Source: Rhodosporidiobolus odoratus (lineage: Eukaryota; Basidiomycota; Microbotryomycetes; Sporidiobolales; Sporidiobolaceae). From it: 64,000 bases of DNA. The position numbers were made by a program, and so were the translations under genes. Shown one piece after another: positions 1 through 64,000 of this stretch. The stretch lies in the NCBI GenBank assembly GCA_034387635.1, contig JAOANU010000008.1:868001-932000 (forward strand). The letters run 5' to 3'. The number at the start of each line of letters is the position of its first letter. Positions within the stretch are counted from its first letter, which is position 1. Below the pieces are notes generated by a model. That model saw only the letters and a program-made list of their open reading frames with translations, was not told the origin of the DNA and made no database searches.

Positions 1-447
1 GCTAGCTGACGAGTCGTGACGCCTCGTTCTAAAACCGGGGGTAATGTTGCACATGTTGCACAGAGTTTAAAACCGGTACAGTCTCGAGCCTAGCAGCGAG
101 TAGAGAGTAGTGTGAGCGACTAAAGAACAAGAGGGGGAATCCGCCTTCCCAGGCTCACTTCCAATCTCCCAACCCGCCGCTCCTATTCATCTCATCTCAT
201 CCTCCGCGCTCCTTACTCCTATCCTCATCTACACACAGAACGCCTTCGGAGCCGGACTCCCTCGTGTTAACGGGGTGTCGTACGTCTCCTTCGAATGCTT
301 CCAATACGTCCCGACAAGTTCTCACACGCCCTATACCCGCAGGCGTTTCGGCGGCAGTGTGGCCCCTCCCCGTTCTTCCCGCAAATAGGAGGTCCTTCTA
401 GAACAACCTAGTTTCCTCTTCCATTTTCTAGTCTTTGCCTCTTCCGT

Positions 448-808
448 TATATCTCGCCTCCCCCGTAGCTCTCTTGGTTCTGTTCTTTGTTGAAATCTCA
501 CCTTATTCTACCCTAGTGTAGTCCCGTCGCTTGCCGAAACCTGCGTGAGAGCTAGACTAAGCCGCCGTCCGTTCAACCTCCCGTTTTCCGCCTTACATTA
601 GATTTCGACCTTTCTCCCGGCTTCCTCTAGCTTAGCACGCCATGACTACCCCCGAAGGTTATATCTCGCCTCGTAGCTCTCTTGGTTCTGTTCTTTGTCG
701 AAATCTTATCTCATTCTACCCTAGTGTAGTCCCGTCGCTTGCTGAAACCTGCGCAAGAGCTAGACTAAGCCGCCGTCCGCTCGACCTCCCGTTTTCTGCC
801 TTACAACC
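448..808. repeat. Imperfect direct repeat, two copies of about 150 bp
   Basis: Two blocks, about 448-602 and 657-808, share a long similar stretch. It starts near TTATATCTCGCCT, passes through CCTAGTGTAGTCCCGTCG and GACTAAGCCGCCGTCCG, and ends near CCCGTTTT. They differ by scattered substitutions and small indels and are separated by about 55 bp. No convincing coding frame lies in them. They could be remains of a repetitive element or a local duplication; I see no terminal repeats or transposase that would decide this. The rest of 1-1000 shows no gene. Confidence 0.6.
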
Positions 809-1021
809 ACCGTCTTTCCCGGCTGCTTGGAATCCTCAGTCTCTCCGCGTAGCTACTGCCCTGCCGTGGAAAAGGGAGCTAGTAAGGACGATGAGACGAC
901 ACATGGTGAGAAGTCTCGTGATTGCAGAGAGAAAAACGTGCTGAGAAGGAAAATCGAAACGAAGCTAACTGTACAACCACAGCCAGGCGAGCAAGGGAAG
1001 GAGGAGGATGCATATGTCTGC

Positions 1022-1104
1022 TCAAACGAGCCTGTTGCCGCCCTGGCTCCTGCGACCCTTGGTCTTGTTCTTGTTGTCTTTTTTGCCCGCCTTCGCCTTG
1101 AAAC
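1022..1104 (-). pseudogene. Fragment of the terminal exon of a fourth Y (Lys-rich secreted) gene
   Basis: Read on the minus strand this stretch gives FKAKAGKKDNKNKTKG..SQGGNRLV-stop. That matches the last exon of the Y gene of copy B (AKAGKKDNKN...KGGNRLA-stop, near 16960-17040). The homology continues past the stop into the 3' flank: GAGCAGACATA and, further on, GTACAGTTAGCTT..TTTCGA are shared with copy B downstream of 17038. There is no upstream exon or acceptor. The fragment joins directly to the 3' flank of copy A, which itself resembles copy C. It therefore looks like a recombination junction between B-like and C-like 3' ends, not a functional gene. Confidence 0.7.
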
Positions 1105-1258
1105 GACAGAGCGAGCTGTGAGACTGGTGTCGTAAATTGCAGAATCAAAAACAGGCAACAGGGAAGAAAATCGAAAACTAAGATGACTAGCACAACCAAA
1201 CCTGAGCAGGCAAGCAAGCACGGGAGAGAGAGAGCGACGATGTATCCAAATCTGGCGC

Positions 1259-3116
1259 TCAGGCGAGCCTGTTGCCACCCTTGTTCTTGCGACCCTTCTT
1301 GGACTCGTTCTTATCGTTGTTCTTCTTGTCGCCCTTGGCCTTGAAAGGAGCGGTCACATGGTCGTCGAAGGCGCGCTACAGCCAGTTGGCAAATTGTCAG
1401 TGAGGCGAAAGGGAAGAAGCGAGTGAATCCGGTGTACCTTTCCCACCGCAGGGGCCGGGGTTTTCACCTTAAGCTCTCCGTGGGCCACCTTTGCCACATG
1501 GTCGTCAAAGGCGCGCTACAGCCAGTCGGCAAATTATCAGTGAGGCGAAAGGGGAGAAGCGAGTGAATCAGGTGTACCTTTCCCACCGCAGGGGCCGGGG
1601 TTTTCACCTTAAGCTCTCCGTGGGCCACCTTTGCCACATGGTCGTCGAAGGCGCGCTACAGCCAGTTGGCAAATTGTCAGTGAGGCGAAAGGGAAGAAGC
1701 GAGTGAATCAGGTGTACCTTTCCCACTGCAGGGGCCGGGGTTTTCACCTCAAGCTCTCCGTGGGCCACCTTTGCCACATGGTCGTCGAAGGCGCGCTACA
1801 GCCAGTTGGCAAATTGTCAGTGAGGCGAAAGGGAAGAAGCGAGTGAATCAGGTGTACCTTTCCCACTGCAGGGGCCGGGGTTTTCACCTCAAGCTCTCCG
1901 TGGGCCACCTTTGCCACATGGTCGTCGAAGGCGCGCTACAGCCAGTTGGCAAATTGTCAGTGAGGCGAAAGGGAAGAAGCGAGTGAATCAGGTGTACCTT
2001 TCCCACTGCAGGGGCCGGGGTTTTCACCTCAAGCTCTCCGTGGGCCACCTTTGCCACATGGTCGTCGAAGGCGCGCTACAGCCAGTTGGCAAATTGTCAG
2101 TGAGGCGAAAGGGAAGAAGCGAGTGAATCAGGTGTACCTTTCCCACTGCAGGGGCCGGGGTTTTCACCTCAAGCTCTCCGTGGGCCACCTTTGCCACATG
2201 GTCGTCGAAGGCGCGCTACAGCCAGTTGGCAAATTGTCAGTGAGGCGAAAGGGAAGAAGCGAGTGAATCAGGTGTACCTTTCCCACTGCAGGGGCCGGGG
2301 TTTTCACCTCAAGCTCTCCGTGGGCCACCTTTGCCACATGGTCGTCGAAGGCGCGCTACAGCCAGTTGGCAAATTGTCAGTGAGGCGAAAGGGAAGAAGC
2401 GAGTGAATCAGGTGTACCTTTCCCACTGCAGGGGCCGGGGTTTTCACCTCAAGCTCTCCGTGGGCCACCTTTGCCACATGGTCGTCAAAGGCGCGCTACA
2501 GCCAGTTGGCAAATTGTCAGTGAGGCGAAAGGGAAGAAGCGAGTGAATCAGGTGTACCTTTCCCACTGCAGGGGCCGGGGTTTTCACCTCAAGCTCTCCG
2601 TGGGCCACCTTTGCCACATGGTCGTCGAAGGCGCGCTACAGCCAGTTGGCAAATTGTCAGTGAGGCGAAAGGGAAGAAGCGAGTGAATCAGGTGTACCTT
2701 TCCCACCGCAGGGGCCGGGGTTTTCACCTCAAGCTCTCCGGGGGCCACCTTTGCCACATGATCGTCGAAGGCGCGCTACAGCCAGTTGGCAAATTGTCAG
2801 TGAGGCGAAAGATTGTCAGTGAGGCGAAAGGGAAGAAGCGAGTGAATCAGGTGTACCTTTCCCACTGCAGGGGCCGGGGTTTTCACCTCAAGCTCTCCGT
2901 GGGCTACCTTTGCCACATGGTCGAAGGCGCGCTACAGCCAGTTGGCAAATTGTCAGTGAGGCGAAAGGGAAGAAGCGAGAGGCAGCGAAAAAGTCAACAT
3001 GGCAATTGCGGAGCGGAGGAAGGGGAAGGAGAACGCACAGCAGGCTCAGCGAGAGCCGGGAGGGCGGAAAGACTGGCGCCGGTGAGGGTAAGAGCGGTGA
3101 GGATGGAGAGACGCAT
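1259..3116 (-). CDS. Y gene, copy A: secreted protein of tandem 25-26-residue cassettes with Gly-Lys-Arg borders
   Basis: Thirteen exons, twelve introns, all phase 0. Exon 1 (3039-3116) encodes a signal peptide, MRLSILTALTLTGASLSALP then ALAEPA. Eleven cassette exons follow, starting at 2931, 2775, 2635 and then every 140 bp down to 1515. Each has 26 codons (25 in the first), beginning RAFDDHVAKVAHGE and ending TPAPAVGK. The terminal exon 1259-1375 begins like a cassette (RAFDDHV), then switches to the family C-terminus KGRKNKGGNRLA. Each cassette intron is 62 nt, GTACAC...CTGTAG (81 nt for the first, which has a 19-bp duplication). Joining exons puts K next to R, so GKR recurs eleven times. 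Such dibasic sites are typical Kex2 targets in fungal secreted repeat precursors; processing is inferred. Predicted product about 349 aa. Exons 2-3 of the B and C relatives are missing: intron 1 fuses straight into the cassette intron. Signal peptide, splice signals and intact frame make it credible; function unknown. Confidence 0.75.
1353..2980 (-). repeat. 140-bp exon-plus-intron tandem array
   Basis: The period is exactly 140 bp from 1375 to 2775, with one 156-bp step (a 19-bp intronic duplication and a 3-bp exonic deletion). The unit is one 78-nt exon and one 62-nt intron of Y copy A. Units are almost identical in both exon and intron. Most differences are silent (TTC/TTT, GCA/GCG); one changes Glu to Lys (GAG/AAG). 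Equal conservation of exon and intron suggests recent unequal crossing-over or gene conversion. The ancestral unit is recognisable in Y copy C: exon 4 (19985-20074), its intron, and the start of exon 5. Confidence 0.9.
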
Positions 3117-3267
3117 GTCGTTGTGGTGTCGAGGTCGAGGTCGAGGTGGTGAGGTGGTGGAGGAGAGCGGAGGAGAGCGGAGGAGAAGCTGAGAGCAGAG
3201 GAAGGTGTGTGAAGAAGAGAGAGAGGCGATATTCCGGTACGCCGATTGTAGCCGTCTCGAGGTAGAA

Positions 3268-3281
3268 TGTTTAGCCAAACA
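3268..3281. promoter_or_regulatory. 14-bp palindrome upstream of Y copy A
   Basis: TGTTTAGCCAAACA, one base from the perfect palindrome TGTTTGGCCAAACA, lies about 150 bp upstream of the copy A start at 3116. It sits in a block of about 100 bp (3240-3345) that is also conserved upstream of copies B and C. A binding site for a dimeric regulator is an inference. Confidence 0.55.
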
Positions 3282-3505
3282 TCGCAATATGAATTCCGCC
3301 GGCGGTTGGAAACCAAATCTGGGTTCGGTCCGAGGTGGTCCTGCTACGGAGTGTCGCGGAGGTGATTCCTGAATGGACCGCATGAGCCAAAGGAAGCGTT
3401 GACTGATTCACCCCAGGCGGGAAAAGCGATGAATCATGGAAGCATCGAGGAGGGGAAGCATGAATGCTGAGGTGAAAATGATGGCAGTGCATTCACCTCG
3501 AGCTG

Positions 3506-4174
3506 TTAGGCGAGTAAGCTGCGTCCATGTCGTGAATGAATGCATACTTCACGACCGAACAGGATGTTGCGGCTGAGGCTCATCGTCGGAGTGCTTGCTC
3601 TCCACGCACCCTCACCAACGTCGAGCTGCCGTTGTGGGTAAGCACCCATAGAGCTGAGCTCTTCTTCCGCTACCGTAGAGTTCGGCTGAGAAAACCGACT
3701 TGCTTGCTGTCAGGGCCGGGTTAAGAGGTCAGAACAGCGCGAGGAAGAAAGAAAGAACCAAAACAGGGGAAGCGCACCTTGGCCAATGCTCGCTAGATAG
3801 GCCGAAAGCAGACAGTCAGCCGAGGTGCAGGCGAGACAGAGAGCCTAAAGCCGCGTACTTCGGTCTTCGAGCGCTCAGCGGGCTTCGCCATGTCATCGTT
3901 AAATTGCTTCATCCGGGCATCCTTCTCCTTCGCTTCTCGGTGTTCGCGGGCAAAGGGTGTTTCCCGGCCAGGCTTGTAGTCCTTTGGTGGAACACTGCGC
4001 GCAAGGAGTATCGGTCAACCCGGAAACGTTGATGGGCATATGCGAGGTTCGAGGGACAAGTCAGAAAAGAACCAAGAAAACGTACGAGGGGCCAAGCCGT
4101 TCGCGGAACCCGTCAATTTCCTCAGGTTGCTGGCGTCTGCGGGCCGCTAAGGCTTTGTCCTGTGGGGTCGACAT
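3506..4174 (-). CDS. X gene, copy A: small charged protein, C-terminal frame shifted relative to copy B
   Basis: Four exons: 4086-4174, 3859-3994, 3778-3792 and 3506-3706, predicted 146 aa. It starts MSTPQDKALAARRRQQPEE; copy B starts MSGPSQRP. Exon 1 is 89 nt in both, with the same phase-2 junction. The middle (FAREHREAKEKDARMKQFN) is strongly charged and probably helical. The 15-nt micro-exon encodes RALAK in both A and B. In exon 4 one base is missing relative to copy B after FSQ. The DNA still carries the TACGGTAGCGGAAGAAGAGC stretch (YGSGRRA in copy B), but here it is read in another frame, to a stop at 3506. It lies upstream of Y copy A on the same strand. Function unknown; it may be a decaying paralogue. 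Confidence 0.5.
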
Positions 4175-5068
4175 GGAGGAACGACGAGAAGCTAGAGAAG
4201 GGGAATGGTTTCAACGGCAGTCAGAGGAGGCAGTCATATCGGTCGAGGACAGGCCCCTGGTTTCGGTGCAAGTTCCTGCCCTGGCCTCCGTGAGATGCAC
4301 AGCCCACTCAACGAGCTTGTACAACAGAGCAACTGTGGCGGTGAGGCGGAAGGTGAGCAAGGAGAACCTGACTGAACGCGCGACCAGGCGCGCCGTCGTA
4401 GACTGGACGCTGACGGGAGGGGCAGGCGAAGGCAAGGGTAGAGGACAACATGTACGCCGGAGCGCTTATGAGCGGCATTGTTGAGGCCGCGGACAGAGAG
4501 AAAGGAGAGATTGGCGAGAAGGGCAAGCGATGGAGGCGTACCCTCGCGCCGCCAATTCCGCAAGCTGGCTCAGCGATCCGACCACAGCTAAGTTTGCCGT
4601 ACTCGGTATGCGTACCCCGTCTATAATGTTGAACCCACCAGGCGACGCCGAAATGGAACGTAGTTGAGGAGGACATACAGACGATGTTGTGCACCACGGG
4701 ACAGGATGAGACTCGCCGAGACACTTTCGAAAATGTGACTTCGTCCTACAAAAGCGCCACTGGCGTCGTAGAGAGAGATCGAGCAGTGTTAGAGGGGAAA
4801 AGAAATGAAAATCGTCAATCATGAGGTTGGTTCCGCAAACTGCACTCAGCTTCGGCTTGGAGGTTATCTAGCACCGCAAAGAGGCTCGAAGCATTCTTGC
4901 CTCCCTAGGAAGCGGTCCGACGCCTTTGACGACCGTAATGCGCCCGCTTTCCACCGCAGCGCTTTGCTTGTTGTGAGCGGCAGAGGGGAACACGCTAAGC
5001 CAAGCGAAGGACCGCGGGCGTCATACTACCCGCTGACGTCGACTTACGCGTCTCCAGTTACACTTCAG
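4175..5068. other. No gene recognised
   Basis: Upstream flank of X copy A. Several short frames occur on both strands, but none shows a domain, a believable start and splice pattern, or similarity to the other X-Y modules that I could follow. Confidence 0.4.
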
Positions 5069-5668
5069 ATGTCTTCGTACCGATTTTTCACCCCTCCTCC
5101 GCCTGACCCTCGAGATCAAGTGCGTCGAACGTTCGAGGGCGGGCCGCACCTTTGCATCGAGGTCGTCAAGCTCGTCCTCACCGACCTCTACAGGGACGTT
5201 GCGAGCCAGCCCCAACCCATACACGAATATAAACCGCAAATGAACTTCATTCCGCTTTTCTTGCTTCGCCCTTGCCTTTATCTTGACTTATCCTCCATCA
5301 ACCAGATTTGTCACCACAGCTCCTTCGCTCCCCTCAATTGTATTGCCTCCGTCGAGAAGCGCAGTCCCGCCTGCACTCAGCCTCCAAGCCTTCATGCGCT
5401 TTTTCTTCCTCCTTCTCGAAGAGTGTCTTCTCGACCTCAAGTTGAAAGCCCTGTTCTCCTGTGGCCTCATCTCCGCCATATCCACTCTTTCCGACTGCGA
5501 GACAGGGCGACTCAAGTCCCGAGCACGGATGTCACCCTGTCGAGATCTGCCACGCTTGCCGACCGCGAAGAAACAATCGCGAAGACCAGGACGCTGGCCA
5601 AGAAACAGCACACGACACGCGGAAAACGCCAGCCTCTACCCAAGCACCCAGATTGTGTATACCCATGA
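5069..5668 (+). CDS. Uncertain ORF, proline-rich start
   Basis: Open frame of about 200 codons from ATG at 5069 (MSSYRFFTPPPPDPRD) to a stop at 5668; the frame is open upstream to 4805. I recognise no domain. It contains a hydrophobic stretch (FIPLFLLRPCLYLDL) and a basic C-terminus. It converges on the 3' end of PRP17 with about 170 bp between them. Frame length alone is weak evidence in GC-rich DNA. The true gene, if any, may be spliced. Confidence 0.25.
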   Translation: MSSYRFFTPPPPDPRDQVRRTFEGGPHLCIEVVKLVLTDLYRDVASQPQPIHEYKPQMNFIPLFLLRPCLYLDLSSINQICHHSSFAPLNCIASVEKRSPACTQPPSLHALFLPPSRRVSSRPQVESPVLLWPHLRHIHSFRLRDRATQVPSTDVTLSRSATLADREETIAKTRTLAKKQHTTRGKRQPLPKHPDCVYP

Positions 5669-5840
5669 CAGAAGCGGACTCTAGCATGCTCGTGCACATC
5701 CACCTCGCGACAAGAATTCCAGAATAAGAAGAAATACAAACTCGCGTAGATTTGGCACTGTTTCTCTCTTGCACAGCCTGACTGCATACAGTCGACATTC
5801 CTCCGCCAACGTCTGGTGCCGCCCGGTCCGGCTAGGCTAC

Positions 5841-8800
5841 CTAATCCCACAACTTGATGAGGCCGTCCCAAGACGAGGTGATGAGTTTACTCTGCGCGAC
5901 GCAAAAGGAAACAGCCAGAAACGGGGTCAGCTCAGTCCTTGGCGAACATGAACCCACAGGCGGGGCTCACGACGAGACAGAGGCAGGGAGAAGGAACGAG
6001 AGCGGAAGAGGAAGAAGCAAAAACAACGTACCGTCTCATGGGGCAACCACTCATGCCCAATGATTACCTGTTTATGAGCCCTATTCAACCTCCCCACGAT
6101 CCGACTCGACTTGAAGTCCCAAAAGACCATATTTCCCTGTCCATCTCCGGAACTGAGGAATCGACCATCGGGACTGAAGCGAGGTTCGCAGGCATAACCG
6201 GCGATGGTGTGACCTGCGAAACGTTTTTTGCGCTGTAGGTCATGCACGTTAGGTTGAGGAGAAGGAACGGATGGATGAAAGAGGGGTATCGAGCGGGGGC
6301 GGTATCAGTCAACGTCCACTGACGGGTGGGAAGATGAGAAAAGCGTACGTTCTGCTTGAACGTGTCAGCTCCGAACAGCAAGATCTGGTTGTCAAGCGAA
6401 GTTGCCGCGAGCCACTTGCCTGCAATAGCCGAGAGAACGAAAGATAACATCAGAAAAAGCAGGTTCAACCCGCATGGTCGACTCATACGAAAAGTCAAAC
6501 AACGCAAACGCACCATTCGGATGAACCCCGACAGCCGGCATACTATGCATAGCCGGATCGGCAATCAATTTGATCGGTACGGGAATATCGAAATCCCAAA
6601 CCCTCATAGTCTTGTCATCACTAGTCGTAACGAATCGTCGATTTTCATCCACAAACGTAATCGTGTTGACCGGTCCTAGGTGTTGATCGTATTCTTGGGT
6701 AATCTGGTTCGAACGGATGTCGTACTACCCAACGAATGAAGAGTGAGATGCGAGTGTGGGTGAGGTGGGAGGAGACGTGGACGGAAGACGCACCTGGATA
6801 ACCTTCTTGTCACTCATACCCGCCAAGAACGTATGCTGTTGTTCCGGATGGAACTTGATGCAATACGGAATCTTGCCATTCGAGAAAGCGGCTTTGCACT
6901 GACCTACCAGTCGCCACACAAGAAAGAAAAAAGGAGGGGTCAGCAATCTAGCTCGTTCGCACACGCAACGGAGCAGGGAAAGGAATGAACGCACCCGTCT
7001 CGGTATCCCACAGCTTCATCTGTCGATCAAAAGCGGCACTGAGGAATTCACCTCCAGAATTGTTGAACTCGACATCGTGAACGGCTTTCGAGTGACCCAT
7101 GAAAGTACGAAGACATTTCCCTTCGCGGTAGATGTCCCAGAGCTACTCGATAGTTTGCAGAAGTTCGAGTTCGCCGTCGGTTATAGTCAGCTAACAGAGC
7201 GACGAAAGGGCCGAGGGGTAAGATGACAACGCACCTTGATCCTCGTATCCAAACTAGCACTAAGAACCATATGTCCACTAGTAGGGAACAACCTGATCCG
7301 ACTAACTCCCTTTGTGTGGCCACTCCAGGTATGAATGCATTTCTTGGGAACGAAAGATTCGATGCCATCGTCCAGAGATCGGGGTTTGTCGAGTCGTTCA
7401 GCCGAGGTGGGGAGGAGGATGTCGGCGGAAGTGGGGATGGAGAGGTAGGTTCGACCGAGGTAGTCGTGCGTTTCTTTGGCTGTGGGTCGCGCGAGGGAGG
7501 AGGAGGAGAGCCAGGGCAAGCGCGAAGTAGAGAGACGCGGTAGACAGGCAGGCAGAGGACGAGCGAGGCGCAGAATCAGTAAGAGACTGGTCCATGAGAA
7601 AGCGATTATGAGATACGCACCATGCAACACACTCTTCTCCTCACCCCACCCAACCTCCTTCCCATTCCTCGCCTCCATCTCCTTCTTCCTCCTCTGCTCC
7701 TTATTCAACAACGGTCCACCATGTTCCTCCTGCCACTCGTACTCTTCCTGAGTCGGCACCGCCGGGACATTCGACTCGCCGTCCCAGCCCGCCCACGGTC
7801 CCAGGTATTCCCTCTGTTCCTTCTTCTCCTTCTTAGCCTTCTTCGCCGGTTGAGGTCCTTCTTCCTCGTCCCCTTCCGCAGTCTCATTCTCTCCCGCTCC
7901 CTCTGCCTCACCCTCTCCTTCCGCTCCCTCCTCTTCATCATCCGGATCGTCAAACTCCCCCAACCTCCCCTTCGCCTTGCGCTTCCTCCTAATCTCCTTA
8001 ACCTCCTTCCTACTCCTCTTGAAATCACTAACCAACACTCCCCCATTCTGGTACGCCGCATGAACGTTTCCAGAGAATTCGGATACGAGACCGTTGGAGG
8101 AAGTGGAGAGGGAGCCGGAGGCGATGGAGGGGTTGGCGGCGTAACCTAGGACATGGAAGGAACGTTGTTGTTCGGCGAAGGTTTGCGCAGAGAAGTGTTG
8201 TTGTTCGACGTGACCTGCGGATGGGTAGGCGAGAGCAACATAGGAGTCAATCAGCATGAACGACCGGGTTTTTTCTTTCTGCCTCTGCAGGGAATGACTG
8301 GGATTTGCCGCCAGTACCACTTCGCGGAAAGGTCGCACAAACGCCTCATAAGAGCACAAAGAGCGTGTCGTCTAATTCAGGTCAGGCGGAAAGACAAAGG
8401 TCGGGTACCGCCAGCTCTGACTGGTGCCCCGAAGGTGAAAGTAAGAGGGCGATGCAAGAGGGAAAGAGCCTCACCGGTCAAGGCATTCTGTCTCTCGAGT
8501 CTCTCGTCGTCCCACGGGTTCTTGGGACCCTGTACAGGTGCGGTAAGAGCTGAATGAGGAGCATTGTAGAAAATGACGGAGGTGTTGGAGTGAGGGAGGA
8601 GGGAGGAGGGGGCGGAGGGGTCGAACTGGGCGGTGGGGTCGTCGAAGCAAGGGTCAGTGTGCTACGTGGAACCGAAGAGGGCGTGGGAACTGGGCGTACT
8701 TGAGCAATCACTTCAGGTCTGGCATCGACCAGTGCATCCGGTTTGTCGCCTTGTCTCGCTCCGGCATGGTGTTCCTTGGCTTCCTGTTGCACTTGCTTAA

Positions 8801-8969
8801 GTCCAAAGGCGTCTGTAGGGTCGTACTGGTCGTCGTCGTCGTCGTTGCCAGTTCGAGGTTGATCGGAGTTGAAAGTGGTGTCGAGGTTGACGGAGGGACG
8901 TGGTATGGCAGCTGCTGGAGGAGGAGATGGCGAGGGAGAGGGAGTGCCGTAGTCTGCTAACGACTGCAT
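5841..8969 (-). CDS. PRP17: Pre-mRNA splicing factor Prp17 (Cdc40), WD40 protein
   Basis: Prp17 is a spliceosomal WD40 protein needed for the second catalytic step. The start is ATG at 8969 (MQSLADYG); a frame opens slightly upstream only through GTG. The N-terminal part carries a low-complexity acidic segment and the family segment [16 protein letters not shown] middle region has [20 protein letters not shown], a long acidic stretch and [12 protein letters not shown]. The C-terminal WD40 propeller is spread over several exons: [105 protein letters not shown] and, at the end, [18 protein letters not shown]. The order and the DIP...AMHSMPAV block are typical of Prp17. About eight introns of ordinary length. 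It is transcribed divergently from the zinc-finger gene. Confidence 0.92.
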
Positions 8970-9319
8970 CCTGGATGTCACTGAGACGTACTACAAGCCA
9001 GCAGACGGTCGAGTGATGGGGACTGGCAATACAAATTCGAGTTGACAGTTTGTATTGACATTACAGATGAGTATATTTCCGATAAACAAGTCACCTCAAC
9101 TCGCTCAGGCTATTTTACCGAGAGGATCAGATAGTATAGGAGAGTAAGAGCGAGATTCTAGGCTAGACCAGTCAGGCTAGACTGCTAGCAATGGTAAATG
9201 TTGGTTTCGGTGGTTCAGCTTCGTCGAATTTTCTTTCCTTCCCCTCACTCGTTCCCTTCGCTTCGCCTGACCTCGTTTCCCTTGCCTCCACTGCTACAGT
9301 CTGTATCACATTCAACAAC
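8970..9319. promoter_or_regulatory. Shared 5' region between PRP17 and the zinc-finger gene
   Basis: About 350 bp separates the two divergent start codons, so both promoters must lie here or overlap it. The stretch from about 9000 to 9190 is richer in A and T than its surroundings. I cannot assign a specific factor site. Confidence 0.4.
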
Positions 9320-11913
9320 ATGGGACCCTACGACTCTTACCCTCCACCGTCCTTTGATCCTCAACATCCCTGGGGTTACTCTCTCCCCGTCAGTCTTCCT
9401 TCGTTTCTCCCTACTCTGGACCACTGAATACACTGCCTGGCCTGCTACTGACATACTCGTTCCCAGCAGCCACCCCCTCAGCAATCCTACACCCCTTACC
9501 CTGTCCCTCCCAACCTCCCTCCCGCTCCTGCTTCAACATCAACCCCGTCCACTTCCGATCAAACTCCCACCTCGCACCCCGCACCACACCACCAGAACCC
9601 GGCTGGATCCGTATGGCCAACCTGGGACCAGCCCAACCTAACAGGAGGACCAGAGACTCAAGGCCCTAGCGATTCCTCGGCAGCCTCTTCTGCCGCCGGC
9701 ACTTTCGGTCTTCAGCTTCCGCCTGGCTTGAGCGACTTGCACAGTCAGCAAAGCGGTCATGGCGCTGCAGGGAACGGTATGGCAGGAGGGGGAGGAGTCG
9801 AGGAAGGCAGGAGAACTAGCGCGAGCGGACTCCCGGGTCAAGGAGGACAAGGGAGGGCGAATGGTGCAGGAGGCGGTGCTTCCCCTTCCTCGATCCAAGT
9901 GCAGCAGCAGCAGCACCAACACGAAGATCGCAAACCCAAAGTCGAACACGATGGGTCTCCCATTCCCGCTGCCGCCGGCATTGGGATGCAACCTCAGCTC
10001 TCGAATGGCTCGTCGGCGGCGCAGGTTCAGCATGACCTCTACCAACGCCTCTTGCAGCAGCAACAGCAGCAGCATGCCCGTCTGCCGCACTTCTCGCACC
10101 TTCCACAGCAACCTTACTACCCTTCCTCCTCGCTTTCCCCTCTGGCCGGTTCCTTGGCCGCGGCGACGGCTGCGTATGGCATGCCTCTCGCTTCGCCTTA
10201 TGGGTCGCAGCAGACTGGCAATCTCGGAGGACAAGGTGGGGAGAACGAAGGAGAAGTGAACGAGTCTGCTGCGAACGGAGGTTACCAGCCTCAGAACCCG
10301 TACATCCCGCTTCACCCTTCTGGCTCGCCTTCCGCCGGCTCTTCCGCAGCCGTCCCTGGCTCCTCCAACTCGTACCCCTCGTATCCCACCTCCCTTCCTC
10401 CCCTCGGTTCCTACCTCCCCCACCCTCACCAGCACCCTCAACACCCTCAAGGCATCCCCGTCATCCCTTACGAGCCCGCCGCCGGCGAGGCCGAGAACAC
10501 TCGCAAACGCGGACGTTCCCGTTCTCGCAAAGGCGACGGCTCGTTGGCCGACTCGGAGACGGCAGGCGATACCGCCGCGGCTGGATTCGTCGCGCCTCGT
10601 CCTCCTCCAGGCAGCGAGCCCGTCTCGAGGGCCGGCAGTGTCGAGTCTTTCTCCGCTACTACGTCGGGCGCTGTCTCCGCCAACGCCACTGCCAGTACCA
10701 GCGCGACTCTCCTCGATGCCAGCGGTCTTCCCCTAGGTCTCACCGTCGCAGGAGGCATCAACATCCCCGACGGACTCACCTCCGCCTCCGCCTCGGGTAG
10801 CAATCTCAACTCAGGCCAAGTCTCGCGCTCGGCATCGCACTCTCGCTCGGCTTCTTCCGCAGCTGGAGAAGGTGACGGAACGCCCGATCCCTCTCTCGCA
10901 TTCCTTAACGACCCTTCCACCTCCGCCGCACTCAGCGGCGATGTCACCAACAACGGAGGACCCGCCCCCGCTCCCGGTTTCGCCCCCCCACGCGCACGTC
11001 GTCAAACCGAAATCCCAGCCGTAGAAGACGATCCTTCGATTCGTCCTTATGGATGCAATTATTGTAGTTTGGATTTGGCAGCTATGGCGCAGGGGATTAC
11101 TCCTCCAGCTCCGGTTCCGGCCGGTCCGTATGCGTGGAGGACGATTAAGGAGTTGAGGGAACATTGGGGTGGATGTCATAAGGAACGGGGGAAGGAGGAG
11201 GGGAGCGAGGAACCGGTTGTGGAGGGAGTTGAGGGGAGCACGACGGCAGGAGGAGGAGGGGGAGGGGGACAGAGGGAAGGTCTGGGGGAGATGCCGTTTA
11301 GGTGTGCGTTGGATCCGTGTGGGAAGACTTTCAGTGCGTTTCTGCTTTTTGTCATGGCTTGCTTTGCAGTCGCTGACTGGTTCTTCTTTGTTTTCTATTA
11401 CCGTCCGCTCCTGCCCCATTTTCCGTCGCATCATCTCTTCCGCGCGCCACCTTCCTCCGCCGCTTTCAATCACAGAATCCCTTGCCGGTCTCCGCTTCCA
11501 CTTCCAAAACGCCTCGGCCAACGGTCACTTCTTCGTCTCGCTTGAAGTGGATCAGAGCACGGGAGAAGAACGACCGACTAAGAAGTTCAAGTCGGAGGTT
11601 AAACCGTCTGGGAGGGAGATGCAGTGTCCTATTGGGAGGTGTCCTAAGAAGTTTAAGCAGAGTGCTGGTGCGTTTAGCTATCTTTCTCTTTTCTCCTCTT
11701 GCCCCACTTCTTTCGCTTCGCAATCGCTGACTCGGTGATGGGGTGGAATGGGATGGAACGATGATTGCAGGTCTCGCCTATCACCTCTCGCACACACCTA
11801 ATCATCCTATCACCCTCTCGCTGTTGTCGACTTTCGAACCGACCCTCCAGAGCAAGACCAAGTGGTGGTTTGGAAGGTTGGGCAAAGAGTGGGCTCCGGA
11901 GGAGGGGCAATGA
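9320..11913 (+). CDS. C2H2 zinc-finger protein, probable transcription factor
   Basis: Four exons: 9320-9388, 9467-11333, 11476-11667 and 11771-11913, 756 aa in frame throughout. It starts MGPYDSYPPPSFDPQHPWGY. A long low-complexity region rich in Gln, Ser, Pro, Ala and Gly follows (for example LLQQQQQQHARLP, HPHQHPQHP). A basic RKRGRSRSRK patch lies near residue 380. The C-terminus holds zinc-finger-like segments. One is a YGCNYCSLDL...HWGGCH unit; two more have a C-x4-C spacing (FRCALDPCGKTF with later FHF; MQCPIGRCPKKFKQSAGLAYHLSH). Introns split the fingers. This architecture fits a fungal regulator with a disordered activation-type N-terminus. Target genes cannot be read from the sequence, and the first finger is unusual in spacing. 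Confidence 0.78.
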
Positions 11914-14182
11914 GGGGAGACACAGCCACGCCATCTTATTTCTTCCCATCCATCATCGTCTTGATCGTTTTCCATCATCGCAAACCTCGCATTCAACCAA
12001 GAACAAAAGTCCGACAGAAGACCAGTACCCCCTCCCGTGTATCTTTGTGCCGCGTCGTCTCTTCCACTCGTTCGCCCCCTACATTACCCCTATCAACTAC
12101 ATCCTTCCTTCTGCTCTCCCTCATCGTCCCCGCCAATTTGGCCAAGTTGACGACGTCGCGCGCTCTTTCTTTCTTGCCCGCCCTTGTATATCTTGTCCCT
12201 TTCTTCCTCTTTGCAAACTCGTTTTTTTCTTGTCCTCTCTACTCTAATCGTTTACCACTAGTCTCTACCCTTTCTCTCTCTCGCTCGTCCGCTCGAATGC
12301 GGCGATGTACCACTCAACTCAACTGGGCTCGACGGAAGGAGAAGGAGCAGCGGGAGGTTCAACGCTTGGGGGAAAGGGGCAAGGGGGAAGGGAAGGACCG
12401 GATCAGCTTAAGCTTGTGGTAGGCGATTGCGGGGAGGGATGGAGCAGAAGAAGAAGGAGTAAAAACGCACGCATGAAAACCTTTCTCTCTCTCTCTCCCT
12501 CGCGCGCCTCATTTTCCTGCATTGCCTACCTTCCCTACAGCTGGTCGTCAATCTCGTCTTCAGCCTCCTATTGCGTGCCGTGGTGCTGGACTGCTGAGAA
12601 TGTTCGGTTCGGCATTTGCCCGAAAGGGTGACAGGCGGGGACGAGGAAGAGGTGCCGTTGCCGCTGTATACTAGGGATGATTAGTCTGCCTTCAGTTGGG
12701 GGTCCTGGGACCTGTATGCTGTTTGCCTTGGGCATTCAGTATGGCTTGTAGGTCATACGTTAGTCATTACACGTCATTGCTGAGTATGTCTACTATCTAT
12801 GCCATGCAGAGACTAGCCTGGAGGGAATGTATCGAGACGGGACGGAGACAACATATCAGGAAAGCATGGATGCCGCGGAGAGCTGTAAGAAAGGGAGAGA
12901 ACCGGTGCAAAAAAGAAGGCAAGAAGAGGACGGCCTGCTTGTCGCGATCCCTCCCCCTCATTAGCCCCCTCATGAGCTATATAGCTGTGGTCTGTACCTT
13001 ACACCAGAGGCTATTCCAGATGCTTGCGGGCCTCTGAGCAATGAGAACGCTGTCTTGAGGATCAGGAGTGATGGCAGGACAGAGTCGCAAGGAAGAAAAG
13101 GTCGAGAAAAGGTCGTCAAGACAGCTCGCGGACGAGCACCTGCTTCCCCCCAGGGCACAGAAGGACAGACTATACCTTGAGAGCTCGCCGCGTGCATACA
13201 GTGTGAGCTTCACGCGTGAGAGCCGGCAAAGCGAAGGAAAAATCGCTTTGACGGCATACGATACAAGCGCGAACGACGTCTGCAGAATCGCTCGGGGCAC
13301 TCTAAAGGCGTGAGCAAAAGCTATGGAAGCTCAAAGTACAGATCTGCTGGAGTGTGGTCATGGTGGAGGAAGATCCGCCAGATTCTCATCTTTTTCCACC
13401 TCGTATGCTGTTCGATCTCGTCGTTGACCCTCGATAATAGACTCAGCATAATCGCACGTTCTCTCAACATGTTGTCAGCACACCTCCCTATCGCCGACGG
13501 CCTAGAATCTGTCCCGGTCGCCCTCCATCACCGATCCGACATCTCATCGGCAACTACGACTCCCGACTCGCGCGCTGCGGGCTACGCAAGCGTCCGACGT
13601 ACCGATTGCAGCTACGATGCTGGGGCAGTGTACGGCAACGTCGCTTGAAGGTGCAAGTCGCCACTAGCTCTCCCCGCGATCATGTTAGCAGCAGTGCAAG
13701 CCAACTGGCCAGGTGTGGAGCGCCTGCTCGCGCAGAGTCGTGTGGTGCGCAGAGGGAATCGACCCGTCTCTTCGTGGGAAGCCCGCTTCTCCACTCCACC
13801 CTCTTCTGTGACTCTTCTGGTTCCTTCTCCTCGTCCCATCTGGCGTCTTTCGCTCCTTTCCCTCCTCTCACAGTCCGCGGAGCTTCCCATCTATCGGCCT
13901 CGTGGTCCTTGCTACCCCTCGCCAATTTGCCTTTTTCCACATCCTTCACACCGACCTGCGCACCTCATAGGTGACCCTTCGCACGTTCTTGATAGGCGGC
14001 TCTTTGCACGTTCTCCTCATCTAGCTTACTTCAAGACAAACATTTGCACCGCAATTTGTCCCCTAACGACAGCGGTACCAAGACCTTCGGCCGAAACAAG
14101 CGGCCTGTCCTCAACGGAGATTGACTCCCTCGGTCGCGCTTTCACCTCTTTTCTCTCTGCCTTTCTCTCGCCCATCGAACCC
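11914..14182. other. 2.3-kb stretch without a convincing gene
   Basis: The first 300-400 bp is pyrimidine-rich and fits a 3' untranslated region of the zinc-finger gene. Short plus-strand frames at 12305-12631 and 13310-13648 have no recognisable domain or splice pattern. From about 13780 the plus strand is CT-rich, as is common upstream of genes here, and leads into X copy B. Confidence 0.4.
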
Positions 14183-14868
14183 ATGTCAGGCCCTAGCCAG
14201 AGACCTAGAACGGATTCTGAGAATCATCGACTGGCGGCCCGCGACGAGTACAACCGGCGATACCACCCTGGGTACTCTTTTCCCTCTTCTCATCTCTGCC
14301 CCTACTGCGTGACCAACTGACCGTTCCCCTTTCTCCTTTCGTCAGTGCCGGTAGAGTCTCCCATACTGCCGCCGTCCCATCCCGATTCGCTCTCGAACAC
14401 CAGCTCGAACTTCACGCCGAGCGCGAAAAGCGGGTCCAGCAAGAAGAGCAGGAGCAGCGGCGGAAAAAGCAGGAGCAAATGTGGGAAGAGGAAGCGCAGT
14501 ACTGGAGAGAGCATCCACAGGAGCTGGAGGAGCACAAGGCGGAGCGGCAGCGGAAAGAGAAGAAAGCCTTCGACGAAATGTGGGCCAGCCTTACGGGGGA
14601 TGAGCACGAGGCCGGGCATAGGAAGGAAGAGGTGCGTGTCTCCTCGTCTCTCGACCATATCTTGCCACAACCGATTCGCCTGTCTGCTCCCAACAGCGTG
14701 CATTAGCCAAGGTACGTTTTAAGTTCAGGTCTTGTGTTTGCGCTGGTCTGACCTTGCTTGTAACTACTTCAGCGATTGGATCGGTTCTCTCAAGCTGAAC
14801 GTTACGGCAGTGGACGACGAGCACAAATATACGGAGGACTTCCCACGACGGCAGCTCGAGGCTGGTAG
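14183..14868 (+). CDS. X gene, copy B: small charged coiled-coil-like protein
   Basis: Four exons: 14183-14271, 14346-14631, 14697-14711 and 14773-14868, predicted 161 aa. It starts MSGPSQRPRTDSENHR. The large second exon encodes a highly charged helical run (LHAEREKRVQQEEQEQRRKK, then EEHKAERQRKEKKAFDEMW). A 15-nt micro-exon encodes RALAK. The last exon gives RLDRFSQAERYGSGRRAQIY and ends AARGW-stop. No signal peptide or membrane segment is seen, so it is probably intracellular. It stands 504 bp upstream of Y copy B on the same strand, the same arrangement as in copies A and C. Function is unknown; the family is recognised only by comparing the three copies in this window. Confidence 0.65.
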
Positions 14869-15218
14869 AAAAGGGAACGAGAGCAAGCACTCCGACGATG
14901 GGCCCCAATCGCCACATTCTCTCCGTTCTTATCAAAGTACACTCTTCCTTGACATGGACACAGCTCAAACAGATCTCCTGCGCCCCAATCGCTCGAGCTT
15001 CGATGCACTGCTTGTATTTTCACCTTGGCACTCCTACTTCGCCTCGTCTATGCTTCAATCGCCTTTCCCGCCTGAGGTGTTTCAGCCAACGCTTCTTTGT
15101 GCTCAAGTCATCTACTAATGTTTCGCTTCTACGATCTCGATCACTCCACCCCGTTGCAGGACCACCTCGGGCCGAACCCAGATTTGCTTTCCGTCTGCTG
15201 GCGAAATTCACGCTGCGA

Positions 15219-15232
15219 TGTTTGACCAAACA
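15219..15232. promoter_or_regulatory. 14-bp palindrome upstream of Y copy B
   Basis: TGTTTGACCAAACA, one mismatch from the perfect palindrome of copy C, lies 141 bp upstream of the ATG at 15373. It sits inside a conserved block (about 15157-15256) shared with copies A and C. A regulator site is inferred from position and conservation. Confidence 0.6.
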
Positions 15233-15372
15233 CTCTACCTCGAGAAGGCTGTAAGCGCTGCACCCGAAGAGCTCCACTCTCTCCTCTCCACTCAACTTCC
15301 TTTGGTATCAGCTTCTCCCTCGCTCTCCTTCACCCCTTCACAACAACCTCGGACCCCGACACCTACGGCAAC

Positions 15373-17040
15373 ATGCGCTTCTCCATCCTCACCGCTCTTA
15401 CCCTTGCCGGTGCTAGTCTTTCCGCCCTCCCTGCCCTCGCTGAGCCTGCTGCGCGTCTCAATCCGTTTCTTCCGCCATGTTACATCAATACTGACTTTTT
15501 CGCGGCCTCTCCACAGCAACCTCGCCCCACCGGCATCTCCCTTCTAGAGGATCTCCCGGTTCTGAAAGTCGTTCGGCCGCTCGTCAAGCCCGGTAAACAG
15601 GAAAAGACGCAGCCCAAGCAGCAGGGAAAGACCAAGGCGAAGTCGGGCAAGGTACATCTCTTTCCTCTTTGCCGTCGAGTGATGCTAGCGTGGCTGACTG
15701 ACGGCACACTGTTCACAGAGCTACAAGACCAAGTCCAGCAACATTCAGAAGGTGAGTCTGCCTTTCCTTCTTCTCGCTTTGCTCTACCGAGTGCTGATCC
15801 CTCCGTAACGACCACAGGACGAGAGGAAGACTAAGAAGGCCACGGCCGACGATGAGAGGCATTCGAACAAGGCGGTTCCGGCCCTCGTGCTGGGAAAGGT
15901 TCGTTCTACACCTTCTTTCCTTCTTTCTTCACCTCCGTTCCCCGTCTGATGCAGCCCTCTGTTGCACACTCTCTCAGCGTGCCGCCAAGGCTGACAAGAA
16001 GAATGGTGCTGCCAAGTCCGAAGAGCACGAGGTAAAGAAGGTGCGCATTTCGCTTTCTTCCCTCGCCCCTCTATCCGATCGCCCGCTGACTCGGGACGAT
16101 CGCTCACAGGACGAGAAGAAGACCAAGGGTGAAACCAAGAAGGTCGAAAAGGTCAGCCCTTCGCCCAGTGTCCTTCCAGCTGCCATCATACTTACCTGCT
16201 CGACATCGACCTTTGCAGGAGGAGAAGAAGGAGACCAAAGCTGCCCCGCCGGTTGACAAGAAGAAGGTTCCCGCCGTCGCTCTTGGCAAGGTCCGTCTTT
16301 CTCGCCTCGTCTTTATCCCATGCTCCTTATTGACTGACCTGACTTCCCGCAGCGCGCGAAGGAACAGAAGAAGGGCGGTGCGACGAAGTCTGAAGAGCGC
16401 GAGGTGAAGAAGGTGAGGCTGCCCCTGCTCGTCCACTCGGCTTCACAGTATCTGACTGTGAGTTGGTGACTCTGCAGGACGAGAAGATGGCGAATCGCGA
16501 GACCAAAGGCGAGACCAAGGCGGTTCAGAAGGTGCGAGCGAAGCTCGTCACTATCCATTGTCACAAACGCCTTCCATTGACGGTTTCTCTTCTTCCTGAA
16601 TTGTGTAGGATGAGAAGAAGACTCAGGCCGGCGCCAAGAAGGAGACCAAAGAGGTCGAGAAGGTGCGGATCTTTTCTTCATGACCGTTACCTTCCCTACT
16701 GTCGAGGATGCTCTGACGCCTTCTGATCGTACCATCTGCAGGACGAGAAGAAGGAGATGAAGGCTGCTCCTGCTGCCGCCCACAAGGCCAAGGTCCCGGA
16801 CGTCGCTCTCGGAAAGGTCCGCTTCTCTCCTTCATTGTGCCTTTTCCCGACTTCAATGCTAACCCGCGTGTTTTGTTATCTTAGCGCGCTTCTCCCACTC
16901 CTCTCCTCGCTGCTGGCCCCATCAAAGTCGCCAACCCCTTGGCCATTCTTGCCTCCAAGGCCAAGGCGGGCAAGAAGGACAACAAGAACCCGAACAAGAC
17001 CAAGAGCCGCAAGAACAAGGGCGGCAACAGGCTCGCTTGA
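15373..17040 (+). CDS. Y gene, copy B: secreted Lys/Glu-rich protein of many tiny exons
   Basis: Twelve exons, all joined in phase 0: 15373-15450, 15517-15651, 15719-15751, 15818-15898, 15978-16040, 16110-16151, 16219-16290, 16353-16412, 16478-16531, 16609-16662, 16742-16816 and 16885-17040; about 300 aa. Exon 1 is a signal peptide (MRFSILTALTLAGASLSALP). Exon 2 starts QPRPTGISLLEDLPVLK. Later exons nearly all begin DEKK or EEKK, or RA, and end in Lys. Three junctions create LGK-RA. The C-terminus is KSRKNKGGNRLA. The product is extremely Lys/Glu-rich, hydrophilic and presumably disordered after export. Intron 1 starts with GC where A and C have GT. It is 66 nt, has no stop and is in frame, so retention would simply add 22 residues. 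Function unknown; Kex2-like processing at Lys-Arg is an inference. Confidence 0.82.
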
Positions 17041-18473
17041 GCAGACATAGGCTTTTCTCCTGCTCCCTTCTCGTCTGACTCTGGTCGTACAGTTAGCTTT
17101 GTTTCGACTTTCTTTCCGGTCCCCTTTTCACTCTGCAATTAGGATGATGTTCCCCGCGTCTCGATGCATCTCGCTGCCACCTGCCTGTCGGCTGGGAGCA
17201 CAATACCGAAAGGATACTGGGAAAGCAGTGGCTTATGGAGAGACTGAGGATTTCACGTAACCTGAAAAGAGGCGGTCACTAGGATGCGGCTTCTGCCTTC
17301 CCTTCGCAACTGATACAGCTCCTACACCGCAATCCTACACAAAGGTTTGTACCTTCGCTAGTCCCTGCCACGTCCTTTTCTCAGACAGCGTCGCCCTGTT
17401 CCGCTCGAAACATTTGCAAAGGAGATGGCGCGCGAAAAGGGTGCACAGGTTTTAGCGATTGATCTGGTGAACCGCCCTGAGCCTCAGGCTAGACCAGGAG
17501 GAGCCCTGTAACTCTCTAGCCACGGCCTGGTGCAGGTTACGGACCCGACTTTGCTCTTGCTCATGTTCATCTTCTTTCTCATCTAACACGCTCGATCTCG
17601 TCGTACACCCGCAAACACGACTCGGACGACCTAAAACACTCGCTTTGTACCGGCACAGCACGTCCTATCCTCACCCACAGCGCCGTTGGCGATGCCGGCT
17701 CCCTCCTCCGACTCCCTTGGCCACCGTTGAGTCACTCGCGCGAGGCCCCACACCGACTTGCCTCTGCCACTGTACGACACCGATTTCGACGTCTAGCGGA
17801 TTGGGCTAGGGGGGGCTGGGTCTAGCTGGCGAGGTTGCATCGGTCGGAAGGTGGCCTCGTCCGTTTGGATGGATGTACTCGACAACTCCGCCGAAGGACC
17901 GCAGACCAGCGTACCCTCCAGCGGGAGCATCGCCTACTCGGCTGACCGGAGCTGCTGGTAGCGAGATGGAGCATTGGAAGCATAGGCGGAGAAGATTCCC
18001 CTATGGCTGGGTCATTTGGCCTCATGCCGGACTCCGCTCGACGGGGTCCTGCATAGCCTCGTCGATCTCCGTCGTGATCATCCTCATCCTCTGCTGGACC
18101 TCCGTGACAATCCCGTGGAACATCCGACTCCGTTTCCCCCTTGCTTCACCAGTTTGCTTGCTGGCTTTGGCGTTGTCTCCTTGTCCTCCCGTCAACTCAC
18201 TTGTTCCGCCCAGCGTACTCGACTCGCTTCCGCTTCGTCCGACAACCCTGCGCACCTCGCTTCTACCGCCTGCAAATTCCGCCTTCTCTTCGACCCTGCG
18301 ATTTGCCAGCCCAATTTGGCGTGCAACGCCTCTCTTCATCGCACTCGCCAGACTTTCAAGGTGCGCGGTTCTCGTCCCGTCGACAGTGCAGAAGCCGTGC
18401 CAGGTGCTGACTGACAACACAGACTACATCTTCCACCGCGACCACAGTCTCCCCTTTGACGTACCGTTCTGTC
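17041..18473. other. 1.4-kb spacer between modules B and C, no clear gene
   Basis: The first 100 bp is the copy B 3' flank. The rest holds overlapping short frames on both strands (for example around 17873-18470) without domains or a consistent splice pattern. The part from about 18140 is pyrimidine-rich on the plus strand, as upstream of X copy B. Confidence 0.4.
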
Positions 18474-19354
18474 ATGTCGAACCCGCACTACAAGAAGCCA
18501 TTGTCCAACCGTCATCAAGCACTACTGAACCCACAAGAACAGCATACGGACGGGCGGCCTCCTGGCGAGTCTGCGTATGTTGTCTCCGCTTTGTCCCTTC
18601 TGTCTCAACTGCTTTTCTTTCTCGACCGAAACTTACCGGTATGCGTCCTTACTCGTTCACACAGGCCATCTCGTCAGCCCCAAATGCCAAGGAAGAAGTC
18701 TACGCTGAACTCAGCTCAGACGCCGGATCAGGCCTGCGATGAAGAACTGGCGAAGGAGATGGACAAATTTAACATGGTTCGTGCTGTTCTGGGCGAGTCT
18801 GTCAAGCTCAAAATCTCTGACTCGCTTTTCTTGCAACAGGGAACTTTGGGAAAGGTGCGATTTCATGATCCGAAGCGTCATCGTGTTCACCGCTCACTAT
18901 TCCCATGCGATCTTCTTTTCAGCATTTGGGCGGTCTTTCTCATGCCGAGCTCTACGGTAGCGGGAGGATGGCTCAGCTATACGGACGACTGCCCAAAAAC
19001 GGCAGCGCGAGGTTGGTAGAGAGGAGGAGACAAGAGCAAGCGCTGGCGCTCGGGAACAAGCAGCCGCAGTTCTTCCAGTCTTTCGCCCTTACCCGGTATC
19101 TTCTGAATAAGACAGATCTTGTACAAGGCGCTGGCGTTTCGCGAGCTACAGCTTCGCTCCAGCGCTTGCCATTCCTTTGCCCTAGCCCCGTCTCCTCTCC
19201 CTCCGACGCTTTTCAAGCCTATCTCCGGACAACACGAAGATTTAGCCGACGACCTGCTCAGGTACCGCTTCCACTATGTCGATCGCTCCGACCCCGTCGC
19301 AGGACTGCCTCGGCCCGAATCTGGATTTGCTTTCCGACTGCCGGCGGAATTTGA
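18474..19354 (+). CDS. X gene, copy C: charged protein with extended C-terminus
   Basis: Four exons: 18474-18574, 18665-18776, 18840-18854 and 18923-19354, predicted 219 aa. It starts MSNPHYKKPLSNRHQALLNP. The 15-nt micro-exon encodes GTLGK where A and B have RALAK. The last exon begins HLGGLSHAELYGSGRMAQLY, clearly related to copy B. One extra base after LPK, relative to B, removes the early stop, so the frame runs on for about 110 residues through sequence that is intergenic in B. It includes the Y-promoter block with the palindrome. The extension may be a non-functional read-through, or the gene may have a further intron. Same strand and order as its Y partner. Confidence 0.55.
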
Positions 19355-19355
19355 G

Positions 19356-19369
19356 TGTTTGGCCAAACA
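19356..19369. promoter_or_regulatory. Perfect 14-bp palindrome upstream of Y copy C
   Basis: TGTTTGGCCAAACA is its own reverse complement and lies 145 bp upstream of the ATG at 19514. It immediately follows the copy C X stop codon. The block from about 19299 to 19395 is conserved with copies A and B. Confidence 0.65.
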
Positions 19370-19513
19370 ATCTACCTCGAAGACCGCTGAAAGAGCTGCA
19401 CTCGGAGTGCTCTACTCTTTCTCCTTCACTCACCACTCTCTGCTCTCTGCTCTTTGCTTCTCCCTCGCTTTCCTCCACCTCTTCAACAACTCGACCTCGA
19501 CACCAACAACGTT

Positions 19514-21061
19514 ATGCGCTTCTCGATCCTTACCGCACTCACCCTCGCCGGTGCCAGTCTGTCCGCCGTCCCCGCTCTCGCTGAGCCTGCTGTGCGTTTC
19601 CGTTCTTCTTTTTCGCTATGTTACATGAGTCCTGATTTTTCTCGCCGTCGCTCTACAGCAACCCCGCCCCACCGGCCTCTCCATCTTCGAAGACCTTCCG
19701 GTACTGAAGTCTGCCGGACCACTCTTCAAGCCCGGTAAGCAGGGCAAGGAAGGGAAGACGAAGGCCAAGTCGACCAAGGTACGTTTCTTCCCTCCCGTGT
19801 TTACCTTTGCCCACGTTAACCCTTGTAACCTGGTCCACAGACCAAGAAGACCAAGTCTAGCGGCGCTAAGAAGGAGAAGAAGAACGGTGCGAGGTCTGAG
19901 GAACGCCAGGTTCAGAAGGTAAGCCTACCTTCCTTATCCTCATCCCGTGTCTGCCAAGTGCTGACCCGTTGACTGCGCCTACAGGACGAGAAGAAAACCA
20001 AGAAAAAGGCCCCTGAGGCAAAGGTGTCCCACGGAGAGGTTGAGGTGGAAACCCCGGCCCTTGCACTGGGAAAGGTACACCACAATCATCCGCTTCTTCC
20101 TTTCACCTCACTAACAACTCGCCGAGTGGCTGTAGCGCGCCAAGGCTGACGACAAGAAAGGCCCTACCAAGTCGGGAGAGCGCGAGGTGAAGAAGGTACG
20201 GACGCATCTCGCTCTCTCCGCCTCTTCAACACTAACTCGCTTGAATACGCAGGACGAGAAGAAGACTAAGGGCGACACCAAGAAGGTGGAAAAGGTATAT
20301 ACTGCCTCGACTGCGTTACTCGTTCTCAGCAAGCTGATATACATGTCACCCACTGACGCAGGAGGAGAAGAAGGAGACAAAGGCTACTCCGGCAGTCGAC
20401 AAGAAGAAGGTCCCCGCTGTTACCCTCGGCAAGGTCCGTCGGTTCTCCTTGACGCTTGTCCATCGTTCTGCGAAGCTCACTAGGCTCTGATGCTACAGCG
20501 CGCGAAGGAACAGAAGAAGGGCGGTACCACAAAATCGGAGGAGCGCGAGGTGAAGAAGGTACTGCCTCAATTCAATCCTCTGCCTTGCTTGGGGGCTTGC
20601 TGACGAGTACGTGGTGGCGATGCAGGATGAGAAGAAGATCAAGGGCGAGACTAAGAAAGACACGAAGAAGGTCGAGAAGGTGCGCATTTTCTTCTGCTCC
20701 TAATAATACACCGACCTCAGCCACGCTAGATCTGACTCCTTCGCGGCGGTTCACTTCCTCCAGGATGAGAAGAAGGGCACGAAGGGCACTCCTGCCGCCG
20801 TCCACAAAGCTAAGGTTCCGGCCGTCCCCCTCGGAAAGGTTCGTCTACCTTTCTCCTTCACTTTACCTCTTCCCGACTTGACGCTAACCCGCGTCTGCTT
20901 CCATCTAGCGCGCTTCTCCTACGCCGCTCCTCGCCGTTGGCCCCATCAAGGTCGTCAACCCCATGGCCACCCCTTCTTCCAGGGCCAAGGGCGACAAGAA
21001 TAACAACGACAACAAGTCCAAGAAGGGTCGCAAGAACAAGGGCGGCAACAGGCTCGCCTGA
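19514..21061 (+). CDS. Y gene, copy C: secreted Lys/Glu-rich protein of many tiny exons
   Basis: Eleven exons, all phase 0: 19514-19591, 19659-19778, 19841-19918, 19985-20074, 20136-20195, 20253-20294, 20362-20433, 20499-20558, 20626-20679, 20764-20838 and 20909-21061; about 293 aa. The signal peptide (MRFSILTALTLAGASLSAVP) is almost identical to copies A and B. Exon 4 ends AKVSHGEVEVETPALALGK, the recognisable ancestor of the copy A cassette. Exon 5 starts RAKADDKKG. Lys-Arg is formed at the LGK-RA junctions after exons 4, 7 and 10. The C-terminus is KGRKNKGGNRLA. All introns are GT-AG and 57-84 nt. The 3' flank closely matches that of copy A. Biological role unknown. Confidence 0.85.
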
Positions 21062-21480
21062 GCGCCAGATTTGGACACATCGTCGCTTTCTCCCTCTCCC
21101 GTGCTTACTTGCCTGCTCAGGTCTGATTGTGCTAGTTATCGTAGTTTTCGATTTTCCTCCCGTTGCCTGTTCTTGACTCTGCAATTTTCGACACCAGTCT
21201 CACACCTCACTCTGTTGTTTCCGCTGTCTTGCTGCTGCAGAAATCCGGATTCGGAAAGTGTGGTAGTGCTTACACAGGTAAGTAGCGAAACGCGGTTAAT
21301 TGTGGGAGACAAGGAGAATTGAATACGACAAGACGGTCTGACAACGGCGAACAGCGGCATGAGTGGCGGAGACAAAGTAGAGGGAACCGGAAGGACACTG
21401 GGTGGGCAAGTGTCGACTGAGATAGGCGGATAGAAAGGATACGAGCGAAGCTGGGTTCAAGCGAAGATGGGAGGAAAGGC
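21062..21480. other. Convergent 3' region between Y copy C and the DUF2015-like gene
   Basis: It holds the 3' flank of Y copy C (similar to the copy A flank as far as about 21230) and then the 3' end region of the minus-strand neighbour. No gene or terminator motif can be assigned. Confidence 0.4.
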
Positions 21481-22084
21481 TTAGGATAGGGAGGTGATCG
21501 CTTTAGGGTCTGCGTAGCCACGCAGGGCGTGAGGAAGATCAGTACTCTGAAGCTAGCGAGTCAGGTGGACAAGCAATAGACAGCATAGCGCACCGATTGG
21601 GAAGCCGTTCGCGTCGATACCTGGGAGAGAAAAGCGTGAGAATGAGGAGTCCCAAGTCGCGCTCGGTACAGAGAAATATGGTTGCGTACCGTTCTTCCTG
21701 AACATCCTCTCAACCTGCAACCTCCTTGCCTCATCGAACCCAACCTGTTCCCTTTCCATTATTCTCCGTACCTCCGTCAACGTTCTCTCGTCCAATCCAG
21801 CTCTCGAGTCTCCAGCGAGGTTATCCGATAGATCGAAGTGTGCGCTGGAGAATCCTACAAAGGGGAACGGGATTGGGTTAGTGAGTAAGTCTTGGCAGAG
21901 GAAAATGAAAAAAGGTCGCACCTTGTTCAGCAGCTTCTTGAAACGACTGTAGAGGGGCGTAGTAGCGTAGACGAGAGGAGAGAGATCGAGGAAGGTGATC
22001 GACGTAGCGGGCTCGGTGATGCCAGAGGAGGAACAACGCGAGGAGAAGAACGGAGAGAAGGGAGAGGTGAAGTCGAAAACCCAT
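21481..22084 (-). CDS. DUF2015 (UPF0357)-like small membrane protein
   Basis: Four exons: 21922-22084, 21690-21854, 21594-21620 (only 27 nt) and 21481-21509; 127 aa with every junction in frame. Start MGFRLHLSLLSVLLLALFLLW is an N-terminal hydrophobic anchor. The conserved part contains FDLSDNLAGDSRAGLDE, then IMEREQVGFDEARRLQ, RMFRKNGIDANGFP and a C-terminal DPKAITSLS. As I remember the fungal DUF2015 / yeast YCL012C family, it has this FDL..N..AGDSRAGLD and NGI..DG.P.DPKA pattern, and a small size with one membrane segment fits. Molecular function is unknown in the family as far as I know. The start lies 378 bp from the divergent ARG2 start. Confidence 0.75.
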
Positions 22085-22462
22085 GTTCGCGCTTCGGGTC
22101 GTGTGGACGCGCTTCTAGGACTGTTCTGAGTGATCCTATTGAGCTCCCTTGCGCGAACGAAGCTGTTGAGTCGAGACAAAGGCGGAGGTGGGGAGGCGAG
22201 CTGATGAGGACAGGGACGGGACGGGGCAGTCGGAGATATTTGCCGCGGGATGTACCGAGTTGTAGAGATCGCAGTAAGTTGGACCAGGTCTGATCAAGCG
22301 AGTTAAGCCGAGGTTGAAAAGATAAGATCGATTCTCCTTCTCACCAACAAGTTGTGATTCACATAGCGACAGTCGCTCTCTACCAAATCAATTCAAGCTC
22401 CGTTGAGCGTGTCTTTGGGACCTTCGCAACCATAAACGTCTCGCAGGAACCACTCAGAGGCG
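22085..22462. promoter_or_regulatory. Shared 5' region, DUF2015-like gene and ARG2
   Basis: Divergent starts at 22084 (minus) and 22463 (plus) leave 378 bp for both promoters. I did not find an upstream ORF of the arginine attenuator peptide type that precedes ARG2 in some ascomycetes, although I cannot exclude one on a spliced leader. Confidence 0.35.
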
Positions 22463-24548
22463 ATGAGTGGACTCATCTCTGTTCTCCGAAACCGAAGTTC
22501 GGCGGGAGTCAAGTCGTCCTTACATGGAGGAACAAAGGCTGGAGCAGATGGGCAGGTGAGTCAGCTGTCTGGAAAGACATCCACTATGTTGCGAACTGAC
22601 CGGAGCATGTTCGACGCCTTTTCCACAGGCTCGCTTACTCAGTACGACTGGAGGCCAGCAAAGGAGGCAGAGGGAATTGGATCAGCAGCGCGTAGGTCCC
22701 GCCTCGCCTTGATCAACGTAGTGCTGCGGCGAACGCTCACATGACGGGGTTCCCTTGCAGGACCTCATCCTTTCCGTCCTCGAGGCCCATCCTTCCGCTC
22801 GCGATTCTCGGTTTTACCTCAAGAATTTCGACCCTGCCTCGCGCCCAAACCAGTCCGTAGATGACGACGAGCTGCCTGCCTTCCCCGCCGGCGACCAGGA
22901 AACCCCGACCACCGCCTTTTCGACAACCATCCCTCCGGCCTCTTTCGCTTCGTCCTCCGCAGCGGCAGCAGCAGAAGCCGCAGCACAGAATACCCCTCGA
23001 CCCGCTGCGTTGAAAGGCAAGACACCCTTCGCCGATGAGCTGCTCTCGGCGCCGGCCTCGAGGCATACCGCCCTAGTCAAGGTGCAAGGCCCGTTTTCCG
23101 AGCGGCAACTCGAGTCCATCGCGGAGGGTATGGTCTACCTGAAAAAGCTCGGACTCGTCTCTATAGTGGTTCTGGACCATGAGCAATGGGCCGAGGACGA
23201 ACAGCGCTTCGACTCGCTGGACGCGAAACGACGGCGGGAGGAAGTGATCAAGCTACGGGAGCGGATGAAGCGGGAGACGTTGCGGTTCTCGGAAATGCTC
23301 GAGCGGAAGGGCGGGACCAGTCGACCTCTGCTCGAAGGGGTTCTCTGCGTCAAGGGCGCCGCCTTCGAAGACACCTTTGCCCCCATCCCTTCATCTTCTT
23401 CCGACCCTTCACCACCTCAACAACCGTATGAATCTCCCCTTCCCACGGATCTCTTCGTCGACTCGCTATCTGGTATCCGCTCAGCCATTCGTCGAGGCGA
23501 GATCCCGGTCATCCCGCCCGTCGCCCTTGACGCAAACTGTTTCTCCCTCTGTGTCTCCGCCAACGACGCCGTTCGGGCCATCGCTTCGGGTCTGACTGAC
23601 GCCGAAGCCGCAGCAGGTCTGCGATACGAGGCAGACGCTCGCCTCAAAAACGACGTCGACCTCACTCCGGTCCGCCTCATGATTATCAATCGAGAAGGCG
23701 GTATCCCCTCTCCCGCTCGCGGTGGCGATCCCCACCTTTCCATCAACCTCTCCTCCGAATACGAATACATTCGCGACTCGTTCATCTGGCATAACACCCA
23801 TCCTACCGCTCTCTCCAACCTCGCCCTCCTGCGCGACTGTCTAGCCCACCTCCCTCGAACCGCTTCCGCCGTACTCGTCTCCCACCGATCTCCGAAATCT
23901 CTCATCGCCAATCTTGTCACCAATCGACCTGCCCTCTCCCCTTCACTCGCCCACGACCTCCTCCCTCGCCGAAACATGGCTCATCAACCCACCATCATCC
24001 GACGAGGCCTCCCCATTCGAGTCTGCCGAAGCATGTCTGAAGTGGACGAGGACGCACTCACCCACCTCCTCGAAGCCAGCTTCGGCAAAACCCTCGACCG
24101 ACAAGGCTTCTACGACCGGTTGCGACGAGACCTCGACTTTTGTATCATTGCTGGCGATTACCAAGGCGTCGCCATCGTTACGAACGAGGTACTCCGTTCT
24201 TTCTCTCCGCCGTATGGACCAGTCGAAGGAGCGAAACCAATAGCCTACCTCGACAAGTTCGCTGTACTCCCCTCTTTGCAAGGCGACGGAACCGTCGACT
24301 TCCTCTGGGGTGCCCTTCGAGACGAATCCTGGGGTCTCGGATTACTCGACGCCCTCAACCCAAATCTAGGGGGGAAACAAGGTCAGGGCATTGCGAAGGA
24401 TTTGGTTTGGAGGAGTCGGAGCAATAATCCGGTTAACAAGTGGTATTTCGATCGGAGTACTGGGTTCTGTAAAATCCCTCCACCACCGGGAGGGGCGACT
24501 GGGTTTGCGTTGTTCTGGTGTGAGGCAGAGGATAGAGTTTCTGCGTGA
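22463..24548 (+). CDS. ARG2: N-acetylglutamate synthase, mitochondrial (amino-acid acetyltransferase)
   Basis: It catalyses the first step of arginine (ornithine) synthesis, acetyl-CoA plus glutamate, in mitochondria. Three exons: 22463-22555, 22629-22691 and 22761-24548; 647 aa. The N-terminus MSGLISVLRNRSSAGVKSSL is basic and Ser-rich, as expected for a mitochondrial presequence. The second exon joins to give QQRDLILSVLEAHPSARDSR, the family start of the kinase-like domain, whose core includes YLKKLGLVSIVVLDHE. The C-terminal GNAT-type domain carries YLDKFAVLPSLQGDGTVDFL, DLVWRSRSNNPVNKWYFDRS and FALFWCEAED. These are hallmark ARG2 blocks. Length is close to other fungal enzymes. No break seen. 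Confidence 0.93.
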
Positions 24549-25264
24549 GTTGGCAATCGGTTTCTCCTTTCCTTACTCCCGTCTTTTTCACTACTTCTTT
24601 CACTATTCAACCGTCGAGCCCTGACCCAACTTTTCTTTCCTTCGTTCTGTCTGTGACGACGCCTTCTCCCCCCTCCTGCGTTCCGATTTTCGACGACCCA
24701 GCTTTTGGCGCGATGCGGCCCTCTCCAATACCCCTCCCGCGCAGGGTCAAGGCATCGCCGCAACTGAGAAAGTCGTCGAGTGGGCTCCCGTCATCGGTGC
24801 CATCCCAAGTTGCTGGGTGTAGTGTACACTGCTGCTTTGTGGCTCGTTGGCGGGTTGAGGAGGAGAAGGGGTGCATGTGCATAACGGTACAGCATTGTAA
24901 CTGGCTTGTCGGGATGAGGTCGCTGTGCTGAGGCCTGCCGGCGAGCTGGTTCGTTATTTATCAGCAGCTTCGGCTGTGGGAGCTCTGAAAGGCAAGCGTC
25001 TGCGAGAGCGGCCGGCATTGCATCGACAAAAGAGTTCACGTTCAAAAGTGGTGTTGACCTTCTCAAATTCGTTTCGAGACTCATAGCGCTGCCGTTGTAG
25101 CCGCTTGTCCACGAGCTCGGTAAGCGTTCCTCTGGCACTCTCAAGAGCCATAGACATATCTCGTCACTTCGAGCTATGCGCGGCCGAATATCGAGCTGTC
25201 ATGTGTCAGTGTCTATTGCTCTATGTCGCGCCGTCACTCTATAACACCCTCTCCTGGTCTCTCG
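24549..25264. other. Spacer downstream of ARG2; one weak minus-strand ORF
   Basis: The first 250 bp is CT-rich and fits the ARG2 3' end. On the minus strand a 67-codon frame (24954-25157) begins MSMALESARGTLTELVDK and looks helical and charged. It lies just downstream of the next gene on that strand. I see no homology or splice evidence and do not call it a gene. Confidence 0.3.
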
Positions 25265-25942
25265 TTACCACCGCCCTGCTTCCCATCTTGCCTTCGTGGT
25301 ACCGTGATGCAGAGCCGTCCGTCGACCTATCTCGCGGTATCGGTAGATTTCGCCCGTCCGCATTGACCGCAGATGTAGGTCCTGTGCAAAAACGATGAGG
25401 AGGAAAAGTCAGCACTCTTACATCTGCCTAGAGGACCGCAGTAGCAATGGACAGAGGGCCTAAGGAGCGTACATTGTGCGCTTGTATCCGGTTTGCGTAA
25501 AAATCATACATAGCGCTCTGTACTCTGAGCCGCAAGTTTTCGTCCTGCACGCGGTGAAGGCGTGTGAGCCAGGAACCCCGCTCACCTCGATCAAGCATCT
25601 CGGCGACCCTTTCGGAGAAGAGAGAGTTGAAAGGACTGCGGTACGCACCTTGATCCTGTCCAGAATGTGACCCAGGTCCACCCATTTTCCCGCATTCTCA
25701 AAGGCTGACACGTATTCCTCGATTCCTTCCTGCGCCCCTGGACTGAGTGCTCTCCAATCCTTCTGTCTCAGATCCACATGCGCGGGCGGGAAACGAGAGC
25801 GATTGTCTACCTTTGCTGTGTGTGCAGAGTAGAGGTCGTTGGAGGCCCAAGATTCGCCGGTCGCTGGGCCAAACGAGGCCGTCCGCCCGCTTTCGATGCT
25901 AGACTGTGACCAGTAGAAGCCGTAAGTCCCGGGATCGGCCAT
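25265..25942 (-). CDS. Unrecognised protein, member 1 of a family with C-terminal TT..RW.AG.W motif
   Basis: Three exons joined in phase 0: 25649-25942, 25473-25544 and 25265-25381; 160 aa. It starts MADPGTYGFYWSQSSIESGR. The core has NRSRFPPAHVDLRQKDWRAL followed by SPGAQEGIEEYV. The second exon is a helical stretch (LRLRVQSAMYDFYANRIQAH). The C-terminus reads IGRRTALHHGTTKARWEAGR then W-stop. The gene at 60302-61324 ends IGRRTALYHDTTPELWAQGR then W-stop, and the sequence before 63252 ends TLYGTTKKRWQAGKW-stop, so the three form a family within this window. I know no domain with this pattern. No signal peptide or membrane segment. Intron borders are GT-AG and the frame is intact, which supports a real gene. 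Confidence 0.6.
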
Positions 25943-26385
25943 AGTGGTTGAAAGGGAAAGGGACGAACCGTCGAAGTGGACGAAGTGTGCTGCTGCCTCA
26001 TCAGCCTAGGTCGTGGCGGCTTGTGGCTGGTTTTAACAGGCCGACTCGAGAGTGGTGGAGTAGAGCCTCCCATCTTGAACCGAAGCAGCAGGTATCGTAC
26101 AGACCGAAGGAAAAAGCTGAACAGACAGAAGAAGATCCCTCGAGGCAGTGTGGCGCTCCCTCTCCGCGGACCTCATCTGGCCTCGCCCACGCGAGTCAGA
26201 CGACATGACAACTGTACCCTTGCTGTGCCCACTCGAGGTGGGCTGCCGTCGTGGTCGGAACTCGGTATGTATATCTTCCGTTCGTTTTTGAGGTGTGTTT
26301 GCCAAGGGGTGGCGGAGAAAAATATCCTGACAGAGAGGTTGAAGAGGCGAGTCGGCTCTGATTGGTCGACACGCGTCAACCACGG
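25943..26385. other. No gene recognised
   Basis: Flank between two minus-strand genes; it must contain the promoter of the 25265-25942 gene. Only short frames without features are present. Confidence 0.35.
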
Positions 26386-26744
26386 TCAGTCGCGCTTTCT
26401 GACTGGCTTCGAGGCTTCGGGTGGACCAACCTCACTGTCAGGTTCAACTTTTCTCGCCACCCCTTGGTGTTTGCAGCAGCGGTGCACAGAATAAACTGGA
26501 AAACACCTTGAGAGGAGACCCTTCGCCCGCCCTGCGTTCGTCGCCGCTGGCTTGCTCGAATGAGGTTCTGCATCAACAGTGAGAGGTCCGGAAGCATCGT
26601 CACGCGTTCTCGAAGTCGCGAGAAGCATCTGCCTTCAAATACGGCGGAGCCAGAATAATACGCCCCGCCCAATGACCTTCTCAAAACCCGAAGTGAACCT
26701 GGTGGCTGTAGTCTCCACAGCGGCGCTGTAGCTGACCGGAACAC
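26386..26744 (-). CDS. Small basic protein, possibly mitochondrial
   Basis: A three-exon model, 26688-26744, 26507-26628 and 26386-26434, gives an intact 75-aa product. The N-terminus MFRSATAPLWRLQPPGSLR resembles a mitochondrial presequence (Arg-rich, no acidic residues). The middle is MLLATSRTRDDASGPLTVDA and the end GPPEASKPVRKRD. Introns are 59 and 72 nt, GT-AG. An unspliced alternative keeps the first frame open to 26376 but reads less protein-like. I do not recognise the family. The model rests on frame and splice consistency only. Confidence 0.4.
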
Positions 26745-27392
26745 GTGACATACGCATGTCTTCGAGGGTCAGCCACTTGCATCCTCGCTCACGAGATACG
26801 CACGGAAGCCGTCGAGAGGTGGCTTCGCAGACTTTTCCCCCTTGCTACTGGCTTGCTCAGCACTGCTCGCTGGGCAGACCCATCTTACGATATTCGGTAA
26901 GGGAGCAGAGTAAATACAAGTGGCGTCGAGCTCGGGAAAGATGGTTGCAACCTCCAACAACGTCGTTCGGTGTTGCGCACAAAGCCCGCCTCGATTTTTT
27001 TCTCTCTTTTTTTCCCTCCTTCTCCTCTCTTGATCCTTTTCGCCTCTGCACGCGCATAGCCAACGCACAGCCTCCCCAGCAGCCTCGCAGGACTCTGCGT
27101 ACAGGACTGTCGTAGCAAAAGGGTCTGGAGCGTTACACGCCCAACGGGAAAAAAACGAGAACAAGTATGACGGAAGGAGCCACGCAGACACAAAAGGAAG
27201 CTCGAATGAGGCGCCGACGGCGTAGGTAGGTAATGCAGGTGCGAAGAAACAGTCGGAGAACATGTGTAGGCGGAAGGGGCGAAATGCAGGAAGAGAAAAG
27301 GTGAAGAAAGTATGCGTGTGAGGTTACTTGCTTGAATGTACGAACGGTGAAAAAGGGAAGGAGAGAGCGCCCGCGCCTTCACCTCACCTCGC
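26745..27392. other. No gene recognised
   Basis: Spacer between the small gene at 26386-26744 and the 3' end of the questin-oxidase-like gene. It contains a pyrimidine-rich plus-strand stretch near 26995-27050. No coding signal found. Confidence 0.35.
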
Positions 27393-30300
27393 CTAAGCCA
27401 TCAATTCCCTCTCCTCTTGTTCCCTGACCCTCCTCATCTCCCTCTCCCTCTCTTCCTGCTCACTGACCTGTTCCCCGACCTTCCTCCACCCCTGCCGCTT
27501 CTCCTCACTCCTGGTCGAGTGCGAGCTCTCGAAACTCGTCCTCGGGCTACTAGCCGCAGACGAAGAGCGGGAGGAGACCGTTGCGAACGAGGTTGCAAGG
27601 TGAGGGGAGAGCAGGGCCGAGTCGGAGGGCGTAAAAGTGGTGATTTCGACATCAGTCGGGGCGCGTTGCAAGACCGGTACAGGAGGAGGGAGCGGAGAGG
27701 CACCGTAAGCCGAAGTCGAAGAAGACGTGGAAGACCCGAGGTTGCTGTTGGTGTGGTTAGATCCAGCAGGGTGCGAGTTAAGGATGATAGTCCCACTCCT
27801 ACTCCTCGAGTAACCCCTCGCTCCCGTCGCACCAGGAGCAGGCGACCCTCCCCTCGAGGCTGGAGGACTAGCGAAACTAGGGGCGTAGCTCGCATACGGA
27901 GAGCTGTCGGGCGAGACTCGTTTGGAAGGCGGCGAGCCGTAAGGGGAGGGCGCGGGCGACGCTGAGGCACGTTCTTTGCCCTTGCCGGAGTAAGGGGAGG
28001 ACGGAGGCCAAGAATGACCGGGGAGGAGATCCGAGTCGGACCAGCTCTCGCGGAAACCGAGACCAGAGCGATCCCACTCGCCGGGGTTGCCAGAATCGCC
28101 TTCGTGCTGCCAGCCCATGGAGGAGAGAGTGATGCCGGCGGCTGACGACGACTCGGATCAGCCTGAGAGAAGCGGGTGATGTTCGTCGAGGACAGAAAGA
28201 CGCACCTCGAATGAACACGCTTCCGTCCAACTCGCTCGTGCCCCTCAAACTGCTCTGCCACATCCCCTTGGGCGAAGATCCGAAATGAGTAGCGGCGAAG
28301 AAGAGCGAGCGGATGACCTGCAAAAACGTGGAGAGGGGCGTAAGCACGAGGATTGCTTCGAGGGCGGTCGAGAGCGCTTTCCCCGCTCGAGAGCTCAAGA
28401 GGAGATTGGGCGCCAGAAGGAAGGGAGGTCAAAACGCACCTTGGTAACATGCTCATCCCCACTGTCCACCGCGCTCCTCAATACCGTCATCCAAGCATTA
28501 CTACCTTCATCTCTACCCGTTTCAGTCCTCGCCGCACATCCCTTCCCGTCCCCCTCCTCCAGTTCCCTCAGAACCTCACTCCCACCCTCCCCATGCTCCG
28601 CAGAAGCAGAAGGAGAAGGCAACGGCAATCCATCCACCGCTTTAGGCGTCAAAGGGGACTCGACGAATCCATCATTCATCGCATCCTGTGCGGCTTGAGA
28701 TCCTCCACCTTCGCCTTCTTCCTGGCGCTCGTCACTCCTCTTCTCCTTCATTTTCTCCTCCCTGGCCCTCCTAACCGCCGTCCCTTCCACCCTCCCACCC
28801 TGGAACCCGGGCGGTGGAGTCGGTCTAGCCGTAGCCGCCATCAACGTCTCAGCGATGAAAAGCGGAGGCCGACCACGAGAGACCCAGTAGCCTAGGGTGG
28901 TGCGGAAGTGGGAGATGAGGAGGTATGGACGGAGGTGAGGGGAGAGGGATTGCAGGAGGGGTGGGAGAAAGATTAGTGAGGTTAGGGTGTGCATGCTGTT
29001 GTTCGGTGGCAGGGGCGGATGTAGTAGGAGAGATCGAAAGAGGAGAAACGCGTCAGTAAGAATGGATGTGCGGAAGAGCAACAAGAACAAGGGAATCAAA
29101 CCCGCACAGGAAGAAATCCAACCGATTCCCACCCCGATACCCCGGTCTACTACTAGCCGCATAGATCACCGTCGAAATCCAAACCAACTCTTCGTACTTC
29201 TCGACAATCTCCTCCCAACTCGGACTTCCATACCCCTTAGCCGCCAGTTTCCCCCTCAAAGCCCTTCTCCTCTTCTCTGCCTTCTCTCCTCCTCCTCCGC
29301 CCCCGTTCTGATTCCCGTCTTCATCTTCATCATCATCCGAATCCCTCCCGACTCCTTCCTCCCAATTAGCCGAAACCTGAGTCGAAAACTTCCATTCCTC
29401 ACTCCACCTCCTGATCGCCCCTGCCGCCCCATCCCCATCCCTGTACGCCCCGTTCAAGACAGCCTCAAGTTTAGGCATGTCGTCCTTTCTACACGCTCGT
29501 CCGGGTGCGAGAGCCGGATCGTGTAGCATTCGATCGAGAATGGTGAACCCGCTCAAGCCTTCACGGGGGAATCGTTGTTCTCCGGGTGTACGGGAGAGGT
29601 TGGAGCAGGTTTTGGAGAAAGAGTCCAGGCCGGAGGCGATGGGGCGGGTCGGAGAGGGGAGGTACGATGCGGCTTGTCGAGCGAGTTGCGGAGGCGAAGA
29701 CGCAGACGAGGTTGAAGACGAAGAAGAAGACGAGAAGGAAGGTAAACGAAGGGAGGAGAAAGCCGAAGTGAGAGTCGAGGTGAATCCGCTTGGTTTGGGA
29801 GGTTGAGGTGGCCAGGTCGTTCCTTCTGCTCGCTGTTCGAGATCGAGGAACAGCGGTCCGGTTTTAGCGGAAGTGACAGCGCATTGAGCGAGTCCTTCTG
29901 CGACTACCCCGTCTAGACCGAATTCGACGCCGTGGCCGATGTGGATCAAAGGGTGGATTGCGCCGGAGAGACAGCGCAGGAGCATGTCGCCTTGGCCTGA
30001 GAAGAGGTAGTGCTCGATGATGGGGATGGTCGAGGTGCGGTGGCCTTTTAGGTAGTAGGGCGAAGTGGGCAGAGGAGGGGTAGAGAGGAGGCGATGGAAG
30101 AAGGAGAGATAGTTGGGATAGTAGCTGTACAAGAGCAGTCAGCTCGATTGTGGCTCATCGGTAAAGATGAGGAGGGATGGAGTACGAACCGTTCATCGCC
30201 CAAATAGTCTTTCCAGTTGCCTTCGTGCATCTGAACTTGCATCATCGAAGGCATAGGCTTGAACGCAGTGTCAAGGTGAAGCTTGAGGATGTCTTCGAGC

Positions 30301-31223
30301 AGTTCAGGTGTACCCCCGAGTGAGTATGCGGCGAGGACTGCATCGGCGAGAGGCAAGGTCAAGAGGGTGTTAATCGAAGCGCGAAAAGAAAAGAACGGAC
30401 GATGGTGCGCGCAGTGATTGTGGAAACCGTCATCGTTGAAGAAGGTATGCGAGTGCAGGTGATTGTGCTGTGCCGAAGTTTGGGAAGAATACGTTTGAAA
30501 AAAGAAAAAAAAAAAGGGTTAGCCGCGGCTCGTTCTGTACGGAATCTCTTGGTGGTGTTCGCGGCAGCAGGCTACAACGTCGGCGGCACGGCATAAGCTG
30601 CACATACTGTCGCCTCTATAACCGAAGTGCAACCTGTCTGTTTTGTGTCTGTTGTCTTTGGCTTCACCGAGCCAAGAAAGAAACACCGGACAACGCGTCC
30701 TGCCTCTTCTCGTCATCGCGTGTCTGTCAGACAGGATGCCCAAGGAAGAGTGCGACCACCTTCCTTCGTCCGGGGTTTCCACCACCCCGTGAGCGTTGGC
30801 GCTAGAAGCACGCGCCCCACCTCCTCTTTGCCCGATATAGTGAGATGAGCGTGACACGCTTCAAACCACGAGTACAGGGAAGGAGCCTGTACGCACCTGC
30901 AAGCACCTAGTGACAGTCTCCTTTGCTTCATCTGTGATTCCGCCCAGTCCGCCGGTTTGACCAGGGAGAGGACAAGTGATCGAGCCAAACAATCTCGTCC
31001 TCTCTGCCTCTCCCAAGTGTTTCTGATCCGGATTGAAAGCAGGACGAGTGGTGGAAGAGGAGAGTGAAGCACGTGGTGAGACTGAAGGCGAAGGTGGGGG
31101 TGGATACGAGTGGAGGGAAGTGGTTGATGAGGAGGAGGAGGAGGAGGAGGCGGGAGGGTTAAAGGTGGGAAGGAGGGAGTTGGAGGGTTGACGGGCGTGT
31201 CGGCGAGATGGAAAGGGGGCCAT
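27393..31223 (-). CDS. Questin-oxidase-like (DUF4243, AflY/GedK type) protein with Ser-rich C-terminal extension
   Basis: The family includes Baeyer-Villiger-type oxidases of polyketide pathways, but many fungal members have no known substrate. It starts at 31223 (MAPFPSRRHARQPSNSL) with a Ser/Pro-rich leader. The conserved part crosses several introns: FFNDDGFHNHCAHH joined to LLAAYSLGGTPELLED; MHEGNWKDYLGDERYYPNYL; YYLKGHRTSTIPIIEHYLFS; LLRCLSGAIHPLIHIGHGVE then FGLDGVVAEGLAQ. Later come WISTVIYAASSRPG, RLDFFL joined to MHTLTSLIFLPPLLQ, and VIRSLFFAATHFG. After the domain, a Ser/Pro-rich tail ends in a charged EEREREMRRVREQEERELMA. A Ser-rich insertion (SSSSSSSTSSASSP) and an acidic, Gly-rich insertion (DDDEDEDGNQNGGGGGGEK) interrupt the core. 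No other polyketide genes are adjacent, so a biosynthetic cluster role is not supported here. Confidence 0.82.
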
Positions 31224-31484
31224 ATTCGAGTTGACTGTCCCACTGCAATGTAGCAGTAGACAACAGAGAGGGAAAAGAGGAAAGAGGAAAGAGGAAAGAG
31301 GAGGAGGCAGCACAGCGTCACCCCGCATCCCGCAAAGTGTCGCGTAGTTTCTGATTTCTCCACTCACCTTTGGGTCGCTCAAGCGACTCTCACGACAGGC
31401 GTACTGAGGAGTATGTAGCATGCCGGGCAGGTGATCCGAGGGCAGTGGAAAAAGGTATAAACAAGGATGAGCTCCGAACAAAAG

Positions 31485-31567
31485 TGACTGCACCCAGGAT
31501 TGAACTGAGGACCTTATCCGAACATGACATGTTAAGGATACGTGATGACCAACTACACCATGCGGCC
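31485..31567 (-). tRNA. tRNA-Val (anticodon AAC) with a 9-nt intron
   Basis: Minus strand, 83 nt including the discriminator base. Acceptor GGCCGCA pairs with TGCAGTC, with one C-A mismatch and one G-T pair. The D arm GTGTAGTTGGTCATCAC is like fungal and animal tRNA-Val. Anticodon stem TATCC/GGATA encloses TTAACA, a 9-nt intron TGTCATGTT after position 37, and C. T arm CTCAG-TTCAATC-CTGGG is intact. Four T residues follow the 3' end, a Pol III stop. The mismatch in the acceptor slightly lowers confidence. It lies between the divergent questin-oxidase-like gene and HDA1. Confidence 0.78.
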
Positions 31568-31822
31568 ATTATTGTAGACGGGACAAATAAAAAACCCAGA
31601 TCATCAACTTCTTTTTTTCCCCGTGTCCTGCGGCCGGTACATTTGCTACTTTCTTCCGTCGACACGCTCTCTTCTCTAGCAGGAAACGCACGCGTCAAAG
31701 CTGGCAAGCACACAGCTGTCGACCCGCCCGTACTTTGTCCCTCACTCACACCGAGCACCTCCTCCTCCATCGCTCACTCCGCACAACTCTCGCTACTCTC
31801 GCCTCGCCCAGTCGTCGCAGCC

Positions 31823-34800
31823 ATGGACAACGCCTCACAACCCATCTACACTCAAGCCATGCCAGTAGACGACTCTCAAACTGCAGCGTCCTCTTTCGCA
31901 TCTACCTCTTCTCAACCCATCCCCAGCGCGTCTACCTCAACCGCAACAAACGTAAACGGTTTCGCTCCACCTCCAGCCTCTTCCGTAGCTGCAGCCAACT
32001 TCTCCCAGCCTATCGCATCTACCTCTGCCATTCCGGACGGCGCATCTCGCTTCGAACCGTTCCCCGAACAGTCCCCCTCCAACCCACCTTTGACAGGCTT
32101 TCAATCCATCGCCTCACGCGCTGCTGAACTTCCCAACGCTCAACCGTATCGTGTACCTCCACCGTATGAAGCACCCGCGTTTAAGACGGGAGCGGGACTG
32201 AGCGAGGAGCCGCCTATACGAAGGGTGTTGAGTGCGGAAGAGGCGGTCAAGGTCGGGCCGGATGGGGTCAGGGAACCGGGAACGGTTTTGGAGGACGAGG
32301 TTACAAAGTTGAGCGTGGCCGAGGTGTACAGGTCTGGGTTCGGGAGACACAGGAGCGGTGCGTCTCGCCTTTCTTTTCCCATTTCTTCCTTTATAGGCTT
32401 GGGCTGAGTAAACACGCCCCTTCACTTTGTATCCGCTGCGCTACCTGTGTACAGGGTACTGCTATGCGAAGCAGATGACGCTTCACGCCCCTCTGGCCAA
32501 GTTCGACACGGACGATGACCGTCATCCCGAACAACCGGCTCGTATTCTTGGCATCCATCGCAAACTCGAGAGTACGTATCTCTCTCTCCTGTCACCCTTT
32601 GTAGACTCACCAACTGGCATTCCTTGCCCCTCTCACCGCAGACGGCGGTCTCCTCTCTCGCATGCAACAAGTTGCCGTCCGCGAGGTGGTTCGGGAAGAA
32701 GTCATGCTCGTTCACTCTGAAGGTCATTGGGATCGCGTTCGAGCCACAGGTTGTACGTACCCGCACCCTCCCTCTCCATCTTACACGATGATCTTCTGCA
32801 CGCGTCAATACCTCGTCAGAAAAACAATCCACCTCATCCTCCCTCGACTGACCTTCCCAATCTCACTTTCCAACTTCCCTCCGACCCAAAATGTCTGCCC
32901 CGCAGTCCAAACCATTGAATACTTGGAAACATGCAAAGAGTTCTTCGAACGCTTGTCTCTCTACGTCAATACCGATTCGGCTTATGCCGCGAGGTTGAGT
33001 TGCGGGGGAGTTATAGAAATGTGTCGAGCGGTTGCGGAAGGTCAGATTCGGAATGGGTTCGCTATCGTTCGGTGCGTTTCTCTCTAGCCTCCCTTTTTCC
33101 CTTTCCCTTCTCCTACCTTGGAAACCAAGCTGACTATGAACGGACTCGGGGGGTGCGGGGCGGGGCGGGGGAAAAACAGACCACCAGGTCACCACGCCGA
33201 ACCAGAAGAAGCCATGGGATTCTGTTTCTTCAACAATGCTGCGGTCGCGGCGAAATGGTTACGAACCGTGTATGGGTCGGGAGAACAGAAGGATGTGAAC
33301 GGGAAACCGATCAGGATGAATAGGATTTTGATTTTGGATTGGGATGTTCATCATGGTACGACGATCTCCGCCCGCCCTGTTCATGATACTGTTTCTTGAG
33401 CCTTTTCCTCTTCCCCCCGCCTTATTCGTTCTTGGTTGTCATTCTCCGCGCGAGGAATCGGACGGGATGGGATGGGACGAGGTGCGAGAGACTGATGGAT
33501 GTTGTTGACAATCGCAGGTAACGGTACCCAACGAGCTTTTGAGAACGACGCCGACATCCTCTACATCTCTCTGCATCGTCATTCGAACGGGTTCTACCCT
33601 GGAGGAGATTACGGTGCCAAGGAGTCGGTCGGATCGGGCGCGGGGCGTGGGTTGTGAGTCTCTATCTCTACTCCTCAACGCTGCAGACACTGGACACTGT
33701 GTTGACGCCGGTGATGATGATTGCCGCAGCTCGGTCAACATTCCTTTCCCTCATGAAGGAATGGGCGACGCCGATTATATTTACGCTTTTCAACAAATCG
33801 TCATGCCTATCGCTTATGAATTCGCGCCAGACTTTGTCATCGGTTCGTCTCGTCTCCTAGCCTCTCTCTCGCTCTCTCTCTCTCTTTCTTCTCTCTTTCT
33901 CCTCTACTCTTGGAGAGACAAGCCCGACTGACTACTTTTTCGTTGCAGTCTCGGCTGGATACGATGCGGCAAAGGGGGACGATTTGGGAAAGATGCTCGT
34001 CTCGCCGGACGGGTACGCTCATATGACGAATATGCTCGAGTCTTTGGCAGGGGGAAAACTTGTTTTGGCGCTTGAGGTAAGCCGCCCCGCCCCTCGCTTC
34101 GCTTCCCTCTTCGCGCCAGTCCGACCAGGGTCTAGTTCTATACCGTCTTCTGACGCCATACCTCCTCGCTTTGTCCTCAGGGCGGCTACAACGTCAACGC
34201 CATAGCCGAGTCCGCTCACGCCTGCGTCAAAGTCATCGTCGGCGATGAGCTTCCTCAACTCGCTGCGATCGGTGCCGCCAGTTTGAGCGCGACGAATACG
34301 GTGCATGAGGTGAAGCAGGTCCAGGGTGGGCATTGGAAATGTATGGGTGTGGCGGTTGAGAGTGCGGAAGGTGCGTCGGTTTTCAACCTCGTGGTTTTTC
34401 GTATCATGTCATGAGGAGAAAGAGCAAAAGAGCTCATATACCCTGTGGTTTGCCGCGCAGATCTGAACAAGGCGGGAAAGATTGAATCCCTCTCCGGTTC
34501 GTCCCCCTCGTCCCGTCTCTCCCTCTCTCCTGTACTCTTTGGCCAGCTAAGAATGGGATCACACTGACATACCCACACGGCATTTGACCTCGAAACAGAA
34601 ATTCTCAAAGCCCATCGAGTCTACGAGCTCTTTCACGAGTATGAACTGTTCAATGTTGAGATCAGTAATGCTGGGTTGCAAGATGCTTTTAGGGATCAAT
34701 TGTTGGTTTCGTACGTCGCTTTCCCTTCCTTTCCCGTCTTTTCTCTTGCTTGTCACTCGACATATCACGCGCGAAGTGCCAGTCAAGCTGAAGCGAACGC

Positions 34801-35460
34801 CGCGCGCGACAGCGAGAATGTCTACGACGCCGAAGTTCTGGTAATCTTCATGCATGATCTGTGAGCTTGCCAATCTCCTTTCCTTCTCCTTCTTCTGCAA
34901 GCCCGAACCCGAGACTGAATACCCTTACCCCTTCTTGACGACAGCGGTTCCCTCAAGGCAGCCTACACCGCCGCCACGCTCGACTCGGACCTCGAGCGGA
35001 CACAGTTGGTACGCTTGATCGCTATCTCTGTCTCTCCTCGCCAAAATACCGGAAGCTGAAGCGACTAGTCCTTGTAGCTCGACACGTCTCGCTTGATCCT
35101 TGACTGGGCACTGGTAGACCACGCTTTTGGTGTCGTCGATGTGAACTTCCTAGCCCACCTTCAGACCGTCAAGGGTCAACCGGTGCGTCCCCGTTCCCTC
35201 CCTCCCTCCCTCCCTCTTCTCTTTCGTCTTTGTCCTCGGATTTTAATCAAACGGATCCCCACCCGTCGCCTTCCCTTGCCCTTGGAAGCAGATCGACCCT
35301 TCCCGAAACCGCTCTCTCGAGAAGGAACTCGCGCTGTATATCTGGGACAATCTCGTCAGCTTGTCGAGCGCTCAACATGTCGTTCTGGTAGGAAGTGGAG
35401 CTGGGTGTGCGGCTTTGGTTGATGTCGTCAAGGAACGAGGAAGTGCGTTGCGTTTGATTG

Positions 35461-35533
<73 letters not shown>

Positions 35534-36266
35534 CCTCTCTCTGTACTTCGTCTCGCTGTTTCGATGTTTTGGTTTGCTGATCAGGTCTCTGGCGTTGTGG
35601 GTAGATATGGTCGCTCAAAGGGTTCGAGCGTGCGTTTCCGTGTTGGGACACGAGACTCCACCTGAATTGAGCGCTAGTTCAGGAGTCAGGCCCTGGTATA
35701 AAAACGTTCGTGCGATTTTCCCTGCTCTTCCGTCCTACGTTTCTCCTCTATATCTCAGGTCAAGCGACTCGGAACTGGGGAACTGACCTCGTTGCTCTTT
35801 GAACCTGGGTAGAACTCGCTCGTCCTATTGCCCTCGACCCATCCGTTGCATGAGCAAGACGCGAAAAAGTTGGCCAAAAGTCAAAAGAAGTATGGAGGGA
35901 TCGTCCGAGCTAGTCCGTCCTTTTTCTTGTCCAATTTTCCCATCCTTGCTTGGCCTCTTTCTGCTTTGCTCACGCTGAGCATTCTCTACCTCACCCTGTC
36001 CAACCTCCCCACTTCTCCTTTCAAAAAAAACAGCCGCCGAAGACGAATCCCGCCCCACTCACCTCCTCAAAGCCTCGCTTCCCAAAATCAAAGCGTTCGT
36101 GGAATCGAGGTTACCCAAAGAGGCTTTGGAACTGGCTCCGGTCGGTGCCGCATCTACTTCGGGGTCCGAGGGGACGAGGGGTACGGAGGGAGGGAGTGTC
36201 GGGAAAGAGATGGGGAGGGAGGAGAGTTTGGGAGGAGGAGGGGGAGAGGCGATGGTTGTTGGATGA
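31823..36266 (+). CDS. HDA1: Class II histone deacetylase Hda1/Clr3 with C-terminal Arb2-like domain
   Basis: Zn-dependent lysine deacetylase acting on chromatin. It starts [17 protein letters not shown], followed by a Ser/Thr/Pro-rich N-terminus. The catalytic domain is spread over many short exons: [40 protein letters not shown] (active-site His pair), [15 protein letters not shown] (zinc-ligand Asp and His), [14 protein letters not shown] and [17 protein letters not shown]. The C-terminal half matches the Arb2-type domain of fungal Hda1 proteins ([50 protein letters not shown]). I place the last exon with acceptor near 36034; it gives [15 protein letters not shown] and a stop at 36264-36266. 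The donor of that intron, GTCCGT near 35910, is my choice between frames. In fission yeast the orthologue Clr3 silences heterochromatin; the HP1 gene at 52.4 kb fits such a system. Confidence 0.92.
35462..35530 (+). repeat. (CT)n microsatellite in an HDA1 intron
   Basis: About 34 uninterrupted CT dinucleotides form most of the pyrimidine tract of one intron. A longer run would lengthen the intron without touching codons. Its length is probably polymorphic between strains. Confidence 0.95.
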
Positions 36267-36651
36267 GAAGGGAATGTGGAATGGACAGGATGCCTCAACG
36301 AGAGGGGAGTTCAAGGGCGAGGGACTGTAGCTTTCGATCGTCGGCTTTCTCTTTCTCCTGCATCCGAGGACGAGGGTGTCTCTCTCTCTCGATAACGATG
36401 TTAGGGGTCGCGAGGGCGAGGGCGCGAAGAAAGAAGAAAGATGACGGTCTCGCACGGGAAAGGTGAAAGCAGGTTTTGTGACGAGGGTGTTTCGACTGTA
36501 GGGGGGGGAGGGGGGCAGAGGCGTTTACGGGCGTTTCTGCGAATAGGGTATCACTACTAGAGTTGGGCGAATGGAACAACATGAGAGCCGTCAAAGAACA
36601 AGGTGAAGGGGTCACTGTCACGAAAGTAGAGATTCTGGGTTCGGTACGGGA

Positions 36652-36682
<31 letters not shown>

Positions 36683-36811
36683 TAGAGCGAAAAAAAAACA
36701 GGGAGGTAGGCCGGAAATCCTCATCTGCCCATCTAGCGCGCACTCGCACTCGGCCCCGCATTAACATTTGCCCTCTCCACCCTCCAAGTATCAACTTCCA
36801 AAGTCCGTCCC
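36267..36811. other. Convergent 3' region of HDA1 and GOS1
   Basis: It contains a (GA)n run at about 36652-36675 and an A-rich stretch near 36690. The region is G-rich on the plus strand before that. No gene recognised. Confidence 0.45.
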
Positions 36812-38141
36812 TCAACCAAAGTATTTCAGGATCAACCAGAAACAGACCAACGTTCCTGCTCCTCCGCCCAGCAAGATCCAATAATCGGCTTTGGTCCGTC
36901 GTTCGATGAAAGAAATGGTAGAACGGGATAGACCGAGAGTGTTGGCGGCTGAGAGGAGTCGACGTTGAGTGCCTGTATGATCGTCGCGGTCAATATTGTC
37001 TCAGGCAAGCAGAGGGAGAGGGAGGAGGTAAAGATAAAGAGGCGAGGAGGGAAAAAAGACAGACAAACCTTTCATAACCTCCCTCTGACCCGCCAGATTC
37101 CCTAAAACCGCCTGACCTTGCGCAAGGTACGCATCCAAACTCGCCGAAGTCGATCCAAGAAAATCGTGTTCTCTCAGTGCGTGATTTGTACGAGAATTGT
37201 TGTGTACTGAGGATTGGTAATCGTTTGTTCCCCCTCCTCCCATAGGAATGGAGACGTCGGCTGGAGGTTGAGGGTTATACGCGCCGGAGGAGGTGGAGGA
37301 AGAGGTGGGTCGATACCCCGTTCGACTGTTTAGACTGGCGCTGTAGTTATGTGTTGATGCAGAGGAAGAAGCGGAGGGAGGGAGCAGTTCGGATCTTGAA
37401 GAGGCGAGTTGCTGCAGGCAGGTAGGGTAGTGTCAGTATTGTCGAGCCGTGCCGGGCTGGGGATTTCGGGGGGGGGGGGGGGGGGGGGCAGACGCCTTGG
37501 GACAACCACGCCTCGCTCATATGGGCCGATCATCGAGCTCTACTCGCCCTCGACGACGTGCATAGTGCATAGTGCATACTGCCGCGGGCGCCAGGCAGAG
37601 TATACTGCCGCTAGCGCCAGAGCGCGCCTCTTGGCGCTGAAGTCCCAAGCTCGCTCGGAGAAAGCTCATGCGCTGCTACTCGCAGCGGACGACGCGAGGG
37701 GCCCTCCTCGCTCACGCACTCCACCTTTGGCGGAGTGCGCGACGCTCGTCGGGCCAGATAAAAGAGGCGCTTCGCGCCCCTCGCTCATCGCCTGCACGCT
37801 CGGCAGGCACCGGGGCCTGTGGCGGTCTCCACGGAAGGAAGAGAGGTCACCTTTTGCTGCATGTCTTTGCGACACCTGTCCCAGCGGTCTCGGTGGGCCC
37901 GCTCTTCCTCTCTGAACCTGGCGACGCGTTGGAGAGCCTTTTCCTTTTTCACGTCGACGATTTCTCGGCGAGCGAACGAGTCGTAGTCGTCGAGGGTGCG
38001 GGAGAAGGCAGCGATGCCGGCGGTGAGTTGACCGGAGAGGGCTGAAAGTTGAGTTGAAGTGGGAGGGAGGGACGAGTACGAGTCGAGGTCAGAGTTGAGT
38101 GAGGTGGATTGTCGGAGGGCGAGGGTGTAGAGCGAGTTCAT
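36812..38141 (-). CDS. GOS1: Golgi Qb-SNARE Gos1 (GS28)
   Basis: Vesicle fusion SNARE of the Golgi. Three exons: 37851-38141, 37069-37411 and 36812-36972; 264 aa. It starts MNSLYTLALRQSTSLNSDLD, followed by the helical N-terminal region (LSGQLTAGIAAFSRTLDDYD, VDVKKEKALQRVARFREEER, RDRWDRCRKDMQQK). The second exon has a Ser-rich linker, then LREHDFLGSTSASLDAYLAQ and VLGNLAGQREVMKGTQRRLL, the SNARE helix. It ends in a membrane anchor, YWILLGGGAGTLVCFWLILK-YFG, typical of a tail-anchored SNARE. Intron 1 is 439 bp, far longer than other introns here, and carries a 21-bp homopolymer. Start is 630 bp from the divergent Arf-GEF gene. Confidence 0.88.
37468..37488 (-). repeat. 21-bp G/C homopolymer in GOS1 intron 1
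   Basis: Twenty-one consecutive G on the plus strand (C on the sense strand of GOS1). The flanking part of the 439-bp intron is CG-rich and contains short inverted repeats such as CTCCACCTTTGGCGGAG and GGCGCTTCGCGCC. Confidence 0.9.
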
Positions 38142-38770
38142 CGGGGCCGTCTATTCAGTGGCTTTACAGGATCCACGCGTATTTCAATGAGGTGTCAATG
38201 TCGAGTTGAAGTTGGTGATGGAAGGTGGTGAGGTGGGGGATTTAAACAGTGGTGGTGATCGCTTTCGGGTTGGACCGGTCAGGAACTGGCAATTTGAACT
38301 AGTACTTGAGTAATTGTAACAGGTCGCTTTAGGCTGCTCGAGCCGAGTCGCGAGTTGCAGTCGAGGAAACCGAGTTCAAGATGCAACAGAACGTACTCGC
38401 TTGCTCGCTATCGACTGTCTATAACTGAGCATACAACAGGTCTACACGACTGTACACGTGTTCTTGGCCAGTCTGGACACCTCACATCAACGTCCACCCG
38501 TCAAGCCAGAGCGTGCTAACGACGTCGTCTCCGTCGCGGTCGCCCTCCGGATTCACCTCAAGCAAGAGCTGGACAACCTTGCAGAACGCGTAGGATCTAC
38601 TTAGGTACACTATAGGCAACACTTCGCGCAGCGAGGGGTCAGTCCGAGGGTCCGTCGCGCTTGTTTCCTCTTCCCGAGCCTCCCGTGCCCCGTTTAAATG
38701 TTGTCTGTTCAGCGTAGCCTGTCAACTGCTCCGACTCGATAGATCTGACCGGTTCATCCCGCAGTCTGCC
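38142..38770. promoter_or_regulatory. Shared 5' region, GOS1 and the Arf-GEF gene
   Basis: Divergent starts at 38141 (minus) and 38771 (plus). The 630 bp between them is more AT-rich around 38260-38460. No coding signal and no specific motif that I can name. Confidence 0.4.
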
Positions 38771-39738
38771 ATGGACCCGACCGCCCCTTCCATCTCTTCC
38801 TCCTCCTCGGGACCCTCCCCCTCTCCCCGCCTCGCAGCCGTAGCTATGCTCAAACGCGCCGCCTCAACCCGCGAAGCCTCCTCCTCCTCCTCTTCCTCCT
38901 CCTCCTCCTCCTCATCTCCAACCTCCCTGTCTCCCTCCCATTCTCGTTCTCCCTCGCGCACACTACCAACCATCCGTCTCAGACGCTCCCAAACCATCTC
39001 TTCTTCCTCTCCCCATTCTCACCTACACACTTTCTCGCCACATTCCCATCCTCATCCTGAAGGACCGAGTTCCGCCACTCTAGAACGAACCGCCTCGCTC
39101 TTGGCTCGTCAGCACGCCTTGGCGAAATTGACCGGGACCGCTCCTCCTTCTCCGCCTGCTCAGACCTCGCAAGGGAGGGGAGGAATTCGAGTCTTTGCAC
39201 CGGATGAACCGTTGCCGACTTTGCAAGAGCTACAGGAGAGGGCTAGGAGGAAAGTTGAACGAGAGAGGGAACGAGCGGGATCGGGATTGGGATCGGGATT
39301 GGGATTGGGAGGAGGAGGAGGAGGAGGAGGAGGAGGGAAGTCGACGGGGTTGACGAGGAACAATACCTTGGCGGGGCAACCCTCACCTGGGTCGCTTAAT
39401 CCCCTTAGCGAGAATAGTGGCTTGGAAGGACTTGGAGGAGGGTTGAAACGGAACAATACGGTGACTGGGATTGGGATTGGAGGAGCTGAAGCAGGTGCAG
39501 GTGCAGGGCAAGAAAGAGGAGGAGGAGGAGGAGGAGGAGGAGGAGGACGAGAAGCCGCTCGACTCAACCTTATGCGGAAGCTTTCGGCCAGGAGGCTTGA
39601 AGGCCCTTCTTCGTCTTCTGCGACGAGTTCGAGGGCAGCGGGCAAGCTGGAAGTACAGGGAAGATTGGGGAGGGCTCGACCGAGAAGTGGGAGTGTTGGA
39701 TCGGGAGTGCTGGGGTATCTTCCTCCATTAGCAGCTCC

Positions 39739-39769
<31 letters not shown>

Positions 39770-42700
39770 TACGTCGGAGGGGAGGAAGAACAACGTGGGA
39801 CGCTGCGGCTGCCGCTGGCGCCAGCTATTGGGTTTCGCCCGGCGGGAGGGGTGGGGTACTTGGGAGCGGTTTTAGGTCAGCCTCGAGGAGCTGTTTCGGG
39901 ACGTGGGGGCGAGAGGAGAGGGGAGGAGGAAGAAGTGTTGAGGGATTCGAGGGCGTTGAGGCCAGAGGAGGCAGAGGAGGAGGAAGAGGAGAGGACTCCA
40001 CGACCTTATCAGGGCCCGTTACATCAAGAGTCGTCTAGGACAACCACTCTCTCCGCACCCCGCTCTTCTTCTTCCTCTCAGCCTCATGCTCCTTCTCATG
40101 CTCTCGAAGACGGAGAAATTTCCCCCCGTACTTCGCCTGCACCTTCCTACCCTACGCATTTCCCTCCTTCTTCTTTCTCCTCTCAACCCTCAACTTCCCC
40201 TTCCACCCCTTCTCATTCCCTTTCTCATCCTCAACCTCAACCATATTCATCCTTCGCTCCCACCCCCTCTCTCGCCTCCCCCTCTACCTCCTCATCCTCC
40301 TCATCCTGCCCCAGCCCCTCACATCACCTGCAACGAGATCCTCGTCTAACCCGCCCGCTCCCAACCTTTGGAATCGCCGCCGTCTCCCCCTCCTCCTTCG
40401 ATGACTTTGCAGACAACGAAGATCCGTATCAAATTCGGGATCGCGGTAGTTCGGCGAGTTCGAGTATTGCCGGGGCTTTGTTGGATCGGAGGAGGGTCGA
40501 GGGCAGTTCGGCTGGGTTTGGTGGAGTAGGGGGCTTGGGGGGGTTGGGAGGGTTGCAGGGGTTGGGGATTGCGCCGGCGGGAGAGAATGGGAATGGGAAT
40601 GGGAATGGGAATGGGAATGGGAATGGGAGGGAGAGGGGAAGCGTGACGTCGAGGTTGAGTTTGAGTGAGACGATCAGTACGGATCAAGACGAGGATGAGG
40701 ATGGAAAGGAAGAGGGACAGGGAGATGGGGGTTTGGGAGAGAGGGAGAGAAGGTTGGCGGATCAGGTGGAGAGGAAATTGGAGGCGGCGGCGAAGATGAG
40801 GAAGGAGGTGGAAGGTCAGGAAGGCAAAGGAGCGTTTCCACCTCCGGAGAAGGGGTATCAGTTTCCTCCCTCTGCTACGACTTCGACTACCTCGGCACCT
40901 TCATTACCTCCAGCGCTTACTTTTTCCCCATCCTCGACCTCGACGCAAACCCAAATCCAGACCCAATCGAACACGGCTAACATAGATGCCAATCATAACG
41001 CCCAAGAACTCTTCTCTCACCTTGCCAAAGCCTCTATAGCCCCTCCTTCACCGTCTGCAGCAGCTCTAGCGGCCGCTGCACCTTCTCCCTCTCTGACTGC
41101 GAGACGATACCCAAACCTCGCGTCATCCTCTTCACCTAGCCTGAATGGCCCAGGAAAAGGAAAAGGCCGAGACTTCCCTTTCAGTCTCTCTTACCAACCT
41201 TTCGCACCTCCTCATCCTCACCCTCAACCTCATTCTACCAAAACGACCTCTACCTCAAATTTTACTTCTACATCTGCTGCGACCTCGAACGCATCGCTGC
41301 CCCTCCTCCTTCCGCTTCCTCCCGCCTTACCGAATGGACTCGGACTCGGGTTGGGAGGACATGCAGATTCGGGTGCGGTCAGTCCCACGAGCCAGGTTCC
41401 TAATCCTATGGATAGTTTGGCGGTACTCAAGGGCGGGGTTGGGGCTGGGATGAGTCCTGCTGGACTGGGGGTAGGGGGGAAGAGTCCGAGGGTCGGCGTG
41501 AATGGAACAGGAGGAGGGCTTGAAGGGGTGGGGATGACGAAGAGCGCTTCGACGGAGAGCGCTAAAAGTGGGACGAGTTCAACTTATCATTCTCCAGACC
41601 TGGGAGGGGGAGGGCCGGGGGCCAAATCCACCGCCATGACTCGCGGTCTTTCAAGCTCTTCCTCATCGTCTTCTTCTGCGGCGTCGTCGAGTCGGTGGGG
41701 ATTGGAGGAGCCGAAGGTGCCGAGGTTGAGGGAGGGCGAGATGCCGGGAATGAGGATCTTAAAGAGGTTGGACGAGATGCTGGGTGGAGAGGAATTCGGA
41801 CCGGGTTCTAGTTCTCCAGTTCCTTCTCTTGCTTTGTCGCCTCCTACTTCTTACCCTACTTCGTCCCCGACTCCATCTTCCACCTCAGCCGCCGCCCCCG
41901 CCGCCGCATCGTCGAATCCACTCCACCACCCTCCCCGGAAACTCCTCCACCATGCTCCAATCCTCCAAGTCGTCAACGCCAACACAGTCAAAGATCGTCA
42001 CCTCTTCATCTTCACTGATCTGCTCATCATCGCAAAACCCCTCGTTCAAGATCATCCTTTGACTGGAGAACCGGTTCAACCTACGTTGGAAGAGAATGGA
42101 TTCTTGGTCAAGAGTGTGGTCGAGTTTGGGGTGTTGAAGTTGGCGGCGGTTGAGGACGAGGGGGGAGAAGTAGGTGAGAAGGACAAGGACAAGGATAAGA
42201 AACGTCACCCCCTCCTCCTAGCCTTCGTCGACCGATTCGCCAACGACCCAGCCCGAGCCATCCTCTCCCTCATCCAAAAAGGTGGACTCTCCTCCGACGG
42301 TCCAACCATAGCCAACCTCCTCTTCCGGAACCCCGACCTGAATCGCAATCAACTCGGAGCGTACCTAGCCTCCCCTTCTCACAGACACGTCCTTCGAGCT
42401 TTTGTCGAGCGGTTTAGGTTTCAAGGGGTTAGGATCGATGATGCGATCAGGGTGTTTTGTATGACGGTTAGGTTGCCGAATATGAAGGAGGAGAAGGAGA
42501 GTGCACTGGGGGCTTTGGCAGGGGTTTGGACGGAAGGAAATGGGGGGATGGGGTGGGATCCGACGACTACCGCGGGGTTGGTCGGTGCGATTCTGAGGTT
42601 GAGTGATCGGTTGCACTTTGGGGGGAAGATGAGGGCAGGCATGGACGAGGGTGGAGAGGCGTTTTTCCCGGAGGAATTGGAGGGGGAAGATGGGATGTGC

Positions 42701-44284
42701 GTCTTTCTTCCTCGCGCGCGAGCTCTCTGTTTCGTGAGGTCACCCCGTTGCTAACCCGGGCTTTGCTCCTCGCCTTCCTCGTCTTACGCAACGCAGTCCA
42801 ACCGTCGACGACTTTATAGCCAACTTCCGCCTCCACGATATCCGTATGCTCGTTCCCGAAGATCTTCTCACTCGGATCTTTACCTCGGTCCGACGCGAAC
42901 GCATCGAGCAAGCCTCGGACAACTCCATCTTCTCCATGACCCCCGACATTGAAGCCTCCATCTCTCCTGCCAAACTCCCTACTCGACTCACTTACCGCAC
43001 TCCGTCCGAGGTGTTCACGATCACCATTCCCGAACCGGATCCCAAGTTTACGATCAAGTTACATGGGAACGATCTGCAGTTTGATCCGCCCGTGTTGAGC
43101 TTTGCGAGGAATAGGACCCAGAGTTTCAAGGTTACCGGGACGGCATTGGGGGTGAGGGTTATGGTGTTGATCAAGAGGGGGGCGAACGCGCCGAGATATC
43201 AGGGATTACCGTTGAATAAGGCGTTCAGTGTGGAGAGAGGTTTCATGCAGCATACATTCCAGGTACGTTGCACGGTCATCCGCGATATTTACCGCAGGTT
43301 TGGTCACTCATGAACTTTGTTCCGCCAGGTATCCTTCACCAACCATCTTCACCTCAAGCGCAAATACATGTTCTCCACCTCTTCCTCCTCCTCCCGTGCA
43401 ACCCTCCTATCCCTCCTACGTTCCCAAATCATCCTCGCACACTCGAACCCTCCACCTCATTTCGTCACTCCCCCTTCATCCACCTCCAACGCGTTATCAC
43501 CAGACGCCGTAGCCCGCGCCGTCTCCCTCCAAGTCCTCCGCGACACCCTCCTCCCACCAGACGCACCCCTCGCTCAAGTCCCCTCTGCCGCCCCTTCTCC
43601 CCGTCCAAACCTCGCCGCACCTCGTTTCGGACCTCCCGTCACTTCCGCTGTCGGTCGTCCCCGCTCCGCAGGCGCAGGACGAGTCGGTACTCCAACCCGT
43701 GCAGCAATGGGTACCTCCATGGGCGGGAACGGTCAACTCATCCGATCCAACTCGGTCTCAAAACTCTACTCGGCTCAATTCCGCCTCGAGGCGGATTTGG
43801 GAGGGGCGATGGAGAGAGCTACAGCAGCGCAGGCGCAGGGGAGGGCGGGAAGTTTGATTTCCCTTAATCTGGGGTATGGGAGAGGGGCGGTGGCAGCTGC
43901 GGCGGTGGCGGCGGCTGGTGGAGGGGGCAAAGATGATTTGGTTGCTTTGGCTTCGTTGATGCCGTTTGTCAAGAAGGGAGTCGAGTTGGTCACCGTTACG
44001 GAACAAAATTCTTTGTTGCCGGTCGTGTTGGGGTTGTTGAATGGGGGACTCGAGGTGCGTTGGCTTGTCTTTCTGCTCTCTCTTGGTGGATGGGAACGAT
44101 AGAGCTGATCTTCTGGTTCTCGTCTCGTGGACAGGCCGCTCCCCATCCTCTCTCTCTCCAAGGCTCTGCCTTCCAGCTTCCGCCACTCCAGCCGACCGCA
44201 CAATCAAACGGACGTGGTTCAGAGCACCCAGCCGTCAAACTCGCCTCGTTCATCTCGCCTTTCTCTACGGGAACCGCACTCTGA
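38771..44284 (+). CDS. Sec7-domain Arf guanine-nucleotide exchange factor with a very long disordered N-terminus
   Basis: Four exons: 38771-42696, 42797-43262, 43329-44054 and 44135-44284; 1755 aa, every junction in frame. The first 1000 or so residues are low complexity: Ser runs, Gly runs, Glu-rich parts and a repeated GN stretch near 40585-40630. A PH-like or membrane-binding segment follows (APILQVVNANTVKDRHLFIF then TDLLIIAKPL). After it comes the Sec7-like catalytic helix bundle (DRFANDPARAILSLIQKGGL, LNRNQLGAYLASPSHRHVLR, AFVERFRFQGVRIDDAIRVF, CMTVRLPNMKEEKE). A further region (FTIKLHGNDLQFDPPVLSFA) resembles a beta-rich domain. The motif where the catalytic Glu normally lies is divergent, so exchange activity is inferred. 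It could be an orthologue of yeast Syt1-type GEFs, but I cannot decide that. Confidence 0.72.
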
Positions 44285-45080
44285 CCCACCTCCGTACTTC
44301 CGCTTCTGCGCCCATGGCCATCTCACCATCACCAACCTCTTCGTACTTCTTGTTTTCGCCCAGGAGTAACCATGTTGTGTCTTTTTCTTTTTTTCCTTTC
44401 TGCTTACCGTTTGCTACCGCAACTGAGTCGTCGCTGGCCATGTTCGCGACTGGACTCACGTCTGCATCTGATTCGCAACTTGCAGTCTGCTAGAGAATCG
44501 TGGGCAGAACAGCAGGCGAGGAGGACGAGGACGTCGGGTCCTCTACTTTTCACTATCGAGAACGTCTTCGTCATGCTTCTCCCAGCAGCAGTACAGCGCT
44601 CCCGGGCTGCTGCTATGGTCACGGGAGAGAGTCTTTCCTCGGATTGAGAAGGTTATCCCCATTGTGTCGACGACATGGCGCCAACGCTCTCGCACCGCGG
44701 CACTCGTTCTCTCGATAGCGGGACTTTAGCAAGTGAGTTTTTCGCTACAGGCGAATGCGCTTTGCGCCAGAATGGCCAGGTAGAGCAAGGGAAAATTCCG
44801 ATTGCGACCGGTGCCCATTCGACCTTCTCAGAATCGTGTTGGACAGCCTTCTCATCGGCTAGCGACCATCTCAGGTCCTATCGAGCTTACACAGGAGCTA
44901 TTCTACCCCCGAGTGTCCTCCTCTACGACCGTTGGCCTTGAAGTAAAGGGAACAGGAAAAATTGTCCGATGTTGACGAGCGGCGAGGCGAGTGAGGTAAC
45001 TGGTTATCCTCTTTCCGAGGTCGACTTCACACGCGTTCGTTGCTCTCTTCCTCACACCTTCGAACTCATATCACGCCGAT
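44285..45080. other. No gene recognised
   Basis: 3' flank of the Arf-GEF gene and 5' flank of the small mitochondrial-like gene. Frames around 44500-44940 have no recognisable features. Confidence 0.4.
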
Positions 45081-45618
45081 ATGCTCGCCTCGACTCTCCG
45101 CTCTGTCCGCCTCGCCTCCCAGGTGCGTCTTTTTTACCCCCCACCAATCCTCTCCCCCTACCATCTCATCCTTACCCTACTTACCCATCCCCCCTACTGC
45201 AGCGCACCGCCCGTCGCTACGCCTCCACCGGCGGTTCCTCCCCTCACCCCATCAAAGACAGCGGTAAAGAACTGGCCGGAACAGTTCAGGACAACTCGAA
45301 GTTATTGGTGTTTGGAGGATTGGGAGCGATTGCGTTGGGTGGGGGATGGTGGATTATGGCTGATACCGCCGGTCTGTCGCTTGCCTTCTGTTTCCTGCTC
45401 GTTGGGATGAGTGGCTGGGACGCAAAAGGGCCGAGAAAGACGCTGACTTGCTTGTTTTCTCCTCCCGTTATGCTACCTCTCCTTCCACTTACCTGCTATT
45501 TTCGTACCGCTTCCCTCCCGCCTTTGTACACATGGCTCGTGCAGACCCCCTCCAACCGCCTATCACCCAAAAGGCGTCGTCGGACCAGCCTCAGCTTCAG
45601 CTCAAGAAGAGGGACTAG
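45081..45618 (+). CDS. Small mitochondrial-like single-span membrane protein
   Basis: Three exons: 45081-45122, 45203-45371 and 45545-45618; 94 aa. N-terminus MLASTLRSVRLASQRTARRY lacks acidic residues and is Arg/Ser-rich, a mitochondrial presequence pattern with a likely cleavage near ARRYAS. After HPIKDSGKELAGTVQDNSKL comes one hydrophobic Gly-rich segment (LVFGGLGAIALGGGWWIMAD). A short polar tail ends LQLKKRD. Junctions and introns (80 and 173 nt) are consistent. It could be a subunit or assembly factor of an inner-membrane complex; no specific family recognised. Confidence 0.62.
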
Positions 45619-46188
45619 ATTGCGCACAGGGGGAAAAAGTGCAAGAATAAAGCTGTACATAGGCAATGCACCCATACTCAAACTCGGACAAATAAGCGAA
45701 GAGACGTACGGGGAGAGAGATTGCAGAGATGGGGAGAAGCAGGTAAAGGTGGGGTACGGCAAAGTGGGACGGAGGAAGAACAAGCCTACTTGAGAATGAA
45801 TGGCAATGCGCGCGAGACGCACACATACTGTTGCAGGCTATACGCCACGGGCTGTAGCTCCCTCACATGACTGCGCATATCGCGCACCCGCGTTGCTCTG
45901 TTTATTCTTGCGTTTTCCTGGCATTCTGGCATGCTCGTCGGAGGTGACAGATACGAGCGAGAGAGCGACTGAACGATTTCAGACAGTGCAGTACACGGCC
46001 AATCACTGTGTAGCTACTGAGATCTGAAACGACTCGACATGAGAAGCAGTTATATCACGAAAGCAAGAGAAGCTTTGCGAGCCCGAGCGTGACCTGACAG
46101 CGAAGGCGCTTTCAGATGAGTCAGCTACTCGTGCACAAGTACAAGGCAGAGGAGAGAATGAACGGACCTGCTCACGTAAAGGATTGTG
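45619..46188. other. No gene recognised
   Basis: Between the small mitochondrial-like gene and the decayed F-box locus. No frame with supporting features. Confidence 0.4.
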
Positions 46189-47598
46189 TCACCAGCGCTT
46201 CGGCCCAGCCTCAGCCTTCTTCTCGTCACTCCACTTATCCCAAAACAGGTACGAATCCTCCGCATCCCAATCATCCTCAAGCTCGCTCTTCTGTGCCTCT
46301 TCATCCCTATTCTCGACCTGGCTAGCGTCTCCGACAGTCTCTGCTTCTCCCTCCGCTTCCTCCTCCTTCTCCTCCTCCGGCGAAGGCTGCCAAGCCAAGA
46401 ACTTTCCCTCGGGCGCCTGCGGTAGACGGCCAAATACCTTGCTCGGGACGAAGCTAGGAAGAATAGTCGACTCTGGAAGAGTGATCCCGCGCTCGTCACA
46501 CCACTCGAACAAGTGCTTCATGTTAGCCTTGACCGTGGTGTCGTCATATTAATGACGAAAGTCGAGACTGAGTATACGGAGAGAGGCTAAGTCAGAGGGG
46601 AGGGTGGTGCAGAGAGAGTTGACCAAGGTAGGTAAGCTGGATGTAGAGAGGTTGTTGTAGGCGAGACGAGAGAGGGTAGACGGGATCGGGGGGGAAGGGT
46701 GTCCCTTGAAGTGGGAGTGAGAGGTCAGCTTCTTGGAGGGAGGGGGAGGTTTTGAAGAAAGTGGAGGAAGCGCAGTAGATTCTTTTGGAGGCGATTCTGA
46801 GCGTCTTTAGGATTGGAAAGGTCATTGGGAAAAGCTGAGCGGCGTCGAGATAGGTATGGGGGGAACCGCAATGTCGCGGGAAAGGTGCTCAAGAGAGAGG
46901 TGTGAAGAGGCAATCAGGAGCGGCCAGACAACCTTTTCGAGGTAAGCGTTCGAGATGGTGATTTGCGGATGCGAAGAATCCGAAGATGCTGGAAACGGTA
47001 TTAAGAAACCCAGGTGGAGCCTTGCCGGATCCCGTAACATTTTTCGCCTGTGGTGAGACGTAACTTTTCTACCAAGGGCGCCACTTTCGCCAGCTTTAGC
47101 AGCAGTTCGCCGAGGTTCACATCGCCAGTGAAGTCGATGGAAACGTCGCGCAAGGCGGGCATTGACGGCGGAAGGCGGCCAGAGACGTATGGAGACATGG
47201 ACTCGCACCGTAAGCCGGCGGAAAGTGGGGCTGAACACCTTGAGGAGGTCCTCAAGGCTGTCGATATCCTGCATAGGAAAGGTGTCCAAAGACCACACGG
47301 CGCTTCGGAGACGAGACTTGACGATGGAGGGTTCTGCGCAGAGTAGGTGGTCGAGGTTGAGGTGGCGTACGAGGAAGGGCACAGCCAAAGCCCTCCAGGC
47401 TTTGCTGACGAGGCAGAAGGTCGCGAAGAAGGAAGGGGCTTTGTCCGGCAAGACGAGGAATTGTTCGGCCGGATGAACACGGCGGGAGCGGTCGGGATGC
47501 TCGAAGATGAAGGTGACGAGTTCGTTTGGTAAGGCTGGAACAGGCATCCTGCCCTGAGGATGAGGAGGGGAAGGAGGAAGGGAGCTGGCGAGGGACAA
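46189..47598 (-). pseudogene. F-box/LRR-like locus, apparently broken
   Basis: The minus strand opens MSLASSLPPSPPHPQGRMPV and then ALPNELVTFIFEHPD, FFATFCLVSKAWRALAVPFL, an F-box-like start (LP.EL...IF; C.VSK.W). The expected continuation (SMPALRDVSIDFTGDVNLGE, LLLKLAKVAPLVEKLRL) is in a different frame after about 47220. The frame changes again near 47010 (SNAYLEKVVWPLLIASSHLS) and 46820 (MTFPILKTLRIASKRI). A C-terminal piece (VKANMKHLFEWCDERGITLP, ending 46189) lies behind an in-frame stop. No introns of normal size reconcile these changes. F-box/LRR genes of this kind expand and decay rapidly in basidiomycetes. A sequencing error or an unusual intron set is the alternative. Confidence 0.55.
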
Positions 47599-48145
47599 AA
47601 CTCTGAAGGTATAGGGTGTGCCGTTAGTGCGCTCCGGGAAGAATACACACGACCTTGAGAATGTACTCGCTTCGGTCCGGTCTTGTTGGTAGATCCTGTT
47701 CGCGGTGAGTAAGTCGAGGAGACGAAGAAGTCGCGCCGAAAAAGAGGCGACGTCTAAAAGCGTAGGAATTCTAAAGCTCGTGCGGTCGAGAGCAAAGGCT
47801 CACGTTCAGTACCGCGGGAGCCTTGTACTGATTTTGAGGGAAACAGCTCAGAGCCTCAGCCCGACTTCCGGCCGCAGCTCTCCCCCCGAAAACCGATCAG
47901 AACTGATGAGACAATCTCGAGGAAACACGTTCAACATCGCGAGAGATACGTGGTGACGCAAAGGTAGCTCTGCCGGGACTGTATAGGCTGCCAATGCGCG
48001 CCACACGTTCGACAAGGGTTTCAGAGGAGAGAGGAACATCTTTCGGAAGTAGACTTGTAATACTGTAGACGGAGCGGCGCGTCATTCTCAGCTTCTCCCT
48101 GCTTCCCTTTCTTGCTATATATGATCTAGCTTACTCGAGGGCTCA
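47599..48145. other. Divergent spacer, no gene recognised
   Basis: 5' side of both the F-box-like locus (minus) and APP1 (plus). No coding signal found; a pyrimidine-rich part and TATATATGATC at about 48116-48126 lie just upstream of APP1. Confidence 0.4.
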
Positions 48146-51100
48146 ATGCCACAAGACGCACCACCACCACCTCCACCGCGACGCCCGCCTCCTGCTGCTC
48201 GTCCTTCAACCCAACTCTCCACTTCAACCACCGCATCAGCTTCTTCTTCCTCTTCCTCCTCAGGCATGCTCCGTGCCCGTGCCCTAGCCTCAAAAGTCAA
48301 CAAACTCGCCCACCAGACTTCCGACTATGCCGCCCCAAAGTTGACCCACGCCGCCAGTAAAGTCAAGGATGCGTATGGCGCCTATTCAGCTTCCCATTCG
48401 ACTGGCAGTGGCGCCGGTATGGGCGAGCGAGGCATGAGCACGAATGCTTGGGAAGAGAGGGAGGTGCTTACCACCCCGAAGAAAGCGCTTCGAAGCAGAC
48501 AGTTGCAAGGCGTCGACGCAGAATTGCCTACTCTCGCCGGCACGTCTGGGAAAACCGGGACGGGAAGCGTCGAGAGCACTCCGCCTACTAGCCCCGTGAA
48601 TGAGAAAGGAGCCTCATCGTCGAGGTGGGGTGGGTGGGGGAGTTACTTCATGGCTGGGAGTTATTCGGAAGAAGGTCAGGCGGGAACTGCAGGAAATGCA
48701 GGAGGACAGGGAAAGATCAAGATTGGAGCGGACGATATAGAGGAGGACAAAGTCGTATGCTTTCCAGGCGTGCGTAATTTCCCTGCTCTTGTGCCGTCCC
48801 TCCCTACTGATGCAACGTTTGTGGATCATAGTGGGCTACTCTCTCCCCGTCTCACGCCTCCCTCTCCGGCCTTCCCTCGTCTGAACCTGCTCTGATCCTC
48901 GAAATCCACACACACGGCTATGCGTACCGGCAACGACCCCTCGCTTCCGCTTCTCGATCCCAACGCATCTTCTATGCACTCGCGAAATCCTTCGCGGCGC
49001 TGCCGAAACTCCCGAATGCGATCGTGGACAAGGCGGAAGAAGCCGCGGAGGCAGCGTTGAAGGCCTCGAGGGGAGGTGACGTGGACAATCTCAGCCTAAG
49101 CGGGAGTATGAAGGAAGAAGTAGTGAAAGAGGGCGAGGTGCTCGAACAACTGCTCGACATAGGTGGCCGGGACGGGACGGGCAGCGAGCAGAAGGAACTT
49201 GCAGAAGCCACGGTCGCCGCGGTGGAAGGGCGAGAACTAAGAACTCGGACATCGACTGCTGAGTCGGCTTTGAGTGACGAACCAGAGGAAATGAGCATCG
49301 AGGAGAGGTTGATGAGCCCGACAACAGCCTATCCTTCTGAAGCGACGCCGACTGCCTCTCCCTCGCATTCTTCTTACTTCCCGCCTCACCCGCACCCGCA
49401 CCCACATCATGCTGCGACAGCCCCTCCTTCAACGTCGACCGCACCACCCTCTGCCTCTTCCTCGCCCATCTCGTCTTCGCCCGAGGACGTCAAGATCCTT
49501 TCCAACCCCTCACGCCTTTCTCGTCGGCCTCATGTCCGCATCGAGATTCCCAACAAACGAGCCGCAGCAGGTGCAGGAGGCTTCTCCGCCCTCCGTTCCC
49601 CCTCTTTACCGTCCTCTCCTTCCTCTCCCCTCCCGACTCCGCGAGGCGTAGGCAGTGGAGGTTTCGGTTCTTCCCGTTCCCGCCCCTGTTCCGTGACCTC
49701 TTCCCGCGCTTCTTCTCGCGCAAACTCGCCTACCCGATCAGCGCGCCTTCCTCCCTCCTCTTCTTCCCCTGACCCCGCCACCATCCCTCCCGAAACCTGG
49801 CCACACCCCTTCAGCTCGCACGCTCTCACCCCTTCTCTACTCCGAACCTTCCACACAAACCTTCATACGCGTCTCCTACCTTTCCTCGCCCTCAAATTGC
49901 CCGCTCGAAAGATTCGCTTGACGATCGAACCGATCCTTCCGCAAAAGGGACAACTGTTTGATGGAGTCTTGGCGAGGAAGGTAGTTAGTACTACTAGTCC
50001 AGGAGGGGGGTGGAAGACGCGATTCAGTATAGAAGGGAAGGATCTAAAGAGATGGCTCGAAGCGACCGGGAAGGGGGAACTCAAGATTCGTGTGGTCTCA
50101 GAGTTAATAGAACCTGAAGCTTCGCTCAGTGCGGTTGACTCCCTGGGCTGGGAAGGCGGAGCAGGGATTGGAGGATCGGTGGGATTGGGTGGTGCAGCAG
50201 TCGGGGAGAAGAGAGGTTTGGATGGGTGGGAGTATAAGGCTCACGCGGTGGCGAGGGATGAATGTACTTTGGGGGTCTGTGTACAAGGTGAGGGTGGGGA
50301 GGGGACGGTCAGGGTTGTTAGTGATGTGGATGATACGATTAAGGTGCGCTGCGGCTTGGCTTTCTTTCCTTTCCCTCGACCTGCTTTTGACTGACTGATG
50401 GTCGCTGGTTTGTCATGTCCGTCTGTCTCCGCTGTACGGCACGTACAGTGGACGGAGGTTGTCAAGGGTACAAAGACTATTTTCCGTAACTGCTTTGTAC
50501 GGGAGCTGCATGAGATCAGGGTGCGTCCCGTTTCTCCTCCCGTGCTCCTTGAAGCAATAATGGAGGCTGACCCTTAACCAACCAATCCCGCCTTCCACAC
50601 TCGGTCCCACTACACAGGTACCTGGGATGTCGACCCTCTACCGAACTCTCCACTCCCTACCCTCCAACTCAGTCCACTTCCATTACGTCTCCAACTCGCC
50701 GTGGGAACTCTTCCCCGTCATTCGCTCTTTCCTCCGCGTGGCCAACTTTCCTAGCGGAAGTGTCACGCTCAAGGAGTATGGTGGTGCAGCGAGTACGTTG
50801 GCGAAACTTTGGGAGGAACCTGGCGCGAGGAAGAGGGCTAATGTGGAGGGGTTGTTGAAAGAGTTCCCGGGAAGTCGGTGAGTTGCTCGTGCTTTTTGAC
50901 TGTCGTTCCACGGTGTTGGGTGAACTTCAGCTCTCGGAAGATGGAAGCGACGCATACTTACCTTTTCTCCTCCGCCCCCTCGATTGCCTTCTTCTCTTGT
51001 CTTACCGGATCTCGCAGATTCATCCTAGTCGGTGACTCCGGCGAACAAGATCTACAACTGTATGCCTCGCTAGCAGCTCAGTATCCCGACCAAGTCATTG

Positions 51101-51951
51101 CCATCTACATTCGCGACGTCACGACCCCCTTCCACCCACACGCGCATGCCGGTTCCCTCGCGTCCACCTCGTCCACGAAACCTATGGCTCCCCCAACAGA
51201 CGTCGAGTGGCACCACTCTGATTCTCAGAATGACCTGGCGAGCCTGGTCAAGGAGGAAGTGGAGGAGGAAGAGCTCGCAAGCAGAGTAGACGACGTCTCT
51301 CTCTCCTCCTCCTCCGCCCCCTCAGCTGCCGCGGTCCCTCCACCTCCTCCTTCTCAGCCGCAGCAGCAGCAGCAGCAACAACAACAGCAACAACCCTACA
51401 AACTTTACGAACCAAAGAAGAAACTGCGCAAACCTCCACCTCCTCCACCTCTCTCAACCCTCCCTTCTCGTCCCTCTCTCGGAGGTCGAAGTCTCTCTCA
51501 ATCCATTCTTGCCGCCGTTCATGTCCATGGAGGAAGCAAAGATCGCGGGGTCGACTCGAGCGGTCGAAGATCTCAAGCTTCGACACCAACTTCCTCCAGA
51601 CCTCCTTCTCCAACATGGCCCAGCAGTGCTTCTTCACCGCCCGCTTCATCCACTCACTCCCGTTCTTCGTCCCTATCTCGTCCATCGAGGAGTACGACAG
51701 ACCCTACCTCTCTCTACGATTCTACCTCAGACCCTCTGTCCCCAAACAACCCACTCCGTCCCTCCCTTCCCCCCGCCCCAGCTCCGACCACTCCCGCAGG
51801 GAATCTGGCAGTGATAGAAGGGTTTTATAGAAAGGTTGCAGAGGCGGAACGGGTGGTCCCTAAAGGGTGTTTGGTTAGGATTTTTAGAGGGGGAGAGGAG
51901 GTTAAGGAGGAATGTTTGGGGTTGGTTAGGAAGGCGATGGGGAGGGGATGA
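48146..51951 (+). CDS. APP1: Phosphatidate phosphatase App1 family protein
   Basis: App1 dephosphorylates phosphatidic acid and is linked to actin patches and endocytosis in yeast. Five exons: 48146-48769, 48832-50343, 50449-50520, 50618-50877 and 51018-51951; 1133 aa. The N-terminal domain has KVVCFPGWATLSP and ILEIHTHGYAYRQRPL. A long Ser/Pro-rich insert follows, with a His/Pro run (FPPHPHPHPHH). The catalytic domain has VRVVSDVDDTIKWTEVVKGT: the DxDxT motif is D-V-D-D-T near residues 706-710. Then come VPGMSTLYRTLHSLP, FHYVSNSPWELFPVIRSFL and RFILVGDSGEQDLQLYASLA, the conserved HAD-like blocks. After this a polyGln run (about 51358-51395) and a Pro/Ser-rich tail end in a conserved-looking VIEGFYRKVAEAERVVPKG. 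Confidence 0.9.
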
Positions 51952-52380
51952 TGAGGCACGAGGCGTGGTGCGACTTGTACATGGCTTAGCTCTGAGACAA
52001 GTACTTAAGCAGAAAATGTGTAGGCTATCTCGGTATCCTGCTCAAGCAAGCGAATGTTCAAAGGTTGCTTCCTTTTTCGTCGTTTCCACCTCGTGATTTT
52101 TTGCGGTGTCCCAGAGATGAAGAGCCGGGAAGTGGGCACGGAACACTCTCGAGCGCAACGAGCCGGATTGAGGATTCAGAGAGTGACAGAACGATTGAAC
52201 GGGATGATACACATCGGGAAACGAGAAAGCGACTTTTGTGGGGGAAAGAAAGAAAGAAAAGAGGCGGAATTACAGAAAGCGAAAGGGAAATGGCACGACA
52301 GCGTATGGGGTATACGGGAATAGGGAGCGGCCAAGCGGAGTCACATATTCCCAGGTCTCGGCAAACAAGGTGAGGGGTTC
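51952..52380. other. Convergent 3' region of APP1 and the HP1 gene
   Basis: Both genes end here. No terminator motif or further gene recognised. Confidence 0.4.
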
Positions 52381-54385
52381 TTAGGCGGAGACGCGGAACT
52401 TGAGGTGCAGCTGCAGACAATGGAGGAAAGGCAATCAGTACCTATACACAAGCGGTGGAGTGCAGGTTCTCAAAAAGAGGATTGGAAGCAGCCAGGGAGG
52501 AGGAGGAGAAAACGCACCAAGAAAAAGTCCAAACACTTCTGCGGTGCCCTCTCCCTCATAACCTTCCCACTGACCCAACTAGCCCTCGCAAGCCCATCAT
52601 CCACCTCCTCCTCTCCCTCTCCCTCTCCCTCCTTGTTGACAGCCGCCTCACGTTCCTTAGCCGCGGCAGCAGGGTTCGGGTCCGCCACCTCATCGGCATC
52701 CTTCTTCTCCCCATCAATGGCGTCAATCCCATTCGTAGTAGGCTCGGAGTTACCGTTGAGTTCGAGGGCTTCAGCTGCGGCGGGGGCGGGGGCGTCGTCT
52801 TTCTTCTGGTCCTCCGTCTCGGAACCGGTGGCGTCCTTCTTCTCACCCTCACCTTGAGCCTCACCCTCAAGCTTCTCAGCCTCGGCCTTCTCAGCCTCCC
52901 TCTCTTTCACCGCTCCAACCGGGTCCGGAGCCGGAACTTCCCCATTCTCTCCATTCTTCTTGCCCTCGTCACCATTCACCTCTCCCACCTCCTTCTTGGG
53001 AAGGTAAGCCGCCGTCCCAGTCTTCCAGATAGCCAACATACGGAAGGACCTGATAGTCCCGTTCGAGTTGATGAGGTCTTTGGTGGTGACGGCGGAGTCG
53101 GTGGGCGATGCGGGGTTAGGGTCGCCGTTGCCGTTGGGTTCGGCATCTTCTTCGACGGTTTCAACGTGATCGATCAAGTCCTGTTGATTGTCGATGTCGG
53201 TGCGTTGGGAGGAAAGGTAGGGGGAGAGGGTGTGTAGGAAAAAGATCGGTGTCAGCAAGAACCCGGGAAAATATGTTGAGCATCAAAGGATTGGAAAGGC
53301 TACAAGGCGGGGAAATCGACAGGAAAGGAAAGAGATGAATTCGACGTACCTCCCAGTTCGGCTCCTTGCCGTAAAACTCCTCCCAGTCAACGAGATGCCT
53401 ACCCTCAACCACATACCCGGCCTGCTCGTCTCCCTCATACTCTCCATCGATCATCTCCTCATCCTCACCCTCGAACTCAACCTCCACGTCAGCCGGAGGG
53501 GGCGAAGGCGAAGCGGCCTTTTTCGAAGATGCCGACGCACGGGACTCCTTCCCTCCGGTCTTCTTCTTCTTCGGCTCCTCCACCTCCTCTTCTTCCTCAG
53601 AGTCAGAAGGCACGACAACTTCCTTCTTAACCTTCTTACTGACACTCCCCGACCCAGCAGATTTCCTACCCCTCTTCTTCCCTCCCTCGTTCTTAACCTC
53701 GTCCTCCTCCTCCTCTTCGTCATCAGACTCTTCGACCTTGGAGAGGGATTTGCGACCCTTCTTTTCTTTTTTGTGGGGCGAACCGGCAGAGGCGGCAGCG
53801 AGAGCCTTTTTGTGAGCTTTGGTGCCGGGGGTGTAGCGTTCGGGCTGCTTGGAAGTGGAAAGGGAGGACCAGTAGGCTTCGACGACGTCGGGGGCGCCAC
53901 TGCGGCAGTCATACGGATGTCAAGGTCGGCTCGCCTCGGAACGGGGTGGTGCGTGGCAAGTAGGGGGAAGAGGCAGAGGAAAGGGACGCACCCGACATTC
54001 TCTTCAGGCTCGAATACCTTTTCGACAGGGTAATTCTTCCACTTTAGCTTGTAGAAGAGGCCTTTGTTCTGCACGCGTGCGTATATAGAGAAAGAGGAAA
54101 GATCAGCCGTTACATCAACACAAACTGAAGGCGCGTCGCGAGATATGGCAACGAGATGAGGAGCGAGAGACGGGTAACGTACGGTACGCTTGTGTTCGAG
54201 AATACGTTCGACCTCGTCTGGGTATACGGACACGCGACGCGTAGCATCTCGTCAGCCGATGTAGAAGAACGAGAGAAGGTGCAGCGAGAATGTGAAGCAG
54301 GAAACTGACATTCTTCCCCGTCATCAGATCCAGAGGGTTCGGGTGACTCCTCCTTGGCTACACGTTTGGATCCTTTCTTGGGCAT
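52381..54385 (-). CDS. HP1-type heterochromatin protein: chromodomain plus interrupted chromoshadow domain
   Basis: Binds methylated H3K9 (chromodomain) and dimerises (chromoshadow domain). It starts MPKKGSKRVAKEESPEPSGS. Exons 1-3 join to EEYEVERILEHKRTNKGLFY then KLKWKNYPVEKVFEPEENVG, GAPDVVEAYW: a chromodomain with its aromatic cage candidates (Tyr, Trp, and F where many have W). A Lys/Glu-rich hinge follows (KKEKKGRKSLSK, KNEGGKKRGRKS). The chromoshadow half starts NWEDLIDHVETVEED and IRSFRMLAIWKTGTAAYLPK. It is then interrupted by a strongly acidic, Ala/Glu-rich insertion of more than 100 residues and resumes at MRERAPQKCLDFFLLHLKFR, ending VSA-stop. The last junction (FFL-LHLKF) uses an intron ending near 52411. 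Swi6/HP1 orthology is likely; the size of the insertion is unusual. Confidence 0.85.
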
Positions 54386-54595
54386 CGTTGTGGGTCTCGT
54401 TAAGTGGTGAAGCGGAGAGGAGGGAGAAGGAGAGAACCAAAGTGAGATGGGGAGCAACAGGTTGAGAAAAAAACTCTCGAGCGGGAATTGCCAGCAAGTT
54501 CGTAGTCGACAAGGGTATACAGATGTGTCTGACTGAGCCAAACACCGCGTACGGCGCCGAGCGAGTTTTCCTTCGGGTTATTTTCGAGCTGCCTG
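54386..54595. promoter_or_regulatory. Divergent promoter, HP1 gene and 54596 gene
   Basis: Only 210 bp separate the two start codons. No motif can be named. Confidence 0.35.
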
Positions 54596-55269
54596 ATGAT
54601 GGCCTCGTCTGCTCTTCAGGGCCTCCCAGTGAAACTGAGACTGACAGAGGGAGCCATAGGCACGATCTTGCGCGTTCCCGCTGACGACTTTCTTGACAAG
54701 GTGGGCGTCAAGGCGACAACGAGCGGTTTTCCTTTTTCTCCTCCTCCCTTCCCCTCCCTCTCCCTGCGACCCACTCTCACAGATCTTTCAAGCGTCATGC
54801 CGCCCTGATTCCTTCGTATACGCCATTCCATATCCTCCCCCAATCCTGCGAGAGCACTTGATCTGCAGCGAACCTTCGAGGCCCTTAAAGCGCACCAAGA
54901 AAATCCGTATTTTCCGTTACCAACCCTCCGTAAGTAAGCTAGAAACAATCCTACATACACCCGTCACCCTTGCCTCTCAAGAGTCTCCAGGACGTACGCC
55001 TTTTGCGCTGCCGAGCCCGCTGTTCACCTGCATCTTACCACCCTTGTTCCTCCCTTCCCTCCCTACCCTCACTGCCGCTCTCGCCCCCACTCCCCTCACT
55101 GTCCGTCGTACTCTCATCCTCATACTCGACACTACATGTACAGATTCTCTTCCAACCTTCGGTAGGACTCGAGGCGGACGTCGCCGTCGCGGTTGAGCGG
55201 AAAGAAGAAGGGGTGGATTTGCCCGATGAACTTGTGAAAGCGGTGGTCGAGATCGAAGATACGGAATGA
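54596..55269 (+). CDS. Unrecognised small protein with a 12-nt micro-exon
   Basis: Four exons: 54596-54700, 54783-54929, 54982-54993 and 55144-55269; 129 aa. It starts MMASSALQGLPVKLRLTEGA, IGTILRVPADDFLDK. Exon 2 gives IFQASCRPDSFVYAIPYPPP, ILREHLIC..., ending FRYQPS. The 12-nt exon encodes SLQD. The last exon is ILFQPSVGLEADVAVAVERK and ends VVEIEDTE. The alternation of hydrophobic and charged residues looks like a folded beta-rich protein, not random reading. I do not recognise the family. Coding density and splice consistency support it, though the micro-exon needs transcript proof. Its last exon overlaps the opposite-strand ORF 55035-55913. Confidence 0.55.
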
Positions 55270-55913
55270 CCTGGATGTGTCGAGCGTAGGCGTGGGCGGA
55301 AGCGACCGAGGAAAGGCTTGGGCGAAGCAGGTGTGGAATTCGGGGTGTGTAGCTTGAAAGGCAGACTGGGAGGATGAGAAGGATTAGATGCGGGTGGGAG
55401 GGAGCTAGGAAGTGCCAAAGCCAGGTCAGGCGAAAGGGGGTTATGTGCAGCTGGGTATGGTGCTGAATTCTGCGGTGGTGAAGGGTGAGGCGATTTGACG
55501 GAGACTGTCCAAGGAAGGGAAACCGAGTTTGGGAAGGTCCTCCTTTCAACCTCAGCATTCTCCCACCTCGGCCCAACTGTACCTGTCTTGACTTGATTCT
55601 GCGTCCCATTACTCTTGACAGCCACTACCTTCCCCCTCCCACCTAGCGATGGCCAAGGAGAAACAAACTCTCCCTTCCCTTGCACCCTACACACCTCATT
55701 CCCAGCCACCCCTTTCTCACCGCCAGCCCTTGGATGCACAACGCCGAGCGCGGCAGCAGGGCGTAAGAGTGGTGGAGGTAGGAGAAGAGGACTAGGTGGA
55801 GGAAGGTGGGCTTCTTTCGAGGTTATGGGTTTGAGCAGGCGGGAGCGCTGAGCGGGGCGTGAGTGGGAGTTGGGACGGGGCTGAAGCGGGAGCGGAGCGT
55901 GGAGCGTGTTCAT
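55035..55913 (-). CDS. Uncertain 292-codon ORF, Pro/Ser-rich, antisense to the previous gene's end
   Basis: One uninterrupted frame starts MNTLHAPLPLQPRPNSHSRP and contains VHPRAGGEKGVAGNEVCRVQ and KGEFVSPWPSLGGRGKVVAV. It ends in an acidic Ser/Gly/Glu tail (SVEYEDESTTDSEGSGGESG). No domain recognised. The last 235 bases overlap the final exon of the plus-strand gene, so the true C-terminus may lie elsewhere. Length and composition make it plausible but not certain. Confidence 0.4.
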   Translation of the reverse strand: MNTLHAPLPLQPRPNSHSRPAQRSRLLKPITSKEAHLPPPSPLLLPPPLLRPAAALGVVHPRAGGEKGVAGNEVCRVQGKGEFVSPWPSLGGRGKVVAVKSNGTQNQVKTGTVGPRWENAEVERRTFPNSVSLPWTVSVKSPHPSPPQNSAPYPAAHNPLSPDLALALPSSLPPASNPSHPPSLPFKLHTPNSTPASPKPFLGRFRPRLRSTHPGHSVSSISTTAFTSSSGKSTPSSFRSTATATSASSPTEGWKRICTCSVEYEDESTTDSEGSGGESGSEGREGREEQGW

Positions 55914-56640
55914 TCCGCGATACTTGCGCTGTGTAAGTTAAAGAAGGTGGAGAGGGAGGAAAGAGGAAGGGTGATGAGCGGGTAGTACAAAGTCGAGGAG
56001 GCGGAGGGAGGGTCAGAGACGCACCTGGTTTCCTCACAAGAGTAACTGCTATATACGGTGCCTAGCCTAGCGAGATTGCTATACTCAGAACTCAGTAAGA
56101 GAGTGGCACATGGGAAGCAAATATTAAGCAGCCGGAGAAAAGGAGATGAAGAAGAATACCCTCTGCGGAAAACCCCTCACTATCTCGCCGTCTCCCGCAG
56201 AGCTGCAGCGCGTAGAAACTGGCTTTTGCATGAGACCATTCGGGCGGAAGCGAAGTCGGCTGCACGATCAACCAACAGTCGAGACGAAAGCGAGAACGGT
56301 GGGAAAACAGTGCATTTTGGGGGCAGGAAGAGCTGTCTTCGTCCGCGCGTGCTCGAGTGGAACTCGAATGAGGCTCAGGCGAGGCCTACCTGATCTCTCG
56401 AGCGCCCGGAGCTGCATGCGAGATCGGTGAATTAGCAACGTGGAGAGATGCGAAACTTGACGGCAACGAGCGGTAGCGCGGCGACTCGAAGCAAGCAGAT
56501 TTCCAGTGGACCCGAAACATGCCCCCAAAGCCATAGCGAGTTCGGATTGTGGCCTTGCGGGTGGAAGACACGTCTGTCCTCGTCGGCTACTTCCACCTTC
56601 TCCCGACATCGTCGACTCACTCAGAGTGACTCGCGAAGAT
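55914..56640. other. No gene recognised
   Basis: 5' flank of SEC72 and of the minus-strand ORF ending at 55913. Short frames around 56058-56500 lack features. The frame upstream of 56641 is open for about 135 bp, but the ATG at 56641 starts the family-like sequence. Confidence 0.4.
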
Positions 56641-57402
56641 ATGGCAGCCCCTCCAGCACCTCTACCGGATAACCTCTTCACCATTCTCCCCCTCTCCCTC
56701 GACCTGACCCCTCTAAACCCCTCGCCCGTCAACCTCGCCTCCCCCTCCTCCTCGTCAACCCACACCCAATCCGACTTTGACAAGATCAACGAACTCGCCC
56801 GAATCCTCCTCACCGCCTCCAATCCCGCCGTTGTCTTCCCCCCACCACCCGTTCCTCAACCCAACGACCGATCCCGAAAATGTGCCGCCGCGAAAGAAGC
56901 CGGTAACGCCGCCTTCAAAGCCCAGAACTGGCCAGAAGCGATCAAACTCTACACTATCTCGGCGGAAATCGCCGCTTCTCGTCCGGTGTTTGAGAGTAAT
57001 GCTTACGCGAGGGATGAATTGGCACTTGCTTTGTGTAATCGGAGTGCGGCGTATGCGGGGAAGAAGGATTGGATTGAGGCTTTGGTGGATGCCGATGCGG
57101 TGATTCAGTTGAAGAGGCCGTGGGTAAAGGGGCATTTTAGGAGGGGGAAGGCGTTGATTGGGATGGGCAGGTTAGAAGAGGGCAGGGAGGCATTCTTGTT
57201 GGGCTTGCAGTTTGATCCGACGGCTACGGTACGTCGCCGCCTTCGTTACTCCTCTCCTATCTAGGCTATGTCCCGCGCCGTCAAGCGCAGGAAGGACGCC
57301 AGATTGACTTCTATTCCTCTTGAACAGGACTTGCAACAAGCCGTCGAAGAGGTGGAAGAATCGATACGCCAGGAGTTGCAGGAAACAGAGGAGAAGGCAT
57401 GA
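56641..57402 (+). CDS. SEC72: Sec72-like TPR protein of the ER post-translational translocon
   Basis: Sec72 is a cytosolic TPR subunit of the Sec62/63 complex that receives Hsp70-bound precursors at the ER. Two exons: 56641-57228 and 57328-57402; 220 aa. It starts MAAPPAPLPDNLFTILPLSL, a fungal Sec72-like lead. The TPR part has CAAAKEAGNAAFKAQNWPEA, IKLYTISAEIAASRP, DELALALCNRSAAYAGKKDW and VIQLKRPWVKGHFRRGKALI. It ends with a charged helix (DLQQAVEEVEESIRQELQET). The PW.KGHFRRG..L block and the short length favour Sec72 over Sgt2 or Tom70. Confidence 0.78.
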
Positions 57403-57699
57403 ATCCGCTTTCGCCGCTACAGCCCGCATTTCATCCCGTAGTCAATTTGCCGCCTGCCGCAGGTCGTTCAGGAAGACACTGGCACTTTTCTCGCGGTTCA
57501 ATGTTGTAATCCCCGGTCATGCCTCCTTAGCGATACAGTCCTTGGTACTAGCTGGCACCACGAGCGTAAGCCTTTGATCAATGTCGACCTCCTTGCAAGG
57601 AAGCGATAGTCCGAGTCGATAGACAATCAAAGTAATCTTAGATCTAGCGTAATCAACCTTGGCTTCGCCTGCTACCGCTACACACTCTGTTCGCTTCCT

Positions 57700-59460
57700 G
57701 TGCAGGTCAAGACAAAGTACATGGTCCCCATACGACCGTGGAAGCAGGCACTAAGCGTCCGCCTGCTCTGCGACGACATCATCTCTTCGACCTATCCGGG
57801 AATGGAGGAACCACACGGAACTGAGCAGCTGCGCGGAGTAGGTGCGTAAGAGGTCACACACGAGCTATCCTGACACATTGACGGTCACCATGAATGCTTG
57901 CAGCTCTCTCACACCTTACACCAAGCCAGCTTTGCCCGGGTCGCCGTTCCTCTTCGCATTGCTGCTAGCGAGATGCCCACTCCGCCCCTACCCAGCGAAT
58001 ACGCCGCCGTCATCTGTGAACGTCTCGGGTACAACCTACTGCAGGACCGCGCACGCATATGAGGGGCGAACCTGCGCCGCCCCACAATGCTGCCTTTCTC
58101 CTCGCTTCCCTTCTGCGCGTCTCAAAAGCCTTGCGCCGCCTCACCGTAATTTCTCTAGGTATGACACATCGTGTCTATTGACTCTATGAAGGCGCGCTGT
58201 GCGCTCAGACGGCATCGCTTGATCAACGCTATGCGATCGTTACACTTCGACCCTTTGATTCCGGTCTGGGATTCGAGCAGGCAAGAGCCGCCTACCGGAG
58301 TGAGTGGCCGGCTTGGCCAAGTTATGATCTTCGACATGCAGGGTTCTTCAGCACAGCAAGGGTGGAATGAGGCCAGCAGGAAAGATGATGCGCCATCGTC
58401 GACGATTCTTACGCTCTGGAGCAGCTCGAGATAGGGTGGCGCCGACGTAGGAGGAGCAGGCATAATCGTCTAGATCCGCTTCACTGCCTCTACCTCGAGT
58501 GACGCGGACGAAGCGCGGCGGACAATTTCTGCCGACGAGACTCTCTTGACTCCCTTTCGCGTGCATGAACTGCCGCAACTGATCAGCCTACGCCTTCACG
58601 TGCCCGCTGGTGTATCCCTTCGCACCGTCACTGCAGTGGCTTGGAAAGCCCCTCTCCTTCAGCATCTTAACATCGACTTCTTCGGACCTCTCTGTACTTC
58701 TTCCGTGTCAGCCAATTTCTTCCGAACTTCCCCTGCCTTCGCACCTCGATTTTTCAGAGCCTGCGCACGACCGCCACAGACTTCCGAGTTTCTGTCGTTC
58801 CATTCCTCATCGAGCCTTCTTGCGCAGGTCTCGAGACGCTCGACCGCAGCTATACGACCCGAGCGAGCATGAGCTCCCTTACTTCACTGACCTTTTCCTC
58901 TCTCTTCACTTACTTCATCTTAAGCACATCCGCAACTCAGGTCGGATCCGCAGCCGGCGACCTGGCCTCAACTTTCTGGTCGACGCGCCTGTCCACGTAA
59001 AAGCCGACCACCCTGTCCACGGTCAGGGGCTCTTCCATCTCTCCCCTACTCTCTGAATAACCTCTCCCTCTCCTCCCACAGCTCTGGCGCCCTCCCCTTC
59101 CTTATACGTACCATCGACAGTCTCTATCTCGCCCTCCCATTCAGACCGTCTCCTCTTTCTAACCTTCGAATTCGACACTCGCGAGACACGCTATTTTTCC
59201 GACTTGATATAGCTTATACCGGTCGTCAGGGTTGCTGAGCAGTATGGATTGAAATTGTATGGGAGTTGGTGGCCGCTTCTTTCGGAAGATGGGTTGGAGA
59301 ATGACGCGGATCGGCCGGTGCTGGGTGAGGGTGCTGAGGATGGGGTGAGAGAGACAGTGATGAAAAGTATGGGGATAACTTGGCTGCGGAAAATGGGTGG
59401 CTGGAGTAGGAATGGCGAAGAGAGGAGAAGAAGGCGAAGCGGCCGAGACGAGAAGGTACG
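57700..59460 (+). pseudogene. F-box/LRR-like locus, apparently broken
   Basis: Plus-strand pieces look like one F-box/LRR protein but lie in different frames with stops between them. They are HQASFARVAVPLRIAASEMP (about 57920), NAAFLLASLLRVSKALRRLT (about 58088), LPQLISLRLHVPAGVSLRTV with APLLQHLNIDFFGPL (about 58570-58690), and a C-terminal VAEQYGLKLYGSWWPLLSED with TWLRKMGGWSRNGEERR (59230-59420). The last piece resembles the end of other fungal F-box/LRR proteins. No consistent spliced model was found. It is probably a decayed gene similar in kind to the locus at 46189-47598. Confidence 0.45.
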
Positions 59461-60301
59461 CCTTGTTCCTTTGCTCTATTCCTCACCAGTAGCAGTATAT
59501 ACTGCCTGCAGCTGTCTACGTCCTCGTTACATTCTTGTTCACGAACTCGAGTTGCTTCTTCCCGTCCTTCGCACGACACTTGCGCAGGTAGGCTTGATTA
59601 GTGACCCGCAATGCAACGATCTCATCCGCCTTCCACTCGACGCTTCGCACCTCCAACCTCACGACTACGAGTAGTGCAGCGGCCTCTGAATTTTTCCGAC
59701 AGGACGAGAGCGGCAGCGAGGAAGCCCGCTATCTCCTCCGCAGGCCTCCTCCTTCGGCTGTCCTCCGCCTGCGCCAGTCGACCTCTGTTCGTCCGCCGAA
59801 GTGCGAATTTGCCGACGTGCCGCCGGACCCCGCTGGTCATGGATTGCGCACAGCATGCGATGGAGCGGAAATGAGAAGGTCACGGAAACTTACTCGCGTA
59901 GTTTTCCACCCGCAACGCTGGTGCTGACGGTATGAGCTGCACGACTACGCCATGGCGGTGCGCCCCAGTCGCTTTCTCACAGATGCGCCGCCTACTGACT
60001 TTTTCAGTCGTCGCAGCTCGTCGCAGCTGCGCCTTTGCCCTTGCTCGACCCGCGCTTCCCCAACCTCTCTTCACGGTTCCTCTCGTATCTCCGGCGATCT
60101 TATGGCAATCCCCTTCCGTCCCTCTTCTGCAACGGAGGCCGCGAGAGTCTCACGGCGGCGCCGGAAGGACCGCGGCGCGGTGAGAGGCAGTCGCGCGGAC
60201 AATCCGGGATCTGCGGGGTGCAGGAACGCCGACAGGTGTCGGTGCGCCAGGTCGCGTAGCTTGGACTCGTCCTGCTCACTCTCTTACGGAACGCAAACGC
60301 C
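59461..60301. other. No gene recognised
   Basis: Between the broken F-box-like locus and the family gene at 60302. Several overlapping frames of 60-110 codons, none with domain or splice support. Confidence 0.4.
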
Positions 60302-61324
60302 ATGAGTCGCCCCGGCAACGCTCTTGATACTCCACCAGACAGCCCAAATGCCCTCGACCATGCGCTTGTCAATGTGAGCACCTCGTCGGTGTTGAGTTTG
60401 GTCTGTGGCTGACCTTCCCTCATTGTCGATACTCCGCATTGGCAGCCAACGGAAGGCAACCTGCATAATAATAATCACCAGCCTGCATCGCCGACTTGGC
60501 GACGCAATGCGCGAGTTGATGCCGAGTTACTCGACTGGTTGAAGGCCAGCGGCAATAACTGGGCAACTCTGCACCACACCACTCAGGAGTATATCCGACG
60601 GTACGCAGCACGTTGCGAGGCTGCTCAGGCGGAGACAGAATATCCATCAATCCCGACTCCGGACGATATAGCAGGGAACTTGGATGTGCGTATTCCTCCT
60701 TCTTTCGGGAGTCAGGCCACCTTGACTGATAGCTTTGTGGCAACACAACCGTCTACCTCCTTTCGTCTAGAGTGAGCGTCGCGCAAGAATCGCGGGAGTC
60801 CTGTTTAGCTACAACTGTTGGCGTCGAATGGATGGGGAACTGCGCGTCAACCTTTCCGCTGAAGTTCCCTGGCCCACTCTGCCTCATAACATCCAATGGT
60901 ACATCGCCCAATACTCCATTGAATGTCGCTCTGCAGCGCGGACCCGAACAGAATTACCAGCTTGGCCTGAGAAAGAGAAGCTTGGTCTTAGAGTAGGTAC
61001 TCTCACATCACCCTTGCAATCGAGCTACGTCGCTGATGATGTTCATCGACAGGGTGACTTACGCAAAATACTGTTCGCGGTCCTGAAACATTGGCGCAGT
61101 TTGCTGGAGACGAGGCAGTTCTACCCCACATACCCTCGCCCTTCAGTATGTCGTTTCCGCAGACTATCCCCAAACTACCTATATTGAGGAGGGGCTGACA
61201 TGCTTTACCTGACTAGACTTCTCATCGCTATCACTCATTAAGCAAGCCAGTGCCAGCAATCGGTCGTCGGACAGCCCTTTATCACGATACTACGCCGGAG
61301 CTGTGGGCGCAGGGAAGGTGGTAG
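60302..61324 (+). CDS. Unrecognised protein, member 2 of the TT..RW.AG.W family
   Basis: Five exons, all phase 0: 60302-60373, 60446-60685, 60771-60992, 61053-61145 and 61217-61324; 244 aa. It starts MSRPGNALDTPPDSPNALDH. Exon 2 has NARVDAELLDWLKASGNNWA and TTQEYIRRYAARCEAAQAET. Exon 3 has LFSYNCWRRMDGELRVNLSA then EVPWPTLPHNIQWYIAQYS. Exon 4 is helical (GDLRKILFAVLKHWRSLLET). The last exon ends IGRRTALYHDTTPELWAQGR then W-stop, matching the 25265-25942 gene (IGRRTALHHGTTKARWEAGR then W-stop). The mid-region also aligns (P..W..L....Q..I..Y). The longer N-terminus is not present in member 1. No signal peptide, membrane segment or known domain seen. Confidence 0.6.
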
Positions 61325-62626
61325 AAGGAATACACTGGGCAACCTATTGTACGCAGTTGTACCATGGCTCTAATGCCTATTGCGGCAATCGCTGGATACG
61401 TCTTGCCTCCGGATCGCCTGAAGAACTCTGGACTTGGGGAGAGGGGGAGAACGGCTCAGGTGTGCTCCAATGGGGTAGATTCCGCCGTTTCTTCCCCAGC
61501 TAGTAGTATTTACACCTGCTACTAGTGGCTCCCCAGCTACTATCGATTGTGAAGAAGCGGCCAGAAGTGTGTTTTTGTCAAAGATGCACACGTCGAACAA
61601 CTTGCCCCGTTCCGTTCGCTTGATGTCGGTAGCGCTACTGCTTACACTTGTCAGACCACGTTCAATCCTTGCGATTACGTCCAGGCCACGGGACTCACAA
61701 CACCAGAAGAAGGAGAGAATGACGTCGGAATGGGCGCTTTGTAAGGGGCACCGCCGGGTTGTGATGATGACTCGGCTTGTGCATGTGGTTGAATCACCCC
61801 CACAGGCTGCAGCTGTGCGGTCTGAAGCTTGTCCTGCAATGTGATCGAATGTTCAGTCTGTTTGCTTTGGCCTTCTCAACTCGGGTTTCAAGCGAGTTGA
61901 AGGTTGACCAGGCTTGCAATATCATAGGCTAGGTGATCAATGCGCTGTTATCAGAATGTAGATTACGCTCTTCCAGCAGGAAGACTGACTCACATTTGAA
62001 GGGGGTGCCAGATTACCGCAAGTTACCTCGTTCCGGCCACAGCGGCTTGCTTAGTCAGGTGCACGAACCAACATAGCATATCACGCAGACTCAATACTGT
62101 GCGGTGCCCTGTTACGTACCACATATGCGGAGTTCTTGACTGCTAGGAGTCATAGAAGCTTACTCGTCCTGTTTGCCCCTTCTCTCTCTTTTCCTTTCTC
62201 TCGCTTCAGCTTTATCTATCTCCCGTCTCCAGAGCCCAGATTGCGCCTTCCATGATACTTCGGCCACAACATCACGCTGTACAGCGCCCGAGCCCACCAT
62301 GTCCTGGTACATAGCCTCATTTCTTGTCCGCTCTTACATTGACCCATTGCTGTGCAAAACCACACGGGGGTTCGACAGAGCGAGACGTATACAAACAATA
62401 TGTACAGAGGGCCTTGCAATGACTTCGTGGTGCAAGTTCAGCACAGCAAGAAGGAGGTTGCCGCTCATCTTGATCTGAGTAAGCTAGTTGACAAAGAGAT
62501 GGAAACCAAACGCTGTTGTAAGGCTAGGCGCCTCACCCGGATAATTAGGTATAAGGCAGAGGAAAGGTTGGGAAGAAGGAAGTTGAGTGAAGGAAGCTTG
62601 GTAGCGGAGGCAGCTCCTGGTTCTCT
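61325..62626. other. No gene recognised; possible 5' part of family member 3
   Basis: Short frames only. An ATG at 62299 (MSWYIASFLVRSYIDPLLCK) and others could be 5' exons of the degenerate family copy downstream, but I could not join them in frame. Confidence 0.3.
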
Positions 62627-62709
62627 CCTTACGCATTCGCTAACGGATTGAACCAGGTATGCTTGCTCTCACTTTGTAGCCTTACGCATTCGCTAACGGA
62701 TTGAACCAG
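62627..62709 (+). repeat. 30-bp direct duplication around a 23-nt GT...AG segment
   Basis: Two identical 30-bp copies, 62627-62656 and 62680-62709, share ACGCATTCGCTAACGG and end ACCAG. Between them lies GTATGCTTG...TTTGTAG (23 nt). The array equals one 53-bp tandem duplication. Each copy ends in CAG, so 62657-62709 could be removed as a 53-nt intron. Confidence 0.85.
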
Positions 62710-63252
62710 CAATATACCGCGGTTCTCCTAAGTGGTCGTCTAGTGTTGGCGGATACAACCGCCTTCCAGCTGTCTGGCTCAGCATCGGGAATGCCGATTG
62801 GAACGACATCGATCCCGAGCACCAGAAGGACGTCGAGGAAGATCTGAGGCAGCGGAGAACCGCTTACGAGCAGCGCAAGCCTGGTATGCGTCCGGAGTAC
62901 CCACCGTTTACAGGTGACGTCCCGTAAGTGTTCTGTTCCTTCTTGTGAAGTCGTATGCGAAGCACATCGGCCAACATATTGGCTACAGCACTTGGTCCAG
63001 GTCATTGGGGCAGTCATCAACTATCAATTGACCATCACAATTCACATCAAGCACCAGATGCATGAGCTTTACGAATCAGCAAGTCCACTTTCCCAGATAC
63101 CTCTCAACAGTCATTCACAAAGCAGTGTACTGACTCCAGGCTGATGTGTCAGTGGGGTAGGCTATTGGCAAAAACTACCGCAAGATCAGCGACCGTACGA
63201 CCAGACGCTTTATGGCACAACAAAGAAGCGCTGGCAGGCCGGAAAGTGGTGA
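62700..63252 (+). pseudogene. Degenerate copy, member 3 of the TT..RW.AG.W family
   Basis: Pieces match members 1 and 2. First, SSSVGGYNRLPAVWLSIGNA with DWNDIDPEHQKDVEEDLRQR (about 62710-62930); member 1 has NRSRFPPAHV and KDWRALSPGAQEGIEEY. Second, a helical INYQLTITIHIKHQMHELYE (about 63015-63080). Third, the C-terminus YDQTLYGTTKKRWQAGKW-stop at 63252. I could not connect these in one frame with normal GT-AG introns: the junction phases disagree and a TGA precedes the last piece. It is either a decayed copy or has an intron set that I misread. Confidence 0.45.
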
Positions 63253-64000
63253 GTTCCCAGGTGTTGCCTGCTAGAAGTGGGATCCGCTGGGTAGGGGGCT
63301 GTGACATTCTTTGTGGCCTCTTGTCTTCTTCTTTTTCTTGATTCTTCTCCTTGTTGTATTGCAAGTACCGAATTCTCCCTCTTGCTGGTCTTGACAAATA
63401 GACGTATGCACTGTTTGTGATAGAGCTTGGTAGACCTCCTTCAAATCACAAGCAAGGCAAGTAAATGGCGGGCAGCCCACGTGTGTGAGAAAAGAACTGT
63501 TTGCACACCAAAGCTTCAGGTCTGCGCATCTCTACTGGTGCTGCCACCAGTCAGCATGGCAAAAGCCAGTCAGCCCGGGTGAAATAGCTCGCTAGGTTGC
63601 CGAGGTGTATGCGAAAGAAGAAACAAGTGTTAGCTTCGCTTCTTCTTCTTTTTTTCCCGGGAGCCAGTACCTGCCTGCAATCATTGCTGCACCATGGACC
63701 CACAGCCGGCTACCCTAGGGCGGGCTGTTTCTGAGTACCAGCCCGTCTCCGCAATGGGATCCGTTCATAAGAGCAGAACAAGAACACCAAGAAAGGAAAA
63801 CAAGACATGCGGGAGGCTGCTGGGCAAACCCTGCGCGTGACAGAGGCATCATATTAGCAAAGCAGGTGCAAGGCTCACGGAAGCCACGGTATGAGTAGAG
63901 AGAGTGGCGTCTGCGGATGCAGGATAAGCAGTCGAAAGTCCGAAAAGAAGGAAAAGATGCACGACTGACGAGCTGTAAGCGGCCGTTGGCGCGAAGCGGC
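63253..64000. other. No gene recognised to the window end
   Basis: Only short frames on both strands; no RNA gene or repeat recognised. A gene starting beyond the window cannot be excluded. Confidence 0.4.

Follow-up and report, generated by a model that had tools for sequence, protein, structure and literature searches.

A tandem array of 140-bp exon-intron cassettes in Rhodosporidiobolus odoratus and its predicted product, a candidate KEX2-processed secreted precursor

Coding arrays with introns in the repeat unit are already known in animals. A 1988 article by Davis et al. is said, from its title, to concern a schistosome gene in which "tandemly repeated exons" encode 81-base repeats. The schistosome micro-exon genes, above all 10-3/MEG-4 with its tandem 81-base exons, as portrayed in PMC4015677, PMC10526429, and PMC3961193, resemble the gene analyzed here (gene A) in encoding secreted products (predicted for gene A) from tandem symmetric exons, with length changes that are safe for the frame. 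They differ in being animal genes with introns of up to 5 kb and with exon skipping shown by transcripts, whereas gene A has 62-nt introns within a 140-bp unit, and the likeness is one of description. Human LPA KIV-2 is likewise a coding variable-number tandem repeat (VNTR) that carries introns in its unit and varies by whole units; that unit, however, is described as spanning 5.6 kb and comprising two exons together with an intron of 4 kb, compared to 140 bp and one exon in gene A (PMC6314250). Pacifastin precursors, as surveyed in PMC2689174, share with the predicted product of gene A a secreted multipeptide design, growth by exon duplication, and, in most insect members, dibasic sites, but their units are inhibitor domains, while those of gene A are near identical with a KR at each junction. 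The same survey describes tapp-1 of Trichoplax, with 88 exons, two per domain, and only one putative dibasic site. Wasp nasonin-6, a further animal case, has one exon per domain and is without processing sites.

Among fungal systems, the closest are the KEX2-processed repeat proteins (KEPs), which are described as having a signal peptide (in gene A a predicted one) followed, as in gene A, by many near-identical blocks separated by KR (PMC6339444). Gene A is unlike KEPs as described in PMC6339444, PMC7329392, and PMC9769878 in that its repeats are separate exons, with an intron interrupting every KR. Neither "intron" nor "exon" appears in the main text of two KEP surveys (PMC6339444 and PMC7329392). 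In PMC9769878, "intron" occurs once, where cDNA served as the source of KEP sequences free of introns; intron-bearing KEP genes are therefore known, and the layout of one exon per repeat was not found in the text covered. The last article also describes expression of other KEPs in a laboratory Pichia (Komagataella) strain. The SP7-like effectors, as described in PMC11333574, are secreted proteins with hydrophilic repeats, a conserved motif at the unit end, and an intron before the first repeat; they act in plant nuclei and are restricted to Glomeromycotina, and an intron per repeat does not figure in their description; the likeness is again one of description. In gene A, intron 1 also precedes the first repeat, but an intron follows every repeat too, and the sole relative identified comes from a basidiomycete, R. 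odoratus itself. Among the literature matches listed, subscription literature being mostly outside the search, there was no fungal gene in which every repeat carries an intron, nor did any of those matches join a minisatellite of 140 bp to a single exon, a single intron, and a single KEX2 peptide. The initial annotation had called an array with an intron in every unit unusual; for fungi, this fits the literature searched, while the general kind is already represented by LPA KIV-2 and schistosome 10-3.

The window analyzed here is the whole 64,000-nt stretch of DNA at C8:868001-932000, taken from a genome of 24.8 Mb in 45 contigs. Gene A occupies window positions 1259..3116 on the minus strand, and its 13 exons encode a predicted secreted repeat protein of 349 aa. 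In a model rederived by script, the ATG lies at 3116 and the stop codon ends at 1259, and the spliced coding sequence of 1,050 nt is open, its sole stop being terminal. Exon 1 (3039..3116, 78 nt) is predicted from hydropathy to encode a signal peptide, MRLSILTALTLTGASLSALPALAEPA; the hydropathy maximum covers residues 5 to 19, and the hydrophobic N-terminal stretch, judged by eye together with hydropathy, ends in ALA|EP. Intron 1 (2932..3038, 107 nt, GTGCGT...CTGTAG) closes with 48 nt that match the cassette intron. The array itself (1376..2931) consists of 11 exon-plus-intron cassettes, the first of 75 + 81 nt (exon 2 and intron 2) and the other ten, comprising exons 3 to 12, of 78 + 62 nt. 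Eleven cassettes of 78 + 62 nt with a first exon of 75 nt had initially been annotated on the minus strand; ten cassettes are exactly of that size and the 75-nt exon holds, but the first cassette intron has 81 nt rather than 62 because of a 19-bp tandem duplication (2793..2830), which doubles a CTGAC branch-point-like motif. The GT-AG borders and phase 0 that had been ascribed to the introns were found in 12 of 12, the phase following from the lengths of the exons, all 13 of which are multiples of three. The terminal exon (1259..1375, 117 nt) encodes RAFDDHV and a basic tail ending in KKGRKNKGGNRLA before the stop; its protein sequence is identical in a sister gene (gene B), and the tail is similar in two further paralogues (genes C and D). 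The frame thus runs, as first described, from a signal exon to a family-typical C terminus, both ends being common to B, C, D, and a R. odoratus protein, P0001.

The 5' flank of gene A (3117..3503, minus strand) is common to gene B, with 382 of 387 positions (98.7%) identical, and is shared more weakly with C (73% of aligned bases) and D (63%); one block within it, GCAGGACCACCTCGGNCCGAACCCAGATTTG, is alike in A and C and less so in D. Just 3' of the stop, at 921..1100 on the minus strand, lies the relic of a second 3' end of the gene C type (80.7% DNA match to window 16956-17139), which is also present in B. From this, the A/B locus seems to have arisen by the joining of a D-like tail to a C-like one.

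Comparison of the gene with itself at lags of 100 to 200 gave a best lag of 140, with 100% identity over 500 bp, while the control maxima over the same lags were 0.356 for 200 shuffles under a first-order Markov model and 0.394 for 63 further stretches taken from the window. The repeat signal of gene A is far above chance. The 140-bp period was also recovered by Tandem Repeats Finder (11.5 copies, 95% matches), in agreement with the initial annotation. Six cassettes of gene A (3 and 5 to 9) are identical across all 140 bp, exon and intron. Among the 21 full-size cassettes compared (10 of the 11 in A and 11 of the 13 in B), segregating sites made up 5 of 62 intron nucleotides and 6 of 78 exon nucleotides, and nucleotide diversity (pi) within A was 0.013 for introns and 0.020 for exons. 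The introns are, as had been claimed, about as well conserved as the exons, and such parallel variation is expected if the whole unit is copied.

The predicted splicing of gene A was examined computationally. Retention of any single intron leads to an early stop (12/12), and every skip of a contiguous block of cassettes in A stays in frame (66/66). Each of the tandem units, 11 in A and 13 in B, holds a whole exon and its intron. All 12 introns contain a CTRAY motif, the A of which lies 21 nt before the 3' end. The textbook donor is GTRAGT, from which the cassette donor of gene A, AAG|GTACAC, deviates; donors are varied in C and D too, and intron 4 of D likewise begins with GTACAC. Each of the 11 cassettes of A also contains, 9 nt upstream of GTACAC, a cryptic donor in the same frame, GTGGGA. 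It is the less likely main donor, as D has no GT at that place and the LGK| donor is common to C and D.

A feature missed by the initial annotation is the position of the KR dipeptides, all of which straddle predicted splice junctions: 11/11 in A, 3/3 in C, and 3/3 in D. Gene C (15373..17040, plus strand; 12 exons, 300 aa) and gene D (19514..21061, plus strand; 11 exons, 293 aa) have all their introns in phase 0, with exon borders that were set by eye and then checked by script, and KR is found in each solely at three LGK|R junctions. The motif is (L/V)GK|RA throughout A, C, and D, none of which contains RR, and P0001 also has three LGKRA sites and no RR. Given the lysine residues present, the probability that all KR would fall on junctions by chance is ∼0.002 in each of C and D, two genes that are related. 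The exons of C and D, all but the first and last, end in AAG, and the AAG|GT donor context by itself leads one to expect a lysine there; a splicing constraint may therefore account for half of the coincidence between KR and junctions. Since the lysine is partly an effect of splice context, the conserved arginine counts most.

The KEP pipeline requires at least four fragments at KR/RR sites, at least three of them similar, covering at least 15% of the protein (PMC6339444). Gene A yields 12 fragments, ten of which resemble the 26-mer (similarity assessed by eye) and cover ∼74% of the 349 aa. A KEX2-type gene is present in the genome, where Peptidase_S8 and P_proprotein frames adjoin on C3, and accounts of KEPs indicate that their peptides tend to be longer in basidiomycete yeasts, which was counted toward KEX2 processing here. 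Against such processing, no XA or XP dipeptide of the STE13 type follows KR in the fragments of A. On balance, the features of the gene suggest that gene A probably encodes a spliced, KEX2-processed secreted precursor in which one exon corresponds to one 26-residue peptide. If the gene is expressed and spliced as predicted, the final lysine of each cassette and the first arginine of the next exon would form a KR site once spliced, and the Golgi protease KEX2 would cut the secreted precursor once per cassette junction. Cleavage would release ten copies of AFDDHVAKVA(H/P)GEL(E/K)VKTPAPAVGKR (∼24 aa without KR), with AFDDHVAKVAHGELEVKTPAPAVG as the expected free peptide, and also a slightly different first peptide and the basic C-terminal tail. 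The initial annotation had mentioned coding VNTRs as common in fungal surface genes; for gene A, the GK|RA junctions speak more for a secreted precursor cleaved by KEX2. The released peptides might serve in signaling or at the surface, where the Rep1 peptides of Ustilago are described as forming fibrils (PMC4617103). In such a locus, exon, minisatellite unit, and peptide would coincide in compact form.

An alternative is that the protein is secreted but left uncut, as a repetitive component of the wall or surface, with each junctional KR a by-product of the AAG|GT context and of CGC after the acceptor. The AAG ends of the internal exons of C and D fit this explanation, and there is precedent for a fungus being coated by secreted repeat proteins, an example being Rsp3 of Ustilago (PMC5923269). 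It accounts less well for the restriction of KR to (L/V)GKRA in A, C, D, and P0001, at predicted junctions in the first three, or for the retention of (L/V)GKRA while the remainder of the unit changed; moreover, in A, C, and D no part of the protein beyond the signal reaches the hydropathy of the signal itself. We regard an uncleaved protein as possible but rather doubtful and favor the KEX2-processed precursor.

The number of cassettes in gene A can be compared with that in its paralogue, gene B (C8 846563-848679, minus strand), which has 13 cassettes and lies 20.6 kb away (22.7 kb from start to start). Signal exon, terminal exon, and flanks are 97.8 to 99.1% identical by part; beyond the 5' flank given above, exon 1 plus intron 1 agree at 181 of 185 positions and the last exon plus 3' flank at 565 of 570 (99.1%). 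Such near-identical flanks indicate a recent segmental duplication, after which the arrays diverged by two whole units. The initial annotation had predicted that protein length could change in 26-residue steps by unequal crossing-over; paralogues of 11 and 13 cassettes within one genome provide a natural pair of this kind, and unequal exchange gains support from it. Because all units share the same phase, unequal exchange or conversion would add or remove whole peptides while frame and splicing stayed intact, and the same exchange would homogenize exons and introns together.

Consistent with the last expectation, mean differences per 140 bp were 2.4 within A and 1.8 within B but 3.8 between the two genes, a contrast reached by 0 of 5,000 permutations of the A and B labels (full-size cassettes only, 10/11 and 11/13, which are not independent of one another). 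Identical cassette pairs numbered 15 in A, 10 in B, and 0 between them. The cassettes are homogenized within each gene. A mark at the array edge is common to both, in that the first cassette is without one Asp codon. The sister arrays offer a measure of the rate at which whole exon-intron units are gained and homogenized, and they let one ask whether introns stabilize or promote exchange and whether the cell makes use of KEX2 sites that splicing creates.

In gene B, cassette 4 (positions 5937-6077 of C8 842001-851000) has a G inserted where its exon meets its intron, in the donor. With the standard cassette 4 donor, the frame shifts and a stop is reached at codon 145; a computed transcript minus cassette 4 is open over 375 residues, with 12 KR sites. 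The extra G may be a sequencing error, or it may mark either a dead copy of the gene or an exon that is skipped and thereby tolerated. A bolder proposal is that the array acts as a dose dial: the number of peptide copies per precursor would be set both by unequal exchange and by skipping of cassettes in the mRNA, with KEX2 sites assembled only by splicing. We consider this quite unlikely; if it were true, skipping would let gene B tolerate its frame-shifting cassette.

The frameshift under standard splicing in B, the relic 3' end behind both A and B, and the several segmental duplications nearby would also fit an ordinary minisatellite in a decayed gene copy, for which splicing and protein no longer matter. 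Against such decay, the spliced sequence of A is open over 1,050 nt, and the only indel within the cassette exons is a whole codon, the 19-bp indel being intronic and the extra base of B lying at an exon-intron border. In addition, silent diversity exceeds amino acid diversity within both genes (0.053 versus 0.009 in A and 0.025 versus 0.012 in B, a weak contrast with only 6 segregating exon sites), and the 5' flank is partly common to C and D. Decay is thus very unlikely to explain gene A. That the counts of 11 and 13 are artifacts of a collapsed or expanded repeat in a real gene is very improbable, for although the six identical 140-bp cassettes of A could not be counted by short reads, both arrays carry distinct cassette variants that differ between A and B, and the two genes, with different outer flanks on one 1.03-Mb contig, do not look like adjacent alleles. 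Cassette-type genes are probably overlooked easily by gene prediction and short-read assembly.

Upstream of gene B, C8 849064-850350 is a 91.5% copy of window 6342-7630, a segment that overlaps a WD40-like frame (26.7 bits, just below the Pfam cut-off of 27). Further segmental duplications join C8 843884-844616 with 850491-851223 (100%) and 861339-861758 with window 234-657 (97%). From its sequence, the A/B neighborhood looks prone to recombination. A Pfam scan made for context covered 10 of the 173 open reading frames listed for the window and gave a match in 5 of the 10.

Homology searches with protein A gave no relative in other genomes at an E value of ≤0.001 among 8,000 scored candidates, which counts against the proposed precursor. 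Searches with D and with an alignment of C, P0001, D, and A had P0001 of R. odoratus as their sole match, and a Pfam scan of P0001 gave no match. The matches of protein A to SBDS_C, DUF4290, GATase_5, and Pyocin_S were weak and for the whole protein only, with no stretch passing alone; they were discounted because they read as sums over a repeated chance match. A C16 match (E value of 0.39, 23%) was discounted as chance. At the DNA level, the 140-bp unit had at least 28 matches in the genome, and those listed all lie in A, B, and D of one cluster on C8. Introner-like elements are similar introns scattered among unrelated genes. An insertion of that type was rejected here, since exon and intron repeat together and the matches are confined to A, B, and D.

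The match in gene D is a single-copy relative of the cassette, made up of intron 4 and the 57 nt of exon 4 that precede it (20018..20135, plus strand; 83 to 86% DNA match to the A/B cassettes); gene C is unlike D in this region. Intron 4 of D is identical to the cassette intron at 50 of 61 aligned bases. The exon portion differs at 5 of 57 bases, 5 of the differences changing an amino acid and 0 being silent; although the numbers are small, they do not suggest that purifying selection has acted on the peptide between A and D, a further point against the proposed precursor. The cassette may have been amplified from a D-like exon, or D may have gained a cassette from an array by conversion.

Gene C differs from the other paralogues in its intron 1, which is GC-AG, whereas A, B, and D have GT-AG there. 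P0001 is close to gene C (97% in the alignment, 85% by BLASTP), and exon 3 of C is 17 residues shorter than its counterpart in P0001. After EEREVKK, P0001 has 22 extra residues where gene C has its intron 8. The deposited sequence of P0001 therefore likely includes a translated intron, an annotation slip.
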